Source: Verrucomicrobiaceae bacterium
Lineage (GTDB): Bacteria; Verrucomicrobiota; Verrucomicrobiia; Verrucomicrobiales; Verrucomicrobiaceae
NCBI GenBank assembly: GCA_016795365.1
Contig: JAEUHN010000055.1
Span: 1-64,000 of the forward strand
DNA length: 64,000 nt
Direction of reading: 5' to 3'
A program made the translations under genes and the position numbers. This document shows, piece after piece, positions 1 through 64,000 of the stretch; positions within the stretch are counted from its first letter, which is position 1; each line of letters starts with the position of its first letter. Under the pieces are notes generated by a model. It ran no database searches and was not told the DNA's origin. It saw nothing but the letters and a program-made list of their open reading frames with translations.

Positions 1-383
1 GGAGCACCTGCTGGCACGAGCACGGCGGCCAGCGTGATGATGGCGAGGTCCACCTTGTCGCCCTTCGACCACATATTCCCCAGTTGCATGATGGGAAACA
101 CAGCGAGCGCTGGCAGCACTGAATCCACCGTCTTCACCGCAAGCATCACGGCTTGATTGAGGTCGAGGGAAGACAGGAGATGAATCACTTTGGCAATCGC
201 AGCCTGAATAACGAACACGAGCGGCAGATCAGGGATCGCGAGCGAGAACTTCTCGATCAAAGAGCGTGCCTGAACGAGGTAGTAAGCCCCGTTCATGCCC
301 TGCACCATCGGCGTCGAAAAGTGCAGCCATGCGCGCGCGGAGGCCGCGACGAAAAAGGCAAGCAGAGAAAGGTAGCGGGGCAT
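1..383 (-). CDS. Membrane protein, C-terminus cut by the window edge (possible GT39-like glycosyltransferase)
   Basis: A reading frame starts at an ATG at 383 on the minus strand and stays open through the left edge, giving about 127 residues. The start is a hydrophobic segment (MPRYLSLLAFFVAAS), followed by a loop with HFSTPMVQGMNGAYYLVQAR and at least two more hydrophobic stretches. The GxNGxYYLxQAR loop between the first and second membrane segments resembles the early loop of dolichyl-phosphate-mannose mannosyltransferase-like membrane enzymes, but the usual acidic pair is absent. I therefore keep the call at polytopic membrane protein. It is followed on the same strand by the repeat protein ending at 429. 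No ribosome binding site is visible. Confidence 0.6.
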   Translation of the reverse strand, partial: MPRYLSLLAFFVAASARAWLHFSTPMVQGMNGAYYLVQARSLIEKFSLAIPDLPLVFVIQAAIAKVIHLLSSLDLNQAVMLAVKTVDSVLPALAVFPIMQLGNMWSKGDKVDLAIITLAAVLVPAGA

Positions 384-428
384 GATCAGCAAACCCTGGC
401 GACGTGCGAAAGTTCTTCCAGCGAATGC

Positions 429-1565
429 TTATCGCGCGTTGCTTGCCAGCCAGGCGGCGGCGGCATCGGGATCGTGCATTTGCCAGCGTTTCACACTCTG
501 ACCGATCAGCTCAGCGCGAAGGGCACGGTCTTGCACCGAGGCTGCCCACAGCGTGGCTGCGTGGGGATCATTGCGCAGGGCCTGGGCCTTCACGAGGGCG
601 GCGATGGCAGCGTCGCGAGCTTTGCCAGGATAGAGTTGAGAAACCCAAGTGGATGCAGCCATCGGATCGCGAGCGACCCAGGTGGTGATCAAGCCGGAAG
701 CGGCCTCGGCTTTCTGATCGGAGTCGGTGAGCGTGTTCACCCAGGTGGCAGTCTTGGCAGGTGCGCTCTCAGCCCAACGACCTGCGAGTGAACCCATCGC
801 AGCACCACGATCTTCGAAGGGCAATTCGTTCACGGCCTGAATGGCGCCATGGGTATCTGTGACGGCGAGTTGCGCTGCAACCCGGCGCACTGCTTGATCA
901 CGAACTTCTTCGGGCAGGCTGACAGCCCACTTCCAGGCGGCTTTTGGGTCGCTGTGTGCCCACTCATTGGCAATCGCAGCAGCGGTGCGGGCATCGTCGT
1001 CGTTCACCAGACCAGTCTGTAAGGAGCGACTCTCAAAGTAGGTCGCCGCTGCCTGACCATCACGACTGGCCCAGGTGCTCATCGCATTGATCTTCTGCTG
1101 CACATATTCGTCGCCGCTGAGCGTGTCCACATACGTGAGTGCAGTCTCAGGATCTTGTTCGGCGAAGCGAGTGACGAGAACCTGCCGCGAGATGCGTGAC
1201 TCGGGTTCGTCGGCCGCATTGTCCAGCGAGCGAAGGGCGGCGATGGTTTCGCGGACATCGAGCTTCTGCACGCGCTCGATCATCAGAGCGAAGCGGTCGT
1301 TGATGCTGTCCGTCTTGAGCAGGCGTGGTGCTGCGGGGGACTTTGTTTGGGCAGGAGGTGAAGCCGTAACCGATGGGGCTTCCGCTGCCGGGAGTTGAGC
1401 GGAAGCCGGTGCCGACGAAGACCTCCCAGAAGTCGCCGACACCGGCTTGGCAACAGCCTGTGGCATGGCAGGCCGATTGACCCACATGCCGAGGCTGAAA
1501 GTGAAGAGTAACGCCGTGCCATGCAGCATCCAGCGGACAGTCGTTGATAGGGAATTCGTTTTCAT
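429..1565 (-). CDS. Exported or membrane-anchored alpha-helical repeat protein
   Basis: A 378-residue protein. The start at 1565 (MKTNSLS) is preferred over an upstream in-frame start because it puts a single hydrophobic anchor (about residues 15-32) right at the N-terminus. An Ala/Pro/Ser-rich linker follows to about residue 85. The remainder is a run of about eight degenerate helical repeats of some 35 residues, marked by WA-x2-DP-x-AA-x2-W and by an arginine-rich second helix. This suggests a HEAT/TPR-like solenoid outside the cytoplasm. It lies between the EF-hand gene and the left-edge membrane protein on the same strand. I know of no assigned function for such repeat proteins; a scaffold or binding role is inference. 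Confidence 0.7.
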   Translation of the reverse strand: MKTNSLSTTVRWMLHGTALLFTFSLGMWVNRPAMPQAVAKPVSATSGRSSSAPASAQLPAAEAPSVTASPPAQTKSPAAPRLLKTDSINDRFALMIERVQKLDVRETIAALRSLDNAADEPESRISRQVLVTRFAEQDPETALTYVDTLSGDEYVQQKINAMSTWASRDGQAAATYFESRSLQTGLVNDDDARTAAAIANEWAHSDPKAAWKWAVSLPEEVRDQAVRRVAAQLAVTDTHGAIQAVNELPFEDRGAAMGSLAGRWAESAPAKTATWVNTLTDSDQKAEAASGLITTWVARDPMAASTWVSQLYPGKARDAAIAALVKAQALRNDPHAATLWAASVQDRALRAELIGQSVKRWQMHDPDAAAAWLASNAR

Positions 1566-1632
1566 ATCAGGACTCAGTGGGATGAAGGCTTTGCAGGAAT
1601 CGACGTTGCCAGGGAAACGAGAGCGTGAGGAG

Positions 1633-2343
1633 TTACTTCTTCGGGGGCTTGCCACCGTTGCCCGACGGTGGCGGCGGTGCGGCGGAGAATTCGGTCAAGG
1701 TGATGCTGCCATCGGCATCCGCATCCACCTTGGTGAAGGCGGCCTGAATCTGGGCAGCCGTGGCACCCTTGGGCGCACCGGCAGTGAACTCAGCCAGTGA
1801 CAAGCCGCCGCTCAGGTCCGTGTCGAGCGAGGTAAACTTCGCGGTGACGTCGGGTGGCGTGGGCTTGGTTGGCTTGGCGGTGAACTCTTCAAGCGAGAGG
1901 CTGTTGTCCTTGTTTGCGTCAAGCCTGTTGAACGTTGCGGCGATCTTGGCAGCCGTCGCTCCAGTGGGAGCACCCGCCGTGAATTCGGCAAGGCTGAGGC
2001 CGCCGCTGGTGTCGGTGTCCAGTGACGTGAATTTCGCCTGCTGAGCCGCAAGGCGTTCAGCCTGGATCGCAGCCTCCGCGGCAGCGCGCTCGGTGGCATC
2101 CAGCACTCCGTCGCCATTGGTGTCATACTTGGCGATCAGCTCCTGGCGTTTGGCTTCGAGGTCAGCCTTCATCGCGGTTTTCTCGGCGTCGGAGAGCTTG
2201 CCATCGCCATTGGTGTCATACTTGGCGAGGATCTCCGGCGGCACCGGGGGAGCCTTGGGCTTGCCTTTGGCAGGGGCGGCGAGGGCGAAGGCCGAAGTGC
2301 TCAGCACCAGGGCTGTGACGAGGAATAACTTGTTCGGTTTCAT
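1633..2343 (-). CDS. Exported protein with six EF-hand calcium-binding loops
   Basis: A 236-residue protein starting at 2343 (MKPNKLFLVTALVLS), where a signal peptide ends near AFALAAPAKG. Six EF-hand loops are visible: DTNGDGKLSDAE, DTNGDGVLDATE, DTDTSGGLSLAEF, DANKDNSLSLEEF, DTDLSGGLSLAEF and DADADGSITLTEF. Loops 3 and 5, with the linker that follows each, are nearly identical in protein but differ at many codons, pointing to an old internal duplication. Short Pro/Lys-rich stretches flank the domain. The protein probably binds calcium in the periplasm or outside the cell. Upstream in-frame sequence to 2472 lacks a signal peptide and was not used. It runs in the same direction as the repeat-protein gene 67 bases downstream. 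Confidence 0.85.
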   Translation of the reverse strand: MKPNKLFLVTALVLSTSAFALAAPAKGKPKAPPVPPEILAKYDTNGDGKLSDAEKTAMKADLEAKRQELIAKYDTNGDGVLDATERAAAEAAIQAERLAAQQAKFTSLDTDTSGGLSLAEFTAGAPTGATAAKIAATFNRLDANKDNSLSLEEFTAKPTKPTPPDVTAKFTSLDTDLSGGLSLAEFTAGAPKGATAAQIQAAFTKVDADADGSITLTEFSAAPPPPSGNGGKPPKK

Positions 2344-2597
2344 GACTGGCTTCGAGTTGGGGTTGGGACGACTGGTGGACCCGGCTCGTGGGTGATCCAG
2401 CGAGTCGTGTGACCGATGATTGTCGATCACGCAGCACCGAAACCGAGCGAACCTGAAGAAGTCGTTAAGCACGACTCAAGATGACAGGGATGTAATCCTG
2501 TGGCTCGATCTCGCGCAGCGAATGCCCAGTGAGTCATCGCAGGCGAAAACACGAAAATGGTTCGCCTGCGGGCTAAGGTGAGAGCTGAAAGCGATGG
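2344..2597. other. Intergenic region, nothing assigned
   Basis: About 250 bases between the stop of the large propeller gene and the start of the EF-hand gene, both on the minus strand. It should hold the EF-hand gene promoter and perhaps a terminator. I see no strong hairpin with a T-run and no convincing promoter. Confidence 0.4.
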
Positions 2598-5500
2598 CTA
2601 TCGCCCGGCCACTTCGTGAATCTCCTTGGCCCCAGTGCGCAGCACTTCGATGCCGCTGATGATGGGCATGTGATCAGCCTCGGTGGCCGTGGTGATCAGA
2701 TCGAGAGCGAGCTTGTCAGTGACAGCAATCTTCTCGAACTCGACGATGTGGGCCTTCTTCTCGCCTCCTGAAGCCACCACAGGATCAAAGCTCTTGAGCA
2801 CGGTCTTGCCTTGCAGTTGCACATCGAAGACACGTTGCCCGGCCTTGTCATTCTCCAGCGAGGCGAAGTAGAGACGAACGGTGAACGTGTCGGCCTTTTG
2901 ATCCTTGCCAATGAGCGGCAGCTCCGCGTGCGTGAGACCCTTGATGCCGCTGGTGAATACCCAGGGCGTGTCGTGACCACTCACCTGATACGAGTCACTG
3001 TTGAACGCGTAGTTGCCACCGCCTTTGAGGATCGTGGGTTTCAGGTCGAGCGGCAGATCAATGCCTGCCCGTGAACTCGGGCGCGGATAGCCCAGCCAGA
3101 GCTTGCCATGCGAATCGCGACGATCACCGGGAGCGGCAAGATTGAGCGCGAGATGCTGGACGGGCGCGGTGGCACCATCGGCATAGTAAACTCCCCAGTC
3201 GATTTTGTCGTCGCGCGGCTCGAACACGATGGTGCTGGCAACGCTGAACAAGCAAACACACCCAGCGCTTGCTTCAGGAATCATGACCAGACCATTGGCA
3301 GGGATCGTATTGATCCAGCAGCCCAGGCGTTGCCCGGCGAAGTGCTGCGTGCCCTGGTCTTCGTCGCGATTGTAGTAGGCGGTGAACTTGCTGCGGAAGA
3401 ACATCATGTTTGGCGTGGCGCTGATCGCGCCGCAGTGGTGACCTGGACGGATGAAGGACCACGGTGTCTGCTCGCCTGTGATCGGGTGCGTGCGCATCTT
3501 TTGCTGGCCGGTGTAGAGGTCGTAGGACCATGGCTCGGCGATGATCTCATTGTCGATGATGATGGGGCGATGGCGGTAGTTGGCATCCTTGGCCCAGAGC
3601 TTCTCACCATTGTTTGCATCGAGCACAACCAGGCGACGGCGGGCAAACTCGCCCTTCAGGAACTGCTCCCAGTAGTGACCATTCGCATTCGCACCACCGA
3701 GGACGATGTGACCGTTGTGGTAGAGCAAGGTAAGACTGCCGCCGCCGTCACCGATCTCGCTGCAATCGGTGACATCGACAGGCTTGGCGAAAAGCTGCTT
3801 GCCGGTTTTGGCATCGAGACCTACCGCGAGACGGAGGTCCGCCTTCTTGATGCGCTCCTCGGCAATCTGCTGCTCCTTGCCCGTCAGCTTGGCCAACTCA
3901 GATTTGTCCTGATTGAGCATGTCTTCGCGTTGCTCCTTGGTCAGTGAGGCATCGATGAGGAAGACGCGACCGTCGCCAATGGCGATGCTCACATGGGAGA
4001 TGTGCTTGCCCGCATACTCCCAGGCAATCTTCTGGGACTGGATGTCGAAGGCGAAGATCTTGTCGGTGGAGTCGGCGACCGTGGCACCTCGGCGCTTGCG
4101 CTCTTCGGTCAGGGCTTTGCGGTCCGTGCTGGTGCCGAAGAGCAAGCCATCCTGCACCGCGATGTAACCCCACTGGCGCTCTTCCTTCGGCTTGGTTCCA
4201 GGCACCTCGAATTCGTGCACGATCTTCCCAGTCGCTGCATCAAACTGAACACATTTCTCTTCGACGACCACGAAGAGCGCGTCGTTCGTCGCGGCCATGT
4301 TGCCCGGCTCGCGTGCGGCTTTGAGTCCATCGCGAATGGCTCCCGGGTTAGCCACTTCCCAGAGCAGATCGCCATTGTAGGCATCGTAGGCCATCACGGT
4401 GGTGTCGCCCTGGATGAACAGGCGACCATTCACGCTGATCGGACCCACGGCACCGTTGTGACGATTCACCATCTTGCCGGGACCTGGATCGCCATACCAC
4501 AGCACGCTGAGCCCGCCTTTGATCCGCTGATCGTTGTTGGACGACGTATTCGCCGCATTGCCATACTGATGGGACCAATCACCTGCGCCAGGGAGTGCCG
4601 CACGCTTCAGCAAAGTAAAGTCACCCTGTTTCGTGATCGTTGCCTTCTCGTCAGCGAGTTTCGTGGCGGCGAGGAATTCATCAGCCTTGCCGCTGGAGGC
4701 CAGGCAGAGCACACCACCGAGAGGCTTGAGATGACGTGCCACATCCGTGGGCACATTGGTGAACGATTCATTGTCCGCGACGATGAGGTTGGCGAAGTAG
4801 CTGCCGTAGGGGATGGTCGAGAGGTCGAGGTGATCGAAGGTGAGACGAGGACCATACAGGCCGGTGTTGATCATCTGGGCTCGAGCGGCTTCTACTTTCT
4901 TCGCATCTGTATCGACGCCGAAAATGATCAGCTGACTGCGCCTCGCGAGTTCGAGCGCGAGATGACCACGTTCATTGCCTAGCACGAGGCAGAAGCCCTT
5001 GGTGATGCCAGTGTGCTTCAGGATTGCCTCCGCCTTTTTTGCTGCTTCAGCATCGGTGGGTGACTGGGCAAGTGCAGGGGATGGAGCAGGGCTGCCTCCC
5101 GTGGTGAAGTTGTAAATCTTCCCGGTGCTCGTGCTCACCACGAGGTGGCTATTCGCCACCGCAATGCCGCGGGCGTTGCCATCGACTGCCGACTGCCAGA
5201 CCTGCTTGCCACTGGCTGCATCAATGGCAATCACCTCATTCAGACCACCCGCAAACAAGGTGTTGCCAGCGAGCACGAGTGACGCGTCGTGCTTGGAGGG
5301 CAGCTTCCACTTCACACCTTCGTCAGCAAACGTGGTCACCTCTTTCTTCGCTTTCGCGAGTTCGTCCTGCTTCGCCTTGTAGTCGGCACGCTTGGGTTCG
5401 TAGAGCGCGGTCGCGGCGTTCATGTCGCTTTCATACTTGGCGAGCGCCGTCTTGATGCTTTCGACGCCGGTGCCGGTTTTCTCCGCCTGGGCGAGGCTCT

Positions 5501-6638
5501 CCTTGGCTTTGCGCAGTTTGGTGGCGTGCTTCTCCACATCCTTCACCAGCGCGAGCGCCGGGTGCTTCTTGAGGTCGGCGCTGAGCTTGGTGATCTTCAT
5601 CTGCAAGGCGTGGCGCTTCCGTGTTCCCTCGGCGTGAGCGATCTTGTCGATGCAGGTGATTTCGGTGCCATTGGCCATGTAGCCGAGATTGCCTGCAAGC
5701 GTCATCTGAGTGCCAGCGAACCATCCGAAGCCGGTCTTCTGCTTGTCCTGATCCATCGCGAGGATTTGATGTTCGCCCACCGCGAAGATCTGGTCGTCGG
5801 CAAGGAAGGCTTGTGTGCCACCGATCTGTCCACCTGCATCGCCACGCCAGCCGGGCTCGGGCTTGACGAGATACTCACCTGTCTTGCGATTGAACGAGGC
5901 CGCCAGCGAACGACCTGAGGGGACAAACAAGATGTCCTTCGAGGCCAGTAGGTAGCCCTGAGGCGAGAGGTCGTTGCGTCCAGCGTCCTGCTGGCTGATG
6001 GCGTCGTTCTTCCAGATCACTTTGCCGGTCGCTGCCTCGACCGCATACAGATAGACATTCTCGTGCGGGAACACACCTGCTCCGAAGTAGGCCACACCAT
6101 CATCGACGAGCACACCGGTGCGCACTGGCCAGCGTGAGACCATGCGTCCTCGGGCCAGGATGCGTTCATCGTTGGGACCGGCACGAAGCTTCCACACGAG
6201 GCTGCCATCCTTGGCGCTGATGCAATAAACCCAGCCGTCGTCTGAACCAATGAACACGCGGTCATCAACGACCATCGGAGCAAGCCGCACCGGAGCTAGC
6301 GTGAAGAAGGTCCACACGTCGGTTCCCGTCTTCAGATCCTGGCAATGAACCCGGCCATCGACAGATGAGCCAAAGAACATTCGATCACCCACGATGGCCA
6401 CGTGAAACACATCATCGAAGGTGATGCGGTTCTTCAGAATCATCGTCTCGTATTGCTTCCCGTCTTCACCAGCCCAGGCCATTTGCGGAGCTGTGGGTGA
6501 AGTGAAGGTGGAGCGCAGCGTGAGTGGTAAATTCAAAGACTCTTCGGTGAAGCCTACGCGAGAAACATCGTGCAAGTAAGTGGGCCAGTCTGCATGGGCA
6601 GTCAGGGTGATTAAGGAGAGTGCGGCGAGTAGCTTCAT
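2598..6638 (-). CDS. Secreted multidomain protein: PQQ-type beta-propeller, methyltransferase-like domain, malectin-like domain
   Basis: A 1346-residue protein with a clear signal peptide (MKLLAALSLITLTAHA). Residues about 20-340 and 690-1190 carry many PQQ/quinoprotein propeller strands of the type GxVhCxDxxTGxxVW (VHCQDLKTGTDVWTF, VYCISAKDGSLVWKL, VIAIDAASGKQVW, MAYDAYNGDLLWEV). Residues about 345-440 are a charged coiled coil. Residues about 535-680 look like a class I SAM methyltransferase: VLGNERGHLALELA for motif I, then an acidic GVDTDAKKVEAA after strand 2. The last 130 residues resemble a malectin fold (TFTVRLYFASLE, GQRVFDVQLQG, IISGIEVLR). Redox or carbohydrate binding at the cell surface is plausible; whether the methyltransferase part is active is unknown. 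It is divergent from the FadL-like gene. Confidence 0.85.
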   Translation of the reverse strand: MKLLAALSLITLTAHADWPTYLHDVSRVGFTEESLNLPLTLRSTFTSPTAPQMAWAGEDGKQYETMILKNRITFDDVFHVAIVGDRMFFGSSVDGRVHCQDLKTGTDVWTFFTLAPVRLAPMVVDDRVFIGSDDGWVYCISAKDGSLVWKLRAGPNDERILARGRMVSRWPVRTGVLVDDGVAYFGAGVFPHENVYLYAVEAATGKVIWKNDAISQQDAGRNDLSPQGYLLASKDILFVPSGRSLAASFNRKTGEYLVKPEPGWRGDAGGQIGGTQAFLADDQIFAVGEHQILAMDQDKQKTGFGWFAGTQMTLAGNLGYMANGTEITCIDKIAHAEGTRKRHALQMKITKLSADLKKHPALALVKDVEKHATKLRKAKESLAQAEKTGTGVESIKTALAKYESDMNAATALYEPKRADYKAKQDELAKAKKEVTTFADEGVKWKLPSKHDASLVLAGNTLFAGGLNEVIAIDAASGKQVWQSAVDGNARGIAVANSHLVVSTSTGKIYNFTTGGSPAPSPALAQSPTDAEAAKKAEAILKHTGITKGFCLVLGNERGHLALELARRSQLIIFGVDTDAKKVEAARAQMINTGLYGPRLTFDHLDLSTIPYGSYFANLIVADNESFTNVPTDVARHLKPLGGVLCLASSGKADEFLAATKLADEKATITKQGDFTLLKRAALPGAGDWSHQYGNAANTSSNNDQRIKGGLSVLWYGDPGPGKMVNRHNGAVGPISVNGRLFIQGDTTVMAYDAYNGDLLWEVANPGAIRDGLKAAREPGNMAATNDALFVVVEEKCVQFDAATGKIVHEFEVPGTKPKEERQWGYIAVQDGLLFGTSTDRKALTEERKRRGATVADSTDKIFAFDIQSQKIAWEYAGKHISHVSIAIGDGRVFLIDASLTKEQREDMLNQDKSELAKLTGKEQQIAEERIKKADLRLAVGLDAKTGKQLFAKPVDVTDCSEIGDGGGSLTLLYHNGHIVLGGANANGHYWEQFLKGEFARRRLVVLDANNGEKLWAKDANYRHRPIIIDNEIIAEPWSYDLYTGQQKMRTHPITGEQTPWSFIRPGHHCGAISATPNMMFFRSKFTAYYNRDEDQGTQHFAGQRLGCWINTIPANGLVMIPEASAGCVCLFSVASTIVFEPRDDKIDWGVYYADGATAPVQHLALNLAAPGDRRDSHGKLWLGYPRPSSRAGIDLPLDLKPTILKGGGNYAFNSDSYQVSGHDTPWVFTSGIKGLTHAELPLIGKDQKADTFTVRLYFASLENDKAGQRVFDVQLQGKTVLKSFDPVVASGGEKKAHIVEFEKIAVTDKLALDLITTATEADHMPIISGIEVLRTGAKEIHEVAGR

Positions 6639-6802
6639 GGTGTCTGCATTACAAACGTGGGCTGCTGACGAATGTTCCCTCTGACGCGGTCATGAAGCGC
6701 ATTTTTATGCTGGAGATGCCTGCGACGCGAAGGGAGCTTCCTTTGGCAAAACGTCGTCATCGGATCTTCACAGGTCTGCATAACAAAGGAATGGAGATTA
6801 AA

Positions 6803-6832
6803 GTTGACGCTGGAGCGAGAAGTCCCCTAACC
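6803..6832 (+). promoter_or_regulatory. Weak candidate promoter for the FadL-like gene
   Basis: TTGACG at 6803-6808 followed after about 18 bases by TAACCT at 6827-6832, 29 bases before the ATG at 6862. The -35 is good and the -10 poor. It sits in the divergent gap between the propeller gene and the porin gene. Confidence 0.25.
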
Positions 6833-6861
6833 TCGCTGCTGTCCATTTGGACAGCCCTCCC

Positions 6862-8121
6862 ATGTCGTCCTCTCATACCTCACGTTGGGGCAGCCGTCTG
6901 GCTGCCGTTTTTGCTGCTGCTGCAACCATGCAGGGATATGCAGCGGAAGGTGTTCGAACCCTTCCTGATTCGGCTGGAGCGCTCGGAATGGTGGGCGGCA
7001 GACAGGCAAACTTGCGTGATCCTTCCGTCACCCGATCGAATCCCGCGAACCTGCAGTTCCTTCGCGAAGATGCATTGATGATCAATGTGCAGCCCTGGTA
7101 TGGGCAGACCGATTTCGATGGTGTGAATGGAACCTCTGATTCTATGATCCAGCCATGGAAACCTCTCGGCAGTTTCTATGCTGTGATGCCGGTCAATGAC
7201 GATGTCACGTTTGGTTTTGGCATCACAGCCCCGTTCGGCATCGCCATCAGCTGGCCCCGTGATGGAGCGTTTAGATACAGTGCGCCTTACGATGCGGTTC
7301 TTCAAACCGCTGCGATCAACCCGGCAGTGGGAATCAAGATCTCGGATGCGGTGAACTTCGGCGTTGGTCTGGACATCTTCTACTCCAGACTCAAGCTCGA
7401 TCAGGCTTACCCGTGGGCTGCGGCGCTTGGCGTGCCGGCTGCTGATGGCGACATGACCTTCGAGGGCGATGGCTGGGGTTTGGGTGCGTATGCGGGATTC
7501 ACGATCCAGCTCGCTGAGCACCATCGTCTGGCGATCACTGGGCGGCTCCCAGTGACCGTGGATTACGAAGGTGATTTCACAATCAGCAACATGCCAGCCG
7601 CACTCCGGGGCCTGTATTCTTCACGCAGCGACTTCAAGTCGCAGATCGAACATCCGGCGAGCATTGGGGTTGGCTATGGAGTGGACCTCTCGGACAAGAT
7701 CACCTTTGGCCTCGACTATGAATGGATCCAAAACTCTGCGCACACGAGCCTGCCTTTGAACGTGGGCAAGAATCAGGCGCTGCTGCCAGTGAGCGGACTC
7801 GATCTTGAGTGGCGTGACTCTTACACGATCGGCGGCGGCTTTGAATACAAGCTCACTCCGGCATGGATGCTGCGCGCGGGTTACATGTTCTCGAAGTCTC
7901 CTCTGCGCGACCGGACATTCACGCCGTCGATTCCCACCAATGACCGCCACCTGTTCAGCATCGGCACCGGCTACACCTTTGGCAGGAACACCATCGACTT
8001 CGCCTACTCGTTCGTGCCGATGGAGACCCGCCATGTGCGCACGGCTGCCACACCTGCGTTCAATGGTGACTACGAGATCGAGTGGCATGTGTTCAGCCTG
8101 AGCTACACACGGCGATTCTGA
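6862..8121 (+). CDS. FadL/OmpP1-family outer membrane transport protein
   Basis: A 419-residue protein starting at the ATG at 6862, with a signal peptide ending near MQGYAAEG. The mature start (GVRTLPDSAGALGMVGGRQA) followed by DPSVTRSNPANL matches the FadL/TodX pattern of an N-terminal hatch with an early SNPANL-like motif. The rest alternates short polar turns with amphipathic strands (FGFGITAPFGIAISWP, VGVGYGVDLSDKITFGLDY) and ends in an aromatic-rich final strand closing with RRF, as outer membrane barrels do. FadL proteins move long-chain fatty acids or other hydrophobic compounds across the outer membrane. It lies just upstream of the lycopene-cyclase-like gene (42-base gap), so transport of a hydrophobic substrate or product is a reasonable inference. 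Confidence 0.85.
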   Translation: MSSSHTSRWGSRLAAVFAAAATMQGYAAEGVRTLPDSAGALGMVGGRQANLRDPSVTRSNPANLQFLREDALMINVQPWYGQTDFDGVNGTSDSMIQPWKPLGSFYAVMPVNDDVTFGFGITAPFGIAISWPRDGAFRYSAPYDAVLQTAAINPAVGIKISDAVNFGVGLDIFYSRLKLDQAYPWAAALGVPAADGDMTFEGDGWGLGAYAGFTIQLAEHHRLAITGRLPVTVDYEGDFTISNMPAALRGLYSSRSDFKSQIEHPASIGVGYGVDLSDKITFGLDYEWIQNSAHTSLPLNVGKNQALLPVSGLDLEWRDSYTIGGGFEYKLTPAWMLRAGYMFSKSPLRDRTFTPSIPTNDRHLFSIGTGYTFGRNTIDFAYSFVPMETRHVRTAATPAFNGDYEIEWHVFSLSYTRRF

Positions 8122-8163
8122 TCAGTGCTTTTTACCAGCTGATTGACGGAACCCCCTCCTCCC

Positions 8164-9156
8164 ATGAACTCCAGAATCAGCAGCTCGTTCGTCATGTTCG
8201 TCGCGATGCTTGTGCTCATCGCGCTGCCCGTGACGCTCACGCTGTTTACCGTCCACCATCCGCATACGATGGTGCCTACATCGGACAATCCGACGCCCTA
8301 TGGCTACACTTGGAGCTGTTTGATGTTCATCATTCCTGTGGTCGTGCTCGGCTGGTGGTTTCACTTCCACTGGTCGCAGAAGATGGACAAACGTGCTTTC
8401 TATATCGCGGTCGCGGCGTTTGCCGTGTCAGGCAGTCTCCTGGACATCACTTTGGGCAATACGTTCTTCGAGTTCCCGAACAAGAACGCCGTGCTCGGCT
8501 GGTTCATTCCTGGCTGGAAGTTTGGTGTCGGTTGGGTGAAGAATCTTCCCATCGAAGAGTTCGTCTTCTACGTGTCTGGCAATCTCTTCACGCTGCTCGT
8601 TTACCTTTGGGGAGCCAGCGTATGGTTTGATCGCTACAACCCTGAGGGTTACCTGACGCTGCCGGCGGACACACGGCGCATGTTCAAGCCTCACTGGGAC
8701 TCCCTTGTCTATGCGGTGGTGCTGATTGTCGGAGCAATCGTGGTGAAAAAGTTTCTCGCCCTGCCAGAGAATCGTGAAGGCCTGCCGGGCTACTTCATCT
8801 TCGAGGTGTGTGTGCTTTTCGGTCCCACGTTCGTCCTGTTTCACAGCGTCAAGGACTTGATCAACTGGCGTGCCATGGGCCTGTCGATCGTCATGATGTG
8901 GCTCATCAGTGTGATCTGGGAGGCTACGCTCGCACTGCCATACGGGTGGTGGGGATTCCACAAGCCGATGATGCTCGGCATCTTCATTCGCGGATGGTCA
9001 CACCTGCCGATCGAGGAGCCGATTCTGTGGACCCTGGCACCGTGGGTGACTGCGATGATGTATGAAGCGGTTCGATTGTTCGTTAGCAGTCAGAACTCTG
9101 TGCGCGAGACGCTCCTGGGGAGCAAATCCGGGACTTCATCTGCCAGGCAGGTATGA
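8164..9156 (+). CDS. Integral membrane protein with two lycopene-cyclase-like (CrtYc/CrtYd-type) domains
   Basis: A 330-residue polytopic membrane protein with about seven or eight hydrophobic helices. The ATG at 8164 is used because the in-frame TTG 21 bases upstream has nothing to support it. Two copies of the hallmark motif of the small membrane lycopene cyclases are present: LPIEEFVFY at about 128-136 and LPIEEPILW at about 281-289. CrtYc and CrtYd each carry one PxEE motif and act as a pair; archaeal and fungal enzymes fuse the two. Here both copies are in one chain, which fits a fused heterodimeric-type cyclase. The loop RGWSHLPIEE and the acidic pairs are intact. The neighbouring CrtI-like genes support a carotenoid-like role, but the substrate is unknown. 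Confidence 0.75.
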   Translation: MNSRISSSFVMFVAMLVLIALPVTLTLFTVHHPHTMVPTSDNPTPYGYTWSCLMFIIPVVVLGWWFHFHWSQKMDKRAFYIAVAAFAVSGSLLDITLGNTFFEFPNKNAVLGWFIPGWKFGVGWVKNLPIEEFVFYVSGNLFTLLVYLWGASVWFDRYNPEGYLTLPADTRRMFKPHWDSLVYAVVLIVGAIVVKKFLALPENREGLPGYFIFEVCVLFGPTFVLFHSVKDLINWRAMGLSIVMMWLISVIWEATLALPYGWWGFHKPMMLGIFIRGWSHLPIEEPILWTLAPWVTAMMYEAVRLFVSSQNSVRETLLGSKSGTSSARQV

Positions 9157-9168
9157 CACTGACAACGA

Positions 9169-12100
9169 ATGAACGGCAGCTCGCGATATACCATTGGTGA
9201 CGTGCTCCACGAGAGCGCGAGGTCGCGCGTGTGCCGAGGGGTCGCTGAGGATGGCACGCCGGTGATCCTCAAGTTTGCCAGCCCACAAGAACGCGATGCA
9301 GGAGTGATCAGCCAGCTTCGCCACGAGCATCAGATCCTGGAGCGAATGGCGAAGCGCACGGGTGATCCGGTGGCGCTTGTTTCCATCGACGGCGTTGAGG
9401 CGCTGGTGCGTCTCGATCGAGGCGGTGTGCCGCTGGCGGCCTTGCTCAAGAATGGGGCGATGCCATTCGAACTCGGGCTGGCTGCCGCGCGTTCCCTCGT
9501 GGAAGCCCTGGACGGTGTCCATCGCGCTGGCGTCGTGCACAAGGACATCAATCCTTCGAACATCCTGTGGCATGACGATGAGGCGACTGTCACCCTGATT
9601 GACTTCGGGATTGCCCAGTTCGAGCAGGGTGATGAAGCGCCCATTTTAGCGGCGTCGATCGCTGCCGGGACCTGGGCTTATGCGGCGCCCGAGCAAAGCG
9701 GACGCATGAGGCGCACACCGGATGAACGTGCGGATCTCTATGCCGTGGGCATCACCTTGTATGAGATCTTCAGTGGTGGTGTGCCCTTTGTGGGTGGCGA
9801 TGTGGCCGAATTGATCCATGCGCATCTGGCAGTGAAGCCATCGCCGCTCATCGAGCGTGCGCCCGGGGTGCCGAAGCAGCTTTCAGACATGGTCGGCAAG
9901 TTGCTGGAGAAGGAGCCGGAGCGCCGCTATCAGACGGCTTCGGGTTTGCTGGCCGATCTGCAACGACTGGCTAGCGATTCGTCGGAGTTTCCGCTCGGTC
10001 TTCAAGACTCCATCGAGCGCTTCGACGTGCCTGAGCGGCTTTATGGTCGCGAGGCGGAGATCGATACCTTGTTGGCTGAGTTTGATCGCACACGTGCGGG
10101 CGCTTCAAGGTGCGTGTTTGTGGCCGGTTACTCGGGCATCGGCAAGTCTGCGCTCGTGAGGCACATCCAGCAGTCCGTCATCACCCACCACTGCACCTTC
10201 CTCAGTGGCAAATTTGACCAGCTGCAGCGCAACGTTCCGTTTGCGACGCTCGTGCAGGCTTTTCAGGGATTGATTCGACTGATGCTGAAGGAGAGCAAGG
10301 AACGGCTGGCCCAGCTGCGCTCTCATCTCCTGGAGGCTCTCGGCGAGGGCGTTCGCGTGGTGGTGCCTTACATCCCGGAGCTGGAACTCATCGTGGGCAG
10401 GCAGCCGCCGCCTGATTCGCTGCCGCCAGCGGAGGCGCACAATCGACTGCGTCGAGTCTCACTGAACTTCATGAAGGTCTTCGCGCGTCCCGAGCATCCG
10501 CTGGTGCTGTTCCTGGACGACCTTCAGTGGGCCGATCCCTCCACGCTGGAGATGATCGAACTCTATGCCTCCACCGACCAGCTTACGCATCTCTTGCTGA
10601 TCGGCGCTTATCGCAACAACGAAGTCGATGCCACCCATCCGCTGACAGTGATGCAGCAGCGCTTGAAGCAGCTGCCGGAGCCACCGCTGACGATCAAGCT
10701 CGGGCCGCTGCCGGCCGGCGGCCTTGCCTTGATGCTTGCGGACATTCTGCGCACGGACACGGCCTCGGTCGCATCGCTGGCGCAGATCTGTCTGGCGAAG
10801 ACGGACGGCAATCCATTCTTCCTGATCCAGTTCCTGCGCTCGCTCTACGATCATGGACTGATCGCCTTCAACAAGGAGGTCATGAAGTGGGAGTGGATGG
10901 AGGACCTCATACGTTCGCAGCGGGTGCAGGAGAACGTCGTCGATCTCATGATTCGTCGCGTGGGCGAGCTGCCGCAGCGCACTCGTGACGTGCTCAAGAC
11001 GGGAGCTTGTTTTGGTCCTTCGTTTGATCTCGTGCCCATCGCCAAGCTCCGCGGCAGCAGCGTGGAAGAGCTGCTGACCGATGTGTGGGCGGCCGTAAAG
11101 CCGATGTTCATCGTGCCTCTTCATTCCACACAAATTCATGCGGGCCACGTCATCGGCGGTGGAGCGGGCACAGCTCCCCGGCAGTTCCAGTTCATCCATG
11201 ACCGCGTCCAGCAGGCTGCCTACTCACTGATTGGCGAGGACGAAAAGCCAGCACTGCATCTGAGCATCGCGCGGCTCTTGCTCAAAGGCACCGACGAGCG
11301 GGAACTCGACGACCGCCTCTTCGACATCGTCCATCATTTCACCCTCGGACGACCCTTGCTCAAGGATGCAGCCGAGCGGCGCAACGTTGCGGATTTGACC
11401 CTGCGCGCTGGTGAAAAGGCCCGCGCTTCTGCGGCCTTCCCGTCGGCACGTAGTTTTGCTCGTGCAGCCCTGGGACTCATGGATGAAAGCAGCTGGACCA
11501 GCGACTATCCGCTGCGGTTCCGCGCGGGTTTCCTCGCTGCCGAGTCGGCCTACCTCTGCCAGGATTTCGCTGAGATGGAGCAGCTCACGGGCGATCTCAC
11601 CAGCCATGCTCGCGATGTGCTGGACCGCGCCCGCATTGCTGAAGTCCGCATCCAGTCGCTCATGGCCAGGGCAGAGCCGATCGCAGCGATTCATCATGCC
11701 CTGCCGATCCTGCGTGAGCTGGGCGTGAAGCTGCCCACGAATCCAGGCACGCTCGATGTTTTGATCGGGATGGCCAAGACGGAGATTCGTCTGCGCAAGT
11801 TCAAGATCGAGGACTTGCTACATCTGCCCGTGATGACCGATCCGGCGAAGCTCGCAGCCGCGCGCATCCTTGAGCACGTGTATTCGAGCGCCTACTTCGC
11901 TCTGCCGAACCTGTATCCCCTGATCATGTTCGCCTTCATCCGCATGTCCTTGCGGTATGGGAACACGGCGGCCTCGGCGGTGGGATACTCGGCGTATGGT
12001 GTGATTCTGTGTGGGATGTTCCGCCAGATCGAGCGCGGCAATCGCTTTGGCAAGCTATCGCTCGACTTGATGCGGCAGCTGATGGCGAATCACATCAAGG

Positions 12101-14484
12101 CGAAGATCGTGCAGGTAACGCAAGGCTTTGTGACGGTGTGGAAGCATCATCCTGACACCGTGATCGAGAGCTTTCTGGAGGCTCATCAGGCCGGCATGGA
12201 ATGCGGGGACCTGGAGTTCGCCTCCTACACCTGCCAGATGATTGGCTTCTTCCACCTCTGGAGTGGCGTGCCGCTGGAGAGCGTGGATCAGGAGATGCGG
12301 AACTACACGCGCGTCATCGAGCGCCTGCAGCAGATCACCCCTCTCTATCAGATCCGCATCTGGCATCAGCTCACGGCGAACCTGCTTGGTCAGGCGGCCA
12401 ATCCCTTGCGCATGTCAGGCGAGCACTACGAAGAAGGCACGATGCTCGACAAGCATCGGGAGGCAAAGGACGAGATCGCGCAGTTCTTCATGCATCACTG
12501 CAAGATCACGCTCGGCCTGTTCTACGATGATCCTGCGGAGGCCCTCGCCTCGGCCGAGGAAGCCATCCGTTTGCAGAAGAAAGGCGTGGCCATCGGCAGC
12601 ACGGTGGTGCCCATCTTCCATGCTTACGTGGCGCTGCTGTTCCTGATTAAATCACGCATTAGCGCCGAGTCTGACCGCCCTGCTTGGCTAAAGAAGGCAC
12701 GGGCTCAACTCAAGCCTCTGCGCCAGTGGGCCGCTGCCGCTCCCATGCATGGTGAAACGCGTTACTTGCTCGTGCAGGCGGGGCTGGCCACCCAGGACTC
12801 GGAGCAGATGCGCCTCCTGCACGAAGCGGAGAAGGCCGCCCGCAAGCATCGTAACGAGATCGAACTGCCTTTGATCCATGAGCGTCTTGGGGCCTTCTAT
12901 CAAAAGCTGGGGCAGATGACGATCAGCCAGATGTTCCTCACGGAGGCGCTTCTGGGTTATCGTCGTCTTCAAGCCCATGGCGTGGCGGAGCGCCTCGTTC
13001 GTCAGCATCCTGCGCTCGGGTTGAGAACCCGTGCGACGGATTCGGTCGCCACTAGCCAGACCATGTCCCTCGGAGCGACGAGTCTGCTCGGCAGCACCTC
13101 GACGATGACCGGGAGCACCACTTCGTCGGTGGTTGATGTGTCATCGTTGGTGAAGGCCACTCAGGCGTTGTCGGGAGAGATCGTGCTGGAGCGTCTATGC
13201 GTGAGGTTTATGCAGATCATGCTCGAGAATGCTGGCGCTGATCGCGGACTGCTGGCGCTCTTCACCGGTGACAACCTCTTGATTGAAGCCGAGGCCACCG
13301 TGGCACCACCGGAGGTAACCGTGCTCAAGGCGCTGCCAGTCGAGACCATGCGCGATGGCCAGCCGATTGCCCCCGTGCAGATCTTCAACTATGTGCAGCG
13401 CACACAGGAAGCCCTCGTGATCGATGACGTTTCTCGCAGCGACCTCTTCAACGACGATCCTTTTGTGCAGCGCGAGTCGCCGAGGTCCGTGATTTGTGTG
13501 CCGCTCCAGCACCAGCGCCGGTTCACGGGCATCCTCTACCTTCAGAACAAGCTCACCTCTCACGCCTTCCCTCCAGATCGCGCCTTCATGCTTCAGTCCT
13601 TGTCCGCGCAGGCAGCGATCTCCATCGAGAACGCCCGCCTCTACGGCAATCTGGAAGCGCTGAATCGATCGTATGCACGGTTCGTGCCCGTCGAGTTCCT
13701 TCAGATGCTGGACCGCCGCAGCATTACCGATGTGAAGCTGGGCGACCAGGTGCAGCGCAGCATGAGCGTGCTCTTCTCGGACATTCAGGGCTACACTTCC
13801 ATGTCCGAGCGCATGACTCCGGAGGAGAACATCAACTTCATCAATGCCTACCTGAAGATGATGGAGCCCGTGCTGCACAATCACTTTGGCTTCATCGACA
13901 AGTATATCGGCGACGCCATCATGGCGCTCTTCCCGCGCACACCGGTGGACGCTGTGCGCGCGGCCGTGGAGATGCTCAAGACTCTACGGCACTACAATGA
14001 AAAGTGCAGCGGTGTTCCGATCGCTGTGAGTATCGGCATCAATACCGGCAGCCTGATGCTAGGTGTGGTGGGTGGCACCGATCGGCTGGACACCACCGTG
14101 ATCAGTGACGCTGTTAACCTTGCCGCCCGCATCGAGTCTTTGACACGGACGTATGGAGTGTCCCTCCTGATCACCGAACACACGTATGCGGAACTGCCAG
14201 GAGGTGATGAAATCGCTGGATGTATTCGCAAGGCGGACCGGGTGGTCGTGAAGGGCAAGTCCAAGGCGGTCGATGTCTATGAAGTCTTTGCTGCTGATGA
14301 ACCGGAGCTGTGCCGGCACAAGCGTGCGACGCTTGCTGGCTTCCATGCTGCCTACGAGGCGTTCCACGGTGGCGAGCTGGATTCAGCGCGAACGGCTTTT
14401 CAACAACTGCTTGCCCAGTGCCCGGACGACAAGGTCGTGGCGCACTACGTCGAGCGCTGCCGTGGAGGTGCCGCAGAGGCATGA
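9169..14484 (+). CDS. Giant signalling protein: Ser/Thr kinase, AAA ATPase, helical repeats, GAF and class III adenylate cyclase
   Basis: A 1771-residue protein. Residues 7-270 form a protein kinase with K35, HKDINPSNIL (catalytic D126), DFG at 145-147 and YAAPEQ. The glycine-rich loop is degenerate (LHESARSRVCRG), as is usual for kinases fused this way. Residues about 290-560 are an AAA_16-type ATPase with Walker A GYSGIGKS at 320-327 and Walker B ending LFLDD at 447-451. A long TPR-like region follows to about 1290, then a GAF domain (about 1325-1500). The class III cyclase domain (about 1530-1740) has metal-binding D1538 and D1582, the adenylate-type K1578 and T1643, and N1650/R1654. It should be soluble, with kinase and cAMP outputs. 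It starts 12 bases after the lycopene-cyclase-like gene, suggesting cotranscription. Confidence 0.92.
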   Translation: MNGSSRYTIGDVLHESARSRVCRGVAEDGTPVILKFASPQERDAGVISQLRHEHQILERMAKRTGDPVALVSIDGVEALVRLDRGGVPLAALLKNGAMPFELGLAAARSLVEALDGVHRAGVVHKDINPSNILWHDDEATVTLIDFGIAQFEQGDEAPILAASIAAGTWAYAAPEQSGRMRRTPDERADLYAVGITLYEIFSGGVPFVGGDVAELIHAHLAVKPSPLIERAPGVPKQLSDMVGKLLEKEPERRYQTASGLLADLQRLASDSSEFPLGLQDSIERFDVPERLYGREAEIDTLLAEFDRTRAGASRCVFVAGYSGIGKSALVRHIQQSVITHHCTFLSGKFDQLQRNVPFATLVQAFQGLIRLMLKESKERLAQLRSHLLEALGEGVRVVVPYIPELELIVGRQPPPDSLPPAEAHNRLRRVSLNFMKVFARPEHPLVLFLDDLQWADPSTLEMIELYASTDQLTHLLLIGAYRNNEVDATHPLTVMQQRLKQLPEPPLTIKLGPLPAGGLALMLADILRTDTASVASLAQICLAKTDGNPFFLIQFLRSLYDHGLIAFNKEVMKWEWMEDLIRSQRVQENVVDLMIRRVGELPQRTRDVLKTGACFGPSFDLVPIAKLRGSSVEELLTDVWAAVKPMFIVPLHSTQIHAGHVIGGGAGTAPRQFQFIHDRVQQAAYSLIGEDEKPALHLSIARLLLKGTDERELDDRLFDIVHHFTLGRPLLKDAAERRNVADLTLRAGEKARASAAFPSARSFARAALGLMDESSWTSDYPLRFRAGFLAAESAYLCQDFAEMEQLTGDLTSHARDVLDRARIAEVRIQSLMARAEPIAAIHHALPILRELGVKLPTNPGTLDVLIGMAKTEIRLRKFKIEDLLHLPVMTDPAKLAAARILEHVYSSAYFALPNLYPLIMFAFIRMSLRYGNTAASAVGYSAYGVILCGMFRQIERGNRFGKLSLDLMRQLMANHIKAKIVQVTQGFVTVWKHHPDTVIESFLEAHQAGMECGDLEFASYTCQMIGFFHLWSGVPLESVDQEMRNYTRVIERLQQITPLYQIRIWHQLTANLLGQAANPLRMSGEHYEEGTMLDKHREAKDEIAQFFMHHCKITLGLFYDDPAEALASAEEAIRLQKKGVAIGSTVVPIFHAYVALLFLIKSRISAESDRPAWLKKARAQLKPLRQWAAAAPMHGETRYLLVQAGLATQDSEQMRLLHEAEKAARKHRNEIELPLIHERLGAFYQKLGQMTISQMFLTEALLGYRRLQAHGVAERLVRQHPALGLRTRATDSVATSQTMSLGATSLLGSTSTMTGSTTSSVVDVSSLVKATQALSGEIVLERLCVRFMQIMLENAGADRGLLALFTGDNLLIEAEATVAPPEVTVLKALPVETMRDGQPIAPVQIFNYVQRTQEALVIDDVSRSDLFNDDPFVQRESPRSVICVPLQHQRRFTGILYLQNKLTSHAFPPDRAFMLQSLSAQAAISIENARLYGNLEALNRSYARFVPVEFLQMLDRRSITDVKLGDQVQRSMSVLFSDIQGYTSMSERMTPEENINFINAYLKMMEPVLHNHFGFIDKYIGDAIMALFPRTPVDAVRAAVEMLKTLRHYNEKCSGVPIAVSIGINTGSLMLGVVGGTDRLDTTVISDAVNLAARIESLTRTYGVSLLITEHTYAELPGGDEIAGCIRKADRVVVKGKSKAVDVYEVFAADEPELCRHKRATLAGFHAAYEAFHGGELDSARTAFQQLLAQCPDDKVVAHYVERCRGGAAEA

Positions 14485-14610
14485 CGGGCAGCGCGTGCAC
14501 AGGCTGCGATTTTGCCCGGCTGCTGCTGCCGGAGTCGCGAGCAGGCAGATTGCCCTCTGATCGTTGGCGGCCAGTCATTTGTTAGACTCACCCATTGTTA
14601 ATCTACCACC

Positions 14611-16800
14611 ATGAGCACCACACCTCCCAAGCGCATCGCCATTGTCGGCGGCGGCATTTCTTCGATCATCACGGCCTTCGAACTCACGGCCACACCAGAG
14701 CTTCGGGCGCAGCACGATATCACCCTTTACCAGATGGGCTGGCGCCTCGGTGGCAAGCTGGCCAGCGGTGGTAATCCGAAGCTTGGCGGCCGCAATGAAG
14801 AGCATGGACTGCATGTGTGGTTCGGGTTTTACGACAATGCCTTCTTCGAGATCACCCGCTGCTATGAAGAGCTGGCGAAGATCCAACCTGAAGCCCGCTA
14901 CAAGAGCTACGACGAAGCCTTCAAGCCCTGTGACTACACGCCGGTGGGCCATTGCACGGATGATGGGAGCTATGGCTTCTGGGACTTCTACTGGCCCGTG
15001 GTGCCCGGCACGCCGGGCGTTTACAATCCGCTGCCACGACCACTCGTGTTTCTGGGCAGCGTGTTGCGCTGGCTGCACCAGCGAATTCACGACCACTTCG
15101 ATATCGCCAAGTTCGTCTCCATTGAGGCAGGCAAGCTGATCGCCCAGTTTCACGAGGCCTTCGAGCGTTTGCTCGCCAAGGTGGAGAACACAGTAGCTCC
15201 CATTCAGGTGATCTCCGACAACTGGGTGGATGCCAATTTCCAGCGTGCCATCACCTGGATCGAGTCGCTCGATCAGCTCAGCGATGTGACCGTTTACGCA
15301 GACACCCAGCTGCTCATCGCCTTCCTCACGCAGTTCAAGAATCACCTCATTGCTGCTATCAATGCTCTCGGGCTCCGCCACCCCGATGATCATCCAATCG
15401 TGAGTGGCATCGAGCTGGCATTCACCACCATCATTGGTCTCCTCAAGCCTGAGAATGGCTGGCTGAAGGACTTCAATTTGAACCGCTTCGATGATGTCGA
15501 TCTGCGCGCCTGGATGATCTCGAATGGCGGCGATCCGCTGGTGGTCAACGAGTCCTCTATCCTCCGCGCGCTTTATGACATCCCGTTCGCCTATGTGAAC
15601 GGCGACATCAATCAGCCGAACTTCGCAGCAGGCTCCTCCTTGCGCTGGGTCTTCCGCACGGTGTTCACTTATCGTGGTCACGCGATGTATGAGCCCCAGT
15701 GCGGCTTCGGCGAGGCGGTGATCGCGCCTTACTACAAGGTGCTTGAGGCTCGCGGCGTGAAGTTCCAGTTCTTCCACAAGCTGGTGGAGACCACGGTCTC
15801 GGATGACAAGACGAGCGTGCAATCGCTTCGCTTCGCGCTGCAAGCCCACGCCATTGGCGGCACCTACAATCCGGTCAGTTTCAGCGGGGGCCTTTATCAC
15901 TGGCCGATCGAGCCCGACTGGAATCAGCTGGTGAACGGCGAGGATGCACGGAAAGCGGGAGCAGACTTCGAGTCGCACTGGAATCCGTATCCACTCGTGG
16001 GCGAGGTGGTGATCAATGTCGGCACGGACTTCGACCATGTGGTCATCGGCCTGGCAGGTGGCGTGTGGAAACGACTCAATGCCGTGGACGAGCCCCCTGT
16101 GGGCAGCCTGCTGGACGCGATTCCTCAGTTCAATGCCGCGGCCTCCAGCCTTGGCCTTGTGGCCACCTCGGGCGTGCAGTTCTGGTTCAACAAGGCCGTC
16201 ACTGATCTGGGCTGGAAACTGAGGCCTGCGAGTGTGGGGGGGCCGGAGCCGCTTGATGTGTGGGCTGATATGTCACAGGTCATTGCCACGGAAGAGTGGA
16301 CTGGAGACGTGCCCAAGTCCCTGCACTACCTGTGCGGTCCGATCGCGACGACGCTCTACGCGCAGCCTTCCACCGATGAGACCGTGATGAAGCAGGCGGA
16401 TGCACTCGTCGAAGAGATGACGCTCGAGTGGCTGGAGAAGTATGGTGTTTGTGACTGGCCCGGCGGCAAAGATGCGAACGGGAACTTCGACTGGTCGATC
16501 CTCTTCGATTCGTCCAACGCAGCGGGCAAAGACCGGCTCAAGGCGCAGTTTCTACGTGCGAACGTGACGCCCACCGAGTGTTGCGGACAGACTCTCGCCG
16601 GGACCACGAAGCATCGCGTGAGTTCGGATGACATGCTTTTGAAGAACCTGTCGATCGTGGGTGCCGACACGAACACTGGCGTCAATGTTACCTGCGTGGA
16701 AGGGGCGACAATCTCCGGCCGCAAGGCCTCACGCGCGATCTGCGGCTCGCCTCAGTTCATTCCGAACGAGGATTATATGGGCGGCCCCTTCAATCCTTGA
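14611..16800 (+). CDS. CrtI-like FAD-dependent oxidoreductase (amine oxidase/phytoene desaturase superfamily), first copy
   Basis: A 729-residue flavoprotein. The N-terminus has a dinucleotide-binding fold (IAIVGGGISSIITAFEL, residues 9-25) and a GWRLGGKLASG segment at 43-53, the R-x-GG motif of carotenoid desaturases and amine oxidases. The C-terminus has the FAD-contact end (SIVGADTNTGVNVTCVEGA) followed by a helix with GRKASRAICG. At over 700 residues it is much longer than CrtI (about 500), the extra length being a helical insert at about 130-330. The third glycine of GxGxxG is serine. It is followed after 11 bases by the acetoacetate-decarboxylase-like gene, so the two are probably one transcript. 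A carotenoid or other polyene substrate is inferred from the cyclase-like neighbour. Confidence 0.8.
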   Translation: MSTTPPKRIAIVGGGISSIITAFELTATPELRAQHDITLYQMGWRLGGKLASGGNPKLGGRNEEHGLHVWFGFYDNAFFEITRCYEELAKIQPEARYKSYDEAFKPCDYTPVGHCTDDGSYGFWDFYWPVVPGTPGVYNPLPRPLVFLGSVLRWLHQRIHDHFDIAKFVSIEAGKLIAQFHEAFERLLAKVENTVAPIQVISDNWVDANFQRAITWIESLDQLSDVTVYADTQLLIAFLTQFKNHLIAAINALGLRHPDDHPIVSGIELAFTTIIGLLKPENGWLKDFNLNRFDDVDLRAWMISNGGDPLVVNESSILRALYDIPFAYVNGDINQPNFAAGSSLRWVFRTVFTYRGHAMYEPQCGFGEAVIAPYYKVLEARGVKFQFFHKLVETTVSDDKTSVQSLRFALQAHAIGGTYNPVSFSGGLYHWPIEPDWNQLVNGEDARKAGADFESHWNPYPLVGEVVINVGTDFDHVVIGLAGGVWKRLNAVDEPPVGSLLDAIPQFNAAASSLGLVATSGVQFWFNKAVTDLGWKLRPASVGGPEPLDVWADMSQVIATEEWTGDVPKSLHYLCGPIATTLYAQPSTDETVMKQADALVEEMTLEWLEKYGVCDWPGGKDANGNFDWSILFDSSNAAGKDRLKAQFLRANVTPTECCGQTLAGTTKHRVSSDDMLLKNLSIVGADTNTGVNVTCVEGATISGRKASRAICGSPQFIPNEDYMGGPFNP

Positions 16801-16811
16801 TCCCCTAAACC

Positions 16812-17780
16812 ATGACTTCTTCTCTTCCTCTCTACGTTGATATCGAAGGCCGCAACGATGCCTCCGTGATGCCTCCGGGCGTCTTCTGCGGCACCTCATC
16901 CTGGACTTTCGCGGTGTGCGCGGACCGTGACAAACTTCAGGCACTGGCCCAACGGCTGATCAGCGACCCGACGGGCGGCGAGTGGCAGGTCTGCGTGCCA
17001 GCGGGTCTGGTGCTCATGATCTTCTTCAACGAAGACAGCCTGAACTCGCCAGCGCAGCCCATCGGCTGGACGCCGAACCAGGAGTTCGTTTGCTCGATCC
17101 CCGTGCTCCTTCAGAGCAAGTCCGATCCTCTCAAGGTCCATATCGGCCTGCTTCCACCCTGGGTGTATATCGACAATGCTCGCGGCATGGTGACGGGACG
17201 CGAGAGCTGGGGCTACTTCAAGAACTTGGGAACGATCAGTGCGCCCAAAGAATGGTCTTCGGACTTCTGTTGCTCACTGGACACTCTCACCTTCACTCCA
17301 GTTGCACCATCCACGGAGGGCGAGGTCACTCGTCTGGTGACGGTGGAGCCGATCGATGAGGTTACCGATCCACCCACTCACATCCCTGGCCTGCCGCCTG
17401 CGCAGCATGCGACGATCGTGGAGTTGTTGCGCAGGCATGTGGAAGAGGATGCGCTGGAACTATTCGAGAAGGCAGTGATGGCACTCGAGCCCTTCGCGAT
17501 CACGGTTTTCAATTTGAAGCAGTTCCGTGATGTCACCGATCCCACCCGCGCTTGCTTCCAGTCGATTACCACCAGCCCGCTTCAGGTGACGAAGATCGAA
17601 TCCATGCACCTGCTCCCACAGGGACTTGGTGTCATGATCGAGGCGTGCGGCAGCGAGCAGATGGCCCAGTTGCTGGGTATCTGCGACTGTCCCGCCAAGG
17701 TGCTTTTCGGCATTGGTGCCGAACTCGAATACTCGGCCATTTCAGGTGCGACGCTGTGGCAGGCCCGAACGGGTTGCTAA
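16812..17780 (+). CDS. Acetoacetate-decarboxylase-like protein
   Basis: A 322-residue soluble protein. The segment from about 115 to 140 (YIDNARGMVTGRESWGYFKNLG) matches the acetoacetate decarboxylase superfamily pattern G-R-E-x-W-G-Y-x-K, in which the lysine (K137 here) forms the Schiff base. The family cone fold usually has about 250 residues; the extra C-terminal part (about 200-322) has no clear motif. Superfamily members act on several beta-keto or enolisable substrates, so decarboxylation of acetoacetate itself is not implied. The gene sits directly behind the first CrtI-like flavoenzyme and faces the second, which suggests the three proteins act in one pathway. Confidence 0.7.
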   Translation: MTSSLPLYVDIEGRNDASVMPPGVFCGTSSWTFAVCADRDKLQALAQRLISDPTGGEWQVCVPAGLVLMIFFNEDSLNSPAQPIGWTPNQEFVCSIPVLLQSKSDPLKVHIGLLPPWVYIDNARGMVTGRESWGYFKNLGTISAPKEWSSDFCCSLDTLTFTPVAPSTEGEVTRLVTVEPIDEVTDPPTHIPGLPPAQHATIVELLRRHVEEDALELFEKAVMALEPFAITVFNLKQFRDVTDPTRACFQSITTSPLQVTKIESMHLLPQGLGVMIEACGSEQMAQLLGICDCPAKVLFGIGAELEYSAISGATLWQARTGC

Positions 17781-17823
17781 AAGCCTCACGACAACCGGTG
17801 ATTCGCACAGCCTTCGATCATCT

Positions 17824-17858
17824 GCCCCAGGGAGCCTTTTACTCGGGCACCCTGGGGC
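17824..17858. terminator. Candidate hairpin between convergent genes
   Basis: Perfect 9-base inverted repeat, gccccaggg at 17824-17832 and ccctggggc at 17850-17858, with a 17-base loop. It lies between the stop of the decarboxylase-like gene (17780) and the convergent stop of the second flavoenzyme (17899). No T-run follows on either strand, so intrinsic termination is uncertain. Confidence 0.35.
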
Positions 17859-17898
17859 TGCGTGACGAGAGCCGCTGGTCATCCAGTTTTGAAGCGCT

Positions 17899-20112
17899 CT
17901 ACGGCGATGGTGCTGGTGGATAAGCTGGAATCTGGGCGGGCACCCCGCAGATGCCTCGCGAGGCGGCCATGCCGGCTTCGACGGCAGCCTCGACGCAACC
18001 ACCATTGACACTGGAGACCGCCCAGTCGCCCGCGAGGAAAAGATTGGCGAAGCCGCTTTGATCAGAGCGGAGGCGGAGCTTGGAGGTGCCGGGGAAGGAG
18101 GCCACGTAACGCTCGCTCGGATCGATATTGGCACGCACATATTGGGAGTCCAGCCGAGCGGAGCCTGCGGAGTTGGCCGGATCGTGCAGAAGATTGAAGT
18201 CGAATCCACCGGAGCCGTTCGAAGGCGTCGCCTTGGGCCAGAGGTGTTCGATGTGGTTGTTGAGCCATTCGAAGGCTGTCTGCTTCACCTTGGCATCCGC
18301 CATTGCTGGATAGTTGGGATCGCTCAAGGGCGGCACGGCTGGTCCGGGCATGGGACCACAGAAATAATGCAGGCTCTGCGGAGGTGATGGAGTGCCGCTC
18401 CAGTTCTCCTGCGGCAGCACATCGGACATCTCGCCCCACGTATCGAAGGGCTCGGCATACGTGGTCATGATGGTGTTCATGCCGTTCCAGCCGAGATCGT
18501 TGAGCGCGGGTTGCATCCACAGTTGCATCGCCAGTGTCTCGACGGTGCGCAGCGATGTGACCATGGTGTTCCAGGTTGGACTGGCGGCGCACAGTTCAGG
18601 CGTGATGGAGGGCAGTCCCGCGAGGGAGATGCCGAGCACGACGTGATCAAAGTCCACGCCTTGCTTCAAGACGGCGGTGCCCGTCTTCACGTTGCACCAG
18701 CCGGAGTTGAAGGTCAGACCCGCCTTGGCGAGCTGTGCCTGAAGGTCAGCGGCGTCCTCGATTTGGTTCCAGTCAGGCTCATCGGGCCAGGCCTGCAGTG
18801 TCTTGCCCGTGGGGAAGGTGATTTCGTAGAGCGGCGAATACTCCACCCCGCCTTTGATGACAGCCTGCACATCCATCTCGATCCCAGCGATTTGTTTCTT
18901 GTCGGCCGAGAGCTGGAGATTGGTTGCACGGTGGAAGAACTGGAACTTCACGCCTCGCTTCGAGAGCACCTGATAGATCGGAGCAAATATCGTGTCGCCC
19001 ATGCCACCGATCATGCGCCACATGGGAGCATCCTTGTAGCCTAGCGCCATGCGCAGATACACCAGCAGCGCCGTGCCTGCCTCGAAGCGTGCATGATCAC
19101 GATCCGCAATGCCGCCGTCGAACGAGAAGGCCAGATTATAGATCGCCCGGGTGAAGGCGCTCCATTGCGTGCTGGCGGATGCCCCGTGGCGGGTGATCCA
19201 GGCGACAAAGTCTTCCTGATTGATCGCTTCGATTCCGGCAGGTCCCTTCGGCAGCACGTCGGTGACCATGCCTTTGCCGACGGTGGTGACGAAATCAAAC
19301 ATCTGCCAGGCCCACTTCAAATCATCGCCTTGCGTGGTGAGCGATGAAATCTCCGGGCTTCGCAGCCACTGTTGAAACTCGCCCAGGTAGTGCGAGGCGA
19401 TCTCGTGCAAGGTTTGAAGCGGATGCGAACTCTGCCCCTGGGAGGAACTAAACAATCCGTGTGCCGCCACGCGCAGCGAGTGGAGCAAGGTGTGCGAATC
19501 GTCCACGATCGTCGAATGCGTCTGCTTCAATAGCTCCAAGAGAGCCTGATGAGTGGAGGGCAACGTTGCTGTGCTCGGTGCCTGGTCTTTGTGAGCGAAG
19601 AGCGGCGAGTCTTTGAAGTGACGGTGCATCCAGTCGGCCAGCAACCGGAACAACTCTTCCAAGATCAGCTCCACTGAGCTTTGTCCCGGCGTGCCGGGTG
19701 TCTGGGGCATGTGGATGTTCCTTGTCACCCATCGAGTGCCGCTGTCGTCGGTGATGTCCTGCTGAATGGTGAAGAAGCGCTGCGGCGCGAAGGCATCCGT
19801 CCAGGTCTGGAACAAATCCGATGGCTTGGTCGGGCGCTCGGCATAAGTCGACTGGATCATGCGGAAGGCATTCTGATACCAGCCCAGCCACATGTGCAGG
19901 CCATGCTCATAAATACGGTCACCGTAGCCGTCGCGTGCGTCTCGTCCTGTAGCCCCCTTGCCGCCGAGCCTCCAGCCCACCTGATAAACTGTGACGTCGT
20001 ATTGCTCACGCAGTTCAGGGGTGGATGAGAGGAAGCCGGCCGCCGTCATCGCGCCGCAACCGCCCCCCAGAATGGCCACCTTCGTTTTCTGTTTTGGATT
20101 CGCTGTGCTCAT
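17899..20112 (-). CDS. CrtI-like FAD-dependent oxidoreductase, second copy
   Basis: A 737-residue paralogue of the flavoenzyme at 14611-16800, transcribed towards it. The ATG at 20112 is chosen over an in-frame TTG six bases upstream. It has the same plan: VAILGGGCGAMTAAGF at 12-27, GWRLGGKGATG at 47-57, the EHGLHMWLGWYQNAF segment shared with the first copy (EHGLHVWFGFYDNAF), a long middle insert, and a C-terminal FLAGDWAVSSVNGGCVEAA end that is more like classical phytoene desaturases than copy one. The GDW and GGCVEAAVEAG parts are standard FAD contacts. Two such long copies around a decarboxylase-like gene suggest successive oxidation steps on a polyene or similar lipid. Substrate unknown. 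Confidence 0.8.
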   Translation of the reverse strand: MSTANPKQKTKVAILGGGCGAMTAAGFLSSTPELREQYDVTVYQVGWRLGGKGATGRDARDGYGDRIYEHGLHMWLGWYQNAFRMIQSTYAERPTKPSDLFQTWTDAFAPQRFFTIQQDITDDSGTRWVTRNIHMPQTPGTPGQSSVELILEELFRLLADWMHRHFKDSPLFAHKDQAPSTATLPSTHQALLELLKQTHSTIVDDSHTLLHSLRVAAHGLFSSSQGQSSHPLQTLHEIASHYLGEFQQWLRSPEISSLTTQGDDLKWAWQMFDFVTTVGKGMVTDVLPKGPAGIEAINQEDFVAWITRHGASASTQWSAFTRAIYNLAFSFDGGIADRDHARFEAGTALLVYLRMALGYKDAPMWRMIGGMGDTIFAPIYQVLSKRGVKFQFFHRATNLQLSADKKQIAGIEMDVQAVIKGGVEYSPLYEITFPTGKTLQAWPDEPDWNQIEDAADLQAQLAKAGLTFNSGWCNVKTGTAVLKQGVDFDHVVLGISLAGLPSITPELCAASPTWNTMVTSLRTVETLAMQLWMQPALNDLGWNGMNTIMTTYAEPFDTWGEMSDVLPQENWSGTPSPPQSLHYFCGPMPGPAVPPLSDPNYPAMADAKVKQTAFEWLNNHIEHLWPKATPSNGSGGFDFNLLHDPANSAGSARLDSQYVRANIDPSERYVASFPGTSKLRLRSDQSGFANLFLAGDWAVSSVNGGCVEAAVEAGMAASRGICGVPAQIPAYPPAPSP

Positions 20113-20249
20113 ATTCAAGGGATGTAGGAAACACGCAGATGATGGCTGTTCGGATGAAAGTGTCGATCCAATAAGTGCCTAACCGTCTGCTGGTGCCGAC
20201 TTCGTTGTGAAGACAGACCACTGACCGCGCGTTTGGTCCCGTGCCCCTG

Positions 20250-21332
20250 ATGAAATCATTGCTCGCTCTCGCTCTGCTCACCACCCACGCCCTGGCATGT
20301 TCTGTGCCCGTGTTTCGCTATGGTCTGGAGCACTGGGCACCGGATGCTTACCAAATCTTGGTGTTCAAGGCGGGGCCGCTGAGTGGGGATGAACGGGCGC
20401 TGGTGCAGAAGCTTGGACCTGAGTCCCACACGAATGCGAGCACTCAGATCGTGGACCTCAACACAGCCACGACCGAACAAAAAGAACTCTGGAGCAAGGC
20501 AGGTAAGCCAAGCGTGGTGGTGATGCCTCCCGCAGCCAGCCCGACGAAGCACCCCGTTTGGACAGCGGCCACGTTGACCGCAGAGTCCGTGGCCATGATT
20601 CAAGATTCTCCAATGCGGAAAGACATCGCCCAGCGTCTCGCCGAAGGCGACAGCGCCATTTGGCTGCTGCTGGACTCGGGGGACAAGGCGGCCGATGACG
20701 CGACCGCGAAGACGCTTGAGGGCTATCTGACGCGTGCTGCGGAAACCATGGAACTGCCGAAGCTTGACGACCAGGACATCAAGAACGGCCTAGTCTCCGT
20801 GCCAGACGAGGGACTGCGGCTAACGTTCCCGATGCTGCGGCTCCGGCGCGATGATCCTACCGAGCAGTTCCTTGTTCATTGTCTGCTCGCCACGGAGCCC
20901 GACTTGAAGGATCTCAATGCGCCGATGGTGTTCCCCATCTTTGGCCGGGGCCGCGTGCTTTATTCCTTGGTAGGCAGGGGCATCACGATGGAAAACGTCA
21001 CCCACGCGGCGAGCTTCCTCCTGGGTTCCTGCTCCTGCCAGATCAAGGAACAGAACCCCGGCGTTGACCTGTTGATGAGCGCAGACTGGAAGACCCTGCT
21101 CAAGGTGGATGTGCTCGCCGATGATGTGCTGCCATCGGCAGAAGAGATTATCAATCGAAAGCCCGTGCTGGTGCCGATTCCTGAGCGAGCCGCGTCTTCA
21201 CCAACGACACCTTCGGCCACGATCACAGTCGAAGCTCAGGCGGGCACCAGTGGGTTTCCGTTCCTCACCTTGGCGGTGCTGGGCTTGTTCGTGTTTGGCA
21301 TCCTCTGGCGGCTGCTCAAGCGTCGCTCATAG
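20250..21332 (+). CDS. Exported protein with C-terminal membrane anchor, unknown function
   Basis: A 360-residue protein. The ATG at 20250 is chosen over the in-frame GTG nine bases upstream because it opens directly with a signal peptide (MKSLLALALLTTHALAC). Cysteine follows the signal, but ALAC is not a clean lipobox. The mature N-terminus CSVPVFRYGLEHW is distinctive. The middle part has a thioredoxin-like feel (VVVMPPAAS), but no CxxC lies there. A later GSCSCQIKEQNPG segment precedes a Ser/Thr/Pro-rich stretch and one transmembrane helix (FLTLAVLGLFVFGILWRLL) with a basic tail. The bulk should be periplasmic. It ends overlapping the convergent PrsW-like gene by six bases. I recognise no named family. 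Confidence 0.7.
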   Translation: MKSLLALALLTTHALACSVPVFRYGLEHWAPDAYQILVFKAGPLSGDERALVQKLGPESHTNASTQIVDLNTATTEQKELWSKAGKPSVVVMPPAASPTKHPVWTAATLTAESVAMIQDSPMRKDIAQRLAEGDSAIWLLLDSGDKAADDATAKTLEGYLTRAAETMELPKLDDQDIKNGLVSVPDEGLRLTFPMLRLRRDDPTEQFLVHCLLATEPDLKDLNAPMVFPIFGRGRVLYSLVGRGITMENVTHAASFLLGSCSCQIKEQNPGVDLLMSADWKTLLKVDVLADDVLPSAEEIINRKPVLVPIPERAASSPTTPSATITVEAQAGTSGFPFLTLAVLGLFVFGILWRLLKRRS

Positions 21333-22973
21333 GTTGCCGATCCGGCGCAGGTAGAAGATCACGATGGGCACGTAGCTGACGATGGCTGCCGCCGTCATGT
21401 TCACAGCGGCAAGGCTCGGGCTTTCCACCGCGACCATCACAAGACTGACCGACACCACAATCGAGGAGCCAACGACGAAGATCGAGAGTAGCGAGATCAC
21501 CGATCCTGAGGGCCGCGCCATCGTTTCCACCTGATGAAAAAAGTGGTTCGCCAGCAGCGCGAGGGTGACCATTGAAATGAGACTGATGTCGCCCACCAAA
21601 GGCAGTGATTGGCCTCCGGTGAAGGCCCAGTCGTAGATGCCATGTGCGAGCACCACGGCGACGAACGTGCCGATGAATTGCTCGGCTTTTGCGAAGCGAG
21701 TGCGCAGCATTTCATACAGGGCAAGAGCGGCCGGTGCCGTGAGTGCAGCGTGGAAGAAATTAGCCGTCAGCAGGCGGCCGGTGGCCACGTCAAACCCCGA
21801 GCGCATGTAGTAGCCGAAGTTTTCTTCGAGAGCGAAGCCAAGGCCAACGAAAGCACCGGTGAGCAAGGCTTGCAGCGGGTCACGACGACGCAGCAGCCAA
21901 GGTAGGAAGAGCGCGAACAAGGCGAGCTTGCACAGCTCCTCGCGCAATCCCACCCCGGCCACGTAGTAGATGAGATCGCGCGGAAATCCTCCGTGCTCGC
22001 TGAGGCCCATCACACTGTCTTGGTAGTGCACCACCATGATCGTGGGTCCCACGCTGAACACGCCTGCCAGCACTGCGGGAATGGGCACGAGCCATCGCCA
22101 GGGCTTGCGATCGCCGAACCGAACAAAAACCGAATACCAAAGCGAGGCGGCGAGAAGGCCGACGATCACCACATCCCAGCGAGCGCGCTCCCACAGGCCT
22201 CTCAGGGTGCCGTCGATTTGCATCCGCCAGTCGCCCAGCAAGGCACCTGCACTGATCAGCTGATAGCCCGATGCCGCGACCCGATAGGACGGCTGATCAA
22301 GCATTTCGCGCAGGGCCTGGACTTCACCAAGCTCAATTGCCAGCACCAACGCTCTCTCCCTTGCGTGCTCAGCCTCTGGCATGGCTCCTTCGCGCCGAAA
22401 GGCACCGAGCGCTTCCATACGACGGTCGGCATCCTTGAGAAGATAGCCAAGGAATTCGTTGGCCAGGGGCGCCGGTGGCATGCGTTGCGCGGCGTTCTCG
22501 ATGTGTTTCCAGGCTTCTTTCCCCTGCGGGCTTTTCGCATCGAGACTGGCGATCACGTAGTTGGTGAAGAGGGCCTGTTGATCTTGAGGTCCGGCATGTT
22601 TCTCGATGGCTTCCCGCACCTTGATTTCGAAGACCTGGCCCGTTTTGAGGAAGTTCTCGGGTGTTGGCACCGTGAGTTCCCACTCCGTCGCCGTCTCGGC
22701 AATGTCGGTGCACAGGTCGTGAAGCCAGTCAGCCAGCTCACGATCGTGGGGCTTGGTGCTGGCGGCGACTTCGCGCAGACCCTTGGCGAAGTAGTGCCGC
22801 AGCGCGGCCGAGTCGTCGTGCGAGGAGAAACCCGGATCACGGCTGCTGGCGATGATCGTGGCGGCTCCGTAGCCGGCGATCAAGATCGCGGCGCAAATGA
22901 AGCCAAGGTGGCGATGGCTGCGTGACAGGATGTGCAGCCGCGTGCGCCAGCCGTGAGGAATCAGAAAACTCAT
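21327..22973 (-). CDS. PrsW-like intramembrane metalloprotease-family protein with an extra N-terminal helical domain
   Basis: A 548-residue protein starting at the ATG at 22973 (MSFLIPHG). One transmembrane segment lies near residues 25-45, then about 200 residues of soluble helical sequence, then at least seven membrane helices. The C-terminal half has the PrsW signature: GLREELCKLALF (paired glutamates), GLGFALEENFGYY, and NFFHAALTAP with a conserved histidine, later HGIYDW. PrsW is the site-1 protease for the anti-sigma factor RsiW in Bacillus; relatives include the CPBP proteases. The extra soluble domain outside the membrane could be a sensor. An anti-sigma target is only inference, though the window has several ECF/anti-sigma genes. 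Confidence 0.82.
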   Translation of the reverse strand: MSFLIPHGWRTRLHILSRSHRHLGFICAAILIAGYGAATIIASSRDPGFSSHDDSAALRHYFAKGLREVAASTKPHDRELADWLHDLCTDIAETATEWELTVPTPENFLKTGQVFEIKVREAIEKHAGPQDQQALFTNYVIASLDAKSPQGKEAWKHIENAAQRMPPAPLANEFLGYLLKDADRRMEALGAFRREGAMPEAEHARERALVLAIELGEVQALREMLDQPSYRVAASGYQLISAGALLGDWRMQIDGTLRGLWERARWDVVIVGLLAASLWYSVFVRFGDRKPWRWLVPIPAVLAGVFSVGPTIMVVHYQDSVMGLSEHGGFPRDLIYYVAGVGLREELCKLALFALFLPWLLRRRDPLQALLTGAFVGLGFALEENFGYYMRSGFDVATGRLLTANFFHAALTAPAALALYEMLRTRFAKAEQFIGTFVAVVLAHGIYDWAFTGGQSLPLVGDISLISMVTLALLANHFFHQVETMARPSGSVISLLSIFVVGSSIVVSVSLVMVAVESPSLAAVNMTAAAIVSYVPIVIFYLRRIGNL

Positions 22974-23126
22974 GGGTGCCGAACCTGCGGTGGATGGTCT
23001 TGTTTGCAACGACCGAGCGAACTCCGAGAGAGATGATCGAAGGCGGCCCCGGCCATCGTTTCGAATTGCCACGCGCGCCTTGATTGCCTAATCTCGCCGC
23101 CCCTCTCCCTCCAATCTCCGAACTCC

Positions 23127-25139
<2,013 letters not shown>

Positions 25140-25163
25140 TCCTCGATCACATGACTCACGAAA

Positions 25164-25188
25164 GGGCGGGCTTCGGCTCGCCCTTTTT
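25164..25188 (+). terminator. Rho-independent terminator after acs
   Basis: A stem from gggcgggc (25164-25171) and its partner closed by a cUUCGg tetraloop (25171-25176), followed by five T at 25184-25188. It ends acs transcription. Three A before the stem give only a weak reverse T-run for the convergent AraC-type gene. Confidence 0.85.
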
Positions 25189-25190
25189 CG

Positions 25191-26036
25191 TTACATGCCC
25201 TTTCGTTTCCACTGCCGTGCGCGGAACTCCGCCGGGCCACAACCCACGCTGCGCGCGAACATGCGGCTGAAGTAATGGCGATTCGGGAAGCCGCATTCGA
25301 TGGCGATTTGGTCGATCGTTTTGTCAGTCAGTGCGAGGGCCTCCTCCGCCGCTTTCACACGCGTGGCGATGACGTAGGCGGCAGGCGTTTGTCCCGTGTG
25401 CTCGCGGAAGGCGCGGATGAACTTCTCCACGCCGAGTCCCGCACGCGCAGCGAGGACGGCATTCGACAAGTCGCTGTGCGGTGCACGGTGAATGAGCGCG
25501 AGCACTTCGATCAACGGCTCTGGCACGGTGGTTGAACGCGAGTCCTCGATGGCTGCGAAGGCCGTGTGCAGCAGCGCGGCGCTTTGATGAAGCAAGTGAT
25601 GCTCGCGTGCTGGATGGGCGGGCTGGCAGTGGGTGTTGACCAAGGTGGAGCACAGCACGCGAAGCACCTCGTTCATCGGGATCACGATCGGCCCCGGCGT
25701 GATGGCTGTGCCGGGACGCGAGACCGTGAAGTGAACCCACAGATGACACGCGCGCACCGGACCCACACAATCGAAGACCGTGTCCGCTGGGATCAGCACG
25801 CAGGTCTTCGGCTCCAACGGGATCTTTTGCCCGCGAAACACCAGATGACAGCCCGGCTTCGGATTGTGGTAGAAGCGCCAGAACGGACTGTCTACGCCCT
25901 GGTGGTTCCAACCTTCCAGCGAGGGTTGATAGCCACTCTCGTGAATCAAAAACGACGACCAACCCGTCTTCGCCGTGCGTGTCAGATCAACGCCCCAGGG
26001 CGTGGTGTAGTTGAGGTATTTGCGGCGTGAAGTCAT
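25191..26036 (-). CDS. AraC-family transcriptional regulator
   Basis: A 281-residue protein if translated from the ATG at 26036 (MTSRRKYLNY); 30 further in-frame residues upstream look unlike a protein start. The N-terminal part is a cupin-like sensing domain (GCHLVFRGQKIPLEPKTCVLIPADTVF). The last 100 residues are a double helix-turn-helix of AraC type: VLAARAGLGVEKFIRAFREHTGQ, then the second motif with IDQIAIECGFPNRHYFSRMFARSVG. Such proteins bind DNA and usually respond to a small molecule, often a sugar. The gene is divergent from the cytochrome-type gene at 26190, so that operon is the natural candidate target. It converges on acs with the acs terminator between. Confidence 0.9.
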   Translation of the reverse strand: MTSRRKYLNYTTPWGVDLTRTAKTGWSSFLIHESGYQPSLEGWNHQGVDSPFWRFYHNPKPGCHLVFRGQKIPLEPKTCVLIPADTVFDCVGPVRACHLWVHFTVSRPGTAITPGPIVIPMNEVLRVLCSTLVNTHCQPAHPAREHHLLHQSAALLHTAFAAIEDSRSTTVPEPLIEVLALIHRAPHSDLSNAVLAARAGLGVEKFIRAFREHTGQTPAAYVIATRVKAAEEALALTDKTIDQIAIECGFPNRHYFSRMFARSVGCGPAEFRARQWKRKGM

Positions 26037-26189
26037 CGTCGGACACGGATCAGATACGCCGACAAGTGTCGAGTCTGTGCGTATTATGTCCTTGGTTGAT
26101 GGGATCTGCGGAGGTCGATGCTGCAATCAAATCACGATCCGACACATATTTGGCAACATAAGGCACAGGGGCCTAGCGTTGATTGAGGC

Positions 26190-28442
26190 GTGAAACGATA
26201 CCTGCTCATCGCACTTCTCGGCAGTGCTCTCCCGGCTGCTGAACCGCTGCCTGCCGATCATGCGAAGCGCATGGAGCGAGGACTCGTGACGTTTCAAAAG
26301 GACATCGTGCCGCTGCTGAAGACGCACTGCCTCAAGTGCCACGGCGCGGATGCGACCAAAGGCGATCTCGATATAGCGACACGCGAGGACCTACTGCGTG
26401 GCAGTCACAACGGTCCCGTCGTCGTGGCCTTTGACGCCGCGAAGAGCGTGCTCATCGAAGTCATCAATCACACGAAGGAACCCAACATGCCGAAGGACAA
26501 ACCCAAGCTGTCCTCGGAGTCGATCGCGAAGCTGACCAGTTGGATCAACGACGGTGGGCCCTACGCCGAGCCACTCATCGCAGGCCGCAAACCCAAACGT
26601 GATCCCACGAAGGTCACTGACGAAGACCGCCAGTGGTGGTCCTTCCTGCCGCTGAAGGACAAGGCTGCGACGCCGATTACGCCCGCCGAAGGCGCAAAGA
26701 AGATCGACGAGATGCTGCTCGCGAAAGCGAAGTCAAAGGGCCTCACCTTCAATCCGAAAGCCGATCCCGCCACGCTCGTGCGCCGCATGTATCTCGACCT
26801 CACCGGCATCCCGCCAACGCCGGAGGAACTCCAATCTGCGATCCGCAATCCCCAATCCGAAATCGACAAGCTCCTTGCTTCATCTCGCTTCGGTGAGCGC
26901 TGGGCACGCCACTGGCTCGATGTCGCACGCTTCGCTGAGAGCACCGGCTTCGAGCAGGACTACGACCGTCCCTTTGCCTTCCACTTTCGCGACTTCGTCA
27001 TCAAGGCGCTGAACTCGGACATGCCGTTCGATCAGTTCGTGAAGTGGCAGCTCGCTGGCGATGAATGGGAGCCGAGCAATCCGCTCGCACTCGCGGCGAC
27101 GGGCTTTGTCGGCGCGGGCGTGTTCCCCTCGCAGATCACCGCGAACGAAGTCGAGCGCACACGCTACGATGCGATGGACGACATGCTCAGCACCACCGGC
27201 GCGGGTTTGCTCGGGCTGAGCGTTGGCTGCGCGCGGTGCCACGACAACAAGTATGATCCCATACCGGCGCGCGACTATTACCAGATGCTGAGCACGTTCA
27301 CGACCACGACGCGCATGAACGTGGACATCCATCCCGATGGCAAGATCACGCCCGCGATCACCACGATGGCGAAGGACAAAAGCACCAAGCCCATCGAAGG
27401 CGCGACACGCATGATGATCTGCGGTGAGGGTTATGATCCCATCGTGATGCACACTCAGGGCGGGCCGTTCTTCGACCAGACTTTCTTCCTCAAGCGCGGC
27501 AATCCTGATCTGAAGGACGGCGAAGCGAAGCAAGGCTTTCTGCAAATCTTCGCGCGGCCTGGTGACGAGAAACGCTGGCAGTGGTCGCCACCGGAGGGCG
27601 CGAAGTATTCCGGTCGTCGGCGCACGCTGTCGAACTGGATCACCGATGTGGATCATGGCGCAGGTGCTTTGCTCGCACGCGTGATCGTGAATCGCCTATG
27701 GCAGCATCACTTTGGCACCGGCATCGTGAGCACGCCGAACGACTTCGGCAGAACGGGCAACGCACCCACGCAACCCGAGTTGCTCGACTGGCTCGCGTCG
27801 CAGCTCATCGCGAATGGTTGGAAGATGAAACCGATTCACCAGATGATTCTGCTTTCACAAGCATGGCAGCAGAGCACGAAGCGCGATGCCGCCAAAGAAG
27901 CCGCCGATCCGGGCAACGAACTCTTCATGTATCGCAAGCCGCAGCGCCTCGAAGGCGAAGCCATTCGCGACTCGATGCTTGCCGTCAGCGGTATGCTCGA
28001 TAGCACTATGTTCGGTCCCGGCACGCGCGATGAGAACAGCAAGCGCCGCAGCATCTACTTCAACATCAAGCGCAGCCAGCTCATCGGCAGCATGGTCGCC
28101 TTCGACGCGCCCGAACCGCTTGTCAGCCAAGGCGCACGACCAACGACGACCGTCGCGCCGCAAGCGCTCATCTTGATGAACAGCGCTCAAGCTCGCGGCT
28201 GGGCCGAGTCATTGGCGAAGCGCGTCAGCGACGTGAGTGATGTCGGCCAGCGCATCAAAGACGCGTATCGGATTTGCTTCAGTCGAGCCCCACGCGCTGA
28301 TGAGATCGCCTCCGGCAAAGCCTTCGTCGAATCACAACGCACGAGCTACGCCGCCGAGAAGAAGCCCAACGCTGAAGCCCTCGCGATGGCCGATTACTGC
28401 CAGGTGCTGCTGGGGCTGAATGAGTTTGTCTATGTCAACTGA
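26190..28442 (+). CDS. Exported DUF1549/DUF1553 protein with a cytochrome-c-like heme motif (PSCyt1 type)
   Basis: A 750-residue protein with a GTG start and a short signal peptide (MKRYLLIALLGSALPA). Residues 36-130 hold a cytochrome-c-like domain with CLKCH at 47-51 and a possible Met ligand in EPNMPKDKPKLS. The DUF1549 part (about 170-375) has RRMYLDLTGIPPTPEEL, RFGERWARHWLDVARF and CARCHDNKYDPI. DUF1553 (about 480-740) has the NRLWQHHFGTGIVSTPNDFG motif. These proteins are expanded in Planctomycetes and Verrucomicrobia and are nearly always paired with a DUF1501 protein, as here nine bases downstream. The biochemical role is not established; surface polysaccharide breakdown or electron transfer has been suggested. 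An odd AIRNPQSEI stretch lies at about 217-225. Confidence 0.9.
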   Translation: MKRYLLIALLGSALPAAEPLPADHAKRMERGLVTFQKDIVPLLKTHCLKCHGADATKGDLDIATREDLLRGSHNGPVVVAFDAAKSVLIEVINHTKEPNMPKDKPKLSSESIAKLTSWINDGGPYAEPLIAGRKPKRDPTKVTDEDRQWWSFLPLKDKAATPITPAEGAKKIDEMLLAKAKSKGLTFNPKADPATLVRRMYLDLTGIPPTPEELQSAIRNPQSEIDKLLASSRFGERWARHWLDVARFAESTGFEQDYDRPFAFHFRDFVIKALNSDMPFDQFVKWQLAGDEWEPSNPLALAATGFVGAGVFPSQITANEVERTRYDAMDDMLSTTGAGLLGLSVGCARCHDNKYDPIPARDYYQMLSTFTTTTRMNVDIHPDGKITPAITTMAKDKSTKPIEGATRMMICGEGYDPIVMHTQGGPFFDQTFFLKRGNPDLKDGEAKQGFLQIFARPGDEKRWQWSPPEGAKYSGRRRTLSNWITDVDHGAGALLARVIVNRLWQHHFGTGIVSTPNDFGRTGNAPTQPELLDWLASQLIANGWKMKPIHQMILLSQAWQQSTKRDAAKEAADPGNELFMYRKPQRLEGEAIRDSMLAVSGMLDSTMFGPGTRDENSKRRSIYFNIKRSQLIGSMVAFDAPEPLVSQGARPTTTVAPQALILMNSAQARGWAESLAKRVSDVSDVGQRIKDAYRICFSRAPRADEIASGKAFVESQRTSYAAEKKPNAEALAMADYCQVLLGLNEFVYVN

Positions 28443-28451
28443 TCGCACGCC

Positions 28452-29888
28452 ATGAACAACCATCCCTTCTCTCGTCGTGATCTCCTCCAACGCGCAGGCG
28501 GAGGCTTCGGTGCGCTTGCCTTGTCGGCACTCATGGAGCGTGATTCCCACGGCACGTCGTCCTTGAATCCCTTTGCACCAAAGACGCCAACTCTGACCGT
28601 CGGAGGCAAGGCGAAGTCGGTGATCTGGATCTTCACCAATGGCGGCCCGTCACAAGTGGACACCTGGGACTACAAGCCGGAGCTGGCGAAGCGCGATGGC
28701 AAGGCGCTTGATGGCTTCGATCCGAAGACGGGGTTCTTCCCCGGCTCGGTGGGCGGGTTGATGAAGTCGCCGTTCAAGTTTGCGCAGCATGGGCAGAGCG
28801 GCACGTGGTGCAGCGAGTTGTTTCCGCAGACCTCACGGCATGTGGACAAGATGTGCTTCATCCATTCGTGCTGGACGGGATCGAACAACCACTCGCCCGC
28901 GCTCTTCATGATGAACACGGGCGCGACGCGCATGGGCTATCCGTGTGTCGGCTCGTGGGTGACTTATGGGCTCGGCTGCGAGAGCGATTCGCTGCCGTCG
29001 TTCGTCGTGATGAGCGATCCCAAGAATCGCGGGCTCCCCAAAGGCAGTGCGTCGAACTGGGGCGCGGGTTTCCTTCCGAGTGTGTATCAAGGCACCTGGC
29101 TGAAGCCGAGTGGGAAGCCGATTGATAATCTCGATGCGCCATCGTCGCTCACGCCGCAGCGTCAGCGCGCGCAGCTCGATTTGCTGGCCAAGCTCAACCG
29201 CAGCGCACTCGCGCAGTCGCCCATCGAGAGCGAGCTGAACGCGCGCATTGAGAGCTTCGAACTCGCCTATCGCATGCAGACCGCCGCGCCGGAAGCCTTC
29301 GATGTCGCGAACGAACCGGAGCACATCAAGAAGCTCTACGGCCTGGACAAGCCGCACTGCGCTCACTTCTCCGCGCAGTGCCTGATGGCGCGACGCATGG
29401 TCGAGCGAGGCGTGCGTTTCATCCAGCTTTACTCTGGCGGCATGGAGAACCAGCAGAGCTGGGATGGTCACAACGACATCATTGGCAATCACAGCGGCTT
29501 CGCTGCGGAGAGCGATCAACCTGTGGCCGCACTCATCACCGATCTCGAACAACGCGGCCTGCTTGATGACACGCTTATCGTGTGGGGTGGCGAGTTTGGT
29601 CGTCTGCCGATCTCACAAAAGGCTGCGAAGCCCGGTCGCGATCACAACCCGCACGCCTTCACCGTCTGGATGGCCGGCGGCGGTGTGCGAGGTGGTTATC
29701 ATCATGGGGAGACGGATGAGATTGGCTTCAAGTCCGTCGTTGATCGCGTCAGCGTTCATGACCTTCACGCGACGATCCTCGCGGCGGTCGGCCTGAATCA
29801 CGAGAAGCTCACCTTCAAGTTCCAGGGGCTCGACCAGCGGCTCACCGGCGTGGAGAATCCGCAGATCGTGAAGCAGGTTTTTGGTTGA
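28452..29888 (+). CDS. DUF1501 family protein (exported, Tat-like signal)
   Basis: A 478-residue protein. The N-terminus has a twin-arginine pattern (SRRDLLQRAGGGFGALALSAL), suggesting folded export. Typical DUF1501 features follow: WIFTNGGPSQVDTWDYKPEL, FPQTSRHVDKMCFIHSCWTGSNNHSPA, ARRMVERGVRFIQLYSGG, WDGHNDIIGNH and VWGGEFGRLP then GRDHNPHAFTVWMAGGG. The family belongs to the alkaline-phosphatase/sulfatase-like fold, with conserved Asp/His residues likely to hold metal (DGHND, GRDHN). It directly follows the cytochrome-type DUF1549/1553 gene, and the two are surely one operon. The substrate is unknown. Confidence 0.92.
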   Translation: MNNHPFSRRDLLQRAGGGFGALALSALMERDSHGTSSLNPFAPKTPTLTVGGKAKSVIWIFTNGGPSQVDTWDYKPELAKRDGKALDGFDPKTGFFPGSVGGLMKSPFKFAQHGQSGTWCSELFPQTSRHVDKMCFIHSCWTGSNNHSPALFMMNTGATRMGYPCVGSWVTYGLGCESDSLPSFVVMSDPKNRGLPKGSASNWGAGFLPSVYQGTWLKPSGKPIDNLDAPSSLTPQRQRAQLDLLAKLNRSALAQSPIESELNARIESFELAYRMQTAAPEAFDVANEPEHIKKLYGLDKPHCAHFSAQCLMARRMVERGVRFIQLYSGGMENQQSWDGHNDIIGNHSGFAAESDQPVAALITDLEQRGLLDDTLIVWGGEFGRLPISQKAAKPGRDHNPHAFTVWMAGGGVRGGYHHGETDEIGFKSVVDRVSVHDLHATILAAVGLNHEKLTFKFQGLDQRLTGVENPQIVKQVFG

Positions 29889-29894
29889 GTGCGA

Positions 29895-30590
29895 TCAACT
29901 CGAGGTCGCTGACTTCTTTCGCCGCCTTGGTGGCGACTGGAAGGCTTCAGGCATGGCGACGCCCCAGATCGTGGGCTTGTCCTGACGAAGAGCTTCGACG
30001 GTGGGTGCCAGGAAGTGGAAGAAGTCGCCGAAGCGGATGCTGCACTGCAGGCGGCGTTGCTTGTTGTCGAGCTTGGGGTTGACCTGGATGATGGCCTTCG
30101 CGAAGGGCGCGCGGCTCTTAATCTTCTGAGCTTGTGCACGTGCCTCGTCGAGCGGCAGTGACTTGTCTTTGACCACGGCATCGAGCTTCTCGAGGTCTGC
30201 GCGGGTGATGGGTTCCCAAAGTTTTTGATAGGCCTCTGGGGTCACTTCGACGGCGACTCCATGCACCCATTTCTTTTTGTCACCCTCTTGGTCCCAGAAG
30301 CCTGAGATGATGAGGAAGCGTTGCTCAGACTCTATCACGTCGAACTGGCGGAGCGCATCGCCCATGTCGATGGGCATGCCGAACTTGGTGGCTTTCGGAT
30401 TGGCGGGAATGCCGCCGTGCTTCTTGTTTGCCTCGGCTGGGATGTCCCATTTTTGGGTGTAGGACTCGGGCTTGTAGCCGTCGAAGAAGGTGTCGCGCAC
30501 CCATTGCTCGAAGGCGACGCCGTGGGCTTGCTCTTCGGCGGAGTGGGCGAAGGAGAGCGCGATAAGTGAGAAGATGACGGCGAGCTTCAT
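29895..30590 (-). CDS. Exported protein of unknown function
   Basis: A 231-residue protein with a signal peptide (MKLAVIFSLIALSFAHS). The mature part opens with GVAFEQWVRDTFFDGY and contains KFGMPIDMGDALRQFDVI followed by LIISGFWDQEGDKKKW. An acidic residue, then a hydrophobic strand and E/D-x-K-like residues, is faintly like PD-(D/E)XK nuclease cores, but I cannot place the catalytic set with confidence. The C-terminus ends in a basic PPRRRKKSATSS tail. The start ATG overlaps the stop of the upstream amidohydrolase gene (ATGA), so the two are translationally coupled. It converges closely with the DUF1501 gene, seven bases apart. Confidence 0.7.
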   Translation of the reverse strand: MKLAVIFSLIALSFAHSAEEQAHGVAFEQWVRDTFFDGYKPESYTQKWDIPAEANKKHGGIPANPKATKFGMPIDMGDALRQFDVIESEQRFLIISGFWDQEGDKKKWVHGVAVEVTPEAYQKLWEPITRADLEKLDAVVKDKSLPLDEARAQAQKIKSRAPFAKAIIQVNPKLDNKQRRLQCSIRFGDFFHFLAPTVEALRQDKPTIWGVAMPEAFQSPPRRRKKSATSS

Positions 30591-32158
30591 GGGGTGACAG
30601 GACTCATCTTCAACGGTCCACCGGGGCGTGTCTCGGTCATGGCTCCGTTTTTGAGCACGGCGGTGCCATTGACAAAAACATCGCTGAATCCTTCGGCGTA
30701 GTGATGAGGATCATCGAAGGTGGAGGGATCGGACACTTTTTCGGGATCAAAGATGACGATGTCGGCCCACGAGCCAGGCTTGATGGTGCCACGACCATCA
30801 AGGTGGAAGGTCTTGGCGGGAAGTGAAGTCATGCGCCGGATGGCTTCCTGCAACGTGAGCAGCTTGAGGTCGCGAACGTAGCGGGCGAGCACGCGGGCAT
30901 TGTTACCATAGCTGCGGGGGTGGGGCACGCTGTCGCCGAAGAGGCGTGGGCCACCATCGCTTGCGATCATGGTGAGCGGGTGACGCAGGAAGGTTTGGAG
31001 ATCGGGTTCACTCATGCCGTGGAACACGCCACTCCCGCCGCCGCGACGCTCGATGTCAAAAATGGTTTCGATTTGATCATCGAGGGTGTCTGCCTGGCGG
31101 AGGATCTTGGCAGCTTCGGGGATGGACTTGCCGTTGAGTTCGGGTTGCGCCTTGAACTGTGCGATCACGGCGTAGCCAAAGTCACTGCGACCGCTGCGGC
31201 GGAGCACCTCCTTCATCTCGGTGATGATCGCGCTCTTCTGAGCGGGATCGTCGATGCGCTTGATGAAATCCTGGCGGGTGCCTTCGAGGGCGGAGTCGGG
31301 GATCAACTGACGCAGGCCAGTGCTGGAGGCGGTGTAAACGTATTGATCGTGGGTGATGAAGAGGCCGTCGGAACGCGCCTGGTCGAGATACTTGAGCACG
31401 CGGTCTGCCTTGCCCCAGGCATTGGGGCCGGAGAGCTTGATGTGCGAGAGTTCGGCATGAATTTTGGCCTCGCGGGCAATGCGGATCAGCTCGTCCATGG
31501 CGGTGAAGATCTTGGACGTCTCGAAGCGCATGTGGCTGGCGTAGATGCCGCCGTGAGCGGAGGCCACTTTCGCGAGTTCGATGATTTCTTCGGTCTTGGC
31601 CCAGGTGCCGGGCGTGTAGATCAAGCCGGTGCTGAGGCCTACGGCTCCGTCTTTCATGGCCTGATCGACGAGAGCTTTCATCTGGCCGATTTGCTCGCTC
31701 GTGGGAGCACGCATGAAGCTGCCGCCCATCACTTGCTGGCGGACGGAATTGTGACCAATGAGAGTAGCGACATTGATGGCGATACCCTTGGTGCGGAGTT
31801 CGTCGAAGGCCTTGGCGACGTCTGTCCACGAGCCGCCGCAGTTGCCGGTGATGATGCTTGTCACGCCCATGCGGACGAAGTTCTCCGCAGCCGGGAGATC
31901 GGCGATCTTTTCGGAGTGCGTGTGGACGTCGATGAAGCCTGGGGCTGCCACTTTGCCTGCAGCATCCAGTTCGGTGGCAGCTGTGCCTTTCACGTCTCCA
32001 ACAGCGATGACATGCTGGTCCTTGATGCCGATGCTGCCTTTGAACATGGGCTTGCCGAGTCCTTCGGCGATCCAAGCATTGCGGATGACGACGTCGAAGT
32101 CGGCGGCTTGCGCTGACGAGAGAGCGAGGAGCGAGAGCAGGCTGAGAGTCTTGATCAC
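30587..32158 (-). CDS. Exported N-acyl-D-amino-acid deacylase-like amidohydrolase
   Basis: About 523 residues. A GTG at 32158 gives a clean signal peptide (MIKTLSLLSLLALSSAQA); a TTG at 32206 is also in frame but adds an implausible N-terminus. Amidohydrolase metal ligands are visible: DVHTHSEK, the cysteine in IITGNCGGSW, the histidines in YASHMRFE and ELSHIKLSG, and the aspartate in MIASDGGPRLFG. This is the D-aminoacylase/dihydroorotase-like set, including the special cysteine ligand. The enzyme removes acyl groups from N-acyl-D-amino acids, perhaps for peptidoglycan or peptide scavenging in the periplasm. It is coupled to the unknown exported protein by a four-base ATGA overlap. Confidence 0.88.
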   Translation of the reverse strand: MIKTLSLLSLLALSSAQAADFDVVIRNAWIAEGLGKPMFKGSIGIKDQHVIAVGDVKGTAATELDAAGKVAAPGFIDVHTHSEKIADLPAAENFVRMGVTSIITGNCGGSWTDVAKAFDELRTKGIAINVATLIGHNSVRQQVMGGSFMRAPTSEQIGQMKALVDQAMKDGAVGLSTGLIYTPGTWAKTEEIIELAKVASAHGGIYASHMRFETSKIFTAMDELIRIAREAKIHAELSHIKLSGPNAWGKADRVLKYLDQARSDGLFITHDQYVYTASSTGLRQLIPDSALEGTRQDFIKRIDDPAQKSAIITEMKEVLRRSGRSDFGYAVIAQFKAQPELNGKSIPEAAKILRQADTLDDQIETIFDIERRGGGSGVFHGMSEPDLQTFLRHPLTMIASDGGPRLFGDSVPHPRSYGNNARVLARYVRDLKLLTLQEAIRRMTSLPAKTFHLDGRGTIKPGSWADIVIFDPEKVSDPSTFDDPHHYAEGFSDVFVNGTAVLKNGAMTETRPGGPLKMSPVTP

Positions 32159-32259
32159 GACGGGCAAAACGGAGCGCGTGCCGTGATATTGCCAGGGGTC
32201 GATCAATGCTGTTTGGAATCTGGCTGTCTGCCTTTGCTGAATCAGAGCAGGGCGCTAGA

Positions 32260-33420
32260 ATGCGCGCCATGATCGCTGTTCTCGATGTCCTCGTCGGCCT
32301 GTGTTTTGTGTTTGGGCTTTTCAGCCTCCTGGTCTCTGCGGCGACCGAGGTGCTGATGACTTTGTGGGCGCAGCGGGCCAGGACTTTAGTGCAGGCGATC
32401 CGTGGGCTGCTGCCGGGTGATGATCTGATGCGGATGCTGGTGCAGCATCCTCTGGTGCAAGGGCTGGGCGCGGCGGAGCATGATTCGTCGTCGAGTGGAT
32501 TCATCTCAAAGATCTGGCAAAAGCTCAGCACGGTGTCCCTCAGCGATGGCAAGCGTGCGGACTTTCCTTCCTACCTGCCATCGGGAGTGTTTGCGGACAC
32601 GCTGCTCCATCTGCTGCGCTCGGGTGGCTTGAGGAAAGGGGAGGTGGGACGTGAGGACGCGATTGCTGCCTTGATCGAAGATGTGCAGCAGCCTGATTTG
32701 CGCACGACGCTCCAGGCGCTCCACGACAGTGCGTTGGACACGGGCATTCCTTTTCGTCTGCGGCTTCAGCAGTGGTTCGATGACACGATGCAGCGTGCAA
32801 GCGGCTGGTATAAGCGGCTTGCGCACATCGTGTTGTTTTTGGTGGGATTCATCATGGCGATCTGGCTCAATGTGGATGCTCTGCATATTGCAGGGGCGCT
32901 GTCGGTGAATGGCGATCTGCGCAAGACGATCGCGACGAAGGCCGCTGACTTCGCGAGCACACAGATCGCGAAAGGTGCCTCGATGGCGGTGGCACCATCC
33001 GCTCCGCTGCCCAGTGGCAGTCCAGTGTCGGCTGAGGATCTCAATGCGCGCCTGGAGGTGCAGATGCAGGCCTATAACACGGCGGTTTCCAATCTCGATG
33101 CCCTAGGCCTGCCGATTCGCTGGGGGAAGAACGAGAAGCTGTATGTGATCAGCAATCCGATTGGTGCCGTGTGTGGCTGGCTGCTCTCAGCGCTGGCTGC
33201 GGCGATGGGTGCCAACTTTTGGTTCTCCATTCTCGGTGGCCTGCTGAAGATGAGACTGGCGGGATCAAAGCCTGAGCCTGCGTCTGCAGCTCCCACGGTG
33301 GCGACTTCCACGGCGATGGTTCCGCCTGTTGCTTCATTTGTGGTTCAGCCAGCGATCCCCCCTGCTGGCATGGGATTGAACGCCGAGCCTGTGGACGATG
33401 ATGAGCCTGCCATGGCTTGA
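32260..33420 (+). CDS. Membrane protein of unknown function
   Basis: About 386 residues, taking the ATG at 32260; a second ATG nine bases later (MIAVLDVLVGL) is equally possible. Hydrophobic segments lie near residues 5-30 (VLDVLVGLCFVFGLFSLLVSAATEVLM), 185-210 (HIVLFLVGFIMAIWLNVDAL) and 305-340 (GAVCGWLLSALAAAMGANFWFSILGGLLKM). Between them is a charged cytoplasmic-type region, then an external-looking region with LRKTIATKAADFAS. The C-terminus is Ala/Pro-rich. The first helix pattern, with ATEVLMTLWAQRARTL, recurs in uncharacterised bacterial membrane proteins. It diverges from the amidohydrolase gene and precedes another unknown gene on the same strand. Confidence 0.7.
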   Translation: MRAMIAVLDVLVGLCFVFGLFSLLVSAATEVLMTLWAQRARTLVQAIRGLLPGDDLMRMLVQHPLVQGLGAAEHDSSSSGFISKIWQKLSTVSLSDGKRADFPSYLPSGVFADTLLHLLRSGGLRKGEVGREDAIAALIEDVQQPDLRTTLQALHDSALDTGIPFRLRLQQWFDDTMQRASGWYKRLAHIVLFLVGFIMAIWLNVDALHIAGALSVNGDLRKTIATKAADFASTQIAKGASMAVAPSAPLPSGSPVSAEDLNARLEVQMQAYNTAVSNLDALGLPIRWGKNEKLYVISNPIGAVCGWLLSALAAAMGANFWFSILGGLLKMRLAGSKPEPASAAPTVATSTAMVPPVASFVVQPAIPPAGMGLNAEPVDDDEPAMA

Positions 33421-33465
33421 GATGAGAGTGTGGTCAGAATCTCTCGAAGGAAATGCTGAGGGCGC

Positions 33466-33494
33466 TTGCGCGCTGTGAAGCAGGCCTTTACATT
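33466..33494 (+). promoter_or_regulatory. Candidate sigma-70 promoter for the gene at 33508
   Basis: TTGCGC at 33466-33471 and TACATT at 33489-33494 with a 17-base spacer. The -10 ends 13 bases before the ATG, so the transcript would have only a few leader bases. Confidence 0.4.
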
Positions 33495-33507
33495 TTTCAC
33501 AACTCCC

Positions 33508-34512
33508 ATGCTTATCTGCCTCGATTCATCCCTCATCAGCGGTTACCTCTCCAACGAAGTGCCGGGGCTGGTGACGGGGATGTTCCATCTGGCAGGTCAG
33601 GATAGACCACTGAGGATTGAGCTTACGGGAAATTTTCTTCGCGACGTCGCGGGGTGCCGCATTGAAATGCAGAATCCCATTCCCGAAGTGAACATGCGTC
33701 AGGTGGCGAAGCTAGCTGATCATCAGTTCGGATGTGTGGGCCAAATGACGGCTTCGTATCGTGTGCTGAAGGTGCCGCGCAGTCGGAAGCAGGCAGGTCC
33801 CTTCACGGAGCCTCAGGGCCTGAAGAACCTGCTGTTTCTGGAGTGGTTCAATGTGGAGAAGCAGCGGGTCTTGATTCAGAGCTGGCATTTCCACCTGACC
33901 GTTTCCGCCCCTTGCTGGCAGCTTTCCACTCAAGCGGAACGTGCGCAGATCCGCCAGAATCGCGCACGCCGGAAGCAGTTCCTCTTAGGGGACATGGATG
34001 ACGGCGGGCTCGCACCGGACCTGGGCGCTCCAGGTGATGCGAGTGCGAAGCCGTTTGGCGGCATGGCTAGTCTGATGGGTAATGATCCTGGCCAGTCGCA
34101 GATCGATGCGTCGGCGATTCCGAGCAATGCCTTCGCTTTGATCAATCAGGCGACTGGCGAGCTGTCGATGGAGTTGAGGCGATTCGAGATGCTGCTAGCG
34201 AGCCCGGGTGAACTTCAATCCCGTCCGGCTGTGCTGCGCCTGCTGACGACCGCCGGTGATCTGGCCGCGCATCTCTCTCATGCGCTGAAGAATTTCACCT
34301 CGCTCAAAAGTTCCCAGTGGCAGTTCTTGCTCACGGATCTGGAACAGTCGCTGCCGCTTTTTCACGCGGCTCTGACGGCGTGCGACAAGCTCACGGATCA
34401 AACCGCACCCGGCACCGACCTTCGCTGGATGATGGGCATTCAGCGATCGCTGACTTCGATCACGGGCAACATTGAGCAGCTTATGAAGTGGCTGCGCTAT
34501 CCGGGCGATTGA
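33508..34512 (+). CDS. Soluble protein of unknown function
   Basis: A 334-residue protein starting at the ATG at 33508 (MLICLDSSLISGYLSN). The first 150 residues contain GMFHLAGQDRPLRIELTGNFLRDVAGCRIEM, a strand-rich motif that recurs in hypothetical proteins of Planctomycetes-Verrucomicrobia relatives. A basic stretch (QIRQNRARRKQFL) links to a flexible Gly/Asp/Ala-rich part and a helical C-terminal half (about 215-330) with several amphipathic helices. No signal peptide, membrane helix or catalytic motif is visible. Its stop touches the convergent stop of the thioredoxin-like gene: TGA at 34510-34512 and TCA at 34513-34515 abut with no gap. Confidence 0.75.
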   Translation: MLICLDSSLISGYLSNEVPGLVTGMFHLAGQDRPLRIELTGNFLRDVAGCRIEMQNPIPEVNMRQVAKLADHQFGCVGQMTASYRVLKVPRSRKQAGPFTEPQGLKNLLFLEWFNVEKQRVLIQSWHFHLTVSAPCWQLSTQAERAQIRQNRARRKQFLLGDMDDGGLAPDLGAPGDASAKPFGGMASLMGNDPGQSQIDASAIPSNAFALINQATGELSMELRRFEMLLASPGELQSRPAVLRLLTTAGDLAAHLSHALKNFTSLKSSQWQFLLTDLEQSLPLFHAALTACDKLTDQTAPGTDLRWMMGIQRSLTSITGNIEQLMKWLRYPGD

Positions 34513-35571
34513 TCAGGGAGAGGCGAGAGTTTCGTTCAGCACCGTGTCGAGCTGGCCTGCGGACACATCTTTGCCACGAATGACTCCTTTGGCGTCGATG
34601 ACGTAGATCGTCGGCCAGTGACGGATATTCCAGACAGCGCTGATGGGACCACGGTTGTATTCGTCGCACCAGTTGCGCCACGAGATGTTCTGCGTGGTGG
34701 CGAGCTGCTTGTAGGTCTCGAGTGGGTCCGTGTTCACACCAAGCATCACCACCTTGTCCGCATGTGCCTGGACGCTGGTGCGCACACCGTCGAGCGTGGC
34801 ATGGCAGGCATGGCACCATGAGCCCCAGAAGACGAGCACCACGACCTTGCCACGGTATTCGCTGAGTTTGAAGACGGCACCCGTGGAGTCCTTGCCTTCG
34901 ATTTCGGGGCAGGCTTTTCCGGGGTTGAGATTCTCGATTTCAAATAGCATCGCAGCCGCCTGGTCGGACAGTTTAAAGCCGCGACACACGACATCTTTGT
35001 AGGACGTGACCATCTCGGTGAAGTAGCCCACCGCCTCGGCGAGCGCGGCCCTGGACTTGGGATCGGAGGGACTGCCCTCACTTTGTCCGAAGAGGCAAAG
35101 TCCCAGCCCGTGGGTGGCGGCGGCTTTCTCTTCGATGTTCGGGTTCTTTTCGCGAATGATGCGGAGCACGGGCTCTGCCACCGATGGCTGGGCATGGGAA
35201 AGGAAGTCGATCGTTTCCAGCAGACCCTTTTTGGCCGCGTGCTTGTCCTTGAGGTCCTGCAACGCGATCTGTCCCTGTGGAAGCTGAGTGGCGCGGGTGA
35301 CCAACCAGGACATAGCGGTCATCGAGGAGGTCTCGTCAGGATGCTCCTGCATAATGCGCAGCATGGTGGGGGCCAGCTTGTCGGGCGAAGGGAACTGAGT
35401 GCTCAAGGTAGCTCGCTCGGCATCGCTTTTCGCCGCGATGAGCTTCTGGCTGTGCGCACGGATGGTGTTGTCGAAGTCGAGGATCAGCTGGTTGACGTCG
35501 AGCGTCGTAACCGCAGGCTCCTGTGCCTGGCAGGCGAGGGCTATCAGAACGAAAGAGAGGAGATGGCGCAT
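34513..35571 (-). CDS. Exported TlpA-like thioredoxin-fold protein
   Basis: A 352-residue protein starting at the ATG at 35571 (MRHLLSFVLIALACQAQ), a signal peptide. Residues about 20-200 are a helical domain without recognised motifs. The C-terminal 140 residues are a TlpA/ResA-type thioredoxin domain: GKVVVLVFWGSWCHACHATL with the redox pair C253 and C256, and the cis-proline region NIRHWPTIYVIDAKGVIRGK. Such proteins reduce disulfides in periplasmic partners or apocytochromes. The gene is divergent from the lipoprotein gene at 35712. Cytochrome maturation is a possible role given the heme-motif proteins in the window, but that is inference. Confidence 0.9.
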   Translation of the reverse strand: MRHLLSFVLIALACQAQEPAVTTLDVNQLILDFDNTIRAHSQKLIAAKSDAERATLSTQFPSPDKLAPTMLRIMQEHPDETSSMTAMSWLVTRATQLPQGQIALQDLKDKHAAKKGLLETIDFLSHAQPSVAEPVLRIIREKNPNIEEKAAATHGLGLCLFGQSEGSPSDPKSRAALAEAVGYFTEMVTSYKDVVCRGFKLSDQAAAMLFEIENLNPGKACPEIEGKDSTGAVFKLSEYRGKVVVLVFWGSWCHACHATLDGVRTSVQAHADKVVMLGVNTDPLETYKQLATTQNISWRNWCDEYNRGPISAVWNIRHWPTIYVIDAKGVIRGKDVSAGQLDTVLNETLASP

Positions 35572-35672
35572 GGGAAAAGATAGGCTGTAACAAGCACGCC
35601 TGTCCACGTTGACTGCATTCGCAATGCACATAAGGGAGCGAGAACCACCCCAAAACGAATCGGAAGGCAGCG

Positions 35673-35700
35673 TTGACAGTCTGCGAAGTGTTTCGATAAT
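35673..35700 (+). promoter_or_regulatory. Strong sigma-70 promoter for the lipoprotein gene
   Basis: TTGACA at 35673-35678 (perfect) and GATAAT at 35695-35700 (5 of 6) with a 16-base spacer. The ATG at 35712 follows after 11 bases, so the mRNA leader would be only about five bases and no ribosome binding site can fit. Confidence 0.65.
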
Positions 35701-35711
35701 AGCAGCCCACT

Positions 35712-36203
35712 ATGACGGCAACGGCTCGATCTCTCCTTCGTGTGGTGTGCATGGCTTTGACCCTGGGCACCCTGGCTTCCTGCTCCTCCACCTGCAAGGG
35801 ACCGGGAGGTGCGATCTCGAAGGTGAAAATCTATACCGTTGACCCGGCGCAGCGCATCAAGGCTGGGGATCCTTCCATTCACTTCGAACGCTCCTACCAC
35901 CTCTACGGTGCCTACACCATGGCTGAGCAGATGGAGCGCTCTGGCCAATACTATACCGTGATGTGGAAGGCCAAGGATCGCACCCAGCCACTGACGGTGC
36001 GTTTTGAATACCGCCAGCGTGACACCGGATTGACGGTGAAGGTGAAGGAAGAACAGGTCAGCGATGTGAATCGTTCCAATGTGACCCGCTTCCAGGTGAC
36101 GGGTGAAGAGTTTCGCAGCAATGGCCCAGTGACAGCTTGGCGCGCCAGCTTGGTGCGCGGGAAGGAGCAGTTGGTCGTGGCTGATTCGTTCCTCTGGAAC
36201 TAA
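35712..36203 (+). CDS. Lipoprotein of unknown function
   Basis: A 163-residue protein with a lipoprotein signal: basic start (MTATARSLLRVV), hydrophobic core and lipobox LASC. The mature part begins CSSTCKGPGGAISKVKIY and looks like an all-beta domain (SIHFERSYHLYGAYTMAEQMERSGQYYTVMWKA, LTVRFEYRQRDTGLTV). The phrase HLYGAYTMAEQMERSGQYYTV, with TVMW and FEYRQ after it, suggests an Ig-like or fibronectin-like sandwich, but I cannot name the family. It is driven by the consensus promoter just upstream and is probably anchored in a membrane. Confidence 0.8.
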   Translation: MTATARSLLRVVCMALTLGTLASCSSTCKGPGGAISKVKIYTVDPAQRIKAGDPSIHFERSYHLYGAYTMAEQMERSGQYYTVMWKAKDRTQPLTVRFEYRQRDTGLTVKVKEEQVSDVNRSNVTRFQVTGEEFRSNGPVTAWRASLVRGKEQLVVADSFLWN

Positions 36204-36340
36204 CCCGTTCCCATCGCGCCTGCCTCGCCCTGCTAGGACGACTTTCTCCGGCTCCAGCGTTCCTTGTGACCCCCGGAGGACTTCGCCCTCGTAATCAATC
36301 GGGCAGGGGATGGTGACTTCCATCGTCCCCCAATCCCCAA

Positions 36341-36874
36341 GTGAATCCCCCTTCCACTATACTCGTTGGTCAAATCGGAGATGTCTTCTGGCTCCGCGTT
36401 GACGGCAAAGGATGTTTTCAGAACAGCGTCAGCGTCAAAACAGCAGTTCAGGATCGCATCGAATCAGGCGTCCGGGACTTCGTTTTCGATCTGGATCGCT
36501 GTCCCATGATGGACTCCACCTTCCTGGGCACTCTCACCGGAGTGGCTCGTGACCTGCGGGATTGTGGCGGTGGCACGGTGACCGTGCTGAACGTGAATGC
36601 ACGAAACCAGCAGCTGCTCAGTAGCCTGGGGCTCGATCACATTCTCGATGTCGATGTGGATGGCAGCGCTTGGCCGGAAGAACGTCGCCAAGCTGCATGT
36701 GAACTGGAGCATTGCGCCTCACCCGGTCCGATCTGCAAAACAGAGCAAGCCGCTCATGTCCTCGAAGCTCATCAGGCACTGTGCGAGGCAAACGCCGCCA
36801 ACTCGAGCAGATTCCGAGATGTCATCGACTTCCTGGAAAAGGAGGTCGGTAGGAAGCTGGCCACTGCTCAGTAG
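36341..36874 (+). CDS. STAS-domain protein (anti-sigma factor antagonist-like)
   Basis: A 177-residue protein with a GTG start at 36341. Residues 5-105 form a STAS domain: FDLDRCPMMDSTFLGTLTGVARDL with the conserved serine S59 that is the phosphorylation site in SpoIIAA-like antagonists. The alternate strand-helix pattern and VTVLNVNARNQQLLSSLGLDHIL agree. The last 70 residues (with HVLEAHQALCEANAAN and FRDVIDFLEKEVG) are an extra helical part not needed for STAS. Such proteins release sigma factors by binding a kinase-type anti-sigma factor. Its 3' end overlaps the convergent anti-sigma-like gene by seven bases. No partner kinase gene lies next to it. Confidence 0.85.
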   Translation: MNPPSTILVGQIGDVFWLRVDGKGCFQNSVSVKTAVQDRIESGVRDFVFDLDRCPMMDSTFLGTLTGVARDLRDCGGGTVTVLNVNARNQQLLSSLGLDHILDVDVDGSAWPEERRQAACELEHCASPGPICKTEQAAHVLEAHQALCEANAANSSRFRDVIDFLEKEVGRKLATAQ

Positions 36875-37308
36875 AGCAGGAAGGCGATCTCATTGTCCGT
36901 GAGGGACGACGTGTCCTCCATTGCCACCAGGGCTTCCATGTGGTCCAGACCTGCGGTTGGCAGGCTGAAATCATCAGCGATCAAGGCCATCTCTTCATCT
37001 GCCAAAGGCTGAATAGCAGCAGTTTTCGCCACTGGCGTGGCAGCGTCTGAAGTCTCTGCCACGGGACGTTCTAGCAAAGTGACCACCAAGGCCACGATCA
37101 CGAATGCCGCCACGCTCATGAGCGCGGGCCTCTGAAGGCTGGTCAGCCAAGCAGAGAAATCTTCCCTCACGCTGGACCACCAGCTCGTTTGTTGAGGTGT
37201 GTTGCGTGCCTCCCGAAGAACGTTGGGCAGAAAATTGGAACGCGGTTCCACGGGGCGTGCTTTTCCAAGCAGCTTCCAAAGGGGATCATTGGGGGGGAGC
37301 GGTTCCAT
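36868..37308 (-). CDS. Small single-pass membrane protein, anti-sigma-factor-like
   Basis: A 146-residue protein. Residues 1-40 (MEPLPPNDPLWKLLGKARPVEPRSNF, cut here for length, then LPNVLREAR) resemble the short cytoplasmic heads of small anti-sigma proteins that go with ECF sigma genes in this phylum. One transmembrane helix follows at about 65-82 (ALMSVAAFVIVALVVTLL), and an acidic periplasmic tail ends IAFLLY. No ECF gene is adjacent: the gene upstream on the same strand is rpoD, 173 bases away. It overlaps the convergent STAS gene by seven bases. The anti-sigma call rests on layout and weak similarity only. Confidence 0.6.
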   Translation of the reverse strand: MEPLPPNDPLWKLLGKARPVEPRSNFLPNVLREARNTPQQTSWWSSVREDFSAWLTSLQRPALMSVAAFVIVALVVTLLERPVAETSDAATPVAKTAAIQPLADEEMALIADDFSLPTAGLDHMEALVAMEDTSSLTDNEIAFLLY

Positions 37309-37481
37309 AGGAAAGATCGGATTCTGAATGGGTCTAACCGTGCATGTTCAGAAAGGTTGCGCGAGGTAGAGCAAACTGCAAACCCGCGTCTCTTTAGCGA
37401 TCATCAGGAAAGGTGTCTTGCCATCCTCTTCGGGCTTTCTGAGTTTCTTGCGCGAGCCGTCTGGGGGGCTTCAATGCCGCA

Positions 37482-39347
<1,866 letters not shown>

Positions 39348-39387
39348 ATTTGCAGCAAACAGCCATCCGGTGGGGGTTTCACAGGGG

Positions 39388-41205
39388 CTACGGAGTATCC
39401 TGGGAGGCCTTGGTGCGGTCAAGGTATTCTTTGCGCCAGGCCATGACCTGCTGGTGCATCTCTGCGACCTTGGCGGGATCGATGGCGGGGTCCATCATTT
39501 TGGCCTGTGTTTGTTGCACCAAATGATGCAGCCGCGCTAGATCCAGGCTGTTCCAGGCTTGTTGGGCGTCGTCCAGCTTGCCTCCTGGCATGGCCTGGGA
39601 ATGCAACTGAACGAAGGCGGCCTGCTCGTCCTCGGGCAAGGAAGCAAAGAACGCTGCTTGTGCCGGGCCGTCACCGGCGGGGAAGTGCCCATGCCAGATG
39701 CGGCTGAGCAACTCGGTGCCGGGCAGGTTTTGCAAGATGGGCTCCAAGTCGATGCTGCGCACCCAGTCCATCACCTCCTGATTCGACAAGGCGAGCCCAC
39801 AGAGCATGAGCGCGGTGGGATGCTGGAGCGAGAGCAACTTTCGCGCGTCGTCTTGAGCAGTTCCCGGCTTCGCGGCTTTTTGCTCGGCGTTCTTTGTTTG
39901 GCGGCGCACGAAGGTATTCACCTCCTTGCGCAGGGCATCTTCGCTTACGCCCAGCTGCGCTGCGTGACTGCGAATCATCAGATCGCGAGCCGCCACACTC
40001 GGGCTCATCGCAATCGTCACGGCCGTTTGCTCGATGAGCTGAACCTGCCCGCGAAGATCGCCGCCAGCGGTCGTGGACTTCTTGTGCGTAATCTGGAAGT
40101 CGAGGAAATCCACCGCTCCATCGATCACCTTGCGGAAGGCGTCCGCGCCCTGGCTTCTGATCAGCGAGTCCGGGTCTTCACCTTTTGGCAACCTGGCCAC
40201 CTTCACGGTGATGCCCACAGGCGACAAAATTTTGAAGCTCTTCTCAGCGGCGGTGTAGCCGGCGTTATCGGCATCAAAGCAGAGCACGACCTCCTCACAG
40301 TTCCGCTTGAGCATCTTCGCATGATACTCGGTGAAGGCCGTGCCCTGCGTGGCGACCACGTTCTCGATGCCCGCCTCGAAGACGGTGACCATGTCCAGCT
40401 GACCTTCACAGACGATGGCACGTCCCAGCTTGCTGATGCCACGACGACTCTTATCAAAACCGAACAGCACCTTGCTCTTCGAGAACAGCACCGTCTCGGG
40501 CGAGTTCACATACTTTCCGCCCTTCGCTTCGGCACTGAGCTGGCGACCACTGAACGCGATCACTTCGCCGTTCTCGTTTCGGATCGGGAACATCAGCCGG
40601 TGGCGGAAATATGGATATGTCTCGCCGCGATCGCTTTGCTTGAAGAGCCCGGCATCAATCATGAGTTGCTCGGAATACTTCTTCTCCGCAGCCCATCGGC
40701 GCATCCACATCGACTGCTCCGGCGCGTAACCCAGCTGCCAGTTCTTCGCGATGGCCGAGTTGAGCCCGCGGCCCTTCAGATACTGCCGCGCCGCATCGGC
40801 CATCGGATGGCGGAGCAGCAGCGAGTGGAACCACTCCGTGATGTCGGTGTGCACACGCTTGAGCGCAGCCCGGTGCTTGGCTTCACGCTCGGCGTTGGCA
40901 TCCCAGACCTGTTCTTCAATGCGAATCCCGGCCGCGTCGGCCAGCCGTTTCACAGCCTCGGTAAAGGTGATGCCCTCGTGCTCCTGGAGGAACTTGATCG
41001 CCGTGCCGCCCGCTTTGCAGCCAAAGCAATGATACATCCCCTTCGATGGGCTGACCGAAAAGCTCGGTGACTTCTCCGTGTGGAAGGGGCACAGACCCTG
41101 ATAATTGGTGCCCGCACGTTTCAGCGTCACCACGCGGCCGATGACGTCCACGATGTTCGTGGCCGCCAGCACCTGCTGAATGGTTTCTTCCGGGATGCGC
41201 TGCAT
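39388..41205 (-). CDS. dnaG: DNA primase
   Basis: A 605-residue primase that makes RNA primers for replication. The N-terminal zinc ribbon has C39, H42, C60 and C63 ([25 protein letters not shown]). The core has [30 protein letters not shown], and the Toprim motifs [24 protein letters not shown] and [11 protein letters not shown] with the expected acidic metal ligands. The C-terminal 150 residues are the helical helicase-binding domain, here diverged. Length is typical. It is the upstream gene of the dnaG-rpoD pair. Many short hydrophobic-basic differences at the C-terminus are normal for the family. Confidence 0.97.
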
Positions 41206-41240
41206 GAGGGGCGCTCATCATGGAACAAGTCCCAGGCCAG

Positions 41241-41275
41241 AAAAGCAAAAACGGGCCGGAGTAACCTCCGGCCCG
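41241..41275 (-). terminator. Rho-independent terminator for the DUF1501 operon
   Basis: Perfect 9-base stem (cgggccgga at 41252-41260, tccggcccg at 41267-41275) with a 6-base loop. On the minus strand it is followed by a T-rich run, read as A-rich sequence at 41241-41251. It ends transcription coming from the DUF1549/DUF1501 pair and shields dnaG. Confidence 0.82.
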
Positions 41276-41405
41276 CTGTTGTCTTGTCTTGTTGAGGATA
41301 CCCGCCGTTTCAGCCTCCCATGCCGAAACGTCGAGTGCTCGACGCCACGGATACTGAGTCAACGGCCCACCCTGAGGCGTTCAAATCTTATCGAACTTTT
41401 TTCGG

Positions 41406-42689
41406 CTAGGCGAAAAGATCGAGGATGGCGGTGCCTTTGTCCCCCACGGTGAAGGGTCGATTGCTGGGGGACATCACCACTTCGTCGATCGGCAGACCGA
41501 GCGACCAGCCCACCGTGCTGAGGAAGTCCTGAACTGTGACGCCCTTGTCGGCGACCTCGAAACCTCCCTTGTCGCTGGCACCATAGACGAACCCGCCCTT
41601 GATGCCGCCGCCAGCGAGCATGGTCGAAAACACCTTCGGATGGTGATCACGACCAGCATTGCCATTGATCTTCGGTCCCCGGCCAAACTCCGAGCACAGC
41701 ACCACGATCGTGCTGTCCAGCATGCCGCGTGAACTCAGATCCTCGAGCAAGGCGGCCACGCCCTGGTCCATCTCAGCACCGCGATCTTCGAGGGCTTCGT
41801 CAATGTTGTTGTGCATGTCCCAGCCGCCGCTGGCGACCTCGATGCAGCGCACACCTTTTTCGATCAACCGGCGGGCGAGGAGACAGCCCTGGCCAAACTT
41901 GTTCTTGCCATACTTCTCCTTCAGAGCGTCGGGCTCATCGGCCAGACTGAAGGCCTCCAGGTCTGTGCTGCTCATGATCTTCACCGTGTTCTCGTAGAAC
42001 TCGGTGTAGCTCTTCACACTGGCCGTCTGGAACCGCGAACGGAATCCAGCATCCAGCTTGTCCAGCAAGGCCATGCGCTTTTGCATGATCTCAGCCGACA
42101 CATCGGCCTGCGAGTTTTGCAGACCGGCATCGGGATCTAGGATGGGCAAAGGCGAGAACGCGGCGGGGAAGAAGCCGTTGCCGTTGTTTGGCTGCCGATT
42201 CACGCAGACGCTCGAGGGCAGCGTCTTGTGGCTGGCCCCCTTGAAGTGCTGCACCCAGGCACCCATGGCTGGATGCTTGATCGTGCCGCGTTGCTCGTAG
42301 CCGGTGCGGATCAGGTATTGCGCCGAGGCGTGAACCCCGGTCTTGGAAGACATGCTGCGGATGATGCTGATCTTGTCCGCCTGCTCCGCGAGCTTAACCA
42401 TCGTGCCGCCCAGTTGCAGGCCGGCCTTGGTTTTGATCGGATCCTTGGGCCCCTTGGTATCGCCTTCCTTCGGGTCGAGAGTGTCGATGTGCGTCATGCC
42501 ACCGATCATCTGGAGGAAGATGAGGTTCTTCGCCTTGCCGAAGCCAGGTCCAGCGGCGGGATTGCCTGCGGCTTTTTCAGCAGCCAGCATCGAGTGTGAG
42601 GCGCTGTGCAGCACGGTGACACCCAGCGTGGTCTTGGCCCAGCGCTCGACGAAAGCGCGACGTGAGAGGGGATCGAGATGAGAAGTCAT
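41406..42689 (-). CDS. DUF1501 family protein, second copy
   Basis: A 427-residue protein starting at the ATG at 42689 (MTSHLDPLSRRAFVERW). The SRRAF stretch followed by a hydrophobic-alanine segment is a Tat-like signal. Family marks: FLQMIGGMTHIDTLDPKEG, ARRLIEKGVRCIEVASGGWDMHNN, LCSEFGRGPKINGNAGRDHHPK and STMLAGGGIKGGFVYGASD. Acidic and histidine residues at WDMHNN and GRDHHP match the metal-site positions seen in the copy at 28452-29888, but overall the two are distant. It follows its DUF1549/1553 partner by 28 bases and ends in a terminator. The substrate is unknown. Confidence 0.92.
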   Translation of the reverse strand: MTSHLDPLSRRAFVERWAKTTLGVTVLHSASHSMLAAEKAAGNPAAGPGFGKAKNLIFLQMIGGMTHIDTLDPKEGDTKGPKDPIKTKAGLQLGGTMVKLAEQADKISIIRSMSSKTGVHASAQYLIRTGYEQRGTIKHPAMGAWVQHFKGASHKTLPSSVCVNRQPNNGNGFFPAAFSPLPILDPDAGLQNSQADVSAEIMQKRMALLDKLDAGFRSRFQTASVKSYTEFYENTVKIMSSTDLEAFSLADEPDALKEKYGKNKFGQGCLLARRLIEKGVRCIEVASGGWDMHNNIDEALEDRGAEMDQGVAALLEDLSSRGMLDSTIVVLCSEFGRGPKINGNAGRDHHPKVFSTMLAGGGIKGGFVYGASDKGGFEVADKGVTVQDFLSTVGWSLGLPIDEVVMSPSNRPFTVGDKGTAILDLFA

Positions 42690-42717
42690 GGTCGGATCAG
42701 GGTGAAGGTGGAGGGCG

Positions 42718-44865
42718 CTATTCGATGAAGACGAATTCACGGGTGTTGAAGAGCACCCAGGTCAGGTCCGAGAGGCCGAGGCCGCCAGCGAGGGCTTCTT
42801 TCGCCGTCGCTACTTCATCCGCCTTTGGTTTGCGGCAGAAGAAGCTGACGTAGAGCGATTCGATCTTTTCTTCTGGTGTCGCTTGCTTGTCCGCCGTTTG
42901 CACCACGAGCGAACGTGGGCTGCCGATCACCGCCTGGGCATCACCGTTCATGAGCATGAGCACCTGAGGAATGTTCCCTTCATCGCTGCTGCTGTCGGCG
43001 ATCTGGCGATCGCTCTGGCCGAACTGACGCAGGAAGTGCTGATCCTTTTCTGGCTGTGGCAGCTCGCTCGCACGGGCCAGCACCATGCCGCCCAGTGTGG
43101 GTGGACGGGTGAGAATCTCGCCATCTTCAGAGCCCTGTTCTTCCTGGGCCATCATGCGCTTGCGCATCGCCGCCTTACCCTTCCCCTTGCCGCCCTTGCC
43201 CCCAATACCAGCGGCTGCGGCACCACGCATCGCCGTGAGTGCATTCTTGATCTGTTCTTCCAGATTGCTGGCAGTGAAATCAATCTTCATCGCCTTGGCA
43301 TATTCAGCCGCACGCTTGGACTTGAAGTGATCGACGGCGGGCCCCACGGCCAGCGTCGCGCAGGAGTCCCAGGCCTGCTCAGCGGTCATGCGGCGCAGCA
43401 CCGGACCAGGGAACATGTAGGCCGTCCCCGCTTCGAACTCGTAGCTGGTCGCCTCGCGCTGGTAGGCTTGAGTGTTGTAGATCAGACGCATGAATGCCTT
43501 CAGATCAAACTTCAGCCGCACCATCTCCGAAGTAAGGTGGAGCAGCAGGGGCGGATTCGAAGCGGTGTTGGGATCGTCGAGATCGGTCACCGGCTCGCGC
43601 ACACCCACGCCGAAGGCGCGCTTCCACATGCGGTTGGCGATCGTCATCGCGAATCGAGGATTGTCGGGAGCCGTCATCCACTTCGCAAACTGCGCGCGCA
43701 GCTCGGCAGGCTCCTTCGTGGTCACATCGCGGTAGGCGCGCAGGTGCGTGTCGTCCTTGCTCCAGGTGACCAGCTTGGGCTTCACGGTCTCGCCTGGCTT
43801 GCCGTCTTTGTATTTGTAGTCGTCGGGCAGTTTGAGGTCGTTCTCGTCCTTGTCTTCCACCTCGAAGGCATTGATGCGGAGCAGGTTCTTCGCCTGCTGC
43901 TGGAGCCGTCGGTCCTCCAGGCTGCGAACAGCCATGGCCATCGCTTTCTTGTCGGAGCCGCCCTTCGCGCCCTTGGCTCCATAGGTTTCGCTACCGCCGA
44001 AGAAAGACGCCATTTCATAGAACTGCTTTTGCGTCCAGTCCGCGAAAGGATGATCGTGGCACTGAGCACAGGAAACATTAGCGCCCAGGAAGGTGCTCAG
44101 CGTCAGGGAGAGATTGTCCAGCCTCATGCCTGCATCGCGAAGCAGGTAACCCGTGGCTCCGTTGTCCAGCAGCTTGCCATCGGCGGTCATCATCTCATAG
44201 ACGATTTTGTCCCAGCCCACGTTTTCCTGCAGCCGACCTTTCAACCACTCCTGGTAGGTGTAGAAGCGTCCCTTGTTCGCCACGTCCGCGATGCGCAGCA
44301 TGTCAGCGAAGTAGTTAAACAGATGCGAGTTCGCACCATCGCTTGCCAGCAGCTTGTCGATCAACTTCGCGCGCTTCGAGACGCTGGTGTCGTTGATCAA
44401 TTCCAGAGCTTCCTCGCGAGTGGGAATGCGGCCCACGATATCGAGATATACACGACGAACGAACTGCTCGTCTGATGCCAGCGGGTTCGGCTTCTGGTCT
44501 TTGTGCTTCAGTCCCGCCTCCACCAGGAAATCGATCTTCGCGGCGGCCTGCGCGAGCGTAGGATCCACCGGGATGCCCAGACCCTCCGGCTTCAGCGATT
44601 GCGCCACTTTTTGGTCGTCTGGACTTAGTTTGTCGAGTGGCAGCTTGTAAACGTAACCATTCTTCACCTGAAGATACACCTCCCCGTCCTGGAACCCTCG
44701 AAACGTGGCCTCCAGCTTGCGCCCTTGCGTGTCCGTCCAGGTGCGATACACAGCATTGTCGGCAGTTGCTGAGTTGGGAGCAGCCGATGGCACCGGGGGT
44801 TCCGTCGCGGCCGGAGCAGTGATGGCAATGAGAGATGCCGAGGTGATCCAAAAGAAAGTCTTCAT
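42718..44865 (-). CDS. Exported DUF1549/DUF1553 protein with N-terminal SHD1 domain
   Basis: A 715-residue protein with a signal peptide (MKTFFWITSASLIAITAPA). Residues about 39-95 are an SHD1-type beta domain (YRTWTDTQGRKLEATFRGF, EVYLQVKNG, YKLPLDKLSPDDQ). DUF1549 follows (RRVYLDIVGRIPTREEAL, FNYFADMLRIAD, VSCAQCHDHPFADW), then DUF1553 (ANRMWKRAFGVGVREPVTD). In place of the cytochrome domain of the copy at 26190 it has SHD1, and the only CxxCH-type motif is CAQCH. A Gly/Lys-rich loop (GIGGKGGKGKGKAAMRKRM) sits in the DUF1553 part. The partner DUF1501 gene lies 28 bases downstream. Role unknown beyond the paired-gene family. Confidence 0.9.
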   Translation of the reverse strand: MKTFFWITSASLIAITAPAATEPPVPSAAPNSATADNAVYRTWTDTQGRKLEATFRGFQDGEVYLQVKNGYVYKLPLDKLSPDDQKVAQSLKPEGLGIPVDPTLAQAAAKIDFLVEAGLKHKDQKPNPLASDEQFVRRVYLDIVGRIPTREEALELINDTSVSKRAKLIDKLLASDGANSHLFNYFADMLRIADVANKGRFYTYQEWLKGRLQENVGWDKIVYEMMTADGKLLDNGATGYLLRDAGMRLDNLSLTLSTFLGANVSCAQCHDHPFADWTQKQFYEMASFFGGSETYGAKGAKGGSDKKAMAMAVRSLEDRRLQQQAKNLLRINAFEVEDKDENDLKLPDDYKYKDGKPGETVKPKLVTWSKDDTHLRAYRDVTTKEPAELRAQFAKWMTAPDNPRFAMTIANRMWKRAFGVGVREPVTDLDDPNTASNPPLLLHLTSEMVRLKFDLKAFMRLIYNTQAYQREATSYEFEAGTAYMFPGPVLRRMTAEQAWDSCATLAVGPAVDHFKSKRAAEYAKAMKIDFTASNLEEQIKNALTAMRGAAAAGIGGKGGKGKGKAAMRKRMMAQEEQGSEDGEILTRPPTLGGMVLARASELPQPEKDQHFLRQFGQSDRQIADSSSDEGNIPQVLMLMNGDAQAVIGSPRSLVVQTADKQATPEEKIESLYVSFFCRKPKADEVATAKEALAGGLGLSDLTWVLFNTREFVFIE

Positions 44866-45190
44866 AAGCGTGGACAGGGCGAGGTTGAATCGACTGGGGC
44901 GCGGAAACGCAGGATTCAGGGGAACCTAGCATGAAATCGCATCGCCTAGCGAGGACCCTTTAACTCCAGTGCCCTGGGCAGGTTGCGGGTGGAAGCCGGG
45001 GCTGGCGAAGATGACGAAGGGTTACAAGCTCAAGGCGCGGCACGTCATTTGGATCGCGGGACCGGTGTGGCAAGGCGGCGGAGATTGGGGAAGCGGGCGC
45101 AGTGATATTGTGACGGGAGGTTGCCAAGAAAAACGCGCCTGAGAGCCGAGGGCTCCGCAGGCGCGTTCGCGGTGTGGGTGAATTTGCTTG
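44866..45190. other. Intergenic region with one doubtful small ORF
   Basis: About 325 bases between two minus-strand units. Its left part should hold the promoter of the SHD1/DUF1549 gene; I see no convincing boxes. Its right end holds the terminator at 45126-45167. A plus-strand frame at 45011-45142 (ATG, 43 residues, MTKGYKLKARHVIWIAG) is open but overlaps the terminator and has no other support, so I do not call it a gene. Confidence 0.4.
45126..45167 (-). terminator. Rho-independent terminator for the ECF operon
   Basis: Arms aacgcgcctg (45132-45141) and caggcgcgtt (45158-45167) pair perfectly, with an inner stem gagcc/ggctc. On the minus strand a T-run follows (A-rich at 45126-45133). 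It lies about 25 bases after the stop of the PDZ gene. Confidence 0.75.
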
Positions 45191-46273
45191 TTAGATGCCG
45201 GGCTTCGGGGCTTCGGGTGCAACTGGTGCTGCCGGGGGCTTCATCTTGCCGTCCACGTTTTCGAGTTCGTGGAGCTTATCGCGCAGGTTCTCCGGGATGG
45301 CTTTGCGCTGCTCTTCGGTGTTCACGATGAAGGACTGTTCTTCACCGCTGGCAGGCTTCACGGTGAAGACCTTCGCGCCGTTGTTTTCGGTGAGTGAATA
45401 CTCGCCCGAATCGTCGCGGCGAACGATGTTGCGCTGCACGTTGCTGCTCGAAGATGCGCTGCTGCGGCTCTCGCTTTCTGCTGCAGGGCGCCCTTGTGGA
45501 TGACGCTGCGGATTGCCGGGCCGACGGTCACCGTCACGACGGTCGCCATCGCGATCAAACTGCGGTGCGGGGCGATCTTTGGGGCCACGCGACCAGTCTT
45601 GGAACTGTTCCTGGAATTGCTTCATGCCATCGCGGAAGCGCTCGGCCTGCTCGCGCATCTCGCGACCAAGACGCTCACCATCGCGACCTGAAAACATGTT
45701 GTCCCAGGGAGCGAACCCGATGCGTGGCATGTCACGTTCCGAGTTCACTGGCATCATCTTCTCGCCCACCTTGACGCTGACCTTTTGGTCGGCTCCGGCG
45801 CGCTTGATGGTGAAGGTGATTTCGGTGTCTTTCTTTTCAGCGCGAACGAGGGCGGAGAGCTGGTCTTGATTGACGAGTTTCTGATCGCCGAGGAGGACGA
45901 GGACATCGTGCTGCTTGAGCCCGGCGGTCGCAGCAGGGCTGTCGGGCATGACTTCCTCCACCATCAAGCCGAAGCCTGGTGCGAGGCCAGTGTGGGCACA
46001 CACTTCCTCGGAGAGCGGGTGGGTGAAGACACCGATGAACGAAGCGGGCTTCATCTCGGGTTGAGGTCCGCGGCGCTCCTGGCCGCCGCGGTCGCCGCGC
46101 TCACCCTCTGGGCGCACCGGGCGTGGGCGTTCAGTGTTTTCGCTGCGGGGTTCAGCAGGCTTGATGGTTTCGGCGGCAGGCTTGGGTGCTGCATTCTCCT
46201 GGGCCTGGGCGTTGCCCTGGTGCAGGGCCAGGCCGCAGAAGGCGAGCAAGGCGGAGATGGATGGGGGTTTCAT
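45191..46273 (-). CDS. Exported PDZ-domain protein with low-complexity linkers
   Basis: A 360-residue protein starting at the ATG at 46273 (MKPPSISALLAFCGLA); an ATG nine bases upstream is also in frame. After the signal peptide comes a Pro/Glu/Arg-rich linker, then a PDZ domain (about 75-175) with FIGVFTHPLSEE and LAPGFGLMVEEVMPDSPAATAGLKQHDVLVLLGDQ, the carboxylate-binding loop being GFGLMV. No protease domain is present. An amphipathic helix (REMREQAERFRDGMKQF), an Arg/Asp-rich linker and a small C-terminal domain (GEYSLTENNGAKVFTVKPA) follow. PDZ proteins of this kind bind C-termini in the periplasm. It is the last gene of the ECF sigma operon. Confidence 0.85.
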   Translation of the reverse strand: MKPPSISALLAFCGLALHQGNAQAQENAAPKPAAETIKPAEPRSENTERPRPVRPEGERGDRGGQERRGPQPEMKPASFIGVFTHPLSEEVCAHTGLAPGFGLMVEEVMPDSPAATAGLKQHDVLVLLGDQKLVNQDQLSALVRAEKKDTEITFTIKRAGADQKVSVKVGEKMMPVNSERDMPRIGFAPWDNMFSGRDGERLGREMREQAERFRDGMKQFQEQFQDWSRGPKDRPAPQFDRDGDRRDGDRRPGNPQRHPQGRPAAESESRSSASSSSNVQRNIVRRDDSGEYSLTENNGAKVFTVKPASGEEQSFIVNTEEQRKAIPENLRDKLHELENVDGKMKPPAAPVAPEAPKPGI

Positions 46274-46302
46274 GGCTGGCATGTGAGGTTGGAAGCTAGT
46301 TG

Positions 46303-47529
46303 TTAGGCTGCGCTAGAGCCCCGGCCACGCTCTTCGGGAGGGCGCGGGCCTCCACGTGGTTGGGCTGGTGAATCAGGGCGAGACTCTGGGTGAGGCTGTC
46401 CACGACCCTCAGGGCGGTGGTCGCCATCGGGGCGTCCACGCTGAGGTGCGGGGCCGCGTCCCTCGGGTGCGGGACCACGTTGAGCTTCAGGTCCGCGTCG
46501 ATCCTGATCGGGACGGCGCATGCCTTCGCCACGAGGGGCGGCACCTTCCGGCCGACGCTGAGGAGGTCCACGGAACTCTCCACGGCGATCATTGTCAGGG
46601 CCGCGGAACTCGGGTTTGCGAGGGCCGCTGTCCGGACGAGGGCCGTGATGCATGTCGGCACCAGGTGAACGGCCTTGGTCTCGTCCGCTGGCAAATGGTG
46701 GGCGCTGAGGGCCGAAGTCTCCGCCGCGTGCATGGTCGCGATCTCCATCACGACGTGCCTCGGGGCGACCCTGTGGGGGGCCAAACCGGTGGCCTTCGTC
46801 CCCACGACGAGGTCCGTCGAAGCGAGGCCCTTCAAAGCGAGGTCCCTGAGGGGCTTGTGCGCCTAGGTTGCCAAGCTCGCGACCTGGACCGCGATGGTGG
46901 CGGCCGTAGGCTTGAGGGCCGCGGCCACGGCGATGACTGTCAGCCATGCGGGGGCCTTCTTCGCCACCTCCTGGACCACGTCGAGCACCAGGCTGCGGTC
47001 CACGATGCGGCTGGGCTGGCCGGTGCATGTCACCACGCGAAGGGCCGCGTGAGTTCTCAGGGCCACGTGCCTGATGTTGTTCGCGAGAGTCCGGTTGGCG
47101 ACCTTCGGGACGATGCTGATCGCGGGGTTGCCCGCGTTCGTCGCCGCGGGGACTGCCTTCAGGACGCCCCTGAGGACGGCCTTGATCGGGGTGATTTCCG
47201 CGAGGTTCACCGCGACGTTGTTCACCGTCCGGGCGAGCACCTTGAGGTGCTCCTGGGCGCTCGCCATCGCGACGAGGACTATCGGCTTCAGGTCGGCGCT
47301 CGCCGCGTGGCGGATTGGCTCCGCGTTGATCGGGGCGAGGGGTTCCGGCTTCGGGATTCGGACGATCACCTTCGGGACGAGGGCGTGGCTGGTCGGCCTT
47401 GGGTTCTGCTGGACGCACGGTCTCGGGCGGTGGCGGTGGATTGCCTGGCTGCGGCGATTCCTGGGCACTAGCGGCGCTCAGGGTGAGGCCACAGGAGGCC
47501 AGGAGGAGGGACAGGATCTTGGATTTCAT
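46303..47529 (-). CDS. Exported intrinsically disordered Pro/Arg/Gly-rich protein
   Basis: A 408-residue protein that starts at the ATG at 47529 with a good signal peptide (MKSKILSLLLASCGLTLSA). Nearly everything after it is low-complexity: PRPEGDRPNPE, GDERGQPRDQHRPEGRQ, RGPGGGEEGPR, FEGPRFDGPRRGDEG and similar. Arg, Pro, Gly, Asp, Glu and Gln dominate and aliphatic residues are scarce, so it should be unfolded. The opposite strand is also open for over 370 codons because of the composition, but only this frame has a signal peptide and lies in an operon. It is 29 bases upstream of the PDZ gene. A role in envelope or matrix is conceivable but unproven. Confidence 0.75.
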   Translation of the reverse strand: MKSKILSLLLASCGLTLSAASAQESPQPGNPPPPPETVRPAEPKADQPRPRPEGDRPNPEAGTPRPDQRGANPPRGERRPEADSPRRDGERPGAPQGARPDGEQRRGEPRGNHPDQGRPQGRPEGSPRGDERGQPRDQHRPEGRQPDSREQHQARGPENSRGPSRGDMHRPAQPHRGPQPGARRGPGGGEEGPRMADSHRRGRGPQAYGRHHRGPGRELGNLGAQAPQGPRFEGPRFDGPRRGDEGHRFGPPQGRPEARRDGDRDHARGGDFGPQRPPFASGRDQGRSPGADMHHGPRPDSGPRKPEFRGPDNDRRGEFRGPPQRRPEGAAPRGEGMRRPDQDRRGPEAQRGPAPEGRGPAPQRGRPDGDHRPEGRGQPHPESRPDSPAQPRGGPRPPEERGRGSSAA

Positions 47530-47579
47530 AGGTTTCGGGATGGCACGGGTTTCAGAGGACGGGGAGGTCTGAAAGGGGA

Positions 47580-48089
47580 CTACTGGAACTTCACGGGCAG
47601 GGCGACGGACTCGACCTGGGGCGTTTCGATGATGTATTCGGCACCGTCGCGGGGATCGATCCAGCGATGGCGCTCCACGGTGCGCACTTGCATCTGGCGC
47701 TGAGGATTGTCCGGGGTGACAAACCGGATGCCCTGGTCTTCCACGCCTACCCACTCACGAGTGCTGCTCACAGGCATGATGGCGTCAGGCGGCAAGGTGT
47801 TGCCCGACTTGCTGGAGGCCAAGGCGGAGCCTGTGGTGCTGTGGATGGCACCTTGAGGAAGTGCGAGCATGACCACGACTGCGGCAGCAGCCCCCACTCC
47901 AGCCCAGAAGGCAGCGGAGGCCCAGGTCATGGGTTTGCGATGTTGAGCTGGCAAAGGCATGGCTTCGTCAGCGGCTTCGCGGAACATGGCAGCGAGGGCG
48001 AGGTCGTGTTTCACGCGCTCGGTCAGCTCGGCTGACGGGGCCGCTGGCGTCAGCGTGCGCAGCAGGTGTTCGAGGTTGGCGTCGTTCAT
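47580..48089 (-). CDS. Putative anti-sigma factor, single-pass membrane protein
   Basis: A 169-residue protein starting at the ATG at 48089 (MNDANLEHLLRTLTPAAPSAEL), only 31 bases after the ECF sigma gene. Residues 1-55 are a helical cytoplasmic part (ERVKHDLALAAMFREAADEAMPLP). One transmembrane helix at about 60-82 (AAFWAGVGAAAAVVVMLAL) leads to a periplasmic domain with strands (REWVGVEDQGIRFVTPDN, AEYIIETPQVESVALPV). No zinc-binding HxxxCxxC motif is present, so it is not a ZAS type. The position behind the sigma gene and the topology make an anti-sigma role likely. Confidence 0.75.
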   Translation of the reverse strand: MNDANLEHLLRTLTPAAPSAELTERVKHDLALAAMFREAADEAMPLPAQHRKPMTWASAAFWAGVGAAAAVVVMLALPQGAIHSTTGSALASSKSGNTLPPDAIMPVSSTREWVGVEDQGIRFVTPDNPQRQMQVRTVERHRWIDPRDGAEYIIETPQVESVALPVKFQ

Positions 48090-48120
48090 GGCAGTGGGCA
48101 GGGTTTGAAAGAGGAGGTGG

Positions 48121-48666
48121 TTAAGCCGTCGCAGGAGCCGGGGCAGCGCCCAGGTCCTCGCGATGCGGTGCCAGCACGCGGTGGAGGTTGGTGAGGGCAT
48201 AGCGGTAGCGGGAAGCGACTGTGTTGGTGGTCTCGCCCGTCGCTTTGGCGATTTCAGCATAAGTGAGTCCGCCCCAGATGCGCAGGGTGACGACCTCGCG
48301 CTGATCAGCGGGAAGGCTGAGCACGGCGCGCTCGAGGAGCTGCCGGTTCTCGCGGTCTTCCACCGGCGGATCGAAGTAAGGCTTGTCGCCTTCGGGCATG
48401 GACAGGTCGGAGGCGAGTTCGCGTTTGGCGCGGCGCACATCGCTCTTTCTCACATCAAGCGAGATGGAGCGCACCGCCGCGTAGAGCAGGGGAATGTGCT
48501 CGCGATTGCCGCCGGGGTTTTTCTGCCACCAGCGGACAAAGGCCATCTGCACTACGTCCTCGGCGTCCGCCGCGCTGGCGGTCCATTGGCGGGCGTAAAG
48601 CAGGAGCTTGGGGGCGAGCTCCTGGAAGCAGCGTTGCCAGTCGTTGTTAGTGTCGTCGGCCTTCAT
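48121..48666 (-). CDS. ECF-type RNA polymerase sigma factor
   Basis: A 181-residue protein. Sigma region 2 (LYARQWTASAADAEDVVQMAFVRWWQ) includes the core-binding helix with DAEDVVQ, and region 4 (LERAVLSLPADQREVVTLRIWGGLTYAEIAKATGETTNTVASRYRYAL, shown in parts here) includes the helix-turn-helix that reads the -35. A Pro/Asp-rich linker lies between. Length is typical for ECF factors. It heads an operon with the anti-sigma-like gene, the disordered exported protein and the PDZ protein, implying an envelope response. The C-terminus is Ala/Pro-rich. Confidence 0.92.
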   Translation of the reverse strand: MKADDTNNDWQRCFQELAPKLLLYARQWTASAADAEDVVQMAFVRWWQKNPGGNREHIPLLYAAVRSISLDVRKSDVRRAKRELASDLSMPEGDKPYFDPPVEDRENRQLLERAVLSLPADQREVVTLRIWGGLTYAEIAKATGETTNTVASRYRYALTNLHRVLAPHREDLGAAPAPATA

Positions 48667-48758
48667 GGCTAGGAGAGGGGGCGAAAGCGGGGCTTTTCAC
48701 CGGGCCTAACGACACAGCGCGAACACTTTGTGTGTGAACGCCGAAAAAGTTTTGTCGA

Positions 48759-49598
48759 TCAGGCTGCCGGCGGCTCTTTCTTGAACATGCCGGCGATGGC
48801 TTTGAACGGCCAGCTGATGGCCACGATGAGCCCGCCAACCACCGCAGCGAAGATCTCCATCGGCAGCAGCGCGAGACGGAGCACAGGCATCAGCGCCTTC
48901 CGCAGGCCTTCCTTCTGGGAATACAGAATGCTCAGGGCTGTGATCGCCACGATGCCGATGAACTTCACCACCTTGTCGAAGTGAACGTGCAGCTGAAGCT
49001 CGACCAGCAATAACAAGCCAACGTATCCAACAAGCAGGAAGGCCGTGTGCTCCAGGATCGGGAACTTCTCGATCATCTTCACCGCGTAGCCTGCGATCAA
49101 TCGCAGGCTGATGATGCCGATCGTGACGCCCACATAAACCGGCCACAGCTTGTCTGGGCTGAGAGCAATGGCAGCCACCACATTGTCCACGCTTAAACTC
49201 AAGTCCATCAACGCAATCATGGTCACCGTGCTGGCGAAGGTGCGGTGGTGCACGTTCATTGCCTCGCCTTCGTCTTCAGCCGCTTCCTTCTGCCCCGCGA
49301 AGTGGGCGCACATCAGCCAGACCAGATACAGCGCGCCTGCCAGCTTGATCCACGGATTGTGAATGATCCAGCCTGCAACCAGCAGGGCAATCACGCGAAA
49401 CCCGTAAGCCCCAATGTAGCCGATGTTCATCGCCACCCGGCGCTTCTTCTCGTCCAGGTGCGACGCCATGGCCGCAATCGCCAGTGCATTGTCCACCGAG
49501 AGCAGACCCTCGATGACGATCAGGCCCACGATCACGGGCAGGGCATCACGAATGGCTGGTAGAAGGTCCGCGGCGGCAAAGAAAAAGTCGGCAAACAT
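48759..49598 (-). CDS. TerC/Alx family integral membrane protein
   Basis: A 279-residue membrane protein with about eight helices. The TerC hallmark occurs twice: GLLSVDNALAIAAMASHL near residue 32 and MDLSLSVDNVVAAIALS near residue 130, each with the SVDN acidic motif inside the membrane. The family includes Alx and TerC, associated with manganese homeostasis and tellurite resistance; recent work points to metal loading of exported proteins. No yybP-ykoY-like leader is visible: only about 60 bases separate it from the next gene upstream on the same strand. Confidence 0.92.
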   Translation of the reverse strand: MFADFFFAAADLLPAIRDALPVIVGLIVIEGLLSVDNALAIAAMASHLDEKKRRVAMNIGYIGAYGFRVIALLVAGWIIHNPWIKLAGALYLVWLMCAHFAGQKEAAEDEGEAMNVHHRTFASTVTMIALMDLSLSVDNVVAAIALSPDKLWPVYVGVTIGIISLRLIAGYAVKMIEKFPILEHTAFLLVGYVGLLLLVELQLHVHFDKVVKFIGIVAITALSILYSQKEGLRKALMPVLRLALLPMEIFAAVVGGLIVAISWPFKAIAGMFKKEPPAA

Positions 49599-49659
49599 GG
49601 GCCGCTATGCTCCCAAGCAAGGCGCGACTGTCCAGCACGAAGGCCGTCCCTGATCTCGA

Positions 49660-50436
49660 CTACATCTGGCCCGCGTAATCCGGTGCCTGACCGAAGCGCA
49701 TCGCCTGTGTCGGCAGTGGCGGCGGCATCATCTGAGTGATTCCACCTTTGCCCAGACCCTTGGTCCCTGAAACCTGAGCGAAAGCGTAGGCGAGGGCAGC
49801 ATTGAGTTCTTCCAGAGTCGCTTTTTCCAACTGGGGCGAGAGCGGATCAACCGTCGGAACCGGTGTCTGTGCTGCTGGAGCAAAGGCAGGTGCCGGGTTC
49901 ATCACCGACGCCGAGGAAACGGGCGATGGCTGTGCTGGCACGGGCGCGTGCATCACGGGCGGAAGCACCGTCGCAGCCGAAGGAGGCGGCGCTCCATTGA
50001 GCAAAGATTCCACAATCGATACCGGCTTTGAGATCGGACGATTGCTTACTGGTGCGGGCTGTGGCGGCATTTCAGGCTGCCCCTCTTTCGACGGCCACAG
50101 AATCTGGGTCATGATCGGGCCCGAGGGGGCGCGTTGAGGTGTGGCTGGGAAAGGGATCTGAACTGAAGCCGGCTGAGTCACAGGCCCTGCCATACGAGCG
50201 GGCTGAACCATCGCCGACATCGCGGGCATCTGTTCCTGCATGCGTGCTTCCACTCGGGCAAGCGACTCTCGCAGCGATGCGATCTCACGGTTGTGGGCCT
50301 CAAAAGCCACCAGAACGGAGTCGAGAGTCTCCTGCAGTCGCAGGGCTGCCGATCCTGCTTGGGACTTGAGCTTCGCTAGAATGTCAGCGGGGGCGTGGAA
50401 GGCAGGGCCGGACGTTGGAGCGGAAAGGGCGGGCAT
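49660..50436 (-). CDS. Proline-rich protein with N-terminal coiled coil, unknown function
   Basis: A 258-residue protein. Residues about 18-72 form a helical coiled-coil stretch (DILAKLKSQAGSAALRLQETL and then REIASLRESLARVEARM). From about 75 to 205 it is Pro/Ala/Val/Gln-rich and likely unfolded, with PSKEGQPEMPPQPAPVSN. A short C-terminal helix (LEKATLEELNAALAYAFAQVSG) follows. No signal peptide or membrane helix. The upstream bases 50450-50520 are strikingly AT-rich and may carry its promoter. Function unknown; the neighbour terC does not help. Confidence 0.7.
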   Translation of the reverse strand: MPALSAPTSGPAFHAPADILAKLKSQAGSAALRLQETLDSVLVAFEAHNREIASLRESLARVEARMQEQMPAMSAMVQPARMAGPVTQPASVQIPFPATPQRAPSGPIMTQILWPSKEGQPEMPPQPAPVSNRPISKPVSIVESLLNGAPPPSAATVLPPVMHAPVPAQPSPVSSASVMNPAPAFAPAAQTPVPTVDPLSPQLEKATLEELNAALAYAFAQVSGTKGLGKGGITQMMPPPLPTQAMRFGQAPDYAGQM

Positions 50437-50647
50437 GGGAAAGTGAAGTGTCCTAAACTTTCATATAAATACCATAATCCATCAAACTGTTTGTTTTGGT
50501 TTTTATAGAGCTGAGTTGATGCTCGGTGCCCTGGGGCACACGCCCCGCCATCGTTGAGTTCATGCCGGGCAAGGTGCCTTGGTGGTCAACGTGCCATCAT
50601 GCTCTCCAGCATTGAGGTTTCAGCGTGTGTCTTTCAGAATGCGTTCC
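50437..50647. other. Intergenic region, AT-rich at its left
   Basis: About 210 bases between divergent genes. Bases about 50455-50515 are much richer in A and T than the surroundings (TTTATATGA on the minus strand), which suits a promoter for the proline-rich protein gene. I cannot assign clean -35/-10 boxes. The REP hairpins seen downstream of the transposase do not recur here. Confidence 0.35.
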
Positions 50648-51100
50648 ATGGCCAACACGTTCACCTCCCTGCATTTTCACATCGTGTTCTCCACCAAGAA
50701 CCGCGACCGCTGGATTCGTCCCGAGATCGAGGACGACCTCTGGCGCTACCTCGGTGGCATCTGTCGAAGACATCACATCACAGCGGTGCAGATCGGCGGC
50801 GTCGATGATCATGTGCATCTGTTGCTTGGCGTGCCACCCACGCTGGCCTTGAGCGATGTGGTGAAGCGAATTAAAGGCGAGTCCTCGAAGTGGCTGTCCA
50901 CCGAGGTGAAGGGCATGAAAGGCTTCGCGTGGCAGGATGGCTATGGTGCCTTCACCGTCGGGAAGTCGCAGGTCGCGGACACCGTGCGCTACATCCAGAC
51001 GCAACGCGAGCATCACACAAAGGTCTCGTTCGAGGACGAGTATCGGAAGTTCCTCCACATCCACGAGATCCAAGCCGATGAGAAATACATCTTCGGTTGA
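50648..51100 (+). mobile_element. REP-associated tyrosine transposase (RAYT, IS200/Y1_Tnp family)
   Basis: A 150-residue HUH transposase gene, ATG at 50648. The strand-1 motif is TSLHFHIVFSTKNR, the metal-binding HUH-type motif is DDHVHLLL (H55, H57), and the nucleophilic tyrosine is Y115 in VRYIQTQREHH. The KGESSKWL stretch and the FEDEYRKFLHIH end are typical of RAYTs, which are single-copy domesticated relatives of IS200 transposases that act on REP palindromes. Palindromic repeats lie directly behind it at 51216-51440, as expected. No IS-type ends are seen around the gene. Whether it still mobilises the repeats cannot be told from one locus. Confidence 0.88.
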
Positions 51101-51215
51101 ACCCATCGCCATCTCACCAATCCGACCGTGCAGCCCCACGAGACACGAGACAAGCATGCGCGGATGCGTTATCTCACCATCCGTCCCTTCGACCACCTCA
51201 CCAGCCTTCCAACTC

Positions 51216-51262
51216 GTGTCGCGTAGCGACACCGGACGGTAGCCGTGGGTTTCAACCCACGG
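51216..51262 (+). repeat. REP-like unit 1 (hairpin A plus hairpin B)
   Basis: Hairpin A is gtgtcgc-gta-gcgacac at 51216-51232. Ten bases later, hairpin B at 51243-51262 has arms ccgtgggtt and aacccacgg around tc. The pair is repeated in inverted orientation at 51395-51440. Confidence 0.82.
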
Positions 51263-51282
51263 ACCCACGCAACGAAGTCCCC

Positions 51283-51308
51283 GTGTCGCGTGAGCGACAC
51301 CGGAACCC
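51283..51308 (+). repeat. Partial REP-like unit (hairpin A only)
   Basis: Hairpin A again, gtgtcgc and gcgacac around tga/tgag at 51283-51300, followed by cggaaccc. Hairpin B is missing. It is matched by an inverted partial copy at 51351-51373. Confidence 0.65.
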
Positions 51309-51350
51309 GGCCCCCGACGACAGAATCGATCCAAGACCAGCGAGGAGACA

Positions 51351-51373
51351 GGTTCCGCCGTCGCTACGCGACG
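51351..51373 (-). repeat. Partial REP-like unit, inverted
   Basis: Minus-strand hairpin cgtcgc-gta-gcgacg at 51359-51373 followed (on that strand) by gcggaacc, matching the partial unit at 51283-51308. Confidence 0.6.
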
Positions 51374-51394
51374 AATGTCTCGGGCGGCGACCTA

Positions 51395-51440
51395 CCGTGG
51401 GTTGAAACCCACGGCTACCTTCCGTGACCCCTACGCGGTC
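51395..51440 (-). repeat. REP-like unit 2, inverted, overlapping the GIY-YIG-like gene end
   Basis: On the minus strand a diverged hairpin A (gaccgcgtaggggtc, 51426-51440) is followed by ggaaggtag and hairpin B (51395-51414), the order found in unit 1. The unit covers the last codons and the TAG stop (51431-51433) of the next gene. Confidence 0.75.
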
Positions 51441-52186
51441 GAAACATCTGTGTCATCGTCATCACTCTGTGTGATCGCACTCAAAATAAAACCTGCGATG
51501 GACTCAACTTCATCTGGTGAAGTTAGATACCATTCAGAGCCAGGAGAGTTGTCGATCTTCTTCCCCCGAAGCATCAAGATATTGTGAATAGCTGATTCAA
51601 ACACTGATGGCATGCTGGTTCTGATGACCAACGCGATTTGAGGCCTCTCAGGCAATGCCGTTGAGGCCTGCGCGAGCACCCGCAGAATTGGGTCTCCATT
51701 ACTGTAGCCAATTTTACACGGCCAAGCTTGCTCATGATTCTGCTCTGCCCGGTGTCGATAAGCAGGGAGGTAATAGACGTAGACTGCGCTCGATCCTGTT
51801 CCGATCACTTTGTCTGCGATGACCTCCGACGAACCGGGTTTGGCTTCTTCGTCGTTCTCCGTCTCAACGAGAATGCTGTTAACGGGTGCGGCTGCGACAG
51901 GTTCTTGTTCCACCTCTACTGGGGTGGCACCAACTATTCTCCAATAGCCAACCGATGGACTTGCGGCCATGCCCTTGTCTTTGAGCGACGAAAGGACCTT
52001 CTTGATTTGGGATGTTATGTTGACCTGTGAGTCTGAACCGCCGCGCGCCAAATGAACTCGACGCACTTCATCTACGAGAGCAGAACGGGATGCAATTCTG
52101 CCCGCAAAAACGCCAAGAAGAAGATCCTCAATCGCCGCAGGCGTTAGAGGCATTCCACGATAAGGGTAATGTGTCCCGGCATCCAT
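51431..52186 (-). CDS. Putative GIY-YIG-type (T5orf172/MUG113-like) protein
   Basis: A 251-residue protein. Residues 12-85 look like a winged-helix or similar small helical domain (IEDLLLGVFAGRIASRSALVDEV, shown in part). Residues 130-235 fit a divergent GIY-YIG nuclease: YVYY at 136-139 for the first strand, CKIGYSN at 157-163 for the second, then R169, E197 in SVFESAIH, and NSPGSEWY at 213-220. The composition is clearly richer in A/T than neighbouring genes, suggesting transfer. It starts four bases after the ilvD stop on the same strand, and its last codons lie in a REP hairpin. A DNA-related or defence role is possible but not shown. Confidence 0.7.
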   Translation of the reverse strand: MDAGTHYPYRGMPLTPAAIEDLLLGVFAGRIASRSALVDEVRRVHLARGGSDSQVNITSQIKKVLSSLKDKGMAASPSVGYWRIVGATPVEVEQEPVAAAPVNSILVETENDEEAKPGSSEVIADKVIGTGSSAVYVYYLPAYRHRAEQNHEQAWPCKIGYSNGDPILRVLAQASTALPERPQIALVIRTSMPSVFESAIHNILMLRGKKIDNSPGSEWYLTSPDEVESIAGFILSAITQSDDDDTDVSTA

Positions 52187-52190
52187 AAGG

Positions 52191-53915
<1,725 letters not shown>

Positions 53916-54153
53916 GGGCTTGCATAGTGAGCGGATGACCGTCCTGCGCAAGCGTCCCGTGGGACTGCGGACCAGGGCACCAAGAGGTCGGCTCAACACA
54001 GGCAAAGACTGTCTCTTGACGGTTTGGAAGTGGGGTCGCGGTGAAGGTCTCCAGGACACGGAAAAACAGGTTGCCAAAGTGACGCAATAGGGTTCATTCG
54101 CCGCCCCTTGCCCGCCGGATTGGCTGGCATGAGCTTTTCACCCGTCTATCGCC

Positions 54154-54525
54154 ATGCACCCCATCATTACCAAGATCGAGCAAGAGCAAATGAAGAAGGA
54201 TGTCCCGGATTTCAAACCCGGTGACACGGTCAAGGTTCATACGCGAGTCGTCGAAGGTGACAAAGAACGTATTCAGCTCTTCGCGGGCATCGTGATTGAC
54301 CGCTCCGGTCGTGGCCTCGGTCAGGCGTTCACCGTTCGTCGTATCTCCTATGGTGAAGGCGTTGAGCGTGTGTTCATGCTTCACAGTCCGCGTATCGCCA
54401 AGATCGAAGTCGAGAAGTATGGTTTGGTCCGCCGTGCTCGTTTGAATTACCTCCGCAACCGTGTTGGCAAGGACGCCGTTACTGTTAAGGAGCGCATCAA
54501 GGCGAAGGTGAAAGCCAAGGCTTAA
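54154..54525 (+). CDS. rplS: Ribosomal protein bL19
   Basis: A 123-residue ribosomal protein of the large subunit, near the 30S-50S interface. Typical L19 sequence: [66 protein letters not shown] and [14 protein letters not shown]. The start has no visible Shine-Dalgarno sequence (tatcgcc just before ATG), which is striking for a highly expressed gene. It stands alone: rimM and trmD, common partners, are absent. A strong terminator follows. Confidence 0.98.
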
Positions 54526-54544
54526 TCCTATCCTTATTTTTCAG

Positions 54545-54570
54545 GGCGGGCAGCGATGCCCGCCTTTTTT
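54545..54570 (+). terminator. Rho-independent terminator after rplS
   Basis: Perfect 8-base stem (ggcgggca at 54545-54552, tgcccgcc at 54557-54564), a gcga loop and six T at 54565-54570. Confidence 0.92.
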
Positions 54571-54643
54571 GTTGCTTTTGACTGCCTTGGCAGTCGTTCA
54601 TTTGCTGGCCAGAGACATTCTTCGCTGACCCCCAATTTCCATC

Positions 54644-56221
54644 ATGTTGCCCGCCGATGAATTCCAGCACTGGACCCGCCGTTTCTGGTGGTTGCTGGCA
54701 GGTGTGGCGATGTTTCGAGTGGTGTATGTCTTCACCTGCATCGACTTCCAGATCGGCGGCGAGGAACCCTATCAATGGGATTGGGGGCGGCGCCTCGACT
54801 GGTGTTATTACTCCAAGCCGCCGATGATTGGCTGGCTGATGGCAGCATTGCGGACCGTATTTGGCTATGAATGGTGGGCTCTGCGACTTGCTGCTATCGC
54901 GCTGGGCTCCTGCACGTTGTTCTTCATGTTTGCCCTGGGCAGACGGATGTTCGATGCCCGCACCGGGTTCTTCACAGCGCTGATGTTTGTCTGCACACCG
55001 GCGAACATGGCGGGGAACTTTTTGTTCTCGATCGATTCACCCCTGGCCGTCTGCTGGATGGCGGCTCTTTGGTTCTTTTGGTGTGCGGTGGAAGCACCTC
55101 ATCGCTGGTCCACGTGGGGTGCACTCACGCTCGCGATTGGTCTGGGCACGCTGACCAAACAGATGATGCTCGTGTTTCCGGGGCTGATGTTAGCGTTTGC
55201 AGCCTTGGTGACATCGCAGCGGGTTTTGCTGAAACGACCTCTCTTCTGGATGACGCTAGCTGGCGGGCTGTTGTTTTTGTCGCCGCTCCTTTGGTGGAAT
55301 GCCAGGCATGACGGCGTGACCTTCAGCCACATGAAGGAACATTTTCGTCATGGCGAAGAGGGGTTGGGCGGGATTGTGGAGCAGGTGCTGCGCTTCCCCA
55401 TCCTGCAGTCGGTGATGTATTCGCCGATCACCTGGGTGGTGCTGGTGGGTGGACTGTGGTGGTGCTGGCGTCACTGGAAGACGGCTGGCGATCGAGAGCG
55501 CTTCTTGTTTTTGTTCAGTGCGCCGGCGCTGCTGGTGTTTCAGGCGATGGCATTCCGTCAATACATCAATGAAAACTGGCCAGCTGTTTACTACCTCTCG
55601 GCTTTCGTTCTCGGAGCTGGACATGCTTTGAGCAAGCCTCGGATGGAAGTCTGGATGCGCAGGGGCATCAAGCTCGGAGCTTGCATGGTCGCCTTCGTGT
55701 ATCTTGCCCTGCCGCTGGTGCATGTGATGGGTCTGACCGGACACAAGAAGCTTGACCCTGCGCTGCCGATGCGGGGCTGGGAAGAATCAGGCAAAAGAAT
55801 CGGTGAACTGCTGGCGAAGGTGCCCCGGCCCGATCAGACCTTTGTGCTCGTGCTGGATCATCGCAACTACGCGAGCCAGATGGCCTTCCATTTACCCCAG
55901 CATCCGACCGTCTATCGGTGGACCCGCGATGGCCGTGTCGAGAGCCAATATGAAGTGTGGCCCAATGCCTCCGACAAGGTGGGCTGGGATGCTTTTGTCA
56001 TCTACCCCGACTCGGAGAACGACAACTTTAAGAAAAAGAACCTCGCCACTCCGATTCGACGCGCCTTCCGATCCACCGAGAAGCTGGCTGATGTGGAGGT
56101 GCCGATCGGTCGGGATTCGAAGCGATCTTTCCAGGTATTCCTCTGCAAGGACATGAAGCACTGGCCCAAAACCAGCGCCGAGGAAGGCATTGTAAACGAT
56201 TCTGACGACGACCAACCATGA
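54644..56221 (+). CDS. GT39/ArnT-like membrane glycosyltransferase
   Basis: A 525-residue polytopic membrane protein with about ten hydrophobic helices. The first external loop has GGEEPYQWDWGRRLDWCYYSKPPMIGWLM (in parts: GGEEPYQWDWGRRLD and YYSKPPMIG), the family pattern [D/E]E-x-Y-x-W-x4-L-x3-Y-x3-PP, where the acidic residue is catalytic. Then GRRMFDARTGFFTALMF, IDSPLAVCWM and LGTLTKQMMLVFPGL are normal for GT39/PMT_2 enzymes. The C-terminal 150 residues are soluble. These enzymes transfer a sugar from a polyprenyl phosphate donor. The gene overlaps the PAP2 phosphatase by four bases, which fits lipid-carrier chemistry. Confidence 0.87.
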   Translation: MLPADEFQHWTRRFWWLLAGVAMFRVVYVFTCIDFQIGGEEPYQWDWGRRLDWCYYSKPPMIGWLMAALRTVFGYEWWALRLAAIALGSCTLFFMFALGRRMFDARTGFFTALMFVCTPANMAGNFLFSIDSPLAVCWMAALWFFWCAVEAPHRWSTWGALTLAIGLGTLTKQMMLVFPGLMLAFAALVTSQRVLLKRPLFWMTLAGGLLFLSPLLWWNARHDGVTFSHMKEHFRHGEEGLGGIVEQVLRFPILQSVMYSPITWVVLVGGLWWCWRHWKTAGDRERFLFLFSAPALLVFQAMAFRQYINENWPAVYYLSAFVLGAGHALSKPRMEVWMRRGIKLGACMVAFVYLALPLVHVMGLTGHKKLDPALPMRGWEESGKRIGELLAKVPRPDQTFVLVLDHRNYASQMAFHLPQHPTVYRWTRDGRVESQYEVWPNASDKVGWDAFVIYPDSENDNFKKKNLATPIRRAFRSTEKLADVEVPIGRDSKRSFQVFLCKDMKHWPKTSAEEGIVNDSDDDQP

Positions 56222-56832
56222 ACGCCTGGGACCTCGACCTTTTCTGGCACATCAATCGTGACTGGACTCACCCTGTGCTCGACTGGCTGATGCCCACGCT
56301 CTCGGCGATTGATGTTTGGCTGCCGTTTCTTGTTCTGCTTCTCACCTTCATTGCCTGGCGTGGCGGCAGGCGTGAGCGGCTCATGCTGCTCGCCCTGGCG
56401 CTCGCTCTCGGGCTCAGTGATGGGGTGGTGGGCAATGGGCTGAAGAAGACCTTTGATCGCGTGCGTCCGCGTGATCAGATGAGCGGCGTCATGATGAGAG
56501 ATCTGGCCAAGGTGAAGCCGCGAGTGCTTGCCCTGTTCAAGGCCCCCGAGATCAAAATCAGCAAGGTGAAGAAAGTCCCCGAGACTGGCAATTCGCTGCC
56601 TTCGAATCATACGATCAATCTCTTCGCAGCCGCGACAGTCATCGGTTTGTTTTTCCGGCGCTGGGCACTGCCGATGTATCTGCTCGCTGCCGCCGTAGCC
56701 TACTCGCGAGTCTATGTGGGGGCACACTGGCCGAGTGACATTCCACCTTCAGCCGCACTTGGGCTCAGCATTGGCTGGCTTGTCGTGGCGTTGCTTCAGA
56801 AGCTATTCAGACAGTCCGCGAGCGAAGCCTAG
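56218..56832 (+). CDS. PAP2-family membrane phosphatase
   Basis: A 204-residue membrane protein with about five helices. The three PAP2 motifs are KKTFDRVRPRD, GNSLPSNHT (PSGH with Asn for Gly) and SRVYVGAHWPSDI with the catalytic histidine. An extra charged stretch of some 40 residues between the first two motifs (MMRDLAKVKPRVLALF) is not usual. Such enzymes dephosphorylate lipid phosphates such as undecaprenyl pyrophosphate or lipid A. Start codon overlaps the stop of the glycosyltransferase gene (ATGA), so the two are coupled; the pair may handle a polyprenyl carrier. It converges on ubiE with a four-base overlap. Confidence 0.92.
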   Translation: MNAWDLDLFWHINRDWTHPVLDWLMPTLSAIDVWLPFLVLLLTFIAWRGGRRERLMLLALALALGLSDGVVGNGLKKTFDRVRPRDQMSGVMMRDLAKVKPRVLALFKAPEIKISKVKKVPETGNSLPSNHTINLFAAATVIGLFFRRWALPMYLLAAAVAYSRVYVGAHWPSDIPPSAALGLSIGWLVVALLQKLFRQSASEA

Positions 56833-57512
56833 CTCTGTGCCTTCTGTGCGATGTAGAGCGAGGCGATGCCAAAGCTCAGGGGTTTCGTCGTTGCAGAAGC
56901 AAAGCCATGGGAGGTCAGGAGCGCCTCCATGTCTTTGCCGGAAGGAAAGCGTTCGATGCTCTGGCAGAGATACTCGAAGGCATCGCGATGGCCGGTGAGC
57001 AATCCGGCGATTTGCGGCATGATCTTCTCCAGATAAAACACATACATAGGCCGCACGATGGGCAGCGTGGGCAATGAGAAATCGAGCACAAACAGATGTC
57101 CGCCGGGGCGCAGGGCTCGCGACATTTCGCTGATCGCACGCGGCCAGGAAGCCATGTTGCGCAAGCCGAAGGCAACGGTCACAACATCGAAGCTGCCATC
57201 GGCCACTGGAAGCTGGAGAGCATCGGCCGCGATCAGATGATGAAACCCAGACCGCTGGGCTTCGGTCATCATCGGAGGGGTGAAGTCACCGCCCAGCACA
57301 TGTGCTTGAGGGCAGGAAGATTGAATCGCCATGGCGAGATCACCGCTGCCCGTGGCGAGATCGAGCACCCACTGCGGCTTCAGTTCGGCGATGCGGTTCG
57401 CCGTTGCCTTTCGCCAAAGAATATCGATGCCCAGGCTGAGCACATGGTTGGTCAGCACGTAGCGTGGCGCGATGCGGGCGAAGGCTTTCTGGACAAATCC
57501 GGCGTCTTGCAT
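56829..57512 (-). CDS. menG: Demethylmenaquinone/ubiquinone C-methyltransferase
   Basis: A 227-residue SAM-dependent methyltransferase of quinone synthesis (UbiE/MenG). Motifs: FARIAPRYVLTNHVLSLGID near the start, VLDLATGSGDLAMAIQ for SAM binding, GGDFTPPMM, VTVAFGLRNM and RPGGHLFVLDFSLP. The ATG at 57512 is chosen because the longer frame, opening with GTG at 57572, would overlap the tRNA-Leu gene. Menaquinone is the more likely quinone in this phylum (inference). It ends four bases into the convergent PAP2 gene. Confidence 0.92.
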   Translation of the reverse strand: MQDAGFVQKAFARIAPRYVLTNHVLSLGIDILWRKATANRIAELKPQWVLDLATGSGDLAMAIQSSCPQAHVLGGDFTPPMMTEAQRSGFHHLIAADALQLPVADGSFDVVTVAFGLRNMASWPRAISEMSRALRPGGHLFVLDFSLPTLPIVRPMYVFYLEKIMPQIAGLLTGHRDAFEYLCQSIERFPSGKDMEALLTSHGFASATTKPLSFGIASLYIAQKAQS

Positions 57513-57562
57513 GGGTGGGTCTCGTGCTACCCCTGACGCCTGCGGCCCGGAGGGGGCCGCTT

Positions 57563-57647
57563 TGGTGCTCACGAGAGGACTCGAACCTCCACGATGTTAC
57601 TCACTAGAACCTGAATCTAGCGCGTCTACCAATTCCGCCACGTGAGC
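57563..57647 (-). tRNA. tRNA-Leu (anticodon CAG)
   Basis: An 85-base tRNA with the CCA end encoded (57563-57565). Acceptor arms GCTCACG and CGTGAGC pair fully. The D-arm has GGAATTGGTAGACGC, the anticodon stem CTAGA/TCTAG encloses the loop TTCAGGT with anticodon CAG, a long variable arm (GAGTAACATCGTGG) marks a class II tRNA, and the T-loop is GGTTCGAGTCC. It reads leucine codon CUG. menG starts 51 bases downstream on the same strand, with a GC-rich hairpin (gcggccc ... ggccgc, about 57542-57560) between. Confidence 0.96.
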
Positions 57648-57728
57648 GTTTGCCTGATTCGGCGCGGGCGGGATCATTCGCAGCACGCCGATGTTTCTCA
57701 ACTGGAATTTCTATCTGTCGTCGCCACC

Positions 57729-57950
57729 ATGCGCCGCATGGAACGCGCGGATGCCATCAAACAAATTCAAGAAGCCTGCAAACAGATCGCTCTTCAGTTC
57801 ATGAAGATCCATCCTGCCATCCGGCACTTGAATGATGCGGAAACGCAATCCGAGAGCCTGAAGTCGATGCACGAGATGACGGTTCAACTCGAGAGCATCA
57901 AGAAAAGGTTGATCCGCCTGGAGCAGCGCGATGACAGCGCTGATCTTTAA
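57729..57950 (+). CDS. Small helical protein of unknown function
   Basis: A 73-residue protein, ATG at 57729 (MRRMERADAIKQIQEACKQ); a second ATG nine bases on is possible. It is predicted to be nearly all helix, with LKSMHEMTVQLESIKKRLIRLE near the end (heptad-like) and charged residues throughout. It may be a coiled-coil adaptor. It converges on the ECF sigma gene, sharing four bases (TAA/TTA). I recognise no family; a metal-sensor of CsoR type was considered, but the Cys/His set is absent. Confidence 0.65.
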   Translation: MRRMERADAIKQIQEACKQIALQFMKIHPAIRHLNDAETQSESLKSMHEMTVQLESIKKRLIRLEQRDDSADL

Positions 57951-58543
57951 CTCAGCCCTTTCACCAGATCGCCCATGCGCGACACACCTCGACGGATGCG
58001 CGCCTTCACGGTGCCAATCGGCTGCTTCAGTTTGCGGGCGATGTCTGCCTGTGACATGCCGCCGAAGTAGGCGAGCTGAATGGCTTCGCGTTGGTCAGGC
58101 CGCAGCTGATAGAGTGCCTTTCGCACAAGCTTGGAGCGCTCGCCCTGGGCGAGCGAGTCTGCAGCTGATTCGGCGAACTCCGGCTGGGTGAACTTGCTCT
58201 CGCCTTCGAAATCGGAGTAGAGCTTGCTCCGGCGCTGGCGCGAGCGGATGCGGTCGATCGCGCGGTTGCGGGCCAGCGTGGTCAGCCAGGTGAGAGGCTT
58301 GCCTTTGCGCGGCTCGTAAAGGTGCGCTTTCTGCCAGAGCATGACGAAGACATCCTGGAGCACATCTTCCGTGTCGTGTTGATCGTTGAGCACCTGGGAC
58401 AGGGTGGCAAAGAGCAGCCCTGCGTGCAGGCGGTGAAACTCGTGGAATGCCGAGGCATCCTTGAGGGCGATGCGACGGAGCAGTTCGACGTCGCGCTCGA
58501 TGGCGGTATCAACTTCAGGGGAGGGGAGGGTGATGGAGTTCAT
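57947..58543 (-). CDS. ECF-type RNA polymerase sigma factor (SigK-like group)
   Basis: A 198-residue sigma factor starting at the ATG at 58543 (MNSITLPSPEVDTAIE). Region 2 has QHDTEDVLQDVFVMLWQKA and the promoter-reading helix with PLTWLTTLARNRAIDRIRSR. Region 4 has LYQLRPDQREAIQLAYFGGMSQADIARKL and IGTVKARIRRGVSRMGDLV. The sequence is nearer to SigK/RpoE-like ECF proteins than to the sigma at 48121. No anti-sigma gene is adjacent on the same strand, though the anti-sigma of such factors often lies downstream; here the next gene is convergent. Confidence 0.92.
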   Translation of the reverse strand: MNSITLPSPEVDTAIERDVELLRRIALKDASAFHEFHRLHAGLLFATLSQVLNDQHDTEDVLQDVFVMLWQKAHLYEPRKGKPLTWLTTLARNRAIDRIRSRQRRSKLYSDFEGESKFTQPEFAESAADSLAQGERSKLVRKALYQLRPDQREAIQLAYFGGMSQADIARKLKQPIGTVKARIRRGVSRMGDLVKGLS

Positions 58544-58687
58544 AGCGGTAAATAGGTGGGATTTGACGCCCCCTATTTTGTCGCTCTGAACTGTTTTGAC
58601 TTTTGGAACTCTGCGAAACAACCCTTCGGATTTAACGAACGATTAGACCATACCAAAGAGTCGCCGGTTGATTGCACAGAGCCCGAT

Positions 58688-59626
58688 TTACAGCGCGTCG
58701 GCAGCCAGTGCGGCATTGCCGATGATACCGGCTTCGTTGCTGAACTTCGCTGGCAGAATCTGAAGCTTCTCCCACACGACGGTGCTGAGCATGGACTGCA
58801 CCTTGCGCTCCAGAGGTTCAAACAGCAGCGCTCCCGCCTGAGCCACGCCGCCACCGATCACGAAGGCATCGGGGTTCAATAGCCAGGCGATGCTGGACAA
58901 GGTGGTGCCCAGCCAGTCGGCGAGTTCCTCCCATATCTGCCGCGCTATATCGTCACCATTTTGGGCAGCGATCGCGATCGCTTTGGGAGTGCATTCGGAG
59001 ATGTCTTTGCTCATTCCAGCCTCGGCATACCGTTTGACGGCATGCTCGGCGATCTGGGCGTTGCCGATGTATTTCTCCAGCGCGCCGAGGTTGCCGTAGT
59101 GCCCGGGCTTGCCATTGAAGTCGATGCTCATCTGCCCGATTTCGCCCGCGCTGAAGCTCGAGCCACGGAACATCTTGTTGTCCAGCACCAAGCCGCCGCC
59201 CACGCCCGTGCCGAGCGTGAGTGCGACCACGTTGCGCAGGCCGCGACCGGCACCATAGCGCCACTCGGCATAGGCCATGGCATTGGCATCGTTTTCGACG
59301 ACGACGGGCAGGCCGGTCTTCTCGCCGAGGATGGTTTTGAGCGGGATGTGCTTCCAGCCGGGGACGTTCGTCAACTCATGCACATAACCGCGATCAAAAT
59401 CCACGAGGCCGGGCACGCCGACTCCGATCGCAGCGATCCCTGGATAAGCCTGGCGCAAACCTTCCACACGCTCTGCCATGGCTCCGATCAGCGCATTTGG
59501 TCCCGGATGCGCGGCTGTGGGAATGGGTTCGTCAGTGGTCAGCAACTCGGCACCTCGACAGACGCCGAGTTTGACTGAGGTGCCGCCGAAGTCGATGCCA
59601 ATAGAGTAATGCTCGGAGTCTTGCAT
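58688..59626 (-). CDS. ROK-family sugar kinase (glucokinase-like)
   Basis: A 312-residue protein starting at the ATG at 59626 (MQDSEHYSIGIDFGG). The phosphate-binding motif is IGIDFGGTSVKLG (9-21), and GVGVPGLVDFDRG, VVENDANAMAYAEWRYGAG, LTLGTGVGGGLVLD and GEIGQMSI follow as in ROK kinases; the catalytic aspartate is in ENDAN. The zinc-site cysteines common in ROK glucokinases (CxCGxxGCxE) are replaced: the equivalent stretch reads GKPGHYGNLGALEKY. It probably phosphorylates glucose or a relative. It follows the AIM24-like gene by 60 bases. Confidence 0.9.
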   Translation of the reverse strand: MQDSEHYSIGIDFGGTSVKLGVCRGAELLTTDEPIPTAAHPGPNALIGAMAERVEGLRQAYPGIAAIGVGVPGLVDFDRGYVHELTNVPGWKHIPLKTILGEKTGLPVVVENDANAMAYAEWRYGAGRGLRNVVALTLGTGVGGGLVLDNKMFRGSSFSAGEIGQMSIDFNGKPGHYGNLGALEKYIGNAQIAEHAVKRYAEAGMSKDISECTPKAIAIAAQNGDDIARQIWEELADWLGTTLSSIAWLLNPDAFVIGGGVAQAGALLFEPLERKVQSMLSTVVWEKLQILPAKFSNEAGIIGNAALAADAL

Positions 59627-59685
59627 GGAGGGCCGGTGATGTAACCAGGAGCTCGGCGAACGCAAGGTGCGTGCCGGGCCGTTCA

Positions 59686-60699
59686 TCAATCACCGCCAAG
59701 CAAGCGTCCGACGCCGCCGAGGAGTGAGCCTTCGCCTGTGGAGCTGCCGCCCGCAGCAGGTGCATTGGCGAGGATGCGGTCCGCCAGTCGTGAGAACGGC
59801 AGACTCTGCAGCCAGACGCTGCCGTGGCCGGTGAGCGTGGTGAGGAAGAGCCCTTCACCGCCGAAGAACATGCTCTTCAGGTTGCCGGAACGTTCGATGT
59901 CATAGTGAATGCCGCTGGTCATCGCCACGAGGCAGCCGGTGTCCACGCGGAGGGTTTCGCCACGCAGCTCTTTTTTGACGATGGTGCCACCTGCGTGAAC
60001 GAAAGCGAGTCCGTCGCCAGTGAGCTTTTGCAGGATGAAACCTTCACCACCGAATAGGCCGGCTCCGAAGCGCTTCTGGAAGGCGATGCCCACGGACGTG
60101 CCGAAGGCAGCGCAGAGGAAGGCGTCCTTCTCGCATAGGATGGTGCCGCCGTAGTCGCTGAGCTTGAGGGGGATGATCTTGCCCGGATAGGGGGCGGCAA
60201 AGGCGACACGTTTTTTGCCTGCGGGAGCACGATTGGTGAAGTGCGTCATGAAGATGGACTCGCCGGTCAGCATGCGCTTGCCCACGTTCTTCAGAAGGCC
60301 CATGAGGCCTCCGCCGGAAGCAGCTGAACCATCGCCCATCTTGGTTTCGAAGGTGATGCCATCTTCCATGTAGTTCATGCCGCCGGCTTCCGCGATGACG
60401 GTTTCACCAGGATCGAGTTCGATCTCCACGATCTGCATTTCATTGCCCAGAATCTCGTAGTCCACGTCGTGGGAACGCATTGGCATGGGTGGGGGGCCTC
60501 CCGCTGGCATGGGTGGCGGTGATCCGGCTGCCTGGAAGAGGGAAGGCTGGGCCTGGGCTGCTGCGGTCCACTGGGGCATGCCCTCGGTCCAGATCAACGT
60601 GTCAGGGCGGATGATGCCGCTGGCGACGAGCGACTGAATCTGCTCTTCGGTGATCTGGTGGCGCTGGCGTTCGGAATCGACGTAAAACCAAGGTTTCAT
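59686..60699 (-). CDS. AIM24/TIGR00266-family protein with N-terminal GYF_2 domain
   Basis: A 337-residue protein starting at the ATG at 60699 ([14 protein letters not shown]). Residues 1-55 are a GYF_2-type domain ([21 protein letters not shown], in parts, with [16 protein letters not shown]). A Pro/Met/Gly linker ([14 protein letters not shown]) leads to a large beta-rich AIM24 domain: [73 protein letters not shown] and the repeated [14 protein letters not shown]. In yeast, Aim24 is mitochondrial; the bacterial role is unclear. Gene order and spacing suggest an operon with the ROK kinase and the upstream protease-like gene. Confidence 0.9.
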
Positions 60700-60793
60700 A
60701 AGGGAGAGGGAGTGAGGGTGAAATGACAAGCGAGCGCACAAAAGGCCGCGTGCAAGTGCTTGATACGTCGCCCGCCAGTCCTTGGGACGTGAA

Positions 60794-62200
60794 TCAAGGC
60801 ACGGCTTCCAACACCGTGACTTCCGCACTCCAGTGGGATGCGGCATTCACAGCGAGCGCGATTCGTTGCCTGGAGGCTGCCGGTAGTTCACAATCGATGA
60901 CCTGGATCTCTGATCGCAATGCCTGGGAGCGGGCCGCCTCATGGGCCTCGCGAAGCTGTAGCTGAGCTTGGTCGAGTTGCATGCCCACCTCGCGCAAGGT
61001 CTGACGAATGGCAACGGCCTCGGGCGACGTTTCACCGTCGAGGCTGCCGCTTTGCACCGCAGTGTAACGGAGCTTGGCCTCGAGTTCACGCACGGCAGCG
61101 GCTTCGGACGGGGTCGGGTAGCAAAGCAGATGGAGCACCACGCGATGAAGCGTCTCGCCGCCTTGGTTGTGCAGCGTCACAAAGGCCTCGCCCTCGACGA
61201 TCTCCGCCTCGCTGGCGGACAGAGGCCATGTGTGTGGGATGGCTGGGTGAGCGGTGAGCGAGCTGAGAGCGCCGAATGTTCCTTTTGCCAGAAACGCGCG
61301 AGCATCGGCTGCACGCAGCACGCGCCCTTCCATCGCATCCACCATCACCCCAGCGAGGTCGCCTGCCGAATCGAGCACTGCGCTTCCGTCGGCGCTGACA
61401 GGAAAGGATTGATCAATGCCATAATACACGCGCACGGGACCGGCGTCGTGACGTTGGATGCTCGCTGGAATGGCGCGCGTTTGATTTCCCAGCGGATGCG
61501 GAGCTACAGCTATCGGGGATGACGAACTGAGCATTCCGTTAGCCCAGCGCACCGGCACCGAAGGCTTCGCCAGCTTGAACACCGCCACGTCTTTGTCACC
61601 AAGCACAGCCACAGGTGTGACGATGTTGCCGTCCGCGAGATGAATTTCGATGCCATGAGATCCAGCCACGGCTGGCATCGAAGCCAGCACCACACGGCCG
61701 TCATCCACGATCACTCCCGAACTGAGGCGCAGCGGATGATGCTTGTGATCAAAGGCAATGATGGCCACCCGGCTATGCATCGCGATCCTGGAGACGGACG
61801 GGAGTGGGAAGGCCCTCTCGTCCTCGCTGCTGCGTGCCTCGAATCGCCCGCGGATCACGGGCACTCCGCGCCTGATCTCATCGCGAAGTGCCGTGCCGGA
61901 AGAGGCGTTGGATTCCTGGGACGATGCTGATGACGTGGTCTTGGGCGAGGCTTTGACCACGAGTGCCGCTAGGATCGACAGGGTCGCCATGCCGAACAAC
62001 AGCCACGGCACCAACTTTCGCCAGGGGAAGGTCTTGCGATGACAAAGCAGATCCGCCAGAGGAGCTGGCTGGCGCATGTCAGGATGCCAGTAGGTGTCGC
62101 TCAGACGCAAGGCGCCCGCATTGAGCAAGGCGAGCATGGTGGGCTCGTCGTGCTTGCCGATGATTTCGCCATCGCGAGTGACCTGACAGGTGCGCTGCAT
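60794..62200 (-). CDS. Single-pass membrane protein with GYF_2-like and degenerate trypsin-like domains
   Basis: A 468-residue protein starting at the ATG at 62200 ([15 protein letters not shown]). Residues 1-60 form a GYF_2-like head ([21 protein letters not shown], in parts, ending [16 protein letters not shown]). One transmembrane helix follows at about 70-88. Residues about 130-330 resemble an HtrA-type trypsin fold: [46 protein letters not shown], and [18 protein letters not shown]. The catalytic histidine position (normally NxHV) is occupied by SMPAV and the serine motif GNSGGP is changed to ADGSAV, so proteolysis is unlikely. A charged coiled coil closes the chain. Likely a scaffold or sensor. 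Confidence 0.75.
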
Positions 62201-62237
62201 TGCCAAAATATCGTCTGCTCCGCCTTCACCGTCCAAT

Positions 62238-62993
62238 CTATAGAGAATCCCACAGAAGCTTCGCTGTGAGGGCGAAGACGACGCCCAGGAACACGACGCG
62301 AACGAAGGGAGCCCCATGCTTCAGCACCATGCCAGACCCGAGTCTGGCACCGACCAACTGGCCTGCGATCATCGCCAAGGCCACGTCGTATCGCACACAG
62401 TTCGCGACCAGGAAGATGAGGAGCGAAGCGAGATTGCTGGCCAGATTGACCACCTTGGTAAAGGCGGTGGCACGCGTGAGTTCTAGGCCCAGGAACACGA
62501 TGAGCGCGATCGTCCAGAACGATCCCGTGCCCGGTCCGAAGAAACCATCGTAGAACCCAAGCGCTCCGCCACCCACCAAGGCGAAGGCTGGGAACGAGAG
62601 CCGTGCCTCGCCACGCTGCAGGCCAAGCCGGGGGCTGATGAGCGCATAGATTGCGATGATCAGCAGCAGCCACGGCACCAGCTTCCGCAGGTTGTCGTTA
62701 CTCACCATGGTAACCACCCAGGCCCCCAAGGCAGCCGCTGCAAAGGTGATGGGCACGATGAGCCGCATCTGCTTCCAGTCGATCAATCCAGCGCGGGCGT
62801 AGCGACTCACGGCCAACAAGGTGCCGCAGGAGGACTGGAGCTTGTTGGTGCCGAGCGCGATCTGTGGAGGCAGTCCCGCCCAGAGCAAGGCGGGCACCGT
62901 GATCATCCCTCCGCCACCTGCCACCGCATCGACAAATCCCGCCGCGAGCCCGGCAAGGCCGAGCAGGAGGTAAAAGCCAGGTGAGAGGGGCAT
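62238..62993 (-). CDS. TSUP (TauE/SafE) family membrane transporter
   Basis: A 251-residue membrane protein starting at the ATG at 62993 (MPLSPGFYLLLGLAG); two further in-frame starts lie 12 and 21 bases upstream. About eight helices arranged as two related halves: GLAAGFVDAVAGGGGMITVPALLWAGLPPQIALGTNKLQSS (first half, in parts) and ALGFYDGFFGPGTGSFWTIALIV with ATAFTKVVNLASNL (second half). The GGG and GPGTG motifs are family marks. These transporters carry sulfonates, sulfite or related organic anions. It is 37 bases upstream of the degenerate protease-like gene on the same strand. Confidence 0.9.
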   Translation of the reverse strand: MPLSPGFYLLLGLAGLAAGFVDAVAGGGGMITVPALLWAGLPPQIALGTNKLQSSCGTLLAVSRYARAGLIDWKQMRLIVPITFAAAALGAWVVTMVSNDNLRKLVPWLLLIIAIYALISPRLGLQRGEARLSFPAFALVGGGALGFYDGFFGPGTGSFWTIALIVFLGLELTRATAFTKVVNLASNLASLLIFLVANCVRYDVALAMIAGQLVGARLGSGMVLKHGAPFVRVVFLGVVFALTAKLLWDSL

Positions 62994-63029
62994 GGTGGGA
63001 ATCATCTCCGCCACGGTCAGTGACTGCGC

Positions 63030-63070
63030 AAAAACAAAAAACCGCCGCCAGCAGTGAAGCTTGGCGGCGG
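63030..63070 (-). terminator. Rho-independent terminator for the Cys-rich lipoprotein gene
   Basis: Stem ccgccgcca (63042-63050) with tggcggcgg (63062-63070) and, on the minus strand, a following T-rich run (A-rich at 63030-63041). It sits between the lipoprotein gene (63137) and the TSUP gene. Confidence 0.82.
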
Positions 63071-63136
63071 CGAGGTCTTTGCTCTGTGGATCAGGTGATC
63101 GCGATCAGAAGAGGGAGACGAAGGGAGGCGCGGCGA

Positions 63137-63307
63137 TTATTTCTTTTCGCAGCATTCCTTCTTCGCGCCGCCTTTATCGCAGCACTCTTTCTTAGCGGCA
63201 GCATCCTTCTTGCAGCAGGCCGTGCAGTCTTCCTTCTTTGCAGAGGTAGCGCACGAAGCGAGGGAGAGGGAAACCGCAGCAGCGGCAAGGGTAAGAAGTT
63301 TGTTCAT
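63137..63307 (-). CDS. Small cysteine- and lysine-rich lipoprotein
   Basis: A 56-residue protein starting at the ATG at 63307 (MNKLLTLAAAAVSLSLASC). The lipobox LASC puts the lipid on C19. The mature part has seven more cysteines in DCTACCKKD and two KKECC repeats, with lysine making up much of the rest and no aromatic residue. That mix looks like a tiny metallothionein-like or disulfide-linked surface peptide. It has its own terminator and lies 60 bases downstream of another tiny lipoprotein gene. Function unknown; metal binding is inference from composition. Confidence 0.75.
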   Translation of the reverse strand: MNKLLTLAAAAVSLSLASCATSAKKEDCTACCKKDAAAKKECCDKGGAKKECCEKK

Positions 63308-63367
63308 GAGTTGATGCAGAACTTGGAGTTTGATCAAATCAGGTCAGCCGTGAAAGGCTGGCCGAAC

Positions 63368-63487
63368 TTACTTGCCCGAGCGAACGCCCATGTCCACCAT
63401 GGGAGGCGGAGCGGAAGGAGCAGGCTGGGAGGACTTGCAGGAGACCGCGAGCAGAGCCACGGCGATAGCGAGCAGGGTGTATTTCAT
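63368..63487 (-). CDS. Very small lipoprotein
   Basis: A 39-residue protein, ATG at 63487 (MKYTLLAIAVALLAVSC). Lipobox AVSC places the lipid cysteine at residue 17, leaving 23 mature residues (KSSQPAPSAPPPMVDMGVRS, in part). It is too short for a domain; a Pro/Ser-rich tail like this often serves as a spacer or is an entericidin-like peptide. It lies upstream of the Cys-rich lipoprotein on the same strand and probably shares its promoter. Confidence 0.65.
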   Translation of the reverse strand: MKYTLLAIAVALLAVSCKSSQPAPSAPPPMVDMGVRSGK

Positions 63488-63740
63488 GAGTGAGTTAGTC
63501 AGGCTGTGTGGTTTGAGCAGGATCGGTGAGCCAGAACTCCCGGCTCGATCCCCGGTGCGATGTTTGGCGAGAAACTTAGTTTTTGCAAACAATCTTGTGA
63601 ATTCAATAAGCGTGGTCAAAAAGCTGCAATCAGTCTGGAAAGTCTATAACTCAACTGGTGTTCGATTGCCTCAGATCATGACTTAGCACACCCGCTGATT
63701 GCCAATCACGAAATCCCACAACACACTGCGGTGTCTTCCA
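63488..63740. other. Intergenic region, AT-rich
   Basis: About 250 bases between divergent genes. Bases about 63560-63660 are AT-rich. On the minus strand TTGACC (63614-63619) and AAGATT (63591-63596) are 17 bases apart and could serve the lipoprotein genes, but the -10 is weak. No hairpin or repeat noted. Confidence 0.35.
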
Positions 63741-64000
63741 ATGCATCCCCTCAACCAGCCCCCTTCTTCCACCCCAGCTCCCCGTGGCGACCAGAGGTCG
63801 TCCGCCGGGGAGCCGTGGCAGTCGCCTTGGGCGATTGATGAGGATTTGGTTTTGCGTGGTCCTCCCCGGCCGATGGTGCCGCACCAGATGCCCCCTCCAC
63901 ATTGGCCTGTGCCGCCACCACCCCCGCCTCCATCACCACCACCTCAATCTCAGCCGAGGCCTGAAGTCGCGCATGCCCCTCGTGAACCCGCACCGCCTGC
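63741..64000 (+). CDS. Proline-rich protein, C-terminus cut by the window edge
   Basis: A frame starts with ATG at 63741 (MHPLNQPPSSTPAPRGDQ) and stays open to the window end, giving 86 residues. About one residue in three is proline, with PVPPPPPPPSPPPQSQ near residue 60. A short ordered patch reads EPWQSPWAIDEDLVLRG. No signal peptide or membrane helix is seen so far. Proline-rich starts like this are common on large scaffold or secretion-related proteins, but the family cannot be told from this part. Confidence 0.6.
   Translation, partial: MHPLNQPPSSTPAPRGDQRSSAGEPWQSPWAIDEDLVLRGPPRPMVPHQMPPPHWPVPPPPPPPSPPPQSQPRPEVAHAPREPAPP

Follow-up and report, generated by a model that had tools for sequence, protein, structure and literature searches.

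Phytoene-desaturase-like flavoproteins linked to an acetoacetate-decarboxylase-like protein in a gene module found across bacterial phyla

Introduction

An uncultured Verrucomicrobiaceae bacterium with a draft genome of 6.7 Mb carries, within the 64,000-nucleotide stretch analysed here (the window), a membrane protein with lycopene-cyclase-like motifs and two long flavoproteins around a gene resembling acetoacetate decarboxylase (ADC). The locus raises the question of what kind of compound such a set of proteins would act on, and through which chemistry. The original prediction was a non-standard pathway modifying a polyene or another hydrophobic compound, with decarboxylation as one of its steps.

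Gene content of the locus

The locus comprises a cluster of six genes, numbered by position in the window:

6847–8121, + strand: FadL/TodX-type outer-membrane transporter of hydrophobic compounds, P0006 (PF03349, E=1.9e-53)
8164–9156, + strand: CrtYcd-like polytopic membrane protein, P0001, 330 aa, with two P-x-E-E motifs in one chain (TIGR03462, E=1.3e-4)
9169–14484, + strand: regulator, P0002, 1771 aa, consisting of Ser/Thr kinase, AAA_16 (STAND) ATPase, helical repeat region, GAF and class III nucleotide cyclase (Pfam)
14611–16800, + strand: A-type flavoprotein, plant-type phytoene-desaturase-like, P0003, 729 aa (NAD_binding_8, E=7e-8)
16812–17780, + strand: ADC-superfamily protein with Schiff-base lysine K137, P0004, 322 aa (PF06314, E=1.2e-6)
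17899–20112, − strand: B-type flavoprotein, paralogue of P0003, P0005, 737 aa from ATG (Amino_oxidase, E=1.5e-8)

The first five genes all lie on the + strand with intergenic gaps of 42, 12, 126 and 11 bp, which suggests that they form one transcription unit, and the P0005 gene is convergent with this run. The genes named in the original prediction were recovered at the same positions, namely the membrane protein with two LPIEE motifs, the two paralogous flavoproteins of more than 700 residues, the ADC-like gene with the R130/E131/K137 pattern (read as GRESWGYFK) and the FadL-like porin (FadL/Toluene_X, E=2e-53) in front. Its gene list was incomplete, however, having left out P0002 from the same strand run. 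The same gene order was present in the sister species KLAP44 (L006), with approximately 90–93% protein identity for FadL, the cyclase-like protein, the regulator and the flavoprotein.

Flavoproteins related to plant-type phytoene desaturase

Pfam recognised the FAD-binding ends alone of P0003 and P0005. The best NCBIfam matches were the zeta-carotene desaturase (ZDS) model for P0003 (E=1.1e-9) and HpnE for P0005 (E=2.4e-8), both far under the cut-offs; with 37.7 bits against a curated cut-off of 622 (TIGR02731/TIGR02732), P0003 is a distant relative and not a member. For a profile built from nine flavoprotein relatives, rice phytoene desaturase (PDS) was the top PDB match by sequence. The AlphaFold model of P0005 (pLDDT 79, pTM 0.84), which has an FAD-dependent amine-oxidase-like fold, was searched with Foldseek, and the four best matches were chains of rice PDS (5MOG, E of 3e-14 to 9e-14); the next match reached approximately 7e-10, amine and nicotine oxidases approximately 1e-9, and OhyA 3e-8. 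These sequence and fold matches indicate that P0003 and P0005 are distant, enlarged relatives of plant-type PDS and not of CrtI. The CrtI fold originally assigned to them thus gives way to a placement on the PDS/ZDS/HpnE side, and a CrtI identity was ruled out by this closest fold and by the absence of crtI_fam (TIGR02734) among their NCBIfam matches at E≤1. P0005 also gave a weak match, below the cut-off, to the oleate-hydratase family MCRA (PF06100, E=1.3e-4) over 43 residues, and the L157 protein scored weakly against the same family (9.8e-5).

A tree of 97 flavoproteins placed P0005 with members from L007, L014, L082, L087 and L130 at a support of 1.0, and P0003 with members from L007, L014, L082, L087 and L008 in a weaker group. 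Loci of Verrucomicrobiota, a myxobacterium and Azospirillum each have one A-type and one B-type copy. Given that the A- and B-types of the window, L007, L014 and L082 are placed in two separate groups of this tree, whose deep branches are weakly supported, the pair is probably old and appears to move as a unit. The other two Verrucomicrobiota copies (L029 and L030) fell in a distant branch.

An ADC-like protein with one active-site lysine

P0004 scored 28.7 bits against PF06314, slightly under the 29.8-bit cut-off, and a profile matched solved ADC structures (E=7e-4). Among 41 relatives of P0004, K137 was conserved in all 41, R130 in 39 and E131 in 37. Classical ADC requires a second lysine, which lowers the pKa of the first. 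The position after K137 is N in P0004, and S, Q, E, T, N or other residues, never K, occupied it in the 38 motifs that were read. The absence of this partner lysine (the K116 equivalent) from the alignment suggests that Schiff-base chemistry is likely and that decarboxylation would not be the default reaction. The decarboxylation step of the original prediction is therefore unproven, and P0004 and its relatives would not be expected to follow it by default. The cyanobacterial ADC-family protein all0736, a homologue of plant NXD1, has been reported on carotenoid-rich lipid droplets (PMC12923008), and NXD1 itself, the activity of which is not established, is required for neoxanthin (PMC8770946, PMC7587190).

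Conservation and spread of the gene set

Relatives of the flavoproteins, counted at E≤1e-30, occurred in 3 of 388 Verrucomicrobiota genomes, 23 of 195 genomes of the phylum of an Archangium-type MAG, 52 of 331 genomes of the phylum of the L008 genome and 4 of 296 genomes of the actinobacterial phylum. They were also present on plasmids of Azospirillum, Qingshengfaniella, Catenovulum and Rufibacter. The Azospirillum plasmids have the regulator, flavoprotein, ADC, FadL and a second flavoprotein together, and FadL also adjoins the module in L030. Many myxobacteria and actinobacteria have single-chain fusions of flavoprotein and ADC, and both domain orders exist: the flavoprotein comes first in L007, L010, L011, L084, L088, L094–L098, L135, L139, L141, L144 and L156, and the ADC in L069. 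Further fusions of the two were detected by Pfam in L016, L154 and L155. Across 133 genomes from the same phylum as the Archangium-type MAG, all nine matches to the ADC subfamily adjoined or were fused to a flavoprotein, a count that leaves out remote ADCs, the profile having been built from flavoprotein neighbours.

The commonest neighbour was a STAND-type AAA_16 protein, found in 52 of 81 flavoprotein loci and absent from 29 stretches, some of these owing to a contig end. P0002-type homologues are adjacent in L014, L018 and many other loci, and AAA_16-only forms in L029 and L030. In the large closed genomes, 8 of the 14 stretches around a flavoprotein contained the regulator, compared with 1 of 20 arbitrarily chosen 20-kb stretches (Fisher P=0.001); the loci are not fully independent, as several are close relatives. 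Taken together, the fusions, the ADC linkage and the control stretches rule out a chance neighbourhood. The core of the module is the flavoprotein plus the ADC, very often with the STAND-ATPase regulator, and the gene grouping of the original prediction is borne out by fusions and adjacency that recur across phyla.

Two further observations concern the neighbourhood. A further domain of approximately 280 aa is fused to or adjoins the flavoprotein in five loci. PADLOC matches were limited to the generic kinase/cyclase parts of P0002, with none for the enzymes, and a role in anti-phage defence was rejected.

A divergent relative of CrtYcd-type cyclases

P0001 obtained 22.4 bits against TIGR03462, for which the cut-off is 39.4, in two matched stretches. 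An hhalign comparison of an eleven-sequence profile of the P0001 family with true CrtY domains gave a probability of 92% (E=6.7e-7), versus 0.1% (E=0.66) for the reversed-profile control. PIEE occurs twice in P0001; its relatives have P-x-E-[ED] as the first motif in 11 of 11 cases, and in the second motif P-x-E is kept, the second acid often not. This weak but specific signal supports the predicted place of the membrane protein in the lycopene-cyclase domain superfamily, where P0001 belongs to a small, divergent branch of the CrtYcd type. Its structure predicted without an alignment was unusable (pLDDT 44). A search of 190 related genomes returned no relatives of P0001 besides the sister species. 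In another phylum, relatives were present in 7 of 331 genomes and directly adjoin a flavoprotein gene in five of the seven. The cyclase-like gene is an accessory of the module and not part of its core. A relative on a Granulicella plasmid stands alone, the other cluster genes being absent.

Carotenoid and isoprenoid genes

As originally noted, crtB is missing at the locus. Elsewhere in the host genome there are two SQS/PSY genes, one HpnD-like just under the cut-off and one best on squalene-type models, and no CrtI above the cut-off was found in this genome. None of the approximately 80 flavoprotein loci had a phytoene synthase or CrtI beside it or contained recognisable relatives of the host SQS/PSY genes. 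A classical carotenoid cluster was rejected, given the lack of a phytoene synthase beside any locus and of CrtI in the genome. Because the host is without CrtI and its SQS/PSY genes look HpnD- or squalene-synthase-like, lycopene synthesised by the host itself is unlikely to be the substrate; an imported compound or a squalene/polyprenyl precursor is a better fit.

A polyprenyl-diphosphate synthase (PF00348, E≤1e-53 for the three tested) was located near 13 of 81 flavoprotein loci versus 0 of 20 control stretches. These loci belong mostly to one flavoprotein clade, which is mostly without ADC and is not the clade of the window, so that their bearing on an isoprenoid substrate is indirect.

Discussion

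We consider that the locus may be a regulated, horizontally spread module that tailors an isoprenoid or polyene-like hydrophobic compound, either imported or derived from a polyprenyl precursor, and assign this reading a probability of about 0.5. Such a substrate is suggested by the fold shared with PDS, by partner genes for a cyclase-like protein and a polyprenyl synthase, and by the precedent of NXD1. The original idea of a non-standard pathway that modifies a polyene or another hydrophobic compound is reasonable, and its isoprenoid side has been strengthened by the 13 polyprenyl-synthase loci; decarboxylation is no longer the expected step. In the proposed scheme, FadL would pass the substrate or its precursor across the outer membrane, and the two PDS-like flavoproteins would oxidise, desaturate or isomerise it, sequentially or as a pair. 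Judging from the flavoprotein–ADC fusions, the A-type flavoprotein may hand its product directly to the ADC domain. The ADC-like protein might then form a Schiff base through K137 on a carbonyl intermediate and act as an isomerase or as a dehydratase/retro-aldolase, a decarboxylase being less likely. Cyclisation or rearrangement of an end group is the probable task of the CrtYcd-like protein, which only this genus and a few relatives possess. The kinase/STAND/GAF/cyclase protein may sense a signal or metabolite and control the module.

FadL within the operon would also suit a module for fatty acids. By analogy with CLA-HY/CLA-DC of Lactiplantibacillus plantarum, the flavoproteins could hydrate or isomerise imported unsaturated fatty acids and the ADC-like protein could shift a double bond in an oxo-fatty acid. 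CLA-DC is indeed an ADC-family protein in a working flavoprotein-plus-ADC pathway that shifts fatty-acid double bonds, with decarboxylation not reported (PMC9241672), and the weak MCRA scores of P0005 and L157 point the same way. The MCRA match of P0005, however, is confined to its short span, and the fold is far closer to PDS than to OhyA (3e-14 versus 3e-8). Moreover, the genes next to relatives in other genomes encode a polyprenyl synthase and a cyclase-like protein, and no fatty-acid enzyme recurs among the neighbour families identified, which make up part of all neighbours. We therefore regard this explanation as rather unlikely.

Import through FadL, the patchy occurrence in Verrucomicrobiota, the accessory plasmids of rhizosphere and algal bacteria and the Schiff-base lysine would also be expected of a catabolic module, in which imported plant, algal or bacterial terpenoids or carotenoids are degraded and the ADC-like protein performs a retro-aldol reaction or decarboxylation on a shortened oxo-acid. 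Yet thiolase, acyl-CoA dehydrogenase and oxygenase were not recognised as recurring neighbours, the polyprenyl synthase at 13 relatives is a biosynthetic enzyme, and the cyclase-like protein is without an obvious catabolic role, making degradation unlikely. A very improbable arrangement would have the kinase/STAND/cyclase protein at the centre, with the enzymes making or destroying a small hydrophobic signal sensed by it and any pigment role secondary. The prominence of the STAND-type ATPase among the neighbours, its constant core amid varying regulator domains and a Crp/Fnr regulator adjoining the cyclase-bearing locus L016 are in line with this, but large genomes commonly contain kinase/ATPase genes of this kind (one of the 20 controls plus several weaker matches), and the loci without a STAND-type ATPase, even if some reflect contig ends, speak against it.

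More speculatively, the module might represent an undescribed pathway in which PDS-like flavoproteins work together with a Schiff-base enzyme of the ADC fold, the two being coupled through fusion. Controlled by a receptor of the kinase-STAND-cyclase type, it would rearrange isoprenoid or polyene chains in a new way, with an allene, an oxo group or a ring as the outcome, would lie outside the route through phytoene and lycopene, and would have spread between phyla as a unit. We put this forward tentatively, as less likely than not. A literature search found no description of a cluster of ADC with phytoene desaturase, nor of ADC with polyprenyl synthetase in myxobacteria. Our analysis names a three-family module of PDS-like flavoprotein, ADC-like Schiff-base enzyme and STAND-type regulator, repeatedly fused and present in several phyla, of which the literature search likewise returned no account. 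It offers a testable bacterial system for the role of ADC-family proteins in carotenoid chemistry and extends the CrtYcd cyclase superfamily by a divergent branch.

Comparison with known systems

The L. plantarum cla genes likewise combine a flavoprotein and an ADC-family protein in one lipid pathway, but CLA-HY is an oleate hydratase, and we know of no fusion, cyclase or kinase/ATPase regulator in that system. With the heterodimeric CrtYc/CrtYd and fused CrtYcd cyclases (TIGR03462), P0001 shares two P-x-E-E motifs, a polytopic membrane topology and profile homology; it differs in its length (330 versus approximately 230 aa), its score below the cut-off and its host genome, which is without a CrtI for lycopene. 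PDS/ZDS (CrtP, CrtQ) and HpnE are the best fold and profile matches of P0003 and P0005, with the E-x-G-x-H-x-x-F/W-G-x-Y-x-N motif, the FAD-binding N-terminus and a matching C-terminus in common. The identity is, however, approximately 12%, the scores are far under all curated cut-offs, phytoene synthase is not nearby, and P0003 and P0005 contain an inserted helical region and exceed these enzymes in length by approximately 250 residues. Finally, P0004 has the G-R-E-x-x-G-[YF]-x-K core and Schiff-base lysine of the ADC superfamily (PF06314, including CLA-DC and plant NXD1). It differs in that no second lysine follows K137 in the motifs read from it and its relatives, and in that the subfamily has a motif of its own (LKQFRD...ACYQ) and is linked to a PDS-like flavoprotein, often within a single chain.

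Genes accompanying the flavoprotein

A second type of locus encoding the plant-type phytoene-desaturase-like flavoprotein was found together with a polyprenyl-diphosphate synthase (loci L080, L083, L085, L089-L093, L137, L138, L143, L149 and L150 from other genomes). Loci of this type often also encoded two further proteins, one saccharopine-dehydrogenase-like and the other proline-rich and of unknown family. Furthermore, a domain of approximately 280 aa with the motif YxAHNxxI, which had no Pfam match, was fused to or adjoined the flavoprotein at five loci:

L148, L157 and L158, at the N-termini of the flavoprotein ORFs
L009:13034-14041
L018:11195-12148

A DUF2071 protein (L009:14052-14756) was encoded two genes downstream of an actinobacterial pair of flavoprotein and acetoacetate-decarboxylase-superfamily protein (ADC).

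Cyclase-like relatives and large genes of the window

A relative of the CrtYcd-like membrane protein on Granulicella tundricola plasmid pACIX902 (L184:9983-10930, annotated as hypothetical) was solitary, without flavoprotein or ADC. Two copies of this cyclase-like family approximately 7 kb apart, with a STAND ATPase gene close by, were present in L193 (genome G1228), and no relative of the flavoprotein was found in that genome.

Two large genes were identified in the window:

2598-6638, PQQ-propeller/malectin protein, 1346 aa
9169-14484 (+), kinase-STAND ATPase-GAF-nucleotide cyclase protein, 1771 aa

The former lies upstream of the FadL gene (6847-8121, +) and is divergent from it; a counterpart was found at the matching position in the sister species (L006). 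The latter had been overlooked in the original prediction, and long relatives of this regulator adjoin the same enzymes on Azospirillum and Rufibacter plasmids.
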